The notes under the pieces are model-generated. The model was not told the DNA's origin, did no database searches, and saw only the letters and a list, made by a program, of their open reading frames with translations. A stretch of 47,564 bases of DNA from positions 1 through 47,564 of the forward strand of contig CACDLR010000004.1 of the NCBI GenBank assembly GCA_902553695.1, read 5' to 3'. This document shows, piece after piece, positions 1 to 47,564 of this stretch (positions are counted from its first letter, which is position 1; each line of letters starts with the position of its first letter). This stretch comes from an uncultured Pelagibacteraceae bacterium. Its GTDB lineage: Bacteria; Pseudomonadota; Alphaproteobacteria; Pelagibacterales; Pelagibacteraceae. Made by a program: the position numbers and the translations under genes.

Positions 1-281
1 TATTTTGAATAGACAATACAAAAGTTATATTAGTTAGAGAAAAAGTAATAATATAAGCTGCGCCATAGACAGAATTACCTAAAAGTAACTTAAAAAAACT
101 TAATCTATAAATAATTAACATTCCAACTAGCACAACAGCAAAAGGTATCGCGCCTCTATAAAAAACTAAGCCCCAAGTTTCTAGATTTGAAAGTCTTATA
201 AAAAGAGAGTCAGGTGTAATAAACATCACAGCTACAAACGCCATTAATGAACCTTTTTGTTGGTTTGTTAAATTATTCATG
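1..281 (-). CDS. EamA/DMT-family transporter, N-terminal part (runs off the window edge)
   Basis: Minus-strand ATG at 281; translation MNNLTNQQKGSLMAFVAVMFITPDSLFIRLSNLETWGLVFYRGAIPFAVVLVGM... is typical of the first TM helices of DMT transporters. Not in the ORF track because it is truncated. Confidence 0.75.
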
Positions 282-1200
282 ATCTTATTTCTTTCCAAAA
301 AGTTTTTGCTAGATTAATACCAGTTAAATCAAAATAATTTTTTAATCCAGTTGGAGAAGTAACATTTATATCTCCATTCAGTTTTTCTGATATAAAGTCT
401 ATTCCAGCAAAATAAATTCCATCTTTTTTTAATTTTTTTGCAATTAAATTTGAAATCCTTTTTTCTTTTATTGTGAGTTTTGAAGAGCGAACCGTTCCAC
501 CTTTGCTTAGATTGCTTAAAAAAGAGCCTTTTTTTGGTATTCTAGAAAAAGATCCTACTACTTTACCATTTATTATAAACACTCTTTTATCTCCATTTAC
601 AATTCCAGGTAAAAACTTTTGGCACATAACATAGCCATGCTTTTTTAAATATGTATTTAAAAAGGTTTTATTAATCCTGCCTTTTAAAAGTTTTATATTA
701 TTGCCACCATGGCCATTGATTGGTTTCATAACTGACAATTTATTTTGTTTTATAAAACTAACTATATCCGAATTTCTTGATGTAAAGATTGTTGGAGGCA
801 TATATTTTTTAAATTTATAAGAATATAGTTTTTCAGATACGTTTCTAATTGATGTTGGATTATTTATGATTTTAACACCTTTTAATCTATCTAAAAAATA
901 GGTAGTGGTTATATAATTTATATTGAATGGAGGGTCCTGTCTTACTAGTAAATAACTAGATTTTTCTAAATTTATTGTTTTTTTACTAAGTAATTTATAA
1001 AACTTTTTTTGATCATAAAGTTTTATAAAGTTTCCATGTGCATAAATTTGATTATTTATAATAAATATATTTTTTGGTTCATAATAGAAAATTTTAGATC
1101 CTTGTTTTTGAGCTTCGAGTGCTAAAAAGATTGTTGTATCGTTTTTATAATTAAGTTTTTTTAAATTATCCCCTTGGATAGCTAATATTTTATTTTTCAT
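277..1200 (-). CDS. gshB: Glutathione synthase (ATP-grasp)
   Basis: ORF 277..1272; likely start MKNKILAIQGDN at 1200. ATP-grasp motifs (MKPINGHGGNNIKLL, GDKRVFIINGKVVGSFSRIP, INVTSPTGL) match GshB. Follows gshA with a short overlap. Confidence 0.9.
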   Translation of the reverse strand: MKNKILAIQGDNLKKLNYKNDTTIFLALEAQKQGSKIFYYEPKNIFIINNQIYAHGNFIKLYDQKKFYKLLSKKTINLEKSSYLLVRQDPPFNINYITTTYFLDRLKGVKIINNPTSIRNVSEKLYSYKFKKYMPPTIFTSRNSDIVSFIKQNKLSVMKPINGHGGNNIKLLKGRINKTFLNTYLKKHGYVMCQKFLPGIVNGDKRVFIINGKVVGSFSRIPKKGSFLSNLSKGGTVRSSKLTIKEKRISNLIAKKLKKDGIYFAGIDFISEKLNGDINVTSPTGLKNYFDLTGINLAKTFWKEIRS

Positions 1201-2467
1201 TAATATTGAAAAAATTTTTATCTTTTTGATACTGAGCCATAATTGCCTCTGCATTAGTGCTACTAGTTTCAATAATATTTTTAATATGATCTAAGAATTT
1301 AACTTCATTTTGTTTTTTACTATTTAATTCATTTCTATTTTCCAAACCTTTTTTTGATATTTCGAATAAATCTTTGGACCAATCTAAAATTGATTTTTTT
1401 CCTAAAATTGTTTTTAAACCTTTTTGTGGTGAGTCTCTATAAGCAGATATTATCTCATCTACATTCCATCTTTTTACAACATCAAATACTTCATCAAGGT
1501 TTCCATACAACAATCCAATGAAAAATGCAGGACCAGCACACAAACAATCCCATCCACAAGCATCCATCGAACGAATCTCAATATATTTTTTTAATCTATT
1601 TTCTGTAAAGATTGTACTTAAATGGTCCGCAACATCTTTTTCATAAGGAGAAACTTTTTCAATATCACCATCTATAAAATTTTGGAATGTTTTATTTTTT
1701 GCATCTATATATTTGTCGTTTCTTTTTAAGAAGAGCATAGGATAGTTTAAACTAAAATCTGCATACTTTTCAAAATCCATATTCTCTAAAAATATTTTTG
1801 GTAATCCACCTCTATAAGTATTTTGCCAAGCGTAAGATCTATAAGATAAATAACCACTTTTATTTTTTTCAATAATTCCTGAATTTGCAAATAGTGCAAT
1901 TGTTATTGGAACCAACCTATTAACTACAAAAAATTTTTTACAAAAGTCTTTCTCAGATGTGTAATCTATATTTATTTGTGTTCCACACGTTCTATACATC
2001 ATGTCTAAACTTAATTTTCCAAAAAGCGGCATAATTTTGGTCATTAGTTCATATCTATTCTTTGGATTAGATGGAACTTCTTCAATTTTGGATATTGGAT
2101 CAAAGCCAGAACTAATTAAATTTAAATTTAATTTTTTTAATGATTGATTTAATTCAAATATATATTCTTGAGACTCACCACAAGTTTGATGAATGCTTTT
2201 TAATTTTTCCCCAGATAGCTCTATCTGATTGCCTGGTTCTAAAGTTATATTTTTATTTCCTTTTTTAAGAGCTATTATATTTTTGCCTTCCTTTACAGGC
2301 TCCCAGCCAAATTCATAGAGTTTTTCAAATAATTTTAATATTGATTGATAATCTGCTCTTTTATTTTTCAAAAAGACAAATTTTTCATGTTCAATACCTA
2401 TCCCACAATCGTTAGTTTCTTTAATACCAGATCTAAAATAATTAATAAAACTTTCTTTTGTTATCAT
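1190..2467 (-). CDS. gshA: Glutamate--cysteine ligase (GCS2/plant-type)
   Basis: GIGIEHEKFVF, LEPGNQIELSG, MMYRTCGTQINIDY, SMDACGWDCLCAGPAFFIGLLY are typical of alphaproteobacterial/plant-type GCL. Confidence 0.9.
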   Translation of the reverse strand: MITKESFINYFRSGIKETNDCGIGIEHEKFVFLKNKRADYQSILKLFEKLYEFGWEPVKEGKNIIALKKGNKNITLEPGNQIELSGEKLKSIHQTCGESQEYIFELNQSLKKLNLNLISSGFDPISKIEEVPSNPKNRYELMTKIMPLFGKLSLDMMYRTCGTQINIDYTSEKDFCKKFFVVNRLVPITIALFANSGIIEKNKSGYLSYRSYAWQNTYRGGLPKIFLENMDFEKYADFSLNYPMLFLKRNDKYIDAKNKTFQNFIDGDIEKVSPYEKDVADHLSTIFTENRLKKYIEIRSMDACGWDCLCAGPAFFIGLLYGNLDEVFDVVKRWNVDEIISAYRDSPQKGLKTILGKKSILDWSKDLFEISKKGLENRNELNSKKQNEVKFLDHIKNIIETSSTNAEAIMAQYQKDKNFFNINEK

Positions 2468-4404
2468 AAATTTTTAAAATAATTTCCTAATTCTTCCAAA
2501 TTTTTTAATTTAGGTGAACATGTTTGTTTTTTACAAACAATAAAATAATCCTCACTTCTGTCCTCTTTATATATAATTGAAGCTTTATCCATAAATTTTT
2601 TGACCACCTGTTCTCTTATTTTCTTGATCGTATCAGTATTTTTTGAATTAATCGTGATGGTAATGTTGTCCTCGCATACGTCTAAAATTTTAATATAGCT
2701 AAACATTTGAGCGAAATTTGAGTTTATGTGTGAGTGAAAAGATTTAGACAATATATCTATTCTTTCCTTCCATTTACTCTCAGGAACAATATTGCTTAAC
2801 TTATTGGAAATTAATAAATAAACACTATTTCCATTTGGTATATTATTATCGTTTAGATCAATGGGTTCTACAAACAGATCATTTGATTGAACTTTATTTT
2901 TTTGTAAAATACCTTCATTAGAATTAAAAAAATTACCCCAGGCTTCATCCATTAAATTAATACATTTTTCTAATGATGATTGTTTTTTTGTAAACTCATA
3001 GTTACTCAGTAAAAGTAAAGAAAAATAAACATAATCTTCTAAAAAAACATCAATTTGTTTGTTATCATTATAACAGTGAAATAATTTATTTTGAAAAATC
3101 TGTTTAAGATTTTCAAAATTTTTAATTGATTTATCAAACAAAGCTTTATCATCCAGAATTATTGATGAATATAGATTTGTATATATCCAGAATGAATTCA
3201 AATCAGTTTGAGATTTATCATCAAAAAAAGGTTTAATTCTTTTTTTTCTAATTTCTAAAAGTTTTTTTTCTATTTCTGTAATTTTTGTATCTGCATTTAC
3301 ATTTGGATCGAAATTTTCAACTAAAATATTTGATCCTTCAAAATTTCCTTGTTCAGATATTTGGTATTTTTTTTTAAAGCTCTCTAAATCATTTTTTAAA
3401 ATTTCTTTTAGTTCTTGGTATTTCCAAACATAGTATTTTCCCTCAACGCCATCACTATCTGCATCATAAGCTGAACCAAGTAAATTATTTTGTACTAAAA
3501 ATTCAGAATTAATAAAATTAATTGTTTGTTTTAATTTCCTTTTCAAATAATTGTTTTCTTTACTGCTCAGGTAATTATTTAGTAAATTTACGTATTGAAT
3601 ATTATCATAAAGCATTTTCTCAAAGTGAGGCACTATCCATTTTTCATCAACTGTATACCTTGAAATTCCTCCCTCTAAATGATCGTAAATACCTTTTGAT
3701 GACAGACTAAGTAATAATTTTTCTACAACATCTAAATATTTTTTATTATTTGTTTTGTTGTAAAAATGTAAAATTGTATCAAAAATATAAAATTGTGGAA
3801 ATTTAGGAGCACCTTTGAAACCTCCATTGATTTCATCTGTATAATTTATAATTTTTTCAACATATGGCTCTAAATCTTGCTTGAGAACTGCATTTTTTTT
3901 ATTCAAATTTCTGAAAACTTCTTTCATTTGTGTTGCTTGATTTAAAATTTTGTCTCTATTTTCTTGATATACTTTTGAAACATTTTCTAAAACACTATTG
4001 AAACTAGGTCTACCTTGGAGTTCTCGTGGTGGAAAATAAGTACCACCTGTAAAAGGAACGGCATTCTCATCTAAAAACATTGATAATGGCCAGCCACCTT
4101 GAGCTCCAGTTAATATTGATAAACTTTTTTGAAATATAAAATCTAAATCTGGTCTTTCTTCTCTATCAACTTTAATGTTTATAAATTTTTCATTCATTAT
4201 TTTTGCAGTTTCTTTATTTTCAAAGCTTTCATGTGCCATGACATGACACCAATGACAACTTGCATATCCAACACTAAGGAATATTGGTTTCTTTTCTGAT
4301 TTTGCTTTTTGTAAACTTTCATTATTCCAGGCTAACCAATTTACTGGATTGTATTCATGTTGCTTTAGATATGGACTTTTTTCTTTTTCTAATTGATTTT
4401 TCAT
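2464..4404 (-). CDS. Thioredoxin-domain protein of the YyaL/SSP411 (DUF255) family
   Basis: MKNQLEKEKSPYLKQHEYNPVNWLAW...SVGYASCHWCHVMAHESFENKETAKIMNEKFINIKVDREERPDLD. ORF extends to 4452, but the conserved start is M17 (4404). Confidence 0.88.
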   Translation of the reverse strand: MKNQLEKEKSPYLKQHEYNPVNWLAWNNESLQKAKSEKKPIFLSVGYASCHWCHVMAHESFENKETAKIMNEKFINIKVDREERPDLDFIFQKSLSILTGAQGGWPLSMFLDENAVPFTGGTYFPPRELQGRPSFNSVLENVSKVYQENRDKILNQATQMKEVFRNLNKKNAVLKQDLEPYVEKIINYTDEINGGFKGAPKFPQFYIFDTILHFYNKTNNKKYLDVVEKLLLSLSSKGIYDHLEGGISRYTVDEKWIVPHFEKMLYDNIQYVNLLNNYLSSKENNYLKRKLKQTINFINSEFLVQNNLLGSAYDADSDGVEGKYYVWKYQELKEILKNDLESFKKKYQISEQGNFEGSNILVENFDPNVNADTKITEIEKKLLEIRKKRIKPFFDDKSQTDLNSFWIYTNLYSSIILDDKALFDKSIKNFENLKQIFQNKLFHCYNDNKQIDVFLEDYVYFSLLLLSNYEFTKKQSSLEKCINLMDEAWGNFFNSNEGILQKNKVQSNDLFVEPIDLNDNNIPNGNSVYLLISNKLSNIVPESKWKERIDILSKSFHSHINSNFAQMFSYIKILDVCEDNITITINSKNTDTIKKIREQVVKKFMDKASIIYKEDRSEDYFIVCKKQTCSPKLKNLEELGNYFKNL

Positions 4405-4416
4405 AAAATAAATTTG

Positions 4417-4444
4417 TTGAATGTATTTAATAGTGTGATACTGT
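4417..4444 (+). promoter_or_regulatory. Putative sigma70 promoter for the riboswitch-bhmT transcript
   Basis: TTGAAT (4417-4422), 16-nt spacer, TACTGT (4439-4444) preceded by TGA (extended -10 like), just upstream of the SAM-II aptamer. Confidence 0.45.
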
Positions 4445-4451
4445 AATAACA

Positions 4452-4500
4452 AGCGCTGATTTAAATCTAATTGCAGGCGCTATATAAATCCTGCTAAAGC
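4452..4500 (+). ncRNA. SAM-II-like riboswitch aptamer upstream of bhmT
   Basis: P1 AGCGC (4452-4456)/GCGCT (4477-4481); loop GATTTAA; H-type pseudoknot GCAG (4473-4476)/CTGC (4491-4494); conserved 3' GCTAAAG. Followed by an intrinsic terminator. Confidence 0.82.
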
Positions 4501-4509
4501 GATGCTAAC

Positions 4510-4539
4510 AACCACCGCATTAGTAGGTGGTTTTTTTTT
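4510..4539 (+). terminator. Intrinsic terminator between the two riboswitch aptamers
   Basis: AACCACC (4510-4516), loop GCATTAGTA, GGTGGTT (4526-4532), U-tract 4531-4539. Confidence 0.85.
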
Positions 4540-4559
4540 GCCATAGATAAAAGAAAACC

Positions 4560-4604
4560 GGGTGATTTGAACCATATTGTGCACCCTGCATAAAGCTAAA
4601 GCAC
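4560..4604 (+). ncRNA. SAM-V-like riboswitch aptamer (second in tandem)
   Basis: P1 GGGTG (4560-4564)/CACCC (4582-4586); GATTTGAACC loop; pseudoknot GTGC (4579-4582)/GCAC (4601-4604); ATAAAGCTAAAG core; located before bhmT. Confidence 0.78.
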
Positions 4605-4659
4605 TAAAAAGGAGAAGGGGTTTCATACTTTATTTGCCCTCATTTAATTTTATGAACTT

Positions 4660-4682
4660 CTTCTCCTAATTAAAAGGAGAAG
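4660..4682 (+). promoter_or_regulatory. SD-sequestering hairpin in the bhmT leader
   Basis: CTTCTCCT (4660-4667), 7-nt loop AATTAAA, AGGAGAAG (4675-4682). The 3' arm is the SD of bhmT (ATG 4686). The same octamer AGGAGAAG occurs at 4610-4617. Confidence 0.75.
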
Positions 4683-4685
4683 AAA

Positions 4686-5753
4686 ATGACTAAAGATAAA
4701 AAAAGAGGTTTAATCGAAAGATTAAACCAAGGCCCGGTAATTTGTGCAGAAGGATTTCTTTTTGAAATAGAAAAAAGAGGATACATGTCTTCTGGTGAAT
4801 TTGTACCTATGGTTTCATTAGATAATCCTGATGCCTTACTAAATCTGCACAGAGATTTTCAGCATGCTGGATCAGATGTTGTTCAAGCTTTTACTTATAA
4901 CGGTCATAGAGAAAAAATGCGTGTTATAGGTAAAGAAGAGTTATTAGAACCTCTCAATAGAGCAGCATTAAAAATTGCAAAAAAAGTTGCAGTTAGTCCA
5001 ATGGGAGATGAACAAAACTTGATGGCTGGGAATATTTCAAATTCAAACATTTGGAATCAGGATGATAAAAAATCCCAATTAGAGGTAGAAAAAATGTTTC
5101 GTGAAATGGTTGGTTGGGCAGTAGATGAGCAAGCAGATATTTTAATTGGTGAAACTTTTTATTACGCAGAAGAAGCCTATACAGCTTTAAAAGTAATGAA
5201 AGAAACTGGACTTCCATCTGTTATTACTATCGCCCCATACAGTAAGAATATCATGAGAGATGGAGTTTCCATTCTTGATACCTGTAAGGAGTTGGAACAA
5301 AGAGGAGGGGATGTAGTAGGAATGAATTGTCATAGAGGACCTAACACTATGCTTCCTTATCTTAAAGAAATTAGAAAAGAGTTAAAGTGTCATATAGCTG
5401 GATTACCTATCAATTATAGAACAACTAATGAGCATCCTACTTTTTTTAATTTACCAGATAACAATGGATGTAGTTTCCACTCTCCTCATGAAACTACATT
5501 TCCAACAGCTTTAGATCCAATGCAATGTAACAGATATGAAATAGGAAAATTTGCAAGAGAAGCTTATAATTTAGGAATAAATTACTTAGGTGTTTGTTGT
5601 GGAGCAAACCCTATGCTGATTAGAGAAACTGCTGAAGCAGTTGGTTTAAAAGTCCCTGCTAGTAAATATAGAGAAAATATGGAAAATCATTATATGTTTG
5701 GAAAGAATAAACGAATTCCAAAACATATAAAAGATTATAGAAATAAAGCTTAG
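4686..5753 (+). CDS. bhmT: Betaine--homocysteine S-methyltransferase
   Basis: GPVICAEGFLFEIEKRGYMSSGEFVP, VVGMNCHRGP, LGVCCGANPMLIRE (Zn-binding CC) match the homocysteine methyltransferase/BHMT family; SAM riboswitches upstream. Confidence 0.9.
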   Translation: MTKDKKRGLIERLNQGPVICAEGFLFEIEKRGYMSSGEFVPMVSLDNPDALLNLHRDFQHAGSDVVQAFTYNGHREKMRVIGKEELLEPLNRAALKIAKKVAVSPMGDEQNLMAGNISNSNIWNQDDKKSQLEVEKMFREMVGWAVDEQADILIGETFYYAEEAYTALKVMKETGLPSVITIAPYSKNIMRDGVSILDTCKELEQRGGDVVGMNCHRGPNTMLPYLKEIRKELKCHIAGLPINYRTTNEHPTFFNLPDNNGCSFHSPHETTFPTALDPMQCNRYEIGKFAREAYNLGINYLGVCCGANPMLIRETAEAVGLKVPASKYRENMENHYMFGKNKRIPKHIKDYRNKA

Positions 5754-6304
5754 TAGGAGTAAGGTTTTCTTGAAAAAATCCTTTTTACCATTGGAGCAAA
5801 GTGTTCAAGAGGTAAGGATTTATAATTAGGATCAAAACATCCTTGATCGTAATTTTCACAAAAATCTACAGTAGCTTTATAATATTTATGATCTTTGTAT
5901 TGTTCTCTTTTAAATCTGTCACCACCTAAATGATGTACATAATAATATGTTTGAAATAAACCATGCATTTTTATAATCCAATGTGTTTTTTCACTAACAT
6001 AAGGTTTTAAGATTGCTGCCGCATACTCTGAGTGATTCATGGGTGCTAATTCATCACCTATGTCATGAAGCAGGGCTGCAACAACCATTTCTTCGTCTTC
6101 ATTATTTTTATATGCTTTAGTTGCACTTTGAAGAGAATGTTCTAGTCTTGAAACTTGATAACCTTCAAGTGTTTCATTAAGACCTGACATAAATTTTAAA
6201 ATTCTATCAGCAGTTTCTCCAGCATATTTTTTTTCATGTTTATCTAAGAATAGATAATCTTCCTTAGTGCCATTTTTCATTTCTGTAAAGCTTACTTTCT
6301 TCAT
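5750..6304 (-). CDS. HD-domain protein, PhnZ/TmpB-like putative diiron oxygenase
   Basis: LEHSLQSATKAYKNNEDEEMVVAALLHDIGDELAPMNHSEYAAAIL...KMHGLFQTYYYVHHLG...ENYDQGCFDPNYKSLPLEHFAPMV; full set of H...HD...H...H...D ligands. Confidence 0.72.
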   Translation of the reverse strand: MKKVSFTEMKNGTKEDYLFLDKHEKKYAGETADRILKFMSGLNETLEGYQVSRLEHSLQSATKAYKNNEDEEMVVAALLHDIGDELAPMNHSEYAAAILKPYVSEKTHWIIKMHGLFQTYYYVHHLGGDRFKREQYKDHKYYKATVDFCENYDQGCFDPNYKSLPLEHFAPMVKRIFSRKPYSY

Positions 6305-6306
6305 AA

Positions 6307-7776
6307 TTAACTATTTGATCCAGTACTCAATAATGAAAGCTGAGTTATTTTATTTTCTCCTAACTCATCAATAATTTCAACAGGATAATCACCAGTAAAA
6401 TAGTGATCAGTAAGTTGAGGAAATGCATTATTTCTTTTTTCAAAACCCATAGCTTTGTATAGGCCATCTATAGATAAAAACTTTAAGGATTTTGCTCCAA
6501 TATAATCACAAATTTCATTTACTGACTTATTTGCTGCAAGCAACTCTTCTTTTGTAGGCATATCAACCCCATAAAAATCTGGAAATTTGATTTCAGGACT
6601 AGCAATTCTAACATGAATTTCTTTTGCGCCTGCATCATAAAGCATTTTTACTATTTTATGTGAAGTCGTTCCTCTTACAAGCGAGTCATCAATCAAAATT
6701 ATTTTTTTATTTTTTATAGAGCTTTTATTTGCATTAAGTTTTAATTTAACACCCAAACTTCTTATTTTTTGAGCAGGTTCGATAAAAGTTCTACCAACAT
6801 AATGATTTCTTATTAAACCCAAATCAAAATTTATTTTTGTTTTTTGACTATAACCTAATGCAGCTGCATTTCCTGAATCTGGTACTGGAACTACAAGATC
6901 AGCTTTAATATCATCTTCAATAGCTAGTTGTTCTCCAAATTTTTTTCTAAATTCATATGAAGTTTTACCATTTAGAATACTATCGGGTCTTGAAAAATAA
7001 ATGTACTCAAATACACAAGGTCTAGATTTTTTAGCTGGAAAAGGTTTTATGCTTTCCATGTTATCATTTTCAATTATAACAATTTCTCCATTCTCTACTT
7101 CTCTTAAAAATCTTGCTCCAATAATATCCAATGCACATGTTTCAGATGCAAGTACATAAGAATTTTTTAATTTGCCAATTACTAATGGTCTTATACCTAA
7201 AGGGTCTCTCACTCCAATCAACTTATTTTGTGCCAACATAACAAGGGCATAACCTCCTTGGATTTGGAAAACTGCGTCTGTAATTTTCTCAATTGTTGTA
7301 TTTCTTTTTGATTTTGCGATTAGTTGAATAATTACTTCTGTATCAGATGTAGAGTAAAATATAGCTCCATCTTTAACAAGTTTTCCTCTTATTGTTAAAG
7401 CATTAGTTAGATTGCCATTATGTGAAACACCTATACCTCCCGCGTGTGTATCTGCAAAAAAAGGTTGAATGTTTCTTAAAGTAGTACCTCCCGTAGTACT
7501 ATATCTATTATGTCCAATTGCAAAATTCCCTTCTAAATTTTTTAAAACTTTTTCGTTATTAAAATTATCACCAACTAAACCAAATCTTTTTTCAGAATAA
7601 TATTTTTTTCCATCATAGGATACAATTCCGCATCCTTCTTGACCTCTATGTTGTAGAGCATGAAGACCCAAGGCTGTTAATGCTGCTGCGTCTTCACAAT
7701 TACTGATTCCAAAAACTCCACATTCCTCTTTTATTTTAGGGTTATAGTTCTTGAACTTTTTCTTTAGCATTTTCAT
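6307..7776 (-). CDS. purF: Amidophosphoribosyltransferase
   Basis: Propeptide ending KIKEE then CGVFGISNCEDAAALTALGLHALQHRGQEGCGI; PRTase motif IILIDDSLVRGTTS. Confidence 0.96.
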   Translation of the reverse strand: MKMLKKKFKNYNPKIKEECGVFGISNCEDAAALTALGLHALQHRGQEGCGIVSYDGKKYYSEKRFGLVGDNFNNEKVLKNLEGNFAIGHNRYSTTGGTTLRNIQPFFADTHAGGIGVSHNGNLTNALTIRGKLVKDGAIFYSTSDTEVIIQLIAKSKRNTTIEKITDAVFQIQGGYALVMLAQNKLIGVRDPLGIRPLVIGKLKNSYVLASETCALDIIGARFLREVENGEIVIIENDNMESIKPFPAKKSRPCVFEYIYFSRPDSILNGKTSYEFRKKFGEQLAIEDDIKADLVVPVPDSGNAAALGYSQKTKINFDLGLIRNHYVGRTFIEPAQKIRSLGVKLKLNANKSSIKNKKIILIDDSLVRGTTSHKIVKMLYDAGAKEIHVRIASPEIKFPDFYGVDMPTKEELLAANKSVNEICDYIGAKSLKFLSIDGLYKAMGFEKRNNAFPQLTDHYFTGDYPVEIIDELGENKITQLSLLSTGSNS

Positions 7777-8284
7777 ATTCTTTTTTGTCTGGAAATTCTT
7801 TTATAAGATAGTTACTTCCTTTTTCAACTAATTGAAAGCTCAAGGATTTATCGAAGTCAATTGGCCACTTATTTGAATTATATATTATATCTACGGTTGC
7901 AAAAATACATACGGATATAACATAGCCTCTAGCAAAACCAAAAAAGAAACCAAAAATTTTATCTAATCCACCTATACCTGTGTATGTAACAGCTCTACTG
8001 ATTCCTTTATTAATTAGTAAAATTATGAATATAACAATTATAAATAAACAAATACCAAGAGTCACATCTAAAACATATTCATTATCAATTATATCATCAA
8101 CATAAGGTTTAGCTTTAGGAAATAAAAATAAAGTTATTACGTATGCCAACAGCCATTTAGATGCAGATAATAAACTTAATACAAAACCTTTTTTGTAACA
8201 CTTAATTAAAGATAGAACTGTAATAGTGATATAAATTATATCAAATGATGAAATTTGTTTAAAAAATTCAAAAAAATCCTGCAT
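7742..8284 (-). CDS. CvpA family protein (colicin V production homologue)
   Basis: Small membrane protein, four TM segments, FDIIYITITVLSLIKCYKKGFVLSLLS start and GGLDKIFGFFFGFARGYVI; upstream of purF as in many proteobacteria. Confidence 0.85.
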   Translation of the reverse strand: MQDFFEFFKQISSFDIIYITITVLSLIKCYKKGFVLSLLSASKWLLAYVITLFLFPKAKPYVDDIIDNEYVLDVTLGICLFIIVIFIILLINKGISRAVTYTGIGGLDKIFGFFFGFARGYVISVCIFATVDIIYNSNKWPIDFDKSLSFQLVEKGSNYLIKEFPDKKEYENAKEKVQEL

Positions 8285-8287
8285 TTA

Positions 8288-10663
8288 TTATATTTGAAAT
8301 GGTTTAAATTTAATTAATAAAGCAGGCAATAATGTTAATACGGAAATCATTGCTAAAAGCATTGCAATACCGGTAAATATTCCAAAATATATAGTAGGAA
8401 TAAAGTTAGAGAATATTAATATTGAAAAACCAAAAACAATAGTAATAGATGTATTAATAATAGCGATACCTACTGTTGAGTGGCAATAAGCAACTGTTTT
8501 TTCATAATTTTTAATTCTATTAAATTCTTCCTTAAATCTATAAATGTAATGAATACTATTATCGACTGCTATACCAATTGTAATTGCAGCTATTGTGATT
8601 GTCATCATATCTAGTGGGATATTTAATATACCAATAATACCTAATATCAAAAATGCTGCAATAAAGTTTGGAACCACACCTATCAAAGATAGTTTAATGT
8701 TTTTAAATAATACTATAAACATTCCAAGTATACCCATCATTACAAATCCAAGTGTTAATATTTGAGATTTAAATAAACTTTGAAGTAAATTATTGAATAA
8801 TATAAGTACACCAGATAATTTAAATTCATTTTTTTCGAATCCAAGTTTATTTTCTAAATCATAATTTATTTTATTTATTAAATCATTTCGTCTTAATTCT
8901 GGTAAAGAGTCTTTTATTCTTAAATTAATTCTTGCCTCAGAGTCTTTGATAGAAATATATGGATCTACTATCTCTTTCTTAATTGTTTGAGGGATTTTTG
9001 AATACAAAACACCCATTTCTAAAGTACCCAATGCCCTTCCATCATTTAATGCTGTTGCTACCTCTACAATCGATGAAAAAGATAATACTTTACCAACTGC
9101 AGGCAATGTTTCTAAATATTTGTGAACTTTATCAATTTTATTAATTTTATCCTTCGTAAACCAATATTTTTCATCATCTCCATCATCCATGTCTCCCCAA
9201 TCCTCATCTTCGTTTTCATCATTTGTATCCTTATTTTTAGGAAATTTGATTATGATATCCATAGGGGTAGTCCCGCCTAATTTATCATCGATAAGTTTCA
9301 TACCTTTGTAAATTTCAGTATTTTTTTTAAAATAATTAATAAAACTATTTTCTACTTCAAGTTTACTAATTCCAAATACACTTAAAAAAACTACAATTAA
9401 TGTAATAAAAAATATTTTATTTTTATTATTAGAGCTAAAGTTTGCTAAATTAGAAGTAATAATTGAATTTTGATTTTTATGTATTGATACCTTTTTGTCA
9501 TCGAAAAAATTAAGTAAGGTTGGTAGTAATGTATATGTTATTATAAATGATGATAGAAGGCCCAAAGTCATCATCCAACCAAAATCTATAATTGGTTTAA
9601 TTTCACTTAAAATTAGAGAAAGAAATGCAAAAATAGTAGTTAAAACAGTATAAATTATTGGCCAAAACATTTTTTTTGTTGTTAATAAAATTAATTCACT
9701 TTTCTTTAAACTTGGATTATTTTTTTTTAATTGAAGAAAACGAGTGCTCACATGAATATTCATTGCCATAGTTAATATCAACATTAAAGCAATAAAATTT
9801 GAGGATATAACAGTTACTTTCCATCCAAAGATTCCCAGCAATCCCATCATTACCACAACTGAAACAAGACAACTTGAAATAGGAATTATAATCCAGATTA
9901 ATTTTCTAAAAACAAACCATAAAGTTGAAATTATAAAAAATAGTACCCCGATACCAAAAAAGACAATATCGCTTTTTATATAGGTCATCATATCATCAGC
10001 AATCATTGGTATTCCACCTAAATGAATTTGTGCTGTATCTTTATAACTTTCTATAACTTGTCTAATTTCTAATATATTTTTATGATTTTTTTTTTTAATT
10101 TTATCTCTGAATTTTTCTTTTTCTTTTTGATTTTTAAATATATTTTTTTTTTCTTTTTCTTTAAGATAAACAATGATTCCAGTAGTTTTTCCATCTTCAC
10201 TGATTACAAAGTTTTTAAAGACAGGACTATTTAATATTTCATTAAAACCGTCATCTCTGTTAATTCCCTCACTCTTAAGAGTACTGAAGTTTTGGAGTTT
10301 TTCAGTAAGTGTTTCATCTTTAATATTTAATAAAGGAATATCTAAAATTGTAATAACATTATGAACCCAGTCTAAACTTTGAATTTTATATTTTAAACTT
10401 AATAAATTATTAACTGAGTTGTCAGATGTAAGATCTTCTTTTGGAGAATAAGTTAGCACTAAAAACTCTTTGGTGCCATACCTTTGATTTACTTCATTGA
10501 AATATTTTAGGTCTGGATCATCTTCTAATAAAAGTGTTTCAGATGATGCATCTAATCTAAAATTTTTGGCATTATAGCTAAAAAATGATACAAGAATGAC
10601 TAGTACAATAAATATAAGTTTAGGTTTTTCTAAAATATTTTTTTTATAAATTTGTGCTAACAT
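8288..10663 (-). CDS. RND/MMPL-superfamily exporter
   Basis: 791 aa with two repeated TM blocks; IAAITIGIAVDNSIHYIYRFKEEF and ISSCLVSVVVMMGLLGIFGWKVTVISSNFIALMLILTMAMNIHVSTR. Confidence 0.85.
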   Translation of the reverse strand: MLAQIYKKNILEKPKLIFIVLVILVSFFSYNAKNFRLDASSETLLLEDDPDLKYFNEVNQRYGTKEFLVLTYSPKEDLTSDNSVNNLLSLKYKIQSLDWVHNVITILDIPLLNIKDETLTEKLQNFSTLKSEGINRDDGFNEILNSPVFKNFVISEDGKTTGIIVYLKEKEKKNIFKNQKEKEKFRDKIKKKNHKNILEIRQVIESYKDTAQIHLGGIPMIADDMMTYIKSDIVFFGIGVLFFIISTLWFVFRKLIWIIIPISSCLVSVVVMMGLLGIFGWKVTVISSNFIALMLILTMAMNIHVSTRFLQLKKNNPSLKKSELILLTTKKMFWPIIYTVLTTIFAFLSLILSEIKPIIDFGWMMTLGLLSSFIITYTLLPTLLNFFDDKKVSIHKNQNSIITSNLANFSSNNKNKIFFITLIVVFLSVFGISKLEVENSFINYFKKNTEIYKGMKLIDDKLGGTTPMDIIIKFPKNKDTNDENEDEDWGDMDDGDDEKYWFTKDKINKIDKVHKYLETLPAVGKVLSFSSIVEVATALNDGRALGTLEMGVLYSKIPQTIKKEIVDPYISIKDSEARINLRIKDSLPELRRNDLINKINYDLENKLGFEKNEFKLSGVLILFNNLLQSLFKSQILTLGFVMMGILGMFIVLFKNIKLSLIGVVPNFIAAFLILGIIGILNIPLDMMTITIAAITIGIAVDNSIHYIYRFKEEFNRIKNYEKTVAYCHSTVGIAIINTSITIVFGFSILIFSNFIPTIYFGIFTGIAMLLAMISVLTLLPALLIKFKPFQI

Positions 10664-10688
10664 TCTTAATTAGCTTATATAATTTTAA

Positions 10689-12101
10689 TTAAGAATTTTG
10701 AAGATCTTTAAATTTAGTAAACATTTCCTCAAATTCGAGCATTATATTACCTGTTGGCCCATGTCTTTGTTTATGAATTAATAGTTCAGCTAAATGGGCT
10801 ACTTCATTCATTTTAGCCTGCCATTCAGCATGTTCAACTGTTGCAGGTCTTGGTTCTTTTCCTCTTAAATAATAAGCTTCTCTATACACAAACATTACAA
10901 CATCTGCATCTTGCTCTATTGAACCAGACTCTCTAAGATCAGACAACAATGGTTTTTTATCATCTCTTTGCTCAACTGCTCTAGATAGTTGAGAGAGAGC
11001 TAGAACTGGTACGCTCAATTCCTTGGCTAATGCTTTTAAACCCTGTGTTATCTCAGAAATCTCTTGAACTCTTCCTTCTCTTGCTGAATTAGCTCTCATT
11101 AATTGAATATAATCAATTACTATTATATCTAAACCAAAGAGTCTTTTTATTCTTCTTGCTCTGTTACTTAATGCTGCAATTGAGATTGCTGGAGTCTCAT
11201 CTATATACAGAGGTAATTCAGAAATATTTTTTGAGGTTTCAATAAATTTGTCAAATTGCTCTTCAGAAATTTTTCCCCTTCTAATATCATTTGATTTTAT
11301 TCTAGATTGTTCAGCAATTATTCTTGTAGATAATTGTTCTGATGACATTTCAAGTGAAAAAAAGGCAACACATGATTTTTTCTGATCATCTTGAATTTTT
11401 TTTGCAGCATTAAATGCAATATTTGTTGCTAGGGCAGTTTTTCCCATCGAAGGTCTTCCAGCTATAATAATTAAATCAGATTTATGAAGACCTCCGAGTC
11501 TAGAGTCCAATTCTGTTAGTCCAGTAGGAACACCCACTATACCTTCTTCATTTTTGAAAGCATTAGATGCCATTTCAATAGTTTGTTTCATCGCTTCATC
11601 AAATTTTACTAAAGATGAATTAAAATTTCCTTTTTCTGCTAGATCAAACAGAGTTTTTTCTGTTTCCTCAATTATATTTTTACTATCTTTATCAAGATCG
11701 TTTGATTTAGCACTAAAAGATAAATTTTCTGAAATTTTAATTAATTCCCTTTTAACAAAGAGGTCATAAATTAATTTTGAATATTCAATAGCTTGTCTTG
11801 ATGAAGATGAAAATTTTGTAATCTTTATTAAGTATTCAGGAATATTTAATTCGTCTTTTTCATTTTCAAAATAATTTTTCAATGTAATGGGATTTGCCAA
11901 CATTCCACCAAATATTAGTTTTTCTATAGCGATGTAAATTTTTTGATGCATTGGATCATAAAAATTCTTACTGTTTATGTGAGGGGAAACTTCATCAAAA
12001 ATATCATTCGATACCAGTATCGACCCAAGTACTGCTTGTTCTGCTTCTATATTATTTGGAGGTTCATCATAATTTGGTTTAACTAAATTAAGTTTTTCCA
12101 T
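10689..12101 (-). CDS. dnaB: Replicative DNA helicase DnaB
   Basis: PPNNIEAEQAVLGSIL, Walker A AGRPSMGKTALA, IVIDYIQLM, LSQLSRAVEQRDDKKPLLSDLRESGSIEQDADVV. No intein. Confidence 0.97.
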   Translation of the reverse strand: MEKLNLVKPNYDEPPNNIEAEQAVLGSILVSNDIFDEVSPHINSKNFYDPMHQKIYIAIEKLIFGGMLANPITLKNYFENEKDELNIPEYLIKITKFSSSSRQAIEYSKLIYDLFVKRELIKISENLSFSAKSNDLDKDSKNIIEETEKTLFDLAEKGNFNSSLVKFDEAMKQTIEMASNAFKNEEGIVGVPTGLTELDSRLGGLHKSDLIIIAGRPSMGKTALATNIAFNAAKKIQDDQKKSCVAFFSLEMSSEQLSTRIIAEQSRIKSNDIRRGKISEEQFDKFIETSKNISELPLYIDETPAISIAALSNRARRIKRLFGLDIIVIDYIQLMRANSAREGRVQEISEITQGLKALAKELSVPVLALSQLSRAVEQRDDKKPLLSDLRESGSIEQDADVVMFVYREAYYLRGKEPRPATVEHAEWQAKMNEVAHLAELLIHKQRHGPTGNIMLEFEEMFTKFKDLQNS

Positions 12102-12170
12102 ACATGTAATTGATATTTTAGATTAGCAAACTAAACAACTATAAATTGGTATGGGGAAAAAAATGTATAA

Positions 12171-12629
12171 CTATTTAATTATTTCTTCTGGAGATACTTT
12201 AATTTTTATCACAGACTCTATCTCAGAGTGTAAATTAAGAATTACTTTAAACTCTCCAATAGATTTAATTTCATTAACAGGTTGAATTAATGATGAACTT
12301 AAATCAATATTCTCTTTTTCTTTTAATAATTTAGATATTTCAGTTGGATTAACAGAACCGTATAATTCTTTATTTTCTGTAACAAGTTTCTTTATTTCAA
12401 ATATTTTATTTTTTAGTTTTTCTGCAATTTCTTTAGCACTACGTTTTTTATCCTGATCTTTTTTACTTAGATCAGACTTTATTTTTTCAACTTCTTTAAT
12501 ATTTTTATCTGAAGCAAAAAGCGCTTTTTTTTGAGGAATTAAAAAATTTCTTGCATACCCTCTTTTAACAACAATTACCTGACCAATAGATCCAAGTTTT
12601 CTCAAATTTTCTAGTAAAACTACTTTCAT
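12171..12629 (-). CDS. rplI: 50S ribosomal protein bL9
   Basis: MKVVLLENLRKLGSIGQVIVVKRGYARNFLIPQKKA. Confidence 0.96.
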   Translation of the reverse strand: MKVVLLENLRKLGSIGQVIVVKRGYARNFLIPQKKALFASDKNIKEVEKIKSDLSKKDQDKKRSAKEIAEKLKNKIFEIKKLVTENKELYGSVNPTEISKLLKEKENIDLSSSLIQPVNEIKSIGEFKVILNLHSEIESVIKIKVSPEEIIK

Positions 12630-12637
12630 AAAAATTA

Positions 12638-12907
12638 TTATATTAAAGCTAGATTTCTTGCTCTTTTAATTGATAAAGATAACTCTCTTTGTTTTTTTAA
12701 ACTTACCGAAGTAATTCTTGAGGGTAAAATTTTTCCATTTTCAGATGTATATTTTTTTAAAAGTCTTATATTCTTATAGTCAATCTTTGGTGAACCTTTG
12801 CCAGATAAAGGACATTTCTTTTTAAATTTAAATTTTTGATTTTGAAATATACTTAATTTAGCAAAATTACTTTGGCCAGAACTTCGTTTGAATTTTTTAT
12901 TTTTCAT
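12638..12907 (-). CDS. rpsR: 30S ribosomal protein bS18
   Basis: [60 protein letters not shown]. Confidence 0.95.
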
Positions 12908-12918
12908 TTAATATTGTT

Positions 12919-13275
12919 TTAATTTTCTCTCTTAATATTTTCACTCTTTTCTTCAATATTTTTTTCAAAATAGTTTGTCTCTAGGTCAATTTTTTTTACC
13001 CTAATTGTCAAAAACCTTAACAGATTTTTGTCAATTTTTTCACTTTTTTCAAGCTCAGAAATAGTTTTTCCACTGCCTTCTATTTTAAAGTGAATGTAGT
13101 TACCTTTTTTATTTTTTTTAATTAAATATGAAAGATTCATTAGTCCCCACTTTTCAGTTTTTAACAAATTTCCCTCATTATTTTCTATAATCTTTTTATA
13201 TTTGTCTTCTATTTGCTTAAGTTGTGATGGACTTATATCTTGTCTTGCAATTATTGTATGTTCGTAAAAATTCAT
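12919..13275 (-). CDS. rpsF: 30S ribosomal protein bS6
   Basis: MNFYEHTIIARQDISPSQLKQI...KTEKWGLMNLSYLIKKNKKGNYIHFKIEG; upstream of rpsR-rplI. Confidence 0.95.
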   Translation of the reverse strand: MNFYEHTIIARQDISPSQLKQIEDKYKKIIENNEGNLLKTEKWGLMNLSYLIKKNKKGNYIHFKIEGSGKTISELEKSEKIDKNLLRFLTIRVKKIDLETNYFEKNIEEKSENIKREN

Positions 13276-13345
13276 TGTTTTAAAAAAAGCAGGATATACT
13301 ATTATAATTTTTTAATTACAACATAAAAAAATATTAAAATTTATA

Positions 13346-14272
13346 ATGATTTCAGTGGTTTTCCCAGGACAAGGTTCTCAAAAAGTTGGAATGGGATCAG
13401 ATATTTTCAACAAATTTGATTATGTTAAAACGATTTTTAAAAATGCAGATGAAATTTTGGGTTATAAAATTTCAGAAATAATTCTAAATGGACCACAGCA
13501 TAAACTAAATCAAACAACATTTACTCAGCCGGCAATATATTTAGTTGGTCATTCAATTTGTGAAGTTTTGAAAAATGAAACTAATTTTTTTAATAATAAA
13601 TTTGGGTTTTATGCCGGTCATTCGTTAGGTGAGTATACAGCATTAATGAGGGCTGAAACAATTACTTTTGAACAAGGATTATTATTATTAAAAAATAGAG
13701 GAGAAGCAATGCAATCAGCAGTACCACTCGGTGAAGGTGGTATGTTAGCTGTATTAGGTGTTGAAACTGAAGAAATTAAAGAAATAATTAATGAAAATTT
13801 TTCAAAAATTAGATGTTTTCTTGCAAATGACAATTCAAATGGACAATTAATTCTGAGTGGTAAAAATAACGAGTTAGACAAGTTCGCTACACTGCTAAAA
13901 GAAAAAAGAATCAAAAACATTAAACTTCCAGTTAGCGCACCATTTCATTGTGAATTAATGGAGTCAGCAACAAATGTAATGGAAAAAATAATAAATCAAC
14001 AAAATTTAAAAGATCCCCATTACCATGTTGTCTCTAATGTTACCGCTCAACCATATCAAAACATAAATGAAATAAAAAATCTTTTAATAAAACAAATTGA
14101 AAGTCCAGTAAGATGGAGAGAAAGCATTCAATATATGATTGCAAAAGGAACAAAAATATTCGTAGAAATTGGGCCAGGAAGGGTATTATCTGGTTTAATT
14201 AAAAGAATAAATAAGGATGTAAAAGTATTGAATATTGATACACTTGAGGATATTCAGGATATTAAGTTATGA
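13346..14272 (+). CDS. fabD: Malonyl-CoA:ACP S-malonyltransferase
   Basis: VFPGQGSQKVGMG, GHSLGEYTAL, VSAPFHCELM. Confidence 0.96.
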   Translation: MISVVFPGQGSQKVGMGSDIFNKFDYVKTIFKNADEILGYKISEIILNGPQHKLNQTTFTQPAIYLVGHSICEVLKNETNFFNNKFGFYAGHSLGEYTALMRAETITFEQGLLLLKNRGEAMQSAVPLGEGGMLAVLGVETEEIKEIINENFSKIRCFLANDNSNGQLILSGKNNELDKFATLLKEKRIKNIKLPVSAPFHCELMESATNVMEKIINQQNLKDPHYHVVSNVTAQPYQNINEIKNLLIKQIESPVRWRESIQYMIAKGTKIFVEIGPGRVLSGLIKRINKDVKVLNIDTLEDIQDIKL

Positions 14273-15006
14273 TTGATCTAAAAAATAAAAATATAATTTT
14301 AACAGGAGCAACAGGAGGCATCGGAAGCTCTATTTTAGATACTGTAATATCATTAAATGCAAATGTTGTGGCAACAGGCACAAATGAAAAAAAATTAGAG
14401 GAATTAAAAAAAAAATATGAAAATTTAATATGTATAAAACAGGATATTTCAGCTCATGATGAATTAGAAGAATTTATAAATAATTCTAATTCAAAGTTAG
14501 GAGATAGAATAGATATTTTAATAAATAATGCAGGTATTACAAAAGACAACTTAACAATTAGAATGGATAATGAAGAATGGAAAAAAGTGATTGATATTAA
14601 TTTAACATCCACATTTCTATTAACTAAGTATGTAATTAAAAAAATGCTAAAAAAAAAATTTGGTAAAATAATCAATATTACTTCAGTTGTAGGTCATACT
14701 GGTAATCTTGGTCAAGCAAATTACTCAGCCTCTAAAGGTGGAGTATCTTCAATGTCTAAAAGTTTATCTTTAGAATATGCAAAAAAAAATATAATGATTA
14801 ATTGTATTGCTCCAGGTTTTATAGAAACTTCAATGACAGAAAAAATTAATGAAGATTATAAGACTCAACTTAAATCAAAAATACCGCTAGATAGATTTGG
14901 AACTCCCCAGGATATAGCCAATTGTACAGCTTTTTTGTGTTCTGATTTGTCAAATTATATAACAGGAGAAACCATTCATGTTAATGGAGGTATGTATTTT
15001 AGTTGA
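14269..15006 (+). CDS. fabG: 3-oxoacyl-ACP reductase (SDR)
   Basis: TGATGGIG, NNAG, YSASKGG, INCIAPGFIETSMT. Confidence 0.95.
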   Translation: MIDLKNKNIILTGATGGIGSSILDTVISLNANVVATGTNEKKLEELKKKYENLICIKQDISAHDELEEFINNSNSKLGDRIDILINNAGITKDNLTIRMDNEEWKKVIDINLTSTFLLTKYVIKKMLKKKFGKIINITSVVGHTGNLGQANYSASKGGVSSMSKSLSLEYAKKNIMINCIAPGFIETSMTEKINEDYKTQLKSKIPLDRFGTPQDIANCTAFLCSDLSNYITGETIHVNGGMYFS

Positions 15007-15052
15007 CAAATATAAGTAAATAACTATTAACGTTTAAAAAGGAAAAATTACC

Positions 15053-15292
15053 ATGGCAGACGATGTTTCAAGTAAAGTAAAAAAAATTGTAGCTGATCAC
15101 TTAGGTATAGATGAAGCAAAGGTTACAGAAGAGTCTAGTTTTATAGATGATCTTGGTGCTGATAGCTTAGACACAGTTGAATTAGTGATGGCTTTTGAAG
15201 AAGAGTTTGGATCTGAAATTTCTGATAGTGAAGCAGAAAAAATTTTAACTGTCGGCGATGCAATTAAATTTATAGAGAGTAAAGCTAATTAG
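15053..15292 (+). CDS. acpP: Acyl carrier protein
   Basis: [53 protein letters not shown] (DSLD phosphopantetheine site). Confidence 0.97.
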
Positions 15293-15298
15293 AATTTA

Positions 15299-15913
15299 AT
15301 GTTATCTTCTAAAGACGGTAAAATGATAATTTTATCATCACCGTCTGGGGCGGGTAAAACAACACTCGTAAAAAAAATATCAACTGAAAAAAATTATAAA
15401 ATTTCAATTTCTCACACAACAAGAGAGCCGAGACAAAACGAGGTAAATGGTTCAGATTATTTTTTTATATCTAAAGAAAAATTTAAAGAACTTATAAATC
15501 AAGATGCCTTTTTAGAATATGCTGAGGTATTTGAAAATTTATATGGTTCAACTAAAGAACAAGTTTTTGCAAATTTAGATAGTGGGTTTAATGTATTGTT
15601 TGATATTGATTGGCAAGGTGCTAAGCAAATTAAAAGTCAAATTTTAAATTACGAACTTATATCATTTTTTATTTTACCACCATCTAAAGAGGTTTTGCTT
15701 CAGAGATTAATCTCAAGAGGAGAAAAGAACGATAAAGTTATTAATATGAGAATGAAGCAATTTGATAAAGATGTATTACACTGGGAAGATTATGATTTTG
15801 TAGTTGTTAACGAAGATTTAAATAAATGTTATAACGAGATAATAGGATATTTAGAAAAAAAAATTAAATATAATAAATCTACAATTGAAAGACATATTAA
15901 GCAATTAATTTAA
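15299..15913 (+). CDS. gmk: Guanylate kinase
   Basis: IILSSPSGAGKTTL, SHTTREPRQNEVNGSDYFFI, VLFDIDWQGAKQI. Confidence 0.96.
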   Translation: MLSSKDGKMIILSSPSGAGKTTLVKKISTEKNYKISISHTTREPRQNEVNGSDYFFISKEKFKELINQDAFLEYAEVFENLYGSTKEQVFANLDSGFNVLFDIDWQGAKQIKSQILNYELISFFILPPSKEVLLQRLISRGEKNDKVINMRMKQFDKDVLHWEDYDFVVVNEDLNKCYNEIIGYLEKKIKYNKSTIERHIKQLI

Positions 15914-16698
15914 AAATCTTTCTCAAGTTCTTTTGCAATTTTAAAATAAATTAAAGGTTTAATATTTTGGGGTCTACAATTTTCATCTAAATTTAATTTA
16001 TTGGTTATTTCTTTTGAGTTTTTAAATAGGATATTAAGAGGTTTTTTTATCATTTTTCTTTTATTTTGAAAAAAAATATTTGTAACTTTTTCAAGACTTT
16101 TTGAGTCTTTCAAATTAAAAATATTACTTTTTGGCTGAAAATAAACCAGTGAACTTTTTACTTTTGGTTTAGGAAAAAAATTCTCTGGGTCTATATCCAT
16201 AATCTTTTCAGCTGACATTTTCCAATCGTTCAAAATTGTTAATCTTCCATACTTACTTGAGTTCACACTTGCAACAATTCTATCTGCCACTTCCTTTTGA
16301 AACATTAAAACAAATCTTTTAAAAAGGAAATTTAAATTATTTAATTTAATCCATTCTATTAATAACTTAGCAGAAATATTATATGGTAAATTGCCGAATA
16401 CTAACATGTTTTGTTTTTCAAAATAATTCCATTTAATATCTAAAACATCTTTATTAATAATGTCTATTCTCTTATTATATTTATTTTGAAGATTTAAATA
16501 TAATTTTTTATCTTTTTCTATAGCAAAAAAATTTTTTGGTTTTTTTTTTAATATTTCCTCTGTTAAATTCCCGGTCCCAGGGCCGATCTCTATAACTGTG
16601 CTTTGATTGGTTATATTTCCTACTTCAACAATTTGTTTAATTATGTTTTTATTTAAAAGAAAGTTTTGTCCTAAAGATTTTTTTGGAGCAAGTCTCAT
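15910..16698 (-). CDS. rsmA: 16S rRNA (adenine1518/1519-N6) dimethyltransferase
   Basis: KKSLGQNFLLNKNIIKQIV, VIEIGPGTGNLTEEIL, VFGNLPYNISAKLL. Confidence 0.96.
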   Translation of the reverse strand: MRLAPKKSLGQNFLLNKNIIKQIVEVGNITNQSTVIEIGPGTGNLTEEILKKKPKNFFAIEKDKKLYLNLQNKYNKRIDIINKDVLDIKWNYFEKQNMLVFGNLPYNISAKLLIEWIKLNNLNFLFKRFVLMFQKEVADRIVASVNSSKYGRLTILNDWKMSAEKIMDIDPENFFPKPKVKSSLVYFQPKSNIFNLKDSKSLEKVTNIFFQNKRKMIKKPLNILFKNSKEITNKLNLDENCRPQNIKPLIYFKIAKELEKDF

Positions 16699-17684
16699 TT
16701 TAAAGAATGAATGAAATCAAATATATTTTCTAGTGATTTTGTATTAGATTTATTTTTTCCAAGCATTCTTTCATTTGGACCATGATCTACTGATAATCTC
16801 ATAAAGGGTAGACCTAATGTGATATTTGATGCATCAAAATTAAATATTGTTTTAAAAGGTGTAAGAACTTGATCATGATACATACCAACTATAGATTGGT
16901 AATTTTTAATATTCTCTTTTAAAAAAAAAGTATCTGCAGAGAAAGGACCGCTAATACTTATTTTTCTCTTTTTTAATTTGATAATTGCTGGTTTAATTAT
17001 TCTTTTTTCTTCATTAAATTTTGATTTTGACTCACAATGTGGATTTAATCCCATTAAAGCTATATTGGGTATTATATTTAGTTTTTTTTTATAGAAATCA
17101 TTTATCGCTAATACATTATTTATAATCAATTTTTGGTTGATTTGTTTACTTACATCTTTTAGCGCAATATGTGTTGTTAAGGGTGAAACGGATAGTTTTT
17201 TGTTATATATCAACATTACTGGTTTTTTGGATATCTTTTTTTTTGTATTTTTAAATACATATTCTGTAACTCCTGGATATAATTTGCTAAGAAAGTGTTC
17301 TTTAGAAACAGGACCATTAATAACTATATTAGCTTTTCTTGAATTTAAATATTTAAAAGCAATTTTAAAACACCCACTAATGTATTTTTTTGATTTATAG
17401 GATATTTTTTCAAATGGATGTTTAAATTTATAATTTATATCAATCAAATAGGTTTTATTTTGTAGTCTTTTAGATTGAAAATTTTTAATTTTTAACTCTT
17501 CAAAATTAATTTTTTTTTTCAATAACTTTAACTGTGATATCAATAAATTTTTAGAACCTATTAATATTAAAGGATATTTAATTTTTTTTTTATATATATT
17601 TTTTGATAAAACTTTTGATAATATTTCAATAAAAACACTATTTGGTTCACCAAGAACAATTATTACTTTTTTTTTATTCTTCAC
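16695..17684 (-). CDS. pdxA: 4-hydroxythreonine-4-phosphate dehydrogenase
   Basis: VINGPVSKEHF, TTHIALKDV, GLNPHCESKSKFNEEKRIIKPAI, GPFSADTFFL, GMYHDQVLTPFK, LPFMRLSVDHG. Confidence 0.94.
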   Translation of the reverse strand: MKNKKKVIIVLGEPNSVFIEILSKVLSKNIYKKKIKYPLILIGSKNLLISQLKLLKKKINFEELKIKNFQSKRLQNKTYLIDINYKFKHPFEKISYKSKKYISGCFKIAFKYLNSRKANIVINGPVSKEHFLSKLYPGVTEYVFKNTKKKISKKPVMLIYNKKLSVSPLTTHIALKDVSKQINQKLIINNVLAINDFYKKKLNIIPNIALMGLNPHCESKSKFNEEKRIIKPAIIKLKKRKISISGPFSADTFFLKENIKNYQSIVGMYHDQVLTPFKTIFNFDASNITLGLPFMRLSVDHGPNERMLGKNKSNTKSLENIFDFIHSLK

Positions 17685-18600
17685 TTATAAATGTCCTTTT
17701 TTTTAATTTATTGAAGAAAATATATCCTAATTTATTTAATTCATTTTCGGTTTCTATTTCAACCAATTTTTTTAGTTCAGCATCTAAATTTATTTTTTCG
17801 TTTATTTTCCTACGATCATTTACTTTTATAATCAAATATCCATTATTGGTTTTAATAGGCTCTGAAATTTTCTTTATATTATTTATTTTGGAATATATTG
17901 ACTTAGAAATTTGGCTTGATTTAATCCATCCCAGTCTTCCACCTAAATCTTTGCTTTTTGAAATACTATAAATACTTGCAGCTGCCTCAAATCCAGATTT
18001 TTCAATTTCGGTATATATATTACTTTTCAATTCATCAAATTTTAAATTAGGTTTTACTATAAATAATATTTCGCTTAGATTTAACTCTTCTATTTCAGTT
18101 TCTTGATCATTTATTTCATTTTTAAGTTTATTAATATCTATATTAACTTTAGATTTAAATCGATTAAAAATAAATTCTCTCCACAAATTATCTATTAGGA
18201 AATTTTTTTCAAAAACTTTATAATTAAGTTCTTTCATGCTTAATTCATTCATCAAATTTTCAATATTTGTATAATTGGATTTAGATACAAATCTTTGAAC
18301 ATATTTCATACCTAAACTTGAATCATTTAATTCAAAATATTTTCTTAATTCAATTTCCTTAATTACTCTATTTTTTATAGAATTAATCGAAATACTTTCA
18401 ATTTTTTGGTTAGAAAGATTTTTTAATTTAGGATTCAAAAATTGTAAAAATTTTTTTTCATTTTCTATGTCAATATTTGTTATTATTTCATTATTTATTT
18501 TAAATATTATTTGAGAATTTATTTTTGACCAGGCTATACTTTCGAGGCCTAATATAATTGTTATTATAATAAATATATATCTAAAATTATTACTATTCAT
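17674..18600 (-). CDS. surA: SurA-like periplasmic peptidyl-prolyl isomerase/chaperone
   Basis: Signal sequence, IIFKINNEIITNIDIENEKKFL, parvulin region SKSKDLGGRLGWIKSSQISKSIYSKI...ISEPIKTNNGYLIIKV; between lptD and pdxA. Confidence 0.85.
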   Translation of the reverse strand: MNSNNFRYIFIIITIILGLESIAWSKINSQIIFKINNEIITNIDIENEKKFLQFLNPKLKNLSNQKIESISINSIKNRVIKEIELRKYFELNDSSLGMKYVQRFVSKSNYTNIENLMNELSMKELNYKVFEKNFLIDNLWREFIFNRFKSKVNIDINKLKNEINDQETEIEELNLSEILFIVKPNLKFDELKSNIYTEIEKSGFEAAASIYSISKSKDLGGRLGWIKSSQISKSIYSKINNIKKISEPIKTNNGYLIIKVNDRRKINEKINLDAELKKLVEIETENELNKLGYIFFNKLKKRTFISEE

Positions 18601-21073
18601 TAATATTTTGTGTACTTACATTACCAAATGGAAGAAATGAAATTTTAAAGAAAATATTTTTGTCTGAATTAATATTATTATCTTGATAGAATTGTTTATT
18701 ATATATTAGTGAGGCTTTTAAACAGTCATTCTTATATTCATAAATCAAATTGTAATAATCTGTTAAATCCTTATCTATATTTTTGGTAGTTTCAAATGCT
18801 AAAGAATTTGATTTGTTTAATTTTAATTCTGTAAAATTTGTTAAATAACTTTCGTCACCAACAAAATTACTTTTTTCCAAATACTCGAATGAAGTTTTGA
18901 ATTTTTCACTATTAAAGCTTGTTGAAACCAAACTATAATTAGTACCACTAAAATCATTCTCAACAGAAAAATTATAATCAATTGATAGATTTTCTGTAAT
19001 ATTTATGCCTGAATATCCAATCAAATCTGAAGTTTTTTCTCCAAGAGATGTACTTAAAGGAATATCTTCATCTTTATTTCTTCTGAAATTCATGGCTATT
19101 CCAAATTTCGATTTTTCTTCATTAGTGTTGAGTAATTTTTTATATTCTACTCCTAAAGTAATTGAATCTCCCGCTTCAACCGATTTGTTATCAATTCTAT
19201 CTAAACTAAACAAATCTTCAAAATTTATAATTTTATTTTCATCTTTTAAATTTAATCCATTATTGGGGCTGTACCTCAAAGAAGCCATAGGTATTAAGAA
19301 GGATTTTGAATTTTTTCTGTCCTTGAATAATGGATACTCCAAATTTAATAAAGTAGATCCTAAGATTTTGTAATCCTCATTTTCTTTATATGTATTTGAT
19401 AAATCACCATATGTGTTGACATTCCTGAATAACAATTTGAATTCTGACTCTAAATTTGATGATTGTTTTTGATTAACTGAGCTAAATACAAAATCATTTA
19501 CCATATCAGCTTCATCAACGTTAGTGTTATATTTTCTAAAATTTCCACTTGAGCTGAAGTTCAAGTTATCAAAAATACTATTGTTAAGTGAAGTTTCTTT
19601 ATTAAATTGATAATTGGGGATTATATACTCGTATTTATCGCTATTATTTTTAGTTAGATCATTAATTATATTTACTGATGATGAAAAATTATAATCATCA
19701 TCAGATATTTCATATAATAGGGATGAATTTAATGTACTATAATTATTTATCAATGGTGACTGAATTTGGTATTTCTTAAGATAATTATTATCTGAAACTG
19801 TTTCTATTTTCATCTCATAAAAAGAATCTTCTAAATCACCAATCAAAGATGTAAAAAAATGATAGTTTGAATTATTTTTTTTATTGTAACTTAAATCAGA
19901 AACCAATTTAGAATTTTTAAATACTTGTCGATACTCTGTCTGTACAAATATGTTATTATTTGTATAAAATCTTGGTGATACTGTAGCATCCTTATCTTCA
20001 TCTATTACTTTGTAGTAAGGAATTTGCGTTGAAAAACCTAAATTACTACTATTTTGGAATTGTGGAAATAAAAATCCAGATTGTCTTTTTACAGATGGGT
20101 CTGGATGATAAAAATATGGAAAATATGCAACTGGCACATCATAAATTTCTAACCATGCATTTTTATATTCAATTATTTTTTTTTCCTTTTTATGGGTAAC
20201 TTCATTTGCTGATAAAGACCAAGCAGGACATTTACCTTCGATATTTTTACATGTTGTAAAAGTACTTTTTTTCATAGAAGTTGTATTTTTATCTGAATTT
20301 AGATATCTCCCATAAATCCTAGGATCATTTTCTGTATTTCCAAAAGTACTTTTATTAAAAGTTAATTTATAATCTGAGCCAATCAATTCATTTGCATTTA
20401 AGTCTATAAAACCTTTTGAAATTTCTAATTTATTTTTTTCTTTATCTATTAGAGTAATTTTGTCAGATTTTAAAAGTTGACTTTGAATATTAAAATTGAA
20501 ACTAGATAATTCAAATTTATTTTTAAAATTATCTTTTATTACAGTAAAATCACTGGAATTAAATGTATTCTTATTTCTATCAAACAAAATATTTTTTGTA
20601 TATATAGAATACCTATTTATATAATCAATATTTGTATCATCAAAGCTTTTAACTATTTCTTTACCTCGATCATAAATTATTTTTTTAGATTTAATTTCAA
20701 AAATAATATTACTAAATTTATCAAATTGTTGAATAATTGTATTACCTGATAAAGATATTATGTTTGTATTTCTATTAAAAATAATTTTATCACCAAACGC
20801 TTTATAATTTTTTATTTTCTCTGATAAAACTACATTTCCATATATTTCAATAACTTGTTTAGACTTATCGTACTTTGCTTCATCTCCAATTATTTCTAGA
20901 TCTTTGCCATCAGTAATTTCAATTGATCCTGAAGCATATATTGAATTACCATTTTCTTTTATGTCAACTTTTTCAGCATTAATTAAAATATCTTCCGCAT
21001 TAAGATTGTTTAAAGTAATTATAAAAATTACTATTAGATAAAAAATTTTTAAATTTAAAATATTATTTTTCAT
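18593..21073 (-). CDS. lptD: LPS-assembly protein LptD (OstA domain)
   Basis: Signal peptide then INAEKVDIKENGNSIYASGSIEITDGKDLEIIGDEAKYDKSKQVIEIYGNVVL; CPAWSLSANEVTHKKEKKIIEYKNAWLEIYDVPVAYFPYFYHPDPSVKRQSGFLFPQF. ORF extends to 21091. Confidence 0.93.
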   Translation of the reverse strand: MKNNILNLKIFYLIVIFIITLNNLNAEDILINAEKVDIKENGNSIYASGSIEITDGKDLEIIGDEAKYDKSKQVIEIYGNVVLSEKIKNYKAFGDKIIFNRNTNIISLSGNTIIQQFDKFSNIIFEIKSKKIIYDRGKEIVKSFDDTNIDYINRYSIYTKNILFDRNKNTFNSSDFTVIKDNFKNKFELSSFNFNIQSQLLKSDKITLIDKEKNKLEISKGFIDLNANELIGSDYKLTFNKSTFGNTENDPRIYGRYLNSDKNTTSMKKSTFTTCKNIEGKCPAWSLSANEVTHKKEKKIIEYKNAWLEIYDVPVAYFPYFYHPDPSVKRQSGFLFPQFQNSSNLGFSTQIPYYKVIDEDKDATVSPRFYTNNNIFVQTEYRQVFKNSKLVSDLSYNKKNNSNYHFFTSLIGDLEDSFYEMKIETVSDNNYLKKYQIQSPLINNYSTLNSSLLYEISDDDYNFSSSVNIINDLTKNNSDKYEYIIPNYQFNKETSLNNSIFDNLNFSSSGNFRKYNTNVDEADMVNDFVFSSVNQKQSSNLESEFKLLFRNVNTYGDLSNTYKENEDYKILGSTLLNLEYPLFKDRKNSKSFLIPMASLRYSPNNGLNLKDENKIINFEDLFSLDRIDNKSVEAGDSITLGVEYKKLLNTNEEKSKFGIAMNFRRNKDEDIPLSTSLGEKTSDLIGYSGINITENLSIDYNFSVENDFSGTNYSLVSTSFNSEKFKTSFEYLEKSNFVGDESYLTNFTELKLNKSNSLAFETTKNIDKDLTDYYNLIYEYKNDCLKASLIYNKQFYQDNNINSDKNIFFKISFLPFGNVSTQNINE

Positions 21074-22148
21074 TAATATTTGCAATTCCAATCAAACAAC
21101 TTAATATCAAAATTAAATTAGGTAACCATACAGCAACAACAGCTGGTACTTTATTATTTAATCCCATTAAACTAAAAAAGTAATATATATAGTAAATAAT
21201 TACTGAAAGCAGTATACCTATTGTTAACGTAAGACTTTTAGATTTATTTATTTTAAAATTAAACATAACGATTGACGATAAAATCGAAAAAATAACCAAA
21301 CTTACTGGCACTGAAAATATTTTATTTAGATGAACTTTTATATCTAAAACAGAGAGGCCCACAGCTTCAAAATCATTTTTTTGCTCTACTAATTGAAATA
21401 TATTTAATGATTCTAAATTTGAAAAAAGAGAGTTTATTTTTAGATAGTCAAAGTTTGTTTCAAATTCCAACATATCATTAGTTTCTTTTTTTCCAACATT
21501 ATCCACTTCAATAGCATTTTTAATCTTCCAAATTTTATTACTAATATTTGCTTCTGGTGCAATTATATTTCTTTGATTTCTAAATTCAGAGTCATAAACA
21601 GTGATCACAATATTTTTGAGAAAATTTTTGTCAATATTTTCAGCATGCAGAATCATTATTTTGTCATTTAATTTATCTTTTATCCATAATCCATTTTCAT
21701 TGATTACTGCTAAATACTTTTGATCCAAAGTATATTTATTTTTAAATTCTAGATATGTATGTTTCATGTTTGAGGATATAAAATGAAATAATGTAATTAT
21801 TAAAATTCCAATAATAAAAACAAGTGAAGAAATATAGAATATTATTTTTAAATTATTAATTCCATTATTTTTAAAAATTAGAATTTCGTTACTTTCTTGA
21901 AATTTTATAAAAAAAAATAACGTTGTTATTAATATAATAAATGGAAAAATTTCAAACAAAATTGATGGAAGATTCAATAGTGTAAGAAGTAAAGGATATC
22001 CTATTCCAACAGAGTCAACATTACTAAAAAATTTAAGCTCCTCTAAAATATTTAAGATAAATATAAGAGACGAAAATATAATTGTCACATAAAAAAATCG
22101 TGATAAATAAATATTATATATATGTCTCAAATAAATTTTGTTATACAT
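21063..22148 (-). CDS. lptG: LPS export permease LptG
   Basis: YjgP/YjgQ family permease with 6 TM segments, LPSILFEIFPFIILITTLFFFIKFQESNEILIFKNNGINNLKI; adjacent to lptF and lptD. Confidence 0.88.
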   Translation of the reverse strand: MYNKIYLRHIYNIYLSRFFYVTIIFSSLIFILNILEELKFFSNVDSVGIGYPLLLTLLNLPSILFEIFPFIILITTLFFFIKFQESNEILIFKNNGINNLKIIFYISSLVFIIGILIITLFHFISSNMKHTYLEFKNKYTLDQKYLAVINENGLWIKDKLNDKIMILHAENIDKNFLKNIVITVYDSEFRNQRNIIAPEANISNKIWKIKNAIEVDNVGKKETNDMLEFETNFDYLKINSLFSNLESLNIFQLVEQKNDFEAVGLSVLDIKVHLNKIFSVPVSLVIFSILSSIVMFNFKINKSKSLTLTIGILLSVIIYYIYYFFSLMGLNNKVPAVVAVWLPNLILILSCLIGIANINEK

Positions 22149-22152
22149 AAAA

Positions 22153-23286
22153 TTAAGTATTTCTTCTATTCATATTAAAAATTTTAAAATACAAAAAAGT
22201 AAAAATCATTAAAGGAAGTAAAACCATTATAAAATTATTTATTAACGACATATTTAAAAATTCAGAATTTAATTCAGAGAGTATTAAACATAAAATACCT
22301 AATAAAAAAATTGAATTTCTATATTTTGAATATTTTATATTTTTTACATCAATAAAAATTAATAATGCAGTTAATAATCCTATTAAAATTATATAAAATT
22401 GCTTGATTGATCGATTGAACAATTCTTTTGTACTCTTTATAGAAGAATTTTCTGAACACTGAAATGTTGGCAATGTATAATTTTGTCTATCTCCAAATAA
22501 AAAATTGTTCATACAGGTAATCAAAATTTTTGAGTCTAATTCTTGTAATTTTGGAAATGTTGTTGATTTTGTTTTTAAATTTGTAAGATTAAATATCGTA
22601 CTATTAAATTTAATTACTTTTGATTCTTCCATATTATTTTTAGACATATCCAAAATTTGTCCAAATTTTAGTTTCAAATATTTGTAAGATCCCTGTTCAA
22701 TAATTTTTCCAGACTGCGCCGAAATAATCTGAGTATTTTTTTTGTCAATACTATCTTTTAAAAATATATCTTTCATATTACCTTGTTCATCAATTTCTTC
22801 TACAAAGATGGTAAAATCTTTAACAGTATCTATAAATTTTTTTTCAGTTATTAAAGATGTAAATAAATCAATATTAGAAGTTCTAATAAAATCTCTTGAG
22901 TAATCTTGTAATTTTGGAATTACAAAATAAACAATGCATAATTGTATAATTGTAAAGATTATTGAAATTTTTATTATAAAATTAATAAGTTTTATTTTAC
23001 TTATACCATTTGTCCAAAAAATTAATATTTCATTACTAAACTGATACTTTTGAATTATATAAAATAAACTGATAAAATATGAAAATATAATTACCTTTGA
23101 AAATATTTTTGGAAAATTAAGCGCGACAAATGCGAAATAAACCTTAAATCCATGTCCATCATTCGATATCAAATCTAGGTAATTTACTGATTGTATAATC
23201 CAAGTAATTAAAGATAAACTAATAGATGTTATTAAAAAAAAGCTTAATAAGTCGTAAAAAAACTTTCTAAAAATTATTTTTTCCAT
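22153..23286 (-). CDS. lptF: LPS export permease LptF
   Basis: YjgP/YjgQ family permease, FPKIFSKVIIFSYFISLFYIIQKYQFSNEILIFWTNGISKIKLI; first gene of the lptFGD cluster. Confidence 0.88.
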   Translation of the reverse strand: MEKIIFRKFFYDLLSFFLITSISLSLITWIIQSVNYLDLISNDGHGFKVYFAFVALNFPKIFSKVIIFSYFISLFYIIQKYQFSNEILIFWTNGISKIKLINFIIKISIIFTIIQLCIVYFVIPKLQDYSRDFIRTSNIDLFTSLITEKKFIDTVKDFTIFVEEIDEQGNMKDIFLKDSIDKKNTQIISAQSGKIIEQGSYKYLKLKFGQILDMSKNNMEESKVIKFNSTIFNLTNLKTKSTTFPKLQELDSKILITCMNNFLFGDRQNYTLPTFQCSENSSIKSTKELFNRSIKQFYIILIGLLTALLIFIDVKNIKYSKYRNSIFLLGILCLILSELNSEFLNMSLINNFIMVLLPLMIFTFLYFKIFNMNRRNT

Positions 23287-23300
23287 TGAAATTTTCTATT

Positions 23301-23328
23301 TTGATACATATAAGCTACAACCTATACT
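23301..23328 (+). promoter_or_regulatory. Putative sigma70 promoter for pepA
   Basis: TTGATA (23301-23306), 16-nt spacer, TATACT (23323-23328), 13 nt before the pepA ATG. Confidence 0.45.
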
Positions 23329-23341
23329 ATATTTATTACAA

Positions 23342-24796
23342 ATGACTTTAAAAATAAATTATTTAGATAAAAAAAATAATAAAAATAAAAATACTGCTAT
23401 TTTTATAGACTCAAGTACCAAAATATTGGACTTTCAAGGACTATTAGACGAAAAAATCATACAAAAAATCATTAGTTTTGTAAAAAAAAACAAGAACTCC
23501 AAAGAAGATAAATTATATTCTTTAAATCAGGATTTTGACAAAAAAACTGTAATAATTTTTTTAGCCAAATCAAATTCCGAATTAGATTTTGAAAAACTTG
23601 GAGCAATATTTTACAATTTTTTAAAAAAAAATGAAATTAATGAAATTTATTTAAGTAAGCCAAAAATCAAATCATTTAATAGTTTTAGTTTATTAAATTC
23701 TTTTTTACATGGTGTTGAATTAAAATCATATGAATTTAATTTATATAAAACAAAAAAACCTCCTAAAATAATAAATATTTATGTTAGTAAAAAAAATGTT
23801 TCTAAAAAATCGAATGGGTTAGACTCAATTTTAAGTGGCGTAAACTTTACAAGAGATTTAGTTTCGGAACCAGGAAACATTTTACATCCAGATGAGTATG
23901 CAAAAAGGTTGTACAAATTAAAAAAAATTGGACTGAAGGTTACCGTATACGATGCTAAAAAATTGAAAAAAATGGGCTGTAATGCATTGGTAGGAGTTGG
24001 TCAAGGAAGTATAAGAGGATCTTATCTTGTTACAATGGAATGGAAAGGTACAAATTCCAAATCCAAACCTTTAGCTTTTGTTGGTAAAGGAGTTTGTTTT
24101 GATACTGGTGGGATTTCTTTAAAGCCAGCAAAATTTATGGAAGATATGACATATGACATGGCAGGTTCAGCGGTAGTAGCTGGATTAATGAAAAATTTTG
24201 CATTAAGAAAAGCAAAAATCAATGCTGTTGGGGTAGTCGGACTTGTAGAAAATATGCCTGGTGGTAATGCTCAGAGACCCGGAGATATAGTAAAATCTTA
24301 TAGTGGAAAAACTATAGAGGTTTTAAATACTGATGCTGAAGGAAGATTGGTTTTAGCAGATGCATTAACATTCACCGAAAAGAAATTTAAACCTAAATTT
24401 ATTATTGATTTAGCTACACTAACAGGAGCTATAATCGTAGCACTTGGTTCAGAACATGCTGGATTATTTTCTAATAATGATAAATTATCCGAACAATTAT
24501 ATGAAGCAGGTTTAAAAGTTGACGAAAAGGTTTGGAGATTACCATTATCGAAAAATTATGATAAGTTAATGAATTCGAAAAATGCAGATATGCAAAATAT
24601 AAATTATGTTGGTGGAGCAAGTTCTATAACTGCAGCCCAATTTTTACAGAGATTTATTTTGAATAATACTCCTTGGGCACATTTGGATATAGCTGGTATG
24701 GCATTTTCAAAATACGGTGGAGCGCTAAATTCTAGTGGAGCTACAGGATATGGGGTAAGATTATTAAATAAATTAGTGCAGGAAAATTATGAATAA
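23342..24796 (+). CDS. pepA: Leucyl aminopeptidase (M17)
   Basis: FVGKGVCFDTGGISLKPAKFMEDMTYDMAGSA, NTDAEGRLVLADALT. Confidence 0.95.
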   Translation: MTLKINYLDKKNNKNKNTAIFIDSSTKILDFQGLLDEKIIQKIISFVKKNKNSKEDKLYSLNQDFDKKTVIIFLAKSNSELDFEKLGAIFYNFLKKNEINEIYLSKPKIKSFNSFSLLNSFLHGVELKSYEFNLYKTKKPPKIINIYVSKKNVSKKSNGLDSILSGVNFTRDLVSEPGNILHPDEYAKRLYKLKKIGLKVTVYDAKKLKKMGCNALVGVGQGSIRGSYLVTMEWKGTNSKSKPLAFVGKGVCFDTGGISLKPAKFMEDMTYDMAGSAVVAGLMKNFALRKAKINAVGVVGLVENMPGGNAQRPGDIVKSYSGKTIEVLNTDAEGRLVLADALTFTEKKFKPKFIIDLATLTGAIIVALGSEHAGLFSNNDKLSEQLYEAGLKVDEKVWRLPLSKNYDKLMNSKNADMQNINYVGGASSITAAQFLQRFILNNTPWAHLDIAGMAFSKYGGALNSSGATGYGVRLLNKLVQENYE

Positions 24797-25199
24797 TTTA
24801 GAGCAAACATTATCTATTATAAAACCAGATGCAGTAGAAAGAAATCTACAAGAAGAAATTAAAAAAAACTTTGTTGAGAATGGTTTTGTTATAAAAAATG
24901 AAAAAAAAATTCAAATTTCAAAAAGTGAAGCAGAAGAATTTTATAAAGTTCACCAATCAAAACCATTTTATGGTGAACTTTGTAATTATTTATCATCAGG
25001 ACCTATTCTTGTTATGGTGCTTGAAAAAGAAAATGCGGTTTTAGAAAACAGAAAGTTAATGGGAGCAACAGACCCCACTAAAGCTGAAGAAGGCACACTT
25101 AGAAAAAAGTATGGTATTTCAATAGATAAAAATTCTGTTCATGGATCAGACAGCAACGAGAATGCTAAAATTGAAATAGATTTTTTCTTTAAAAATTAG
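24789..25199 (+). CDS. ndk: Nucleoside-diphosphate kinase
   Basis: EQTLSIIKPDAVERN, GPILVMVLEKENAV, RKKYGISIDKNSVHGSDSNENAKIEI. Confidence 0.96.
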   Translation: MNNLEQTLSIIKPDAVERNLQEEIKKNFVENGFVIKNEKKIQISKSEAEEFYKVHQSKPFYGELCNYLSSGPILVMVLEKENAVLENRKLMGATDPTKAEEGTLRKKYGISIDKNSVHGSDSNENAKIEIDFFFKN

Positions 25200-25773
25200 A
25201 AATTACTTTATTTATAGCACGTGGATAAAGCTTATTTTCCACTTTTAAAATTCTTTTTGCTAATTGTTCTGGTGTGTCTGATTTATATAATTTTACTTTT
25301 TGTTTCAATATAATTTTTCCAGAATCTAAATTCTGATTTACGTAATGAACAGTACATCCTGAAAATCTATCCCTATTCTTAATAGCTCTTTCATGTGTAT
25401 TTAAACCTTTATATTTTGGTAATAAAGATGGGTGAATATTGATAATTTTATTTTTAAAAGATTTAACAAAATTTTTACTTAATACTTTCATAAATCCAGC
25501 CAGGCAAATCAATTGAATATTATTTTTTTTTAGTAATTTTATAATTCGAGCTTCTGCTTTAACTTTATTTTTATAATTTATTATTTGGGTTTTAATATTA
25601 TATTTCCTAGCAAATTTAACACCCAGAACATCAGATTTACTACTTATCACTAACTCTACACAAATCTTAGAATTTTTTTTAATAGAATAATTATAAATTG
25701 ATTTTAAATTACTACCTCTACCAGAAATAAAAACAGCAGACAGTATTTTATTTTTACCAACTAATTTTACCAT
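25189..25773 (-). CDS. purN: Phosphoribosylglycinamide formyltransferase
   Basis: VFISGRGSNLKSI, CLAGFMKVLSKNFV, INIHPSLLPKYKGLNTHERAI, GCTVHYVNQNLDSGKII. Confidence 0.95.
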   Translation of the reverse strand: MVKLVGKNKILSAVFISGRGSNLKSIYNYSIKKNSKICVELVISSKSDVLGVKFARKYNIKTQIINYKNKVKAEARIIKLLKKNNIQLICLAGFMKVLSKNFVKSFKNKIINIHPSLLPKYKGLNTHERAIKNRDRFSGCTVHYVNQNLDSGKIILKQKVKLYKSDTPEQLAKRILKVENKLYPRAINKVISNF

Positions 25774-26776
25774 TTAACAAAACTTTGGTATTTCCATTAA
25801 CTATTTCACCAATAGCATATGGTAAATAATTCTTCTTAAAATATTTTTTTATTTGATTAAATTTTTTTTTATTTATTATTATAATAAATCCAACACCACA
25901 ATTGAAAGTTTTTAACATTTCTTTATCAGATATTTTATTTTTTTTTAACCATGAAAAAACTTGTTGTGTTTTAATTTTGCTTAGATTAATTTTTGCACAT
26001 TTACCTTTAGGAATAATTCTTGATAGATTATCTTTTATTCCACCACCAGTTATGTGTGCACACCCATTAATAATTTTTAAATCGATTAGTTTTGATATTT
26101 CTTTAACATATATTTTAGTTGGTTCTAATAACCATTTTTTTAATTTTTTATTTTTTTTATAATTAATATTTTTTTTATTCAAAATATATCTAACAAGTGA
26201 AAATCCATTTGAATGTAGGCCAGACGAAGGTATAGCGACAACTAAATCATTTTTTTTTATTTTACTTGGTTTAAGAATTTTATTTTTTTCAACTAAGCCA
26301 ACACAAAAGCCAGCAATATCAAACTTACCTTTTTCATAAGTTCCTGGCATTTCTGCAGTTTCACCTCCTACTAATTCACAATTACTTAATTTACATCCGT
26401 AATATATTCCTTTTAAAATATCTTTTAATTTATTTTGAATAATTTTATTAATTGATATGTAGTCGAGAAAAATAAATGGTTTACCACCTTGTACTAAAAT
26501 ATCATTAACACTCATGGCTACTAAATCAATTCCTATCGTATCAAATTTATTTAGTTCGTTAGCAATCTCTATTTTTGTACCAACACCATCTGTACTTGCT
26601 ACAAGATTAACTTTTTTTAATTTAGGAGGAATTTCATTGATTGAACCAAAACTACCTATATTATTTTGTTTCTTATTTTTGTTCTGTTTTGAAGTTATTT
26701 TGGTTATAAACTTAACAAATTTATCTGCAGATCTTATATTAACTCCACTCTGAGCATATGTTAAGTTATTAGGCAT
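25754..26776 (-). CDS. purM: Phosphoribosylformylglycinamidine cyclo-ligase
   Basis: LTYAQSGVNIRSADKFV, VASTDGVGTKIEIA, GIDLVAMSVNDILVQGGKPFIFLDY, GGETAEMPG. Conserved start MPNNLTYAQSGV at 26776 (ORF extends to 26815). Confidence 0.95.
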   Translation of the reverse strand: MPNNLTYAQSGVNIRSADKFVKFITKITSKQNKNKKQNNIGSFGSINEIPPKLKKVNLVASTDGVGTKIEIANELNKFDTIGIDLVAMSVNDILVQGGKPFIFLDYISINKIIQNKLKDILKGIYYGCKLSNCELVGGETAEMPGTYEKGKFDIAGFCVGLVEKNKILKPSKIKKNDLVVAIPSSGLHSNGFSLVRYILNKKNINYKKNKKLKKWLLEPTKIYVKEISKLIDLKIINGCAHITGGGIKDNLSRIIPKGKCAKINLSKIKTQQVFSWLKKNKISDKEMLKTFNCGVGFIIIINKKKFNQIKKYFKKNYLPYAIGEIVNGNTKVLLNGKISW

Positions 26777-26783
26777 ATAATAT

Positions 26784-27854
26784 ATGAAAAAAATATTACA
26801 AATATTTCTATACAATTTTTTTGTTTTTTTTATTTTTTATTTTATTTTTTCCACAAACAATGTTCAGGCAAATACATATAAAATCGGTAATATTGAGATT
26901 TCTGAGGAATATAATACTAATTTTAATAAAGATAATATCATTGATAAAGCTTTTAATAGTGCATTTCAAACTTTAATAAGAAAAATTACACTTTCAAAAA
27001 ATTTTCCATTGCTAGAGAATCAAAATATCAAACTTATAAAAAGTTTTGTAGAAAGTTTTTCAGTAGTAAATGAAAAATTTGAAAACAACAAGTACCATGG
27101 TGTTTTTGAAATAAATTTTAATAAGAAAAAGATCTTAAGTTTTTTGAGAAATAAAAACATATTTCATGCTAGAATGATTGAAAAAAAAATATTATTTATT
27201 CCGGTCTTTATTAATTTAGAAAAAAATACTTTACTATTATTTGATGAAAATCCTTTTTATAGTAACTGGAATATCAATATGGAAAATCAATTCTTAATCA
27301 AATATATTTTACAAAATGAAGATTTAGATGATTATAAGCTAATCAAAGAGCAAATTAATACAATTGAAAACTATGATTTTAAAGAAATTACCTCTAAATA
27401 TGAATTAAATGAAAATTACATTATTTTTATCGCATTTAAAGACAATGAAGGTTTAAAAACATTTTCTAAATTAAATATAAACGATGCGAAAATCAATATT
27501 AAAGAAGAATTTAAAGGTTTTAAAATTAAGAATAAAAATAAAATTGAAACAATTATCAAATTTATGAAAGTAAAATATGATGATGAGTTAAAAAAAATTA
27601 ATTTAATAAATTCATCAATTAAATTAAATATACAATTGAATTTAAATTCAAAAGACACTTCTTTAATAAACAAAATTGAAAAAATATTAAATAAAATCGA
27701 ACTAATTGAAAGTTATTATATAAATAATTTTGATAATAAGATTACCAGTTATTCAATCTTGAGTAATAGTACGCCAGATAAACTTATTAAAGAATTTGAT
27801 AAATATAATATAGATGTAACTCCTGAAAACAATATATGGTTTTTAAATGAATAA
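26784..27854 (+). CDS. DUF2066-family putative exported protein
   Basis: N-terminal signal/TM segment then YNTNFNKDNIIDKAFNSAFQTLIRKITLSKNFPLLEN...; sits between purM and hdaA as DUF2066 genes do in alphaproteobacteria. Confidence 0.65.
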   Translation: MKKILQIFLYNFFVFFIFYFIFSTNNVQANTYKIGNIEISEEYNTNFNKDNIIDKAFNSAFQTLIRKITLSKNFPLLENQNIKLIKSFVESFSVVNEKFENNKYHGVFEINFNKKKILSFLRNKNIFHARMIEKKILFIPVFINLEKNTLLLFDENPFYSNWNINMENQFLIKYILQNEDLDDYKLIKEQINTIENYDFKEITSKYELNENYIIFIAFKDNEGLKTFSKLNINDAKINIKEEFKGFKIKNKNKIETIIKFMKVKYDDELKKINLINSSIKLNIQLNLNSKDTSLINKIEKILNKIELIESYYINNFDNKITSYSILSNSTPDKLIKEFDKYNIDVTPENNIWFLNE

Positions 27855-28509
27855 ATTAAATCAAACATTGCTTAAATTCGAATTAGAGCAAAACTTTGCT
27901 TATGACGATTTTTTTGTTTCTAAGTGTAATTATTTTGCCTTCAGCTTTGTTGAGTCTTGGCCTAAATGGGAAAAAAATATTTTAAATATTTATGGGGAAA
28001 GGTTTTGTGGAAAAAGTCATTTAACAGAAATCTTTAAAAAAAATAATAAAGCTTTAATTATAAAAAAAGAGAAGATTAATGACGAATTTTTTAAAAAAAT
28101 TAGATTTCATGAAAATATTATTTTAGATAGTTTAGAGTATATATCTAATGAAAAGATCCTTTATTCCATATTTAATTTTGTTGAACAGTATAATAAATAT
28201 TTAATAATAAATTCAATAAATCCGATAAATTCTATGAATTATTCTTTGCCTGATCTAAAATCACGATTAAAAAATTGTATATTTGCTAAAATAGATAAAC
28301 CCGACGATGATATGATTTTTGCTTTAGTTTTGAAACATTTCTCAGATAGACAAATAAAAATTGAGAAAAAAATAATTGAATATATAACTAGGAGAATTGA
28401 AAGGTCATATGGGAAAATATTAGATTTTATATATCAAGTTGATCAATTTAGTTTAATTAACAAAAAGCAAATTGATTATAAATCAATTAAAAAAATTTTA
28501 GAGGGATAA
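27847..28509 (+). CDS. hdaA: DnaA-related regulatory protein HdaA
   Basis: AAA+ DnaA-like: SFVESWPKWEKNILNIYGERFCGKSHLTEIF, LPDLKSRLKNCIFAKIDKPDDDMIFALVLKHFSDRQIKIEKKIIEYITRRIERSYGKI. Confidence 0.85.
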   Translation: MNKLNQTLLKFELEQNFAYDDFFVSKCNYFAFSFVESWPKWEKNILNIYGERFCGKSHLTEIFKKNNKALIIKKEKINDEFFKKIRFHENIILDSLEYISNEKILYSIFNFVEQYNKYLIINSINPINSMNYSLPDLKSRLKNCIFAKIDKPDDDMIFALVLKHFSDRQIKIEKKIIEYITRRIERSYGKILDFIYQVDQFSLINKKQIDYKSIKKILEG

Positions 28510-30303
28510 TTGAATAAATATAGAACACATAACTGTAATGAGTTGAACAAAAAACATTTTGATAAGTCAGTTTTATTATCAGGATGGGTTCATAAAAAAA
28601 GGGACCATGGAAATTTACTATTTATAGATTTAAGAGATAATTTTGGAGTTACTCAATGTATCATTGATAAGAATAATATTAATTTTTCAAGATTAGAAAA
28701 AATTCCACTTGAAACTGTAATAAAGGTTGAAGGAATTGTTCTAAAAAGATCAAATGAAACTATTAATAAAGATATACCAACAGGCGAGATAGAAATTAAT
28801 GTCCATTCATTTGAGGTTTTAGGAAAAACGAGGGAGCTTCCTTTGCCAGTTTTTTCTGATCAAGAGTATGCAGAAGAAATAAGATTAAAATATAGATTTT
28901 TAGATTTAAGAAGAAAGAAGATTCATAATAATATTATTTTAAGATCCAAAGTTATATCTTTTATAAGAAAAGAAATGGAAAAACTTGGATTCAACGAATT
29001 TCAAACACCAATTTTAACATCTTCAAGTCCTGAAGGAGCTAGAGATTTTTTGGTTCCAAGTAGATTAAATCCAGGCAAATTTTATGCTTTGCCTCAAGCT
29101 CCACAACAATTTAAGCAGCTTATAATGATCTCAGGTTTTGATAAATACTTTCAGATAGCTCCATGTTTTAGAGATGAGGATGCAAGAGCTGACAGAAGTC
29201 CTGGTGAATTTTATCAATTAGATATCGAAATGTCTTTTGTTGAGCAGGATGATGTATTTGATGTTGTAGAAAAATTAATGGTAAACTTATTTAAAAATTT
29301 CTCTGAAAAAAATATTATGTTTGAAAAATTCCCACGAATTCCATTTGAAGAGTCAATGAGTAAATATGCAACTGATAAGCCAGATTTAAGAAATCCACTT
29401 TTAATTTATGATATATCAGAAATATTTAAAAGAGATGATGTTAAATTTGAAATATTTAAAAAATTAATTAAATCTGATTCTTTGGTTAAAGCCATTATTA
29501 CTAAAAAAACTAATTCTAAACCAAGGAGTTTTTTTGACAACATTGATAAGTGGGCCAAAGATCAAGGCTGGAATGGTCTAGCTTATTTTACTATTGAAAA
29601 AGATGATAATGAAAAATTAATTGGTAAAGGACCAGTTGGAAAATTTTTCTCTGAAATGGCACTTCAAGAAATTATGAAAATAACCAATGCTGATATTGGA
29701 GATAGTATATTTATGTCATGTAGTAAAAAAAGTGATATTTACGAAATAATGTCTAAGTCTAGAGATAAAATAGCACAAGATTTGGAAATAATTGACAAAA
29801 ATTCTTTTGCTTTCTGTTGGATTACTGATTTTCCAATTTTTGAATTAGACAAGGAAACTTCAAGAATTAATTTTAGTCACAACCCTTTTTCAATGCCGCA
29901 AGGTGATCCAAATAATTTAGATTTATCAAAACCATTAGAGTTAAAAGCTTATCAATACGATATTGTATGTAATGGAGTAGAGTTGTCTTCAGGCGCAATA
30001 AGAAATCATATACCTGATTTAATGTATAAATTATTTGAAATTGCTGGATATTCTAAAAAAGCAGTAGATGAAAAATTTAGTGGAATGATAAATGCTTTAA
30101 GTTATGGGGCTCCACCACATGGGGGTATTGCACCTGGGATAGATAGAATTGTTATGTTATTAGCAAATGAGAAAAATATTCGTGAAGTTACAATGTTTCC
30201 AATGAACCAAAACGCCCAAGATTTAATGATGAATGCCCCTTCAGAAATAAGTGAAAGTCAGCTAAAGGAGTTAAGTCTTAAATCCTTAAATAAAAAAAAT
30301 TAA
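28510..30303 (+). CDS. aspS: Aspartate--tRNA(Asp/Asn) ligase
   Basis: TTG start; LSGWVHKKRDHGNLLFIDLRDNFGVTQCI, FRDEDARADRSPGEFYQLDIEMSFV, GAPPHGGIAPGIDRIVMLL. Confidence 0.96.
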   Translation: MNKYRTHNCNELNKKHFDKSVLLSGWVHKKRDHGNLLFIDLRDNFGVTQCIIDKNNINFSRLEKIPLETVIKVEGIVLKRSNETINKDIPTGEIEINVHSFEVLGKTRELPLPVFSDQEYAEEIRLKYRFLDLRRKKIHNNIILRSKVISFIRKEMEKLGFNEFQTPILTSSSPEGARDFLVPSRLNPGKFYALPQAPQQFKQLIMISGFDKYFQIAPCFRDEDARADRSPGEFYQLDIEMSFVEQDDVFDVVEKLMVNLFKNFSEKNIMFEKFPRIPFEESMSKYATDKPDLRNPLLIYDISEIFKRDDVKFEIFKKLIKSDSLVKAIITKKTNSKPRSFFDNIDKWAKDQGWNGLAYFTIEKDDNEKLIGKGPVGKFFSEMALQEIMKITNADIGDSIFMSCSKKSDIYEIMSKSRDKIAQDLEIIDKNSFAFCWITDFPIFELDKETSRINFSHNPFSMPQGDPNNLDLSKPLELKAYQYDIVCNGVELSSGAIRNHIPDLMYKLFEIAGYSKKAVDEKFSGMINALSYGAPPHGGIAPGIDRIVMLLANEKNIREVTMFPMNQNAQDLMMNAPSEISESQLKELSLKSLNKKN

Positions 30304-30304
30304 A

Positions 30305-31129
30305 CTATTTTTTTTTACCCTTGAGATTAAGTTTGATATCAGAGAGATCAACTAATTTTTCTGTATAATTATTTCGTACAAATCCCTTACTAGTAATATC
30401 TTTTACTAATTTGATAAATTGATTTTGTTCATCATCTTTTTGTTCATCTTGTCCGTAAGTATCTTTGTTTGTTATAGAAGGGGTATGTGCGAGGTCCTCT
30501 CTGCTTAAGTAAGAAATTGCAAGCTCTCTAAATATATAGTCTAATATAGAAGAGGCACTTAAAATTCTATCATTTCCCTGAACTTTTCCAGAAGGTTCGA
30601 ATTTAGTTCCAATAAAGGCACTTACAAATTCATCCAGAGGAACTCCATATTGAAGACCCAGAGATACAGCTATTGCAAAATTGTTCATTAATGCTTTTAC
30701 TAATTCACCTTCTTTTGATGTATCAATAAATATTTCTCCAATTTTTCCATCTTCATATTCTCCGGTGTGGAGGTAAACTTTATGATTCCCGATTGTTGCT
30801 TTTTGAATGTAACCTTTTCTTCTATCTGGCATACTAAATCTCTTTGTTATATTTTCTTTAAATGCTTTGTTTAATACAACTGTATTAGAAATGTTGTTTT
30901 GGTTTTTTTTGCTTAAATTTTCCATTGATTCGTTATATTTTATATCAACATTATCCGAGCCTTTTTCTAAATTCTTAGTATTTCTTTTGTCAAATTTTAC
31001 ATCTAAAATTTCATATTCACCATCTTCACGCTTTTCTAACTGATCTAATTGATTATTGCTTATATCATCAAGATAATGTTTTACTTTAAATGTACATGTG
31101 TAATAAGTTTCAACTTTATATTTTGCCAT
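30305..31129 (-). CDS. Stand-alone protein matching the C-terminal (TSCPD-type) region of B12-dependent ribonucleotide reductase NrdJ
   Basis: [116 protein letters not shown] closely resembles the C-terminal part of alphaproteobacterial NrdJ. No catalytic RNR barrel in the ORF or its neighbours. Confidence 0.8.
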
Positions 31130-31161
31130 AAATTTAAAAATCTTTTGAGTTTAATTATTTA

Positions 31162-31173
31162 ATGTATATACAT
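31162..31173. repeat. 12-bp perfect palindrome upstream of the NrdJ-C-like gene
   Basis: ATGTATATACAT, self-complementary, in the 31130-31224 divergent intergenic region. Confidence 0.6.
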
Positions 31174-31224
31174 AAAACAAATTTAGTCTAATTTTTTTTT
31201 TACAATTAGAAATTGAAAATAAAT

Positions 31225-31587
31225 ATGTTGACAATGATTAAAGAAATTTTCACTTGGTGGAATCGCCAAACTCTTGGAACAAGATTGCAAACCTTTTTTT
31301 TTGGAAAATTTGTAGGACAAGACGAATTTGGAAATAAATATTATGAAAATAAAAAAAGAAAAAAAAGATGGGTTATATATAAAAATGAAATTGAAGCAAC
31401 AAAGATACCTGTTGAATGGTATTCATGGATGCATTCAATTAAAAATAAGGTAGAAGATACTCATGAATTTAAAAAGTTTTATTGGCAAAAAAAACATTTA
31501 TCCAATCAAACTGGAACTGATAAAGCTTACAATCCTAAAAAAAATAAGGATGCAATTAAAAAAAAATATAAATCTTGGAATAGTTAA
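31225..31587 (+). CDS. NADH:ubiquinone oxidoreductase subunit NDUFA12 family protein
   Basis: FTWWNRQTLGTRLQTFFFGKFVGQDEFGNKYYENKKRKKRWVIYKNEIEATKIPVEWYSWMH. ORF track starts at a TTG (31213); the ATG at 31225 is more likely. Confidence 0.9.
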   Translation: MLTMIKEIFTWWNRQTLGTRLQTFFFGKFVGQDEFGNKYYENKKRKKRWVIYKNEIEATKIPVEWYSWMHSIKNKVEDTHEFKKFYWQKKHLSNQTGTDKAYNPKKNKDAIKKKYKSWNS

Positions 31588-31960
31588 TTTATTAATCTTA
31601 ATTATTGTTTTAATAAATATGACTCATACAGAGGCTCAAGAGAAAGATGTCGTGTCTCAGAATATTTTAGTTGAAATAAAAGTTTTAGATAAAGTTAGCT
31701 CAAAAAATACAATATTAAAGTTAAATCTTAATGAAGAAATAAAGTTTCAAAATTTACTAATTAAAGTATTAAAATGTGAAAATTCTAAATTTGATGATGA
31801 TCCCGAAATAACTGCATATGTTCAAGTTAAAGATTTGAATATTTCTGATAATGAGAAAGTTTTTGTATTTAATGGATGGACGTTTTCATCAAGTCCAACT
31901 CTTAATCCATTTGATCATCCAGTTTATGATTTATGGTTAAGTTCTTGTAAAGTTATATAA
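31550..31960 (+). CDS. DUF2155-domain exported protein
   Basis: Signal-like MQLKKNINLGIVNLLILIIVLINMTHTEAQ, then VLDKVSSKNTILKLNLNEEIKFQNLLIKVLKCE...VFNGWTFSSSPTLNPFDHPVYDLWLSSC. Follows NDUFA12, overlapping it by about 38 nt. Confidence 0.82.
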   Translation: MQLKKNINLGIVNLLILIIVLINMTHTEAQEKDVVSQNILVEIKVLDKVSSKNTILKLNLNEEIKFQNLLIKVLKCENSKFDDDPEITAYVQVKDLNISDNEKVFVFNGWTFSSSPTLNPFDHPVYDLWLSSCKVI

Positions 31961-33290
31961 TTTTTTCTTTGTCTAACCATGTAACGTTAAAATCTGATTT
32001 TACAAATTTTTCATGATTAATTAGCTTTTTATGTAATTCAATTGTGGTAGTGATACCTTCTATTATAAATTCGTCTAACGATCTATTCATTCTTTGTATA
32101 GCTTCCGTTCTATTTCTACCATGACAAATTAATTTACAAACCATACTATCATAGTATGGAGTGACTTTGTATCCTTGGTAAATTGCTCCATCTACTCTCG
32201 TTCTAAATCCTGAGGGTTGATGGCACATACCAATAGTTCCTGGCGAAGGTTGAAAATTCTTTGACGGATCCTCAGCATTTATTCTACACTCTATTGCATG
32301 ACCTCTTGGTTGTATATCTTTTTGTTCGAGAGCTGTTTCTCCTGAGGATGCAATCCAAATTTGTTCTTTTATAATATCAATTCCAGTAACTACTTCAGTT
32401 ACAGGGTGTTCTACTTGTACTCTTGTATTCATTTCTAAAAAATAAAATTTTCCATCCTCATAAATAAACTCAACAGTACCCGCTCCTTCATAGCCAATTT
32501 TCTTAACCATATTAACCGTTCTTTCAAATAAATCTCTTCTTATTGTATCATTTAAAATTGGACTTGGTGTTTCCTCTATAAGTTTTTGATGTCTTCTTTG
32601 AACTGAGCAATCTCTCTCATGCAAATGAACAACTCTATTTTTTCCTGCTAAAATTTGAACCTCTATATGTCTTGGGTTTTCGAAAAATTTTTCAATATAA
32701 ACCTCGTCATTACCAAAATATTTTTTTGCCTCTAATTTTGCAGTTAAAAAAAGGTTTTCAAATTCTTTTTCATTTCTTACTATTTTCATTCCCTTTCCAC
32801 CACCACCACCTGCAGCTTTAATTAATACTGGAAGTCCAGTATTTTTTAAAATTTTATTAGCTTCATCAATATTTTTAACTCCACCTTCTGAGCCTTCAAT
32901 TACAGGCAACCCATATTCTTTAGCAATTTTTTTCGCTTGAATTTTATCACCCATCATTTGAATATGTTTTGCAGAAGGTCCGATAAATTTAATGTTATTT
33001 TCCTCGAGTATTTTCGCAAAATTATAATTCTCTGATAAAAATCCATAACCAGGATGAACCGCTTCTGAATTAGTTAATTCTATAGCAGATAAGATAGCCG
33101 GAATATTCAAATAGCTATTTGCTGGTTGATGAGAGCCAACGCATATACTTTCGTCTGCTAGTTTTACATGCATGCTTTCTCTGTCAACATCTGAGTGAAT
33201 AGCAACAGTAGATATGCCCCATTCTTTACAAGCTCTAATTATTCTTACAGCTATCTCTCCACGGTTAGCAATCAAAATTTTTTTAAACAT
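31953..33290 (-). CDS. accC: Acetyl-CoA carboxylase, biotin carboxylase subunit
   Basis: MFKKILIANRGEIAVRIIRACKEWGISTVAIHSDVDRESMHVKLADES, KAAGGGGGKGMK, EMNTRVQVEHPVTE. Confidence 0.97.
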   Translation of the reverse strand: MFKKILIANRGEIAVRIIRACKEWGISTVAIHSDVDRESMHVKLADESICVGSHQPANSYLNIPAILSAIELTNSEAVHPGYGFLSENYNFAKILEENNIKFIGPSAKHIQMMGDKIQAKKIAKEYGLPVIEGSEGGVKNIDEANKILKNTGLPVLIKAAGGGGGKGMKIVRNEKEFENLFLTAKLEAKKYFGNDEVYIEKFFENPRHIEVQILAGKNRVVHLHERDCSVQRRHQKLIEETPSPILNDTIRRDLFERTVNMVKKIGYEGAGTVEFIYEDGKFYFLEMNTRVQVEHPVTEVVTGIDIIKEQIWIASSGETALEQKDIQPRGHAIECRINAEDPSKNFQPSPGTIGMCHQPSGFRTRVDGAIYQGYKVTPYYDSMVCKLICHGRNRTEAIQRMNRSLDEFIIEGITTTIELHKKLINHEKFVKSDFNVTWLDKEKII

Positions 33291-33715
33291 TACTCAATTA
33301 TTATTAGAGTTTGACCAAACTCTACAGGCTGACCATCTGAAACACAAATTTCTTTAATAATACCATCAAAAGTACTCGGGACATGATTCATTGTTTTCAT
33401 CGCCTCAACAATCATTATAGTGTCACCTTTTTTAATTTTTTTCCCAACTTCTACAAACTTCTTTCCTCCAGGTTCTGGCGCTAAATACGCAGTTCCTATT
33501 ATTGGAGACGTAACTTTGTTACCTATACTTATTTTATTATTTTCATTATTTTGAATATTTTGTTTTAATGGAATTGAAGATGTTGATAAAATTTCTGTAC
33601 TTGATTTTTTTGATACCTTTATTTTTGTATCTTTAAATGAATATTCAATTTCATTTAAATTAAATTCATCTAAACAGTCTCTTAATTCTTTGATTATTTT
33701 TTTATTTATTTCCAT
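33290..33715 (-). CDS. accB: Acetyl-CoA carboxylase biotin carboxyl carrier protein
   Basis: C-terminal biotinyl domain with VEAMKTMNHVPSTFDG; upstream of accC. Confidence 0.95.
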   Translation of the reverse strand: MEINKKIIKELRDCLDEFNLNEIEYSFKDTKIKVSKKSSTEILSTSSIPLKQNIQNNENNKISIGNKVTSPIIGTAYLAPEPGGKKFVEVGKKIKKGDTIMIVEAMKTMNHVPSTFDGIIKEICVSDGQPVEFGQTLIIIE

Positions 33716-34151
33716 TTTGGATCATTTCATAGATTGAATTTATGGCTAAAATATAGCCAGACGTTCCTAAGCCACAAATAATACCTGTTACAACATCACT
33801 AATAAGGGATTTATGCCTGAAATCTTCTCTCTTATATATATTTGATATATGTAACTCAATAATTGGTTTTTTAAATAAACTTAAAGCATCCCTTATCGCA
33901 ACAGAGGTGTGAGTAAATGCTGCTCCATTAATAATCATGCCATCATATATTTTTATTGAGTCTTGAATTTTGTTAACTAATTCGCCTTCAATATTTGATT
34001 GATAAAAATCAATATTTATATTCTTCTTAATTGCCTCTGATTTGCACCTTTTTAATAAATTATCATAGGTTTCATTTCCATAAATCGATTTATCTCTATC
34101 ACCCAATAAATTTATATTTGGTCCATTAATAATTATGATATTATTTTGCAC
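33702..34151 (-). CDS. aroQ: Type II 3-dehydroquinate dehydratase
   Basis: IIIINGPNINLLGDRDKSIYG, YQSNIEGELVNKIQ, INGAAFTHTSVAIRDAL, ELHISNIYKREDFRHKSL. GTG start. Confidence 0.95.
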   Translation of the reverse strand: MQNNIIIINGPNINLLGDRDKSIYGNETYDNLLKRCKSEAIKKNINIDFYQSNIEGELVNKIQDSIKIYDGMIINGAAFTHTSVAIRDALSLFKKPIIELHISNIYKREDFRHKSLISDVVTGIICGLGTSGYILAINSIYEMIQNGNK

Positions 34152-34167
34152 AAATTATTTATAATAC

Positions 34168-34386
34168 ATGGTTAAAAAAAATAAAATAAAAATAAAACTA
34201 AATGGTAAAGTAATTACTATTGATAAAGGTACAAATTTGGATTTCTTAGTAAAAAAATTTAAATTTCCTTTAAATAAGATAGCTATTGAAAAAAATAATA
34301 TGATTGTGGAAAAAAAAAAATTAAAAAAAATTTTCTTAAAAACAAAGGATAAAATAGAAATTGTTCATTTTATAGGTGGTGGTTAG
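34168..34386 (+). CDS. thiS: Sulfur carrier protein ThiS
   Basis: 72-aa beta-grasp protein ending in GGG, directly upstream of thiG. Confidence 0.88.
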
Positions 34387-35162
34387 TGAAAATTAAAGAT
34401 TATTTTAAAATTTCAGGAAAAAAATTTACGTCTAGATTGATCGTTGGAACCGGCAAATATAAAAGTTTTAAAGAATGTGCTTCAGCTGTAAAAGCATCTG
34501 GAGCAGAAATTGTAACAGTTGCTGTAAGAAGGGTAAATATTATAGATAAAAAAAAACCTTTATTAATGGATTTTCTAGATCCAAAAAAAATTACATATTT
34601 ACCAAATACTGCAGGATGTTTTAATTCTATCGATGCTTTAAGAACTTTAAGACTAGCAAGGGAAATTGGTGGGTGGAAATTAGTTAAATTAGAAATATTA
34701 GGTGATAAAAAAACTTTACTTCCTGATATGATTGAAACTCTAAAATCAACTGAAGTTCTTACAAAGGAGGGTTTTAAAGTTATGGTTTACTGTAATGATG
34801 ATCCTTTAATGGCAAAAAAATTAGAAGATGTTGGAGCGGTAGCGGTAATGCCTTTAGCTGCTCCAATAGGATCTGGATTAGGAATTCAAAATAAAATAAA
34901 TATTAAATTAATAAAACATAAAATTAAAATTCCACTGTTAATTGATGCAGGTATTGGACAAGCATCTGATGCTACAGTTGCAATGGAATTAGGTTGTGAT
35001 GGAGTATTAATTAATACTGCAATTGCAAAATCTAAAAATCCAATTGAAATGGCAAAAGCAATGAAATTTGCTGTTATATCTGGTAGAAAATCTTATTTGT
35101 CAGGCAGAATTGAAAAAAATTTTTTTGGTCAGGCTTCCTCACCAAAAAAAGGGATTATTTAG
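34386..35162 (+). CDS. thiG: Thiazole synthase
   Basis: [73 protein letters not shown] start. Confidence 0.95.
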
Positions 35163-36948
35163 TTTTTTTTTTGAACTTTTTGTAATATTTTTTTTTTGAA
35201 TTCTTTGGATACTGTTTCTTAAATTTTTTCTTTTTTTCCTCAAATTTAATAATATTAGTATCACTTTTAATTATTTTTTCAGATTGTATTGTCTCCACTA
35301 CTTTATTATTTTTTGTTTTAAAATCTATTTTGTATTCATTCACACCAAATTCCAAATCTTCTTTAAACGAAATTTTAATCTTATTCTTTTTTTGAAAAAA
35401 AACGATATCTTCCTCACTATTTTTCGATAGAAAGTCAATTATCTTTTTATTTAAATATATAATAATTTCTTTTGACTTATTTTCTAAACATTTAATTTCA
35501 GCTAATTTTAAAACCTTAAGTGCTTGAGACTCGTTTGTTAAACTCATAATCCATTTTACATTGCTTTCCCTCAATCTTTGCCTTGACATTTCAAGTAAAC
35601 CAAAATGTGTAATTCTACCAATTTGAATTCTTGCTCTATCTTTTCTGCATTTTTCTTTTAGTTTTCTTTCTACTTGTCTACGATTTGAAAAATTATGCAT
35701 ATCAATAAAATCAATTATAATTAAACCAGATAAATCTCTTATTTTAATTTGTCTTGCTATTTCTTCTGCCGCTTCTAGATTTGTATCTAAAGCAGTACTT
35801 TCAACATTTTTTTGTTTAATTGATTTACCAGAATTTACATCTATAGATACCAAGGCTTCTGTGGGGTTAATTACCAGATAGCCGCCTGATTTAAGCTTTA
35901 CTTCAGATTTATATATCTCATATAATTTATTTTCTATATCATTTTTAAAGAAGAGAGGAATTTTATCTCTATATTTTTTAACTTTTTTTATTTGTTTAGG
36001 CATTAATTGTTTAATATAAACTTTAGCCTTTTGATATCCTTCATTTCCTTCCACAAAAATATTTTGTACATCGTCATCAACCATATCTCTAATACTTCTT
36101 TTAATTATATCGCTCTCTTCAAAAATTAATGAAGGAGCAATGGACTCCATTGCTTTATTTTTTATATCTTCCCACGATGTAATCGAATTTTGGAGATCAT
36201 TTTCTATATCATTTTTAGTTTTATTAGATCCTGCCGTTCTTACTATCAACCCCATTTCTTTAGGGATTTCTATGAGATTAAGTATTTGTCTGATTTTTTT
36301 TCTATCTACAGGATTAAATATTTTTCTTGAGATTCCGCCTCCCTTAGGAGTATTTGGCATTAAGACAGTATACTTCCCAGCAATTGATATAAATGTTGTA
36401 AGAGCTGCTCCTTTTAAACCTCTTTCATCTTTTAATACCTGCACCAAAATTACTTGATTTGGTTTTATAACTTCTTGAATTTTATATTTTTTTCTCCGAA
36501 TTTGAACATCATTAGTCTTATTGAGATTATTTTTTTCATTATTTTGATTTTCATCTTCATTAATTTCAATTTTATTTTCTGGTTCAAGAATCTTTTCTTC
36601 TAAATCCTTTTCTTCTAAATTACTTTCTATTATTTCACTTTGCTTTTGAAGCTCTATTCTTGTTTCTTCCTCTTCTTTTTTAATAAGTTCAATATCACTT
36701 TTAGGTATCTGGTAATAATCACTTTGTATGTCATTGAATGAAAGAAATCCATGTCTTTCTCTTCCAAAATCTACAAATGCTGCTTGTAAAGAAGGTTCTA
36801 TTCTACTAACTTTTCCTAAATAAATGTTATTCTTAATTAAGTTATTATTTTTGCCTTCGTATTCGTAATCTTCGATATCATTTTCTGATTTAAGAACAAC
36901 CCTTGTTTGACTTGGATGCGATGCATCAATAAATAAATTTTTTGGCAT
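35155..36948 (-). CDS. rne: RNase E/G family endoribonuclease (minimal; no scaffold tail, no CPxC zinc-link)
   Basis: [15 protein letters not shown]1 domain with acidic insertion, [54 protein letters not shown]; ends in a Lys-rich tail. Confidence 0.92.
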
Positions 36949-36986
36949 ATATACCTATTATTTTTGTGTATTTGTTTCATTAAAAT

Positions 36987-37019
36987 TTTGTTAATTTTTT
37001 GTGCCTTAACATTAACAAA
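36987..37019. repeat. 9-bp inverted repeat in the rne / PBP1A divergent intergenic region
   Basis: TTTGTTAAT (36987-36995) and ATTAACAAA (37011-37019), exact reverse complements with a 15-nt spacer. Confidence 0.7.
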
Positions 37020-37042
37020 TTCATACATTAAATTAAATAGAA

Positions 37043-39379
37043 ATGATTAAACATTTAAAAAAAATCATCATTTTCAGCTTGTTTATATCGATTTTAGGTT
37101 TTTTGGGAATTGTAAGTATTTTGTGGTATTATTCCAATGACCTACCAGATTATAAATTTTTAAAAAATTATAAACCACCAATATCCAGCAAATTATATTC
37201 AAGTGATGGTCAATTATTAAGTGAATTTTCATCAGAAAAAAGAATATTTGTTCCATATAATTCAATACCTACTCTAGTTGTAAATTCATTTTTATCAGCA
37301 GAGGATAAAAATTTTTTTAAACACCCAGGGGTTGATGCTAAAGGAGTATTAAGAGCATTAATTAACAATATTTCCAATATAATGACATCAAAAAGACTTC
37401 AAGGAGCCTCAACTATTACTCAACAGGTTGCAAAAAATTTTCTTTTAACAAATGAAGTATCAATCGATAGAAAACTTAAAGAAGCTATTTTAGCTTTCAG
37501 AATAGAAAGAGCTTTAACTAAAGAACGAATATTAGAATTATATTTGAATCAGATATATCTAGGAGAAGGAAGTTATGGTATTGCATCCGCAAGCTTACAA
37601 TATTTTGATAAGTCAATTAACCAATTGAATTATTCTGAAGCTGCTCTTTTAGCGGCTCTTCCAAAAGCACCAAGTAGATATAACCCTTTTAGAAATATAG
37701 AATTAGCAAAGTTTAGAAGAAATTTGGTATTAAAAAATTTATATGAAAATAAATATTTAAATGAATTAGAATATAAACAATTTTCAAAAAAAAATATTAT
37801 TTTAAAAAAAAGAAAATCTGTTTATTTAGAGAACTCTAATTATTACGTTGAAGATATTAGAAAACTAATTGTTGACAAATATGGTTTTGATAAAGTTTAC
37901 AAACAAGGGTTTACAATAAATACACCATTAAATTTGAATTTACAGGAACATGCTACACAATCATTAAGACAAGGTTTAATAGAATTTGATCAAAAAAAAG
38001 GTTGGAGAGGAGCTTTGCTTAACAAAAATTATAATTCAAATTGGTTTAAAGATTTGAAAATTTATGAATTAGAAGAATCAATAGGATGGAAACTAGCTAT
38101 TGTAAAAAAAATTAATAAATTCTCATGTGATATAGAAATTCAGGATGGAAAAAAAGGTATAATAGAATATTCAACGATAGATTGGACAAAAAAAAATTTT
38201 GAAGACTTACTTAAAGTTGGTGATGTCGTGTATGTAGAAAATATCAAAAATAATAAATTTTATTTAAGACAAATGCCAAAAGTTAATGGTTCTATCATTG
38301 TGATGGATCCTTACACTGGAAGAATATTAGCTTTAAGTGGAGGCTTTAGTTTTAAAATTAGCGAGTTCAATAGAGCAACCCAAGCCTTAAGGCAGCCCGG
38401 ATCAGCATTTAAACCATTTGTTTATGCTCTTGCTTTAGAAAACGGTTATACACCTGCGACACTCATTTTAGATGCACCAATTGTATTTGATCAAGGTGAA
38501 GATTTAAAATTATGGAAACCAGAAAATTACGGAAAAAAATTCTATGGTCCATCGACATTAAGAACAGGTGTAGAAAAATCAAGAAATTTAATGACAGTGA
38601 GAATTGCCCAAAACCTAGGTATAAAAAAAATTGCAGATTTTTCGAAAGAAATCAATATTTATGAAAATCCTGAAGAACTTTTATCTTTATCATTAGGTTC
38701 TAGCGAAACAACTTTGCTTAAATTGACTAGTGCATACAGTAGTTTTGTTAATGGTGGGAAATTAGTTAATCCAAAATTTATTGATAGAATTCAAGATAGT
38801 GAAGGTAATACAATTTTTAACTCTGAAAGTAGACAATGTGAAGGCTGTCAACAAATTTCTTATTTAAGTAAAAAAATTCCAAAAATAAAAAATAACTTTA
38901 AACAAATAATGAGTAAAGAAACCGCATATCAAATGACATCAATTTTAGAGGGGACAGTAAAAAGAGGAACTGCAAAAGGCCTTAAAGATTTAAATTTAGA
39001 TCTTGGAGGAAAAACAGGCACAACAAATAATAATACAGATACCTGGTTTGTTGGATTTTCATCAAATTATGTAATTGGAGTTTATGTTGGCTATGATGAA
39101 CCTTCATCTTTAGGTAAATATGAAACTGGTTCAAGAACTGCTATGCCAATATTTAAAGCTTTTGTAAAAAATGCTGTCAAAAAAGAAAACGCAAGACCAT
39201 TTAAGATCCCACAGGGAATCAAAATGCTAGTAGTGAATTCGAATACTGGTGAAAGAGCATCTTATAATGACGAATCAATTATAATCGAAGCTTTTAAGGA
39301 AAAAGATTTAGTTAATAATAAGATTCAATATGGTAATCTAGATTATATTTCAAAAGAAAATATATATAAATTTTATTAA
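37043..39379 (+). CDS. mrcA: Penicillin-binding protein 1A (transglycosylase/transpeptidase)
   Basis: SAEDKNFFKHPGVDAKGVLRA, LQGASTITQQVAKNF, ALRQPGSAFKPFVYA, LGGKTGTTNNNTDTWFVGFS. Confidence 0.95.
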   Translation: MIKHLKKIIIFSLFISILGFLGIVSILWYYSNDLPDYKFLKNYKPPISSKLYSSDGQLLSEFSSEKRIFVPYNSIPTLVVNSFLSAEDKNFFKHPGVDAKGVLRALINNISNIMTSKRLQGASTITQQVAKNFLLTNEVSIDRKLKEAILAFRIERALTKERILELYLNQIYLGEGSYGIASASLQYFDKSINQLNYSEAALLAALPKAPSRYNPFRNIELAKFRRNLVLKNLYENKYLNELEYKQFSKKNIILKKRKSVYLENSNYYVEDIRKLIVDKYGFDKVYKQGFTINTPLNLNLQEHATQSLRQGLIEFDQKKGWRGALLNKNYNSNWFKDLKIYELEESIGWKLAIVKKINKFSCDIEIQDGKKGIIEYSTIDWTKKNFEDLLKVGDVVYVENIKNNKFYLRQMPKVNGSIIVMDPYTGRILALSGGFSFKISEFNRATQALRQPGSAFKPFVYALALENGYTPATLILDAPIVFDQGEDLKLWKPENYGKKFYGPSTLRTGVEKSRNLMTVRIAQNLGIKKIADFSKEINIYENPEELLSLSLGSSETTLLKLTSAYSSFVNGGKLVNPKFIDRIQDSEGNTIFNSESRQCEGCQQISYLSKKIPKIKNNFKQIMSKETAYQMTSILEGTVKRGTAKGLKDLNLDLGGKTGTTNNNTDTWFVGFSSNYVIGVYVGYDEPSSLGKYETGSRTAMPIFKAFVKNAVKKENARPFKIPQGIKMLVVNSNTGERASYNDESIIIEAFKEKDLVNNKIQYGNLDYISKENIYKFY

Positions 39380-40477
39380 TGGAAAACGAATTTAATTCAG
39401 AAAAAATAGAAATTGAAAAAATTAATTTAAAAGTAAAGGAGTTTCTTTGATAAGAAGGGCTTTTTTAAAAAAATTGAAATTTTAAATAAAAAAATTGAAA
39501 ATCCTGATTTTTGGAAAAATAAACAAGAAGCTGAAAAAGTTCTAAAAGACAAAAAATCTTTTGAAGATTTAGTCGAAAATTATAAATCCAATATAAAACT
39601 ACTTGATGAATTATCGGATTTATTTCAATTAGCTAGTGAAGAGAAAAATCAGCAGATTATTAGTGAAGTACTTTTGAAAATAAAGGATTTAAAAAATGAA
39701 GTTAAAAACAATGAAATAAAATGTTTTTTATCTAATGAAAATGACAAATTAGATTGTTTTTTAGAAATACATGCAGGTGCAGGTGGAACTGAAAGTCAAG
39801 ACTGGGCAGAAATGCTTAGAAGAATGTATATTAAATGGTCTTCAAATAAACATTTTAAATTTCAAATGATTAGTGAGCACAAAGGTGATGAAGCAGGAAT
39901 CAAATCATCCACAATTAAAATTACTGGAGAATATCTTTACGGATATTTAAAAAATGAGTCTGGCATTCATAGACTAGTTAGGATTTCACCCTTTGACTCA
40001 GGAGCTAGAAGACATACTAGTTTTGCAAGTGTATGGGTATATCCAGTTTTAGATGAAAATATAAAAGTAGAAATTTTAGAGAAAGATTTAAGGGTTGACA
40101 CCTATAGATCCAGTGGTGCAGGTGGTCAGCATGTAAATACAACTGATAGCGCTGTCAGGATAACTCATTTACCAACTAATATTGTTGTTCAATGCCAAAA
40201 TGAAAGATCTCAACACAAAAATAAAGAAACTTGCATGACAATGCTCAAAGCTAGATTGTATGAACATGAATTAGAAAAAAAAGAGAAAGAAGACAAAAAT
40301 ATAGAAAAATCAAAATCAGATATTGGATGGGGTCATCAAATTAGATCTTATGTATTACATCCATACAGACTAGTTAAAGACAATAGGACTGGACAAGAAA
40401 GTTCGGATCCAGACAAAATATTAGATGGGAATTTAGATAGTTTTCTAGAGAGCAATTTATATAAATTAAATGTTTAA
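39379..40477 (+). CDS. prfB: Peptide chain release factor 2 with programmed +1 frameshift
   Basis: ATG 39379 overlaps the PBP1A stop (TAATG). Frame 1 reads MENEFNSEKIEIEKINLKVKEFL then TGA at 39448-39450 in AAGGAG-TTT-CTT-TGA-T. After +1 shift (from 39449) DKKGFFKKIEILNKKIENPDFWKNKQEAEKV... joins the ORF-track frame; GGQHVNTTDSAVRITH motif. Confidence 0.95.
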
Positions 40478-42668
40478 AAATTTATTAAGAATTTTTTTAA
40501 TTTTATTAATTACAGTAATAATATTTATAGGATATTTAAGTATTTTTGGGATAAAAACAGATAGATTTAACGATTTTATAAAAACACAAATTATTAAACA
40601 AGATAACCGACTTGATATAGAAATTGTAAATATATTTATAAAATTGAATATTAGAGAAAGAAGTTTTTCATTAAACAGTAAAAATGTAAATTTGTTTATT
40701 CTTGAAGAGGAACAGCAAATTAAAAATATAGATGTCTTAATTGCTTTAGATTCTTTTTTAAAACAAGATTATAAAATAAAAAAAATAATTATAAATTCGC
40801 AAGAAAATAAAATTGTTCAACTTTTAAAATTTATCAAAGCTTACAAAATTAATATTCCAATTATATATTTAGAAAATATCGTATCGGAAGGAAAAATTGT
40901 TTATGACATAATAATTAATTTTAGAGACGAAAAAAATTATAATAGTGAAATCAATGGAAAAATATTAGACACAAAGTTAAATATTTTTGGAAAGGAAAAG
41001 TTTGAAGCAATTAATTTAAGTTTTAAATATAATGGTCAAGACCTAGAAATTGATAATTTGAAATTTAAATATAAAAAAGAAAATTTTACAAGTGATAAAA
41101 TTTCAATGAATTTATCAGACAATAAGATAAATATAAAAGGCAAAATTCAACATAAGATTAATTCAAATTTATTATCTTACATTTTAAATTACGAAGTTAG
41201 AGATTTTTTAGGTGAGAATGTTTCATTATTTTCAAAATCTGAATTTGAAATTATGCTTAATAAAAAGTTTAAGATAAAAGATTATACGCTAAAAAGCGAA
41301 ATAACTTTTAAAGATTTATTAGTAAAATTAAAAAATCTCAAAATAAAAAACTATTTAAAAGAATTTGAAAATAAAATCCTATTTAAAAATGGAAAGTTAA
41401 ATTTTAAAATTGATAATAACAAAAATTTTACACTAAAGATTGATAGCAAATATATATTAAAAAATAATAAACAACCAAAAGATTTTTTGCTAAACTATTC
41501 AAAAAAAAATGCTACCGCTAGATTTGAATTAAATGTAGATTTAATCGAAAATGAAATTTTAATTGAAGAGATTGATTTTCACAAAAAAGCTGATGAGGAA
41601 CTCATTCTATTTGTCGAAGCAACAAACAATAATAAAAAATTAGAATTAAATAAAATTAAACTTTATAACAGTAAAAATAATTTTAATTTAGAAAATATTA
41701 TCCTTAACAAAAAATATAAAATCTTAGATTTTCAATCAATAGAAGCAAAATATTATAATAAAAATAAATTTTTTAATGATATATTAATCAACAAAAAAAA
41801 TAATGAAATATTAATTAATTCTAATAGATTTGATTTTAGTTCAAATATAGAAAGAGTTTTGAAAAGTGACAATAATAAATATCTTTTAGATAATTTTAAG
41901 AACTTAAATTCAATTTTAATAATTAATATTAATTTTGCGAAACTAGATGAATATCATAGTTTAAAAAATCTTAACGGAGATGCATTAATAAAAAAAAACA
42001 GAGTCGATATATCCAAAATATCTGGAAAATTTAATTCAAATGAAAAATTTATTTATACGAAGGATAGAGTTGGGGAAAATGTGGTCACAACCATTTTCTC
42101 GGATATTGCTAAACCTTTTGTTAAAAAATTTAAGTTTATAAAAGGTTTCGAGGATGGAAAATTAGATTATGTATCAACTGAAATTAATAAAGATCTTTCT
42201 AAATCTGAATTAAGAATTTATGATTTTAAACTTCAAGATATGCCAGCTCTTACAAAGTTATTATCGCTTGCTTCATTACAAGGAATTGCTGATTTAGCAA
42301 CTGGCGAAGGTATTCGTTTTAATGAATTTGAAATGTTCTTTGATAATTCAAAAAATTTGATTACGATTAATGAAATATATGCCTTAGGACCAGCAATTTC
42401 TATTATGATGGAAGGATACATTGAAAAAAATAAATTAGTTAGCTTAAGAGGAACGATGGTTCCAGCTACAACAATTAATAAAACAATTGCTAAAATTCCT
42501 TTATTAGGAAATATTTTAGTTGGAGATAAAGCTGGAGAAGGTGTCTTTGGAGTAAGTTTTAAAATAAAAGGTCCACCAGAAAATTTGGATACCAGAGTAA
42601 ATCCTATAAAGACCTTAACACCCAGATTTATTACTCGGACTTTAGAAAAAGTTAAAAAATCTAATTAA
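40470..42668 (+). CDS. AsmA/YhdP-like (DUF3971-type) envelope protein
   Basis: Single N-terminal TM then a long repetitive beta-rich body; C-terminal LTKLLSLASLQGIADLATGEGIRFNEFEMFFDNSKNLITINEIYALGPAISIMMEGYIEKNKLVSLRGTMVPATTINKTIAKIPLLGNILVGDKAGEGVFGVSFKIKGPPENLDTRVNPIKTLTPRFI is typical of AsmA-like C-terminal regions. Confidence 0.8.
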   Translation: MFKNLLRIFLILLITVIIFIGYLSIFGIKTDRFNDFIKTQIIKQDNRLDIEIVNIFIKLNIRERSFSLNSKNVNLFILEEEQQIKNIDVLIALDSFLKQDYKIKKIIINSQENKIVQLLKFIKAYKINIPIIYLENIVSEGKIVYDIIINFRDEKNYNSEINGKILDTKLNIFGKEKFEAINLSFKYNGQDLEIDNLKFKYKKENFTSDKISMNLSDNKINIKGKIQHKINSNLLSYILNYEVRDFLGENVSLFSKSEFEIMLNKKFKIKDYTLKSEITFKDLLVKLKNLKIKNYLKEFENKILFKNGKLNFKIDNNKNFTLKIDSKYILKNNKQPKDFLLNYSKKNATARFELNVDLIENEILIEEIDFHKKADEELILFVEATNNNKKLELNKIKLYNSKNNFNLENIILNKKYKILDFQSIEAKYYNKNKFFNDILINKKNNEILINSNRFDFSSNIERVLKSDNNKYLLDNFKNLNSILIININFAKLDEYHSLKNLNGDALIKKNRVDISKISGKFNSNEKFIYTKDRVGENVVTTIFSDIAKPFVKKFKFIKGFEDGKLDYVSTEINKDLSKSELRIYDFKLQDMPALTKLLSLASLQGIADLATGEGIRFNEFEMFFDNSKNLITINEIYALGPAISIMMEGYIEKNKLVSLRGTMVPATTINKTIAKIPLLGNILVGDKAGEGVFGVSFKIKGPPENLDTRVNPIKTLTPRFITRTLEKVKKSN

Positions 42669-43887
42669 ATTCAATTTTATAATGTTTCTTTTTACCAATT
42701 GATAATTTAAAATAATTTTTATTTTCTAATTCAATTTTAGAAATAAGCAAATCTTCTTCAATTTTTAAATTATTTATTTTAATTCCTCTATTTTTAATCA
42801 TTCTTTTTATTTCACTTTTTGAACTTTCTAATTTTGTATGTAAAATTAAATCTGTTAAATATTTATTTTTAAATAATTTTTTTTGAACTTTAAATGATGG
42901 TAAGCCCTCATTTGAAGAATTTTCAGAAAATATTTTTTTTGCTTGTGCATAGCAATTTTTAGACTCTTCCTCTCCATGAAGCATTGCAGTAGCATGATTT
43001 GCTAAAATTACTTTAAGATCATTTATATTATCATTTTTTCTTCCTTCTATTTCTGTAATAGAAATTTCTGTGAAAATTTTTAAAAATTTAAATAAATCTC
43101 TATCATCAACATTTCTCCAAAATTGCCAATAATCATAAGTTGAAAGTTTTTTTTGATCCAACCATATAGCTCCACTTTCAGTTTTTCCCATTTTTGCACC
43201 AGATGATAATGTAATTAAAGGAGTTGTTAATCCAAAAACGTCTTTTGATGAATGTCTTTTTATAAGGTCAACGCCGTTAACAATATTTCCCCATTGATCT
43301 GATCCTCCTATTTGCAATTTACAATTATGTTTATTATTTAATTCTAAAAAATCGTAAGCTTGTAAAATCATATAATTGAATTCCATGTAACTTAAGGATT
43401 GTTCTCGCTCTAAACGTTGTTTTACACTATCAAAACTTAACATTTTATTGATTGTGAAATGTTTTCCTATGTCTCTAAGAAATGAAATATAATTTAGGTT
43501 TTTCAACCAGTCATAATTGTTTACAAAAATAGGTACTGTTTCTTTATTTTCAGACTTTAAAAATTTTTTTAATATCGTCTCAATGTTGCTGATATTCTTT
43601 TCAATTGTATCTTCACTCAACATTTGTCTGGTTTTGTCTTTACCAGACGGATCCCCAATTCTTGTTGTACCGCCACCCAATAGTACAATTGGCTGATGAC
43701 CATGTTTTTGCAAAAGTCTTAAGCACATTATTTGTAGAAGACTTCCGACATGTAGACTATCCGCTGTACAATCAAAACCAATATATGCTTTGATTTTCCC
43801 ATTATTAAGGAGTTTATCTAACGCCTTATCATCAGTGCATTGATAAAAATATCCCCTGTCATGGAATTCTTGTAAAAATTTATTCAT
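42661..43887 (-). CDS. tyrS: Tyrosine--tRNA ligase
   Basis: YIGFDCTADSLHVGSLLQIM, QIGGSDQWGNIVNG, KMGKTESG. Confidence 0.96.
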   Translation of the reverse strand: MNKFLQEFHDRGYFYQCTDDKALDKLLNNGKIKAYIGFDCTADSLHVGSLLQIMCLRLLQKHGHQPIVLLGGGTTRIGDPSGKDKTRQMLSEDTIEKNISNIETILKKFLKSENKETVPIFVNNYDWLKNLNYISFLRDIGKHFTINKMLSFDSVKQRLEREQSLSYMEFNYMILQAYDFLELNNKHNCKLQIGGSDQWGNIVNGVDLIKRHSSKDVFGLTTPLITLSSGAKMGKTESGAIWLDQKKLSTYDYWQFWRNVDDRDLFKFLKIFTEISITEIEGRKNDNINDLKVILANHATAMLHGEEESKNCYAQAKKIFSENSSNEGLPSFKVQKKLFKNKYLTDLILHTKLESSKSEIKRMIKNRGIKINNLKIEEDLLISKIELENKNYFKLSIGKKKHYKIEFN

Positions 43888-43891
43888 ATAG

Positions 43892-43905
43892 ATAAACTAG
43901 TTTAT
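43892..43905. repeat. 14-bp perfect palindrome between tyrS and anmK
   Basis: ATAAACTAGTTTAT, self-complementary; 4 bp upstream of the tyrS start codon. Confidence 0.75.
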
Positions 43906-43933
43906 ACTTATTTATATTTAATCAATAATCAAT

Positions 43934-45031
43934 ATGGATAAAACTATAAATGCGTTAGGGCTAATGAGCGGAACATCGATGGATGGAGTAGATGCTTCCA
44001 TTATTAAATCTGATGGTGAAGATAATATTGAAATAATTGGCGATTTATATCAAAAATACGACCCAGAATTGAAAAAATCTCTCATCAATTTTGGTAAAAA
44101 AATAAATTCTCTAGAAGATCTAAAAGCTAATGAAAAAGAATACAAAAATTTAGAGAGAATTATAACTTTAAAACATTCAGAAATTTCAGAAAATATCTGT
44201 AAAAAATACTCTGCAAAAATTAAAATCGTAGGATTTCATGGACAAACAATATTACATAGACCGAAACAAAATTATTCAATCCAAATGGGAAATGCAAAAT
44301 TGTTATCTCAACTACTTAAAAAAGATATAATAAGTCAATTTAGAAAAAACGATTTAGAAAACGGAGGCGAGGGTGCCCCACTAACACCAATTTATCATCA
44401 TTTGCTTAAATCCAAATTAAATTTTAAAAAACCAGTTATTTTTTTGAATTTAGGTGGAATAGCAAATTATACATTCTCTAAAGGCAATAAGTTTTATGCA
44501 AAAGATGTCGGTCCAGGAAATTGCTTAATGGATAGTTATATAAAGCAAACTAAAAATTTAGATTACGATGATGAAGGTAAAATTGCAAATTCTGGTCAAG
44601 TTGACAATGTTCTTATTAATAATATTTTTGAACATGAAATATACAATGCACAAAAAAAACACTCATACGATGTTAAAGATTTCGATATAAATTTTGTAAA
44701 AGGACTTTCACTTGAAAACGCCCTAGCAAATTTAAACTATTTTACAGCAAAAGTTATTGCTGAAAATATTAAAAATGACTTTAATGAAGATTTCGTTGTA
44801 GTTTTGTCTGGAGGTGGGAGAAAAAATAAAACTTTGATACTTAATCTTAAAAAAATATTAAAAAATAATATTTATAATATTGATGATTTCAATATCAATG
44901 GAGATTTTGTAGAGTCCCAAGCTTTCGCTTATTTGAGTATTAGATCTTTGTATAAAAAAAATATTTCATTTCCAGAAACCACGAATGTAAAAAAATCTAT
45001 TTCAGGTGGAGAATTAACAAAATTTACTTAA
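43934..45031 (+). CDS. anmK: Anhydro-N-acetylmuramic acid kinase
   Basis: ALGLMSGTSMDGVDASII, GFHGQTILHRP, LNLGGIANYTF, DVGPGNCLMDSYI, LSGGGRKN. Confidence 0.95.
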   Translation: MDKTINALGLMSGTSMDGVDASIIKSDGEDNIEIIGDLYQKYDPELKKSLINFGKKINSLEDLKANEKEYKNLERIITLKHSEISENICKKYSAKIKIVGFHGQTILHRPKQNYSIQMGNAKLLSQLLKKDIISQFRKNDLENGGEGAPLTPIYHHLLKSKLNFKKPVIFLNLGGIANYTFSKGNKFYAKDVGPGNCLMDSYIKQTKNLDYDDEGKIANSGQVDNVLINNIFEHEIYNAQKKHSYDVKDFDINFVKGLSLENALANLNYFTAKVIAENIKNDFNEDFVVVLSGGGRKNKTLILNLKKILKNNIYNIDDFNINGDFVESQAFAYLSIRSLYKKNISFPETTNVKKSISGGELTKFT

Positions 45032-45684
45032 AAAAGAGAAGATTCTTTTGCAATATATTTATTTAACAATTTTTTTAGATTATCTTCTGAATTTGTAAAA
45101 AAATGATTTGTATCTGTTACTTGATCAAATTGAATTGTAATACCTTTTTGATTTGAAAGTCTATTTTTTAGTTCGTTTATAGACTGCAATGGGACAAGCT
45201 CATCTTTTTTACCGCTTATTATCATGCCTGATGTTGGACAAGGATTTAAAAAACTAAAATCATAAACATTGGGTTGTGGAGAAATAATTATAAATCTGTT
45301 TATTTCAGGTCTTCTCATTAAAAGCTGCATTGCTATAAGAGAACCAAATGAAAAACCTGCAATCCAACATTGTGAATTGTCAAAGTTTTCTCTTTCAATC
45401 CAATCCAATGCTGCTGCCGCATCCGCTAATTCACCTTGACCATTATCAAATTCACCATCACTTTTACCTACTCCTCTAAAATTTACTCTACATACTGAAA
45501 ATTCATTATCCATAAATGTATTAAAAGTTTCAAATACAACTTTATTGTTCATTGTGCCCCCATATTGTGGGTGAGGATGCAAAATTAATGCAATTGGAGA
45601 TGTTTTCTTTTTACTTTTATAGTATTTAGCCTCTAACCTTCCAGCTGGACCAGGTATAAAAATTTCAATTACTTTGTTTTCCAT
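45028..45684 (-). CDS. Alpha/beta hydrolase (COG2945-like)
   Basis: ALILHPHPQYGGTMNNKVV, VCRVNFRGVGKSDGEFDNGQGELADAAAALDWI, CWIAGFSFGSLIAMQLL, DTNHFF. Confidence 0.88.
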   Translation of the reverse strand: MENKVIEIFIPGPAGRLEAKYYKSKKKTSPIALILHPHPQYGGTMNNKVVFETFNTFMDNEFSVCRVNFRGVGKSDGEFDNGQGELADAAAALDWIERENFDNSQCWIAGFSFGSLIAMQLLMRRPEINRFIIISPQPNVYDFSFLNPCPTSGMIISGKKDELVPLQSINELKNRLSNQKGITIQFDQVTDTNHFFTNSEDNLKKLLNKYIAKESSLF

Positions 45685-45771
45685 TGTTATTGATAACTAA
45701 TCTCAAAAAAAAATTATATTTTTCTATCAAAATAGAGCGACAAATTGCAAGAACTAAAATCGATCTGATAC

Positions 45772-45801
45772 TTGACTAATTTAGTCGGATATATATATAA
45801 A
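45772..45801 (+). promoter_or_regulatory. Putative promoter with overlapping Rrf2/IscR-type operator
   Basis: TTGACT (45772-45777) with TATATAA-type -10 (45794-45801); perfect dyad GACTAA-T-TTAGTC (45774-45786) overlaps the -35. Confidence 0.6.
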
Positions 45802-45820
45802 CCTCAAAAAACTAATAATT

Positions 45821-46228
45821 ATGCGGTTAAATACTAAATCTAGATATGCTGTTATGGCTCTTGCTGACATGGCAAATTTCAAAGATTACAAACCTATTAG
45901 CTTAAGAGATATCTCCTTAAGACAAAGTATTTCACTAAATTATCTTGAACAAATATTTTTAAAATTAAAAAAAAATAATCTTGTTAAGAGTATTAGAGGA
46001 ACGAGCGGTGGCTATGTTTTGGCAAAAAGTGCAAACAATATAAAGCTATCAGAGATATTTTTAGCACTAGACGAAAACGTTAAAACTTTAGGATGTGATA
46101 AAAATTCCAAAAAAGGATGCAATGGTAGATCAACTAAATGTATTACTCACAATCTATGGGATGAATTGGACTTACACATAAATAAATTTTTCGAAAATAA
46201 AAATCTTGATGATTTGATAAGGTACTAA
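45821..46228 (+). CDS. iscR: Rrf2-family Fe-S transcriptional regulator (IscR-like)
   Basis: [72 protein letters not shown] matches the IscR three-Cys/His cluster site. Upstream of sufB. Confidence 0.92.
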
Positions 46229-46229
46229 A

Positions 46230-47564
46230 ATGAGAGAAAAAGAATTAGAAAAATTAAAGGATTATAAATATGGTTTTTCTACTGATATAGAAAATTTTAA
46301 AGCTCCAAAAGGTTTAAATGAGGAGGTGATAAGATTTATCTCAAAAATTAAAAAAGAACCAAAATGGTTATTAGATTGGAGACTTAAAGCTTTTGAAAGA
46401 TTAAAAGTTCTTAAAGAACCGGATTGGCAAAAACCTAAATATCCAAAAATAGACTATCAGGAATTGTACTACTACTCAGCACCAAAAAGCTTTAAAGAAA
46501 AACCAAAAAGTCTTGATGAATTAGATCCGAAGCTTTTAGAAACTTATAAAAAACTAGGAATTCCTCTACAAGAGCAAAAGAGATTGAACAATATAGCAGT
46601 TGATGCAGTTTTTGACTCAGTCTCAGTTGCAACAACTTTCAAAGATAAACTTACTGAAAAAGGAATTATTTTTTGCTCTATATCTGAGGCGGTACAAAAA
46701 TACCCAGAATTAGTTAAAAAATATCTAGGTACAGTAATACCACTAAGCGATCATTTTTTTGCAACTCTAAATTCAGCAGTATTTACTGATGGTTCATTTG
46801 TATACATTCCACCAAATACTAGATGCCCTATGGAACTCTCAACTTACTTTAGAATTAATGCATCAGATACCGGACAGTTTGAGAGAACTTTAATAATTGC
46901 TGATAAAGGAAGTTACGTCAGCTACTTAGAGGGTTGTACAGCACCAATGAGAGATGAAAATCAATTACATGCAGCAAACGTCGAATTAATTGCTTTAGAT
47001 GATGCAGAAATAAAGTACTCAACTGTTCAAAACTGGTATCCTGGTGATGAAAATGGCAAGGGTGGGATTTACAACTTTGTAACTAAAAGAGGTTTGTGTA
47101 AGGGAAAAAATTCTAAAATTTCATGGACACAAGTAGAAACTGGCTCTGCAATAACTTGGAAGTATCCAAGCTGCATCCTTCAAGGTGACAACTCTATTGG
47201 AGAATTTTACTCAATTGCAATAACCAACAACCATCAAAAAGCAGATACTGGTACGAAAATGATCCACATAGGAAAAAATACGAAAAGTAAAATTATTTCA
47301 AAGGGTATAAGTGCGGGAAAATCAGATATGACATATAGAGGTTTAGTTGATATCTTTCAAAAAGCAAAAAATTCTAATAATTATACTCAATGTGACTCCT
47401 TATTGATGGGTAACAAATGTGGAGCGCACACTGTTCCTTATATCAAGAATAAAAATTCAGACTCAACAATTGCGCATGAAGCTACGACTTCCAAGATAAG
47501 CGAAGAACAGTTATACTATTGTCAGCAAAGAGGATTAAGCTCAGAAGAAGCTGTAAGTTTAATT
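46230..47564 (+). CDS. sufB: Fe-S cluster assembly protein SufB (3' end outside the window)
   Basis: ATG 46230; [38 protein letters not shown]..., [53 protein letters not shown]. Absent from the ORF track because no stop occurs in the window. Confidence 0.97.

Follow-up and report, generated by a model that had tools for sequence, protein, structure and literature searches.

Translational riboswitches that exchange an anti-Shine-Dalgarno strand (anti-SD) with an anti-anti-SD are known for TPP, cobalamin and adenine. Usually, it is a stem of the aptamer that is exchanged. Poiata 2009 reportedly describes SAM-V with direct occlusion of the Shine-Dalgarno sequence (SD) at metY.

The SAM-V structure (PMC6061858) gives the positions of the P2a helix and of the SD that are used here. 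In metY, the tail of the aptamer is the SD of the gene, and the ATG follows a few nucleotides on. A bhmT SAM-V also binds SAM (PMC6061858; a bhmT sequence other than that of our locus). Upstream of bhmT, SAM-V follows SAM-II in a tandem (PMC2704228, PMC9481103, PMC11508383). According to the review PMC9481103, the SAM-V of these tandems controls the access to the ribosome-binding site (RBS).

The bhmT locus presented here resembles the metY system in its RF01826 aptamer, in an SD-like tail with P2a, in the gene class and in the expected OFF logic. In contrast to metY, bhmT has its own SD 65 nt further, which would be reached through an anti-SD. With the published tandems it shares the gene, the order of the elements and the terminator, and HTCC1062 belongs to the present set. 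The platform beyond the first SD is not described in the accessible text of those papers (PMC2704228, PMC9481103, PMC11508383). The SAM-II tandems with a second, RBS-controlling stage are also similar, with a terminator stage followed by a translational one. However, their second aptamer differs, and the accessible text of PMC9481103 describes no duplicated SD. In the literature searched, whose scope did not extend to Poiata 2009, we found no second SD or anti-SD described for SAM-V.

The likeness to the TPP, cobalamin and adenine switches lies in two helices that exclude each other and of which one hides the SD, and in the participation of an aptamer strand. The difference is that bhmT SAM-V would exchange an SD-like tail that adjoins the ligand core and is kept in place by 2-3 nt of the pseudoknot. 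From sequence comparison and modelling, positions 4610-4684 are probably a strand-exchange expression platform of the bhmT SAM-V riboswitch. An ancestral SD of the direct-occlusion type would be kept in it as an anti-anti-SD. A SAM-V aptamer with this predicted platform is a variant of a known riboswitch class.

The bhmT leader in the window

The window is the whole stretch of DNA analysed (47,564 nt). It is a SAR11 (Pelagibacter-type) contig from an incomplete genome of 787 kb, and the features described below are on its forward strand. A SAM-II (SAM_alpha) aptamer is matched at 4443-4514 with 19.8 bits (RF00521). This is far below the Rfam gathering score of 36, despite an intact terminator. 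The intrinsic terminator of the SAM-II stage (AACCACC..GGTGGTTTTTTTTT) occupies 4510-4539. It consists of a terminator scan match at 4514-4531 and a T run, and the scan found one terminator against 0.3 expected. A SAM-II-like strand is present at the matching place in most related leaders, and the upstream terminator in nearly all of them. The SAM-V aptamer follows at 4551-4617 with 77.8 bits for RF01826 (gathering score 41). Other Rfam matches in the leader are far below their gathering scores.

In the numbering of the metY crystal structure (PMC6061858), the 5' strand of P2a is C14-C15, which corresponds by homology to C4572-C4573. Reading the sequence after this structure, these two bases are complementary to G4611-G4612. 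Likewise, A4610-G4611-G4612 maps on A52-G53-G54.

The octamer AGGAGAAG lies at 4610-4617 (SD1) and at 4675-4682 (SD2), and its complement CTTCTCCT at 4660-4667, exactly where the preliminary description had placed them. That description put SD1 5 nt past the pseudoknot strand. More precisely, SD1 is the 3' tail of the RF01826 model itself, 3 nt after the last P2 pair (A4606), with A4610-G4612 on the P2a side. SD2 is the working SD of bhmT, with 6 nt between its GGAG and the ATG at 4686, and SD2 is present in relatives too. The gene (4686-5753) encodes a betaine-homocysteine S-methyltransferase of 355 aa. Its product is 74% identical to that of HTCC1062 bhmT, which stands behind a SAM-II/SAM-V tandem. 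The matches of BhmT to the homocysteine S-methyltransferase family are below the equivalog cut-offs.

Direct occlusion, the mechanism of metY, had been judged unworkable at this distance, and the positions agree. The bhmT SD is 65 nt beyond SD1, and the ATG is 68 nt past the end of SD1. As also claimed earlier, SD1 has no start codon of its own at normal spacing: the window has no ATG, GTG or TTG at a distance of 4-13 nt from SD1.

In the window, AGGAGAAG or its complement occurs five times (0.94 expected), three of them in the bhmT leader. The arrangement AGGAGAAG-N30-60-CTTCTCCT occurs once, with none expected. We also counted triads formed by an 8-mer, its reverse complement and the same 8-mer again (within 100 nt, at least three G/C). 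The triad of the bhmT leader is the sole one in the window, and the mean in 40 simulated sequences is 0. These counts and simulations rule out a triad by chance.

Predicted helices A and B

In the predicted folds, two mutually exclusive helices use the anti-SD TTCTTCTCCT (4658-4667), and one of them hides SD2. Helix A, the putative ON state, pairs 4610-4622 with 4655-4667 and 4624-4627 with 4651-4654 (5' arm 4610-4628, 3' arm 4651-4667). It has 17 bp and an energy of -20.0 kcal/mol (z -4.25). Helix B, the putative OFF state, occupies 4658-4684 and pairs 4658-4667 with 4675-4684, masking SD2. It has 10 bp and -13.6 kcal/mol (z -5.1). The preliminary description had 4660-4667 pairing over 8 bp with either copy; the pairing with both stands, at these greater lengths.

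A fold begun at 4613, without A52-G53-G54, replaces helix A in the minimum-energy structure by helix B and a helper hairpin. This hairpin (4618-4639) pairs 4618-4621 with 4636-4639 (GGGU:GCCC) in the fold of 4613-4688. It is the weakest part of the predicted model. With its CCCTC loop, it is confined to the window and the HTCC1062 group, and it was rejected as a general element.

Conservation and covariation among relatives

SAM-V is present in 255 of 397 family genomes. BhmT orthologues were drawn from 399 genus genomes and from GTDB species genomes, and 99 BhmT genes were sorted by their leaders. The direct layout is found in 45, a displaced SD in 38 and a long displaced form in 3, and 13 have no SAM-V. 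The displaced layout represents 38 of the 86 SAM-V bhmT leaders sorted. Nearly all leaders of the displaced and the direct type carry the upstream terminator.

We analysed 34 distinct displaced leaders from SAR11, the window among them. Many are only 55-70% identical to the window leader. In each of them, SD1 is at the end of the aptamer, the anti-SD follows after about 50 nt, and SD2 precedes bhmT, so that the three elements stand between the SAM-II/terminator/SAM-V tandem and the gene. Helices A and B are both formable in all 34. The GGAG of SD1 is retained in 33, most of them with no start codon behind it. An inner pairing of the remainder of SD1 is found in 22 of the 34.

A start codon behind SD1 matters for the best surviving alternative, translational coupling. 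SD1 would serve a short upstream reading frame (uORF) overlapping the bhmT start. SD1 would be occluded by SAM-V in the classical manner, and ribosomes translating the uORF would melt helix B and open SD2. An ATG or TTG 4-13 nt from SD1 is indeed present in 12 of the 34 leaders. All 12 frames run on beyond the anti-SD, most of them with a stop near the bhmT start (in HTCC1062, the uORF has 23 codons). The longer class (L103, L115 and L127) also has an ATG behind SD1 and a uORF. However, the other 22 leaders, including the window, have no start after SD1. Start codons at this distance do not exceed their frequency in shuffled leaders (0.35 vs 0.45; for ATG alone, 0.29 vs 0.15 ± 0.06), and neither do open frames (1.44 vs 1.54 per leader). 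Moreover, helix A buries SD1 with a conserved pairing and would block the uORF. We rejected the uORF as a general explanation, and coupling is an unlikely account of this leader.

The long leaders themselves measure about 130-145 nt, and here too a strand further downstream pairs with SD1 and the uORF start. L115 and L127 have similar uORF peptides (MSxxKYQVNNCSxSIKxxLxLLTRVVYRSF...). A search of the long-class peptides for NCBIfam families gave no match.

For the strand-exchange platform, the preliminary description had proposed to align bhmT leaders and look for covariation of the three elements. They are conserved in the 34 leaders, and both helices co-vary, helix B more weakly than helix A. 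Pairs were counted in a fixed register set from GGAG/CTCC, because a MAFFT alignment of all leaders misplaces the anti-SD between subgroups. Counted this way, each of the first nine helix A pairs is retained in 31-34 of the 34 leaders. Stem positions 11-16 use G-C, A-U, U-A and C-G. Between the sister species L082 and L084, a pair of helix A is exchanged, C-G for U-A. In helix B, the pair outside the GGAG is U-A in 8 leaders and A-U in 23. Position 7 tends to change jointly in SD1, the anti-SD and SD2.

We compared cognate arms with arms swapped between leaders. For the arms of helix A beyond the octamer, the comparison of 14 leaders less than 85% alike, in which relatedness partly remains, gives -5.46 kcal/mol for cognate and -2.77 for swapped arms (0 of 5000 permutations). 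For helix B, the values are -10.12 and -9.54 kcal/mol (50 of 5000 permutations; relatedness partly remains here too).

Predicted bistability and proposed mechanism

We calculated the cost of opening SD2 with nearest-neighbour energies, leaving out the pseudoknot and Mg2+. On this basis, the median of the 34 leaders is 0.6 kcal/mol when SD1 is whole and 5.2 kcal/mol when A52-G53-G54 is blocked. The cost is under 3 kcal/mol in 32 of 34 leaders with SD1 free, and over 3 kcal/mol in 32 of 34 with AGG blocked. Helix B is then formed in 31. As a control, blocking loop nucleotides has a slight effect in most leaders. The restriction of the upstream copy by SAM-V, as first proposed, can be refined accordingly in the model: blocking A4610-G4611-G4612 alone tips the predicted balance.

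The ON and OFF ensembles differ by a median of 1.3 kcal/mol out of about 22. This gap would be within reach of the binding energy of a ligand. Some leaders lean to OFF even with free SD1 (L059, -5.1; L049, -4.2; L058, -2.5; L057, -2.1 kcal/mol), and helix B is weak or unformed in L042, L053 and L055. In these leaders, the co-transcriptional order could matter. The idea that coevolution tunes the energy gap was dropped, since chimeras between leaders have a gap about equal to the native one.

We propose the following mechanism. Without SAM, the tail of SAM-V would be free. SD1 and its 3' flank would pair with the anti-SD as helix A, presumably the first helix to form during transcription, and SD2 would be open to the ribosome. 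With SAM, the folded pseudoknot would hold A52-G53-G54 in and next to P2a; in the cell, SAM binding is expected to take these bases. The outer pairs of helix A would then be blocked, the anti-SD would shift to SD2 as helix B, and translation of bhmT would stop. P2a has only 2 bp, so the grip of the aptamer on SD1 may be weak. In HTCC1062, bhmT mRNA and protein rise under sulfur limitation (PMC5069961), which is consistent with an OFF switch. The comparative and thermodynamic evidence supports the anti-SD exchange suggested earlier for this leader. For SD1, described as decoy or anti-anti-SD, it favours the second role and speaks against a decoy for ribosomes.

Helix B is stable by itself, and it might be a fixed translational brake or a thermosensor without SAM control. 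The pairing of SD1 with the anti-SD would then follow from its resemblance to SD2 only. We regard this as improbable, more so than coupling. The arms of helix A also co-vary where they have nothing in common with SD2, and helix B offers no explanation for this. Besides, helix A starts at the P2a bases of the aptamer, and SD2 is predicted to be open when SD1 is whole.

Evolution of the two layouts

A quick BhmT tree needs at least 13 changes between direct and displaced layouts, gains and losses taken together. Its well supported branches force at least 6 changes for either label. In the close relative L064 (BhmT 94% identical), the AGGAGAAG of the SAM-V tail is the bhmT SD. This fits the earlier suggestion that SD1 is an ancestral SD. 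L064 and its close relative L062 differ by the exact segment between two AGGAGAAG copies, so the relay would become a direct switch if the stretch between the repeats were deleted. The same exact deletion could mean that recombination left a functionless duplicate SD as an evolutionary by-product, but this is very improbable, since both helices are kept with compensatory changes across the 34 divergent leaders.

The window leader (4611-4679 compared) is 94% identical to that of L049, with BhmT at 77%. With L034 the relation is inverse: BhmT is 92% identical and the leader 63%. From this mismatch, leaders and genes seem to recombine separately, and the sequences suggest recombination of leaders between SAR11 lineages.

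We favour, with less assurance than for the platform itself, a more general reading in which the platform is toehold-gated. The pseudoknot aptamer would capture 2-3 nt of the ancestral SD. By this capture it would govern a helix some 15 bp long, which in turn would control an SD at a distance of 65 nt. Direct and strand-exchange forms would interconvert by recombination between SD copies. The bhmT of HTCC1062, the SAM-II/SAM-V system studied in most detail, would be a strand-exchange form that was probed without its platform.

HTCC1062 and other leaders

The model strain HTCC1062 was identified as L147 (genome G026) by the riboswitch coordinates in PMC2704228. It has the platform, with SD1, the anti-SD CCTTTTTTCTCC, SD2 AAGAGGAA and the ATG. 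The published tandem construct has 177 bases, with U82-U90 as linker poly-U (PMC11508383). Counted on the HTCC1062 genome by this numbering only, the construct ends at an ATG 11 nt after SD1 (near L147 record position 1127300, minus strand). This ATG opens the 23-codon frame, which is out of the bhmT frame and starts about 54 nt before the bhmT ATG. By the U82-U90 count, the construct would lack the anti-SD, SD2 and the bhmT start. A second SAM-V match with 57.6 bits is found in HTCC1062 at L147 353-417 (minus strand). Relative to the first match, it lies about 1.2 kb downstream, either at the end of bhmT or beyond it.

If the proposed platform is true, direct covering of the RBS by SAM-V fails for a large part of the bhmT leaders, HTCC1062 included, and the published construct lacked the relevant part. 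The leaders would also be a natural series in which one-step direct and relay switches replace each other, making the evolution of expression platforms directly testable. Except in the Southern Ocean, bhmT has been reported for 10 to 30% of marine bacteria (PMC12478193). Together with the share of the displaced layout, this frequency suggests that the switch may rank among the relatively abundant regulatory RNAs of the ocean.

The exact platform pattern was found in 6 of the 397 family genomes, with bhmT downstream in 5 and a relic without it in 1. In metY, the ATG is 4-8 nt past the SAM-V GGAG in 27 leaders (those of the best hits that allowed a gene call). A platform common to other SAM-V genes was rejected: the pattern search gave bhmT only, apart from the relic, and 27 of 27 metY leaders are direct.

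A SAM-II/terminator/SAM-V/SD1/anti-SD leader without SD2 or bhmT is observed in L025/L145 (G237). In this case, the leader seems to have outlasted its gene. Finally, L131, L133, L136, L138, L140, L141 and L129 (SAR86-type and other bacteria) have bhmT without SAM-V and share a conserved upstream element of about 65 nt. This element scores 28.3 bits for SAM_alpha (threshold 36). It is probably a SAM-II variant missed by Rfam.
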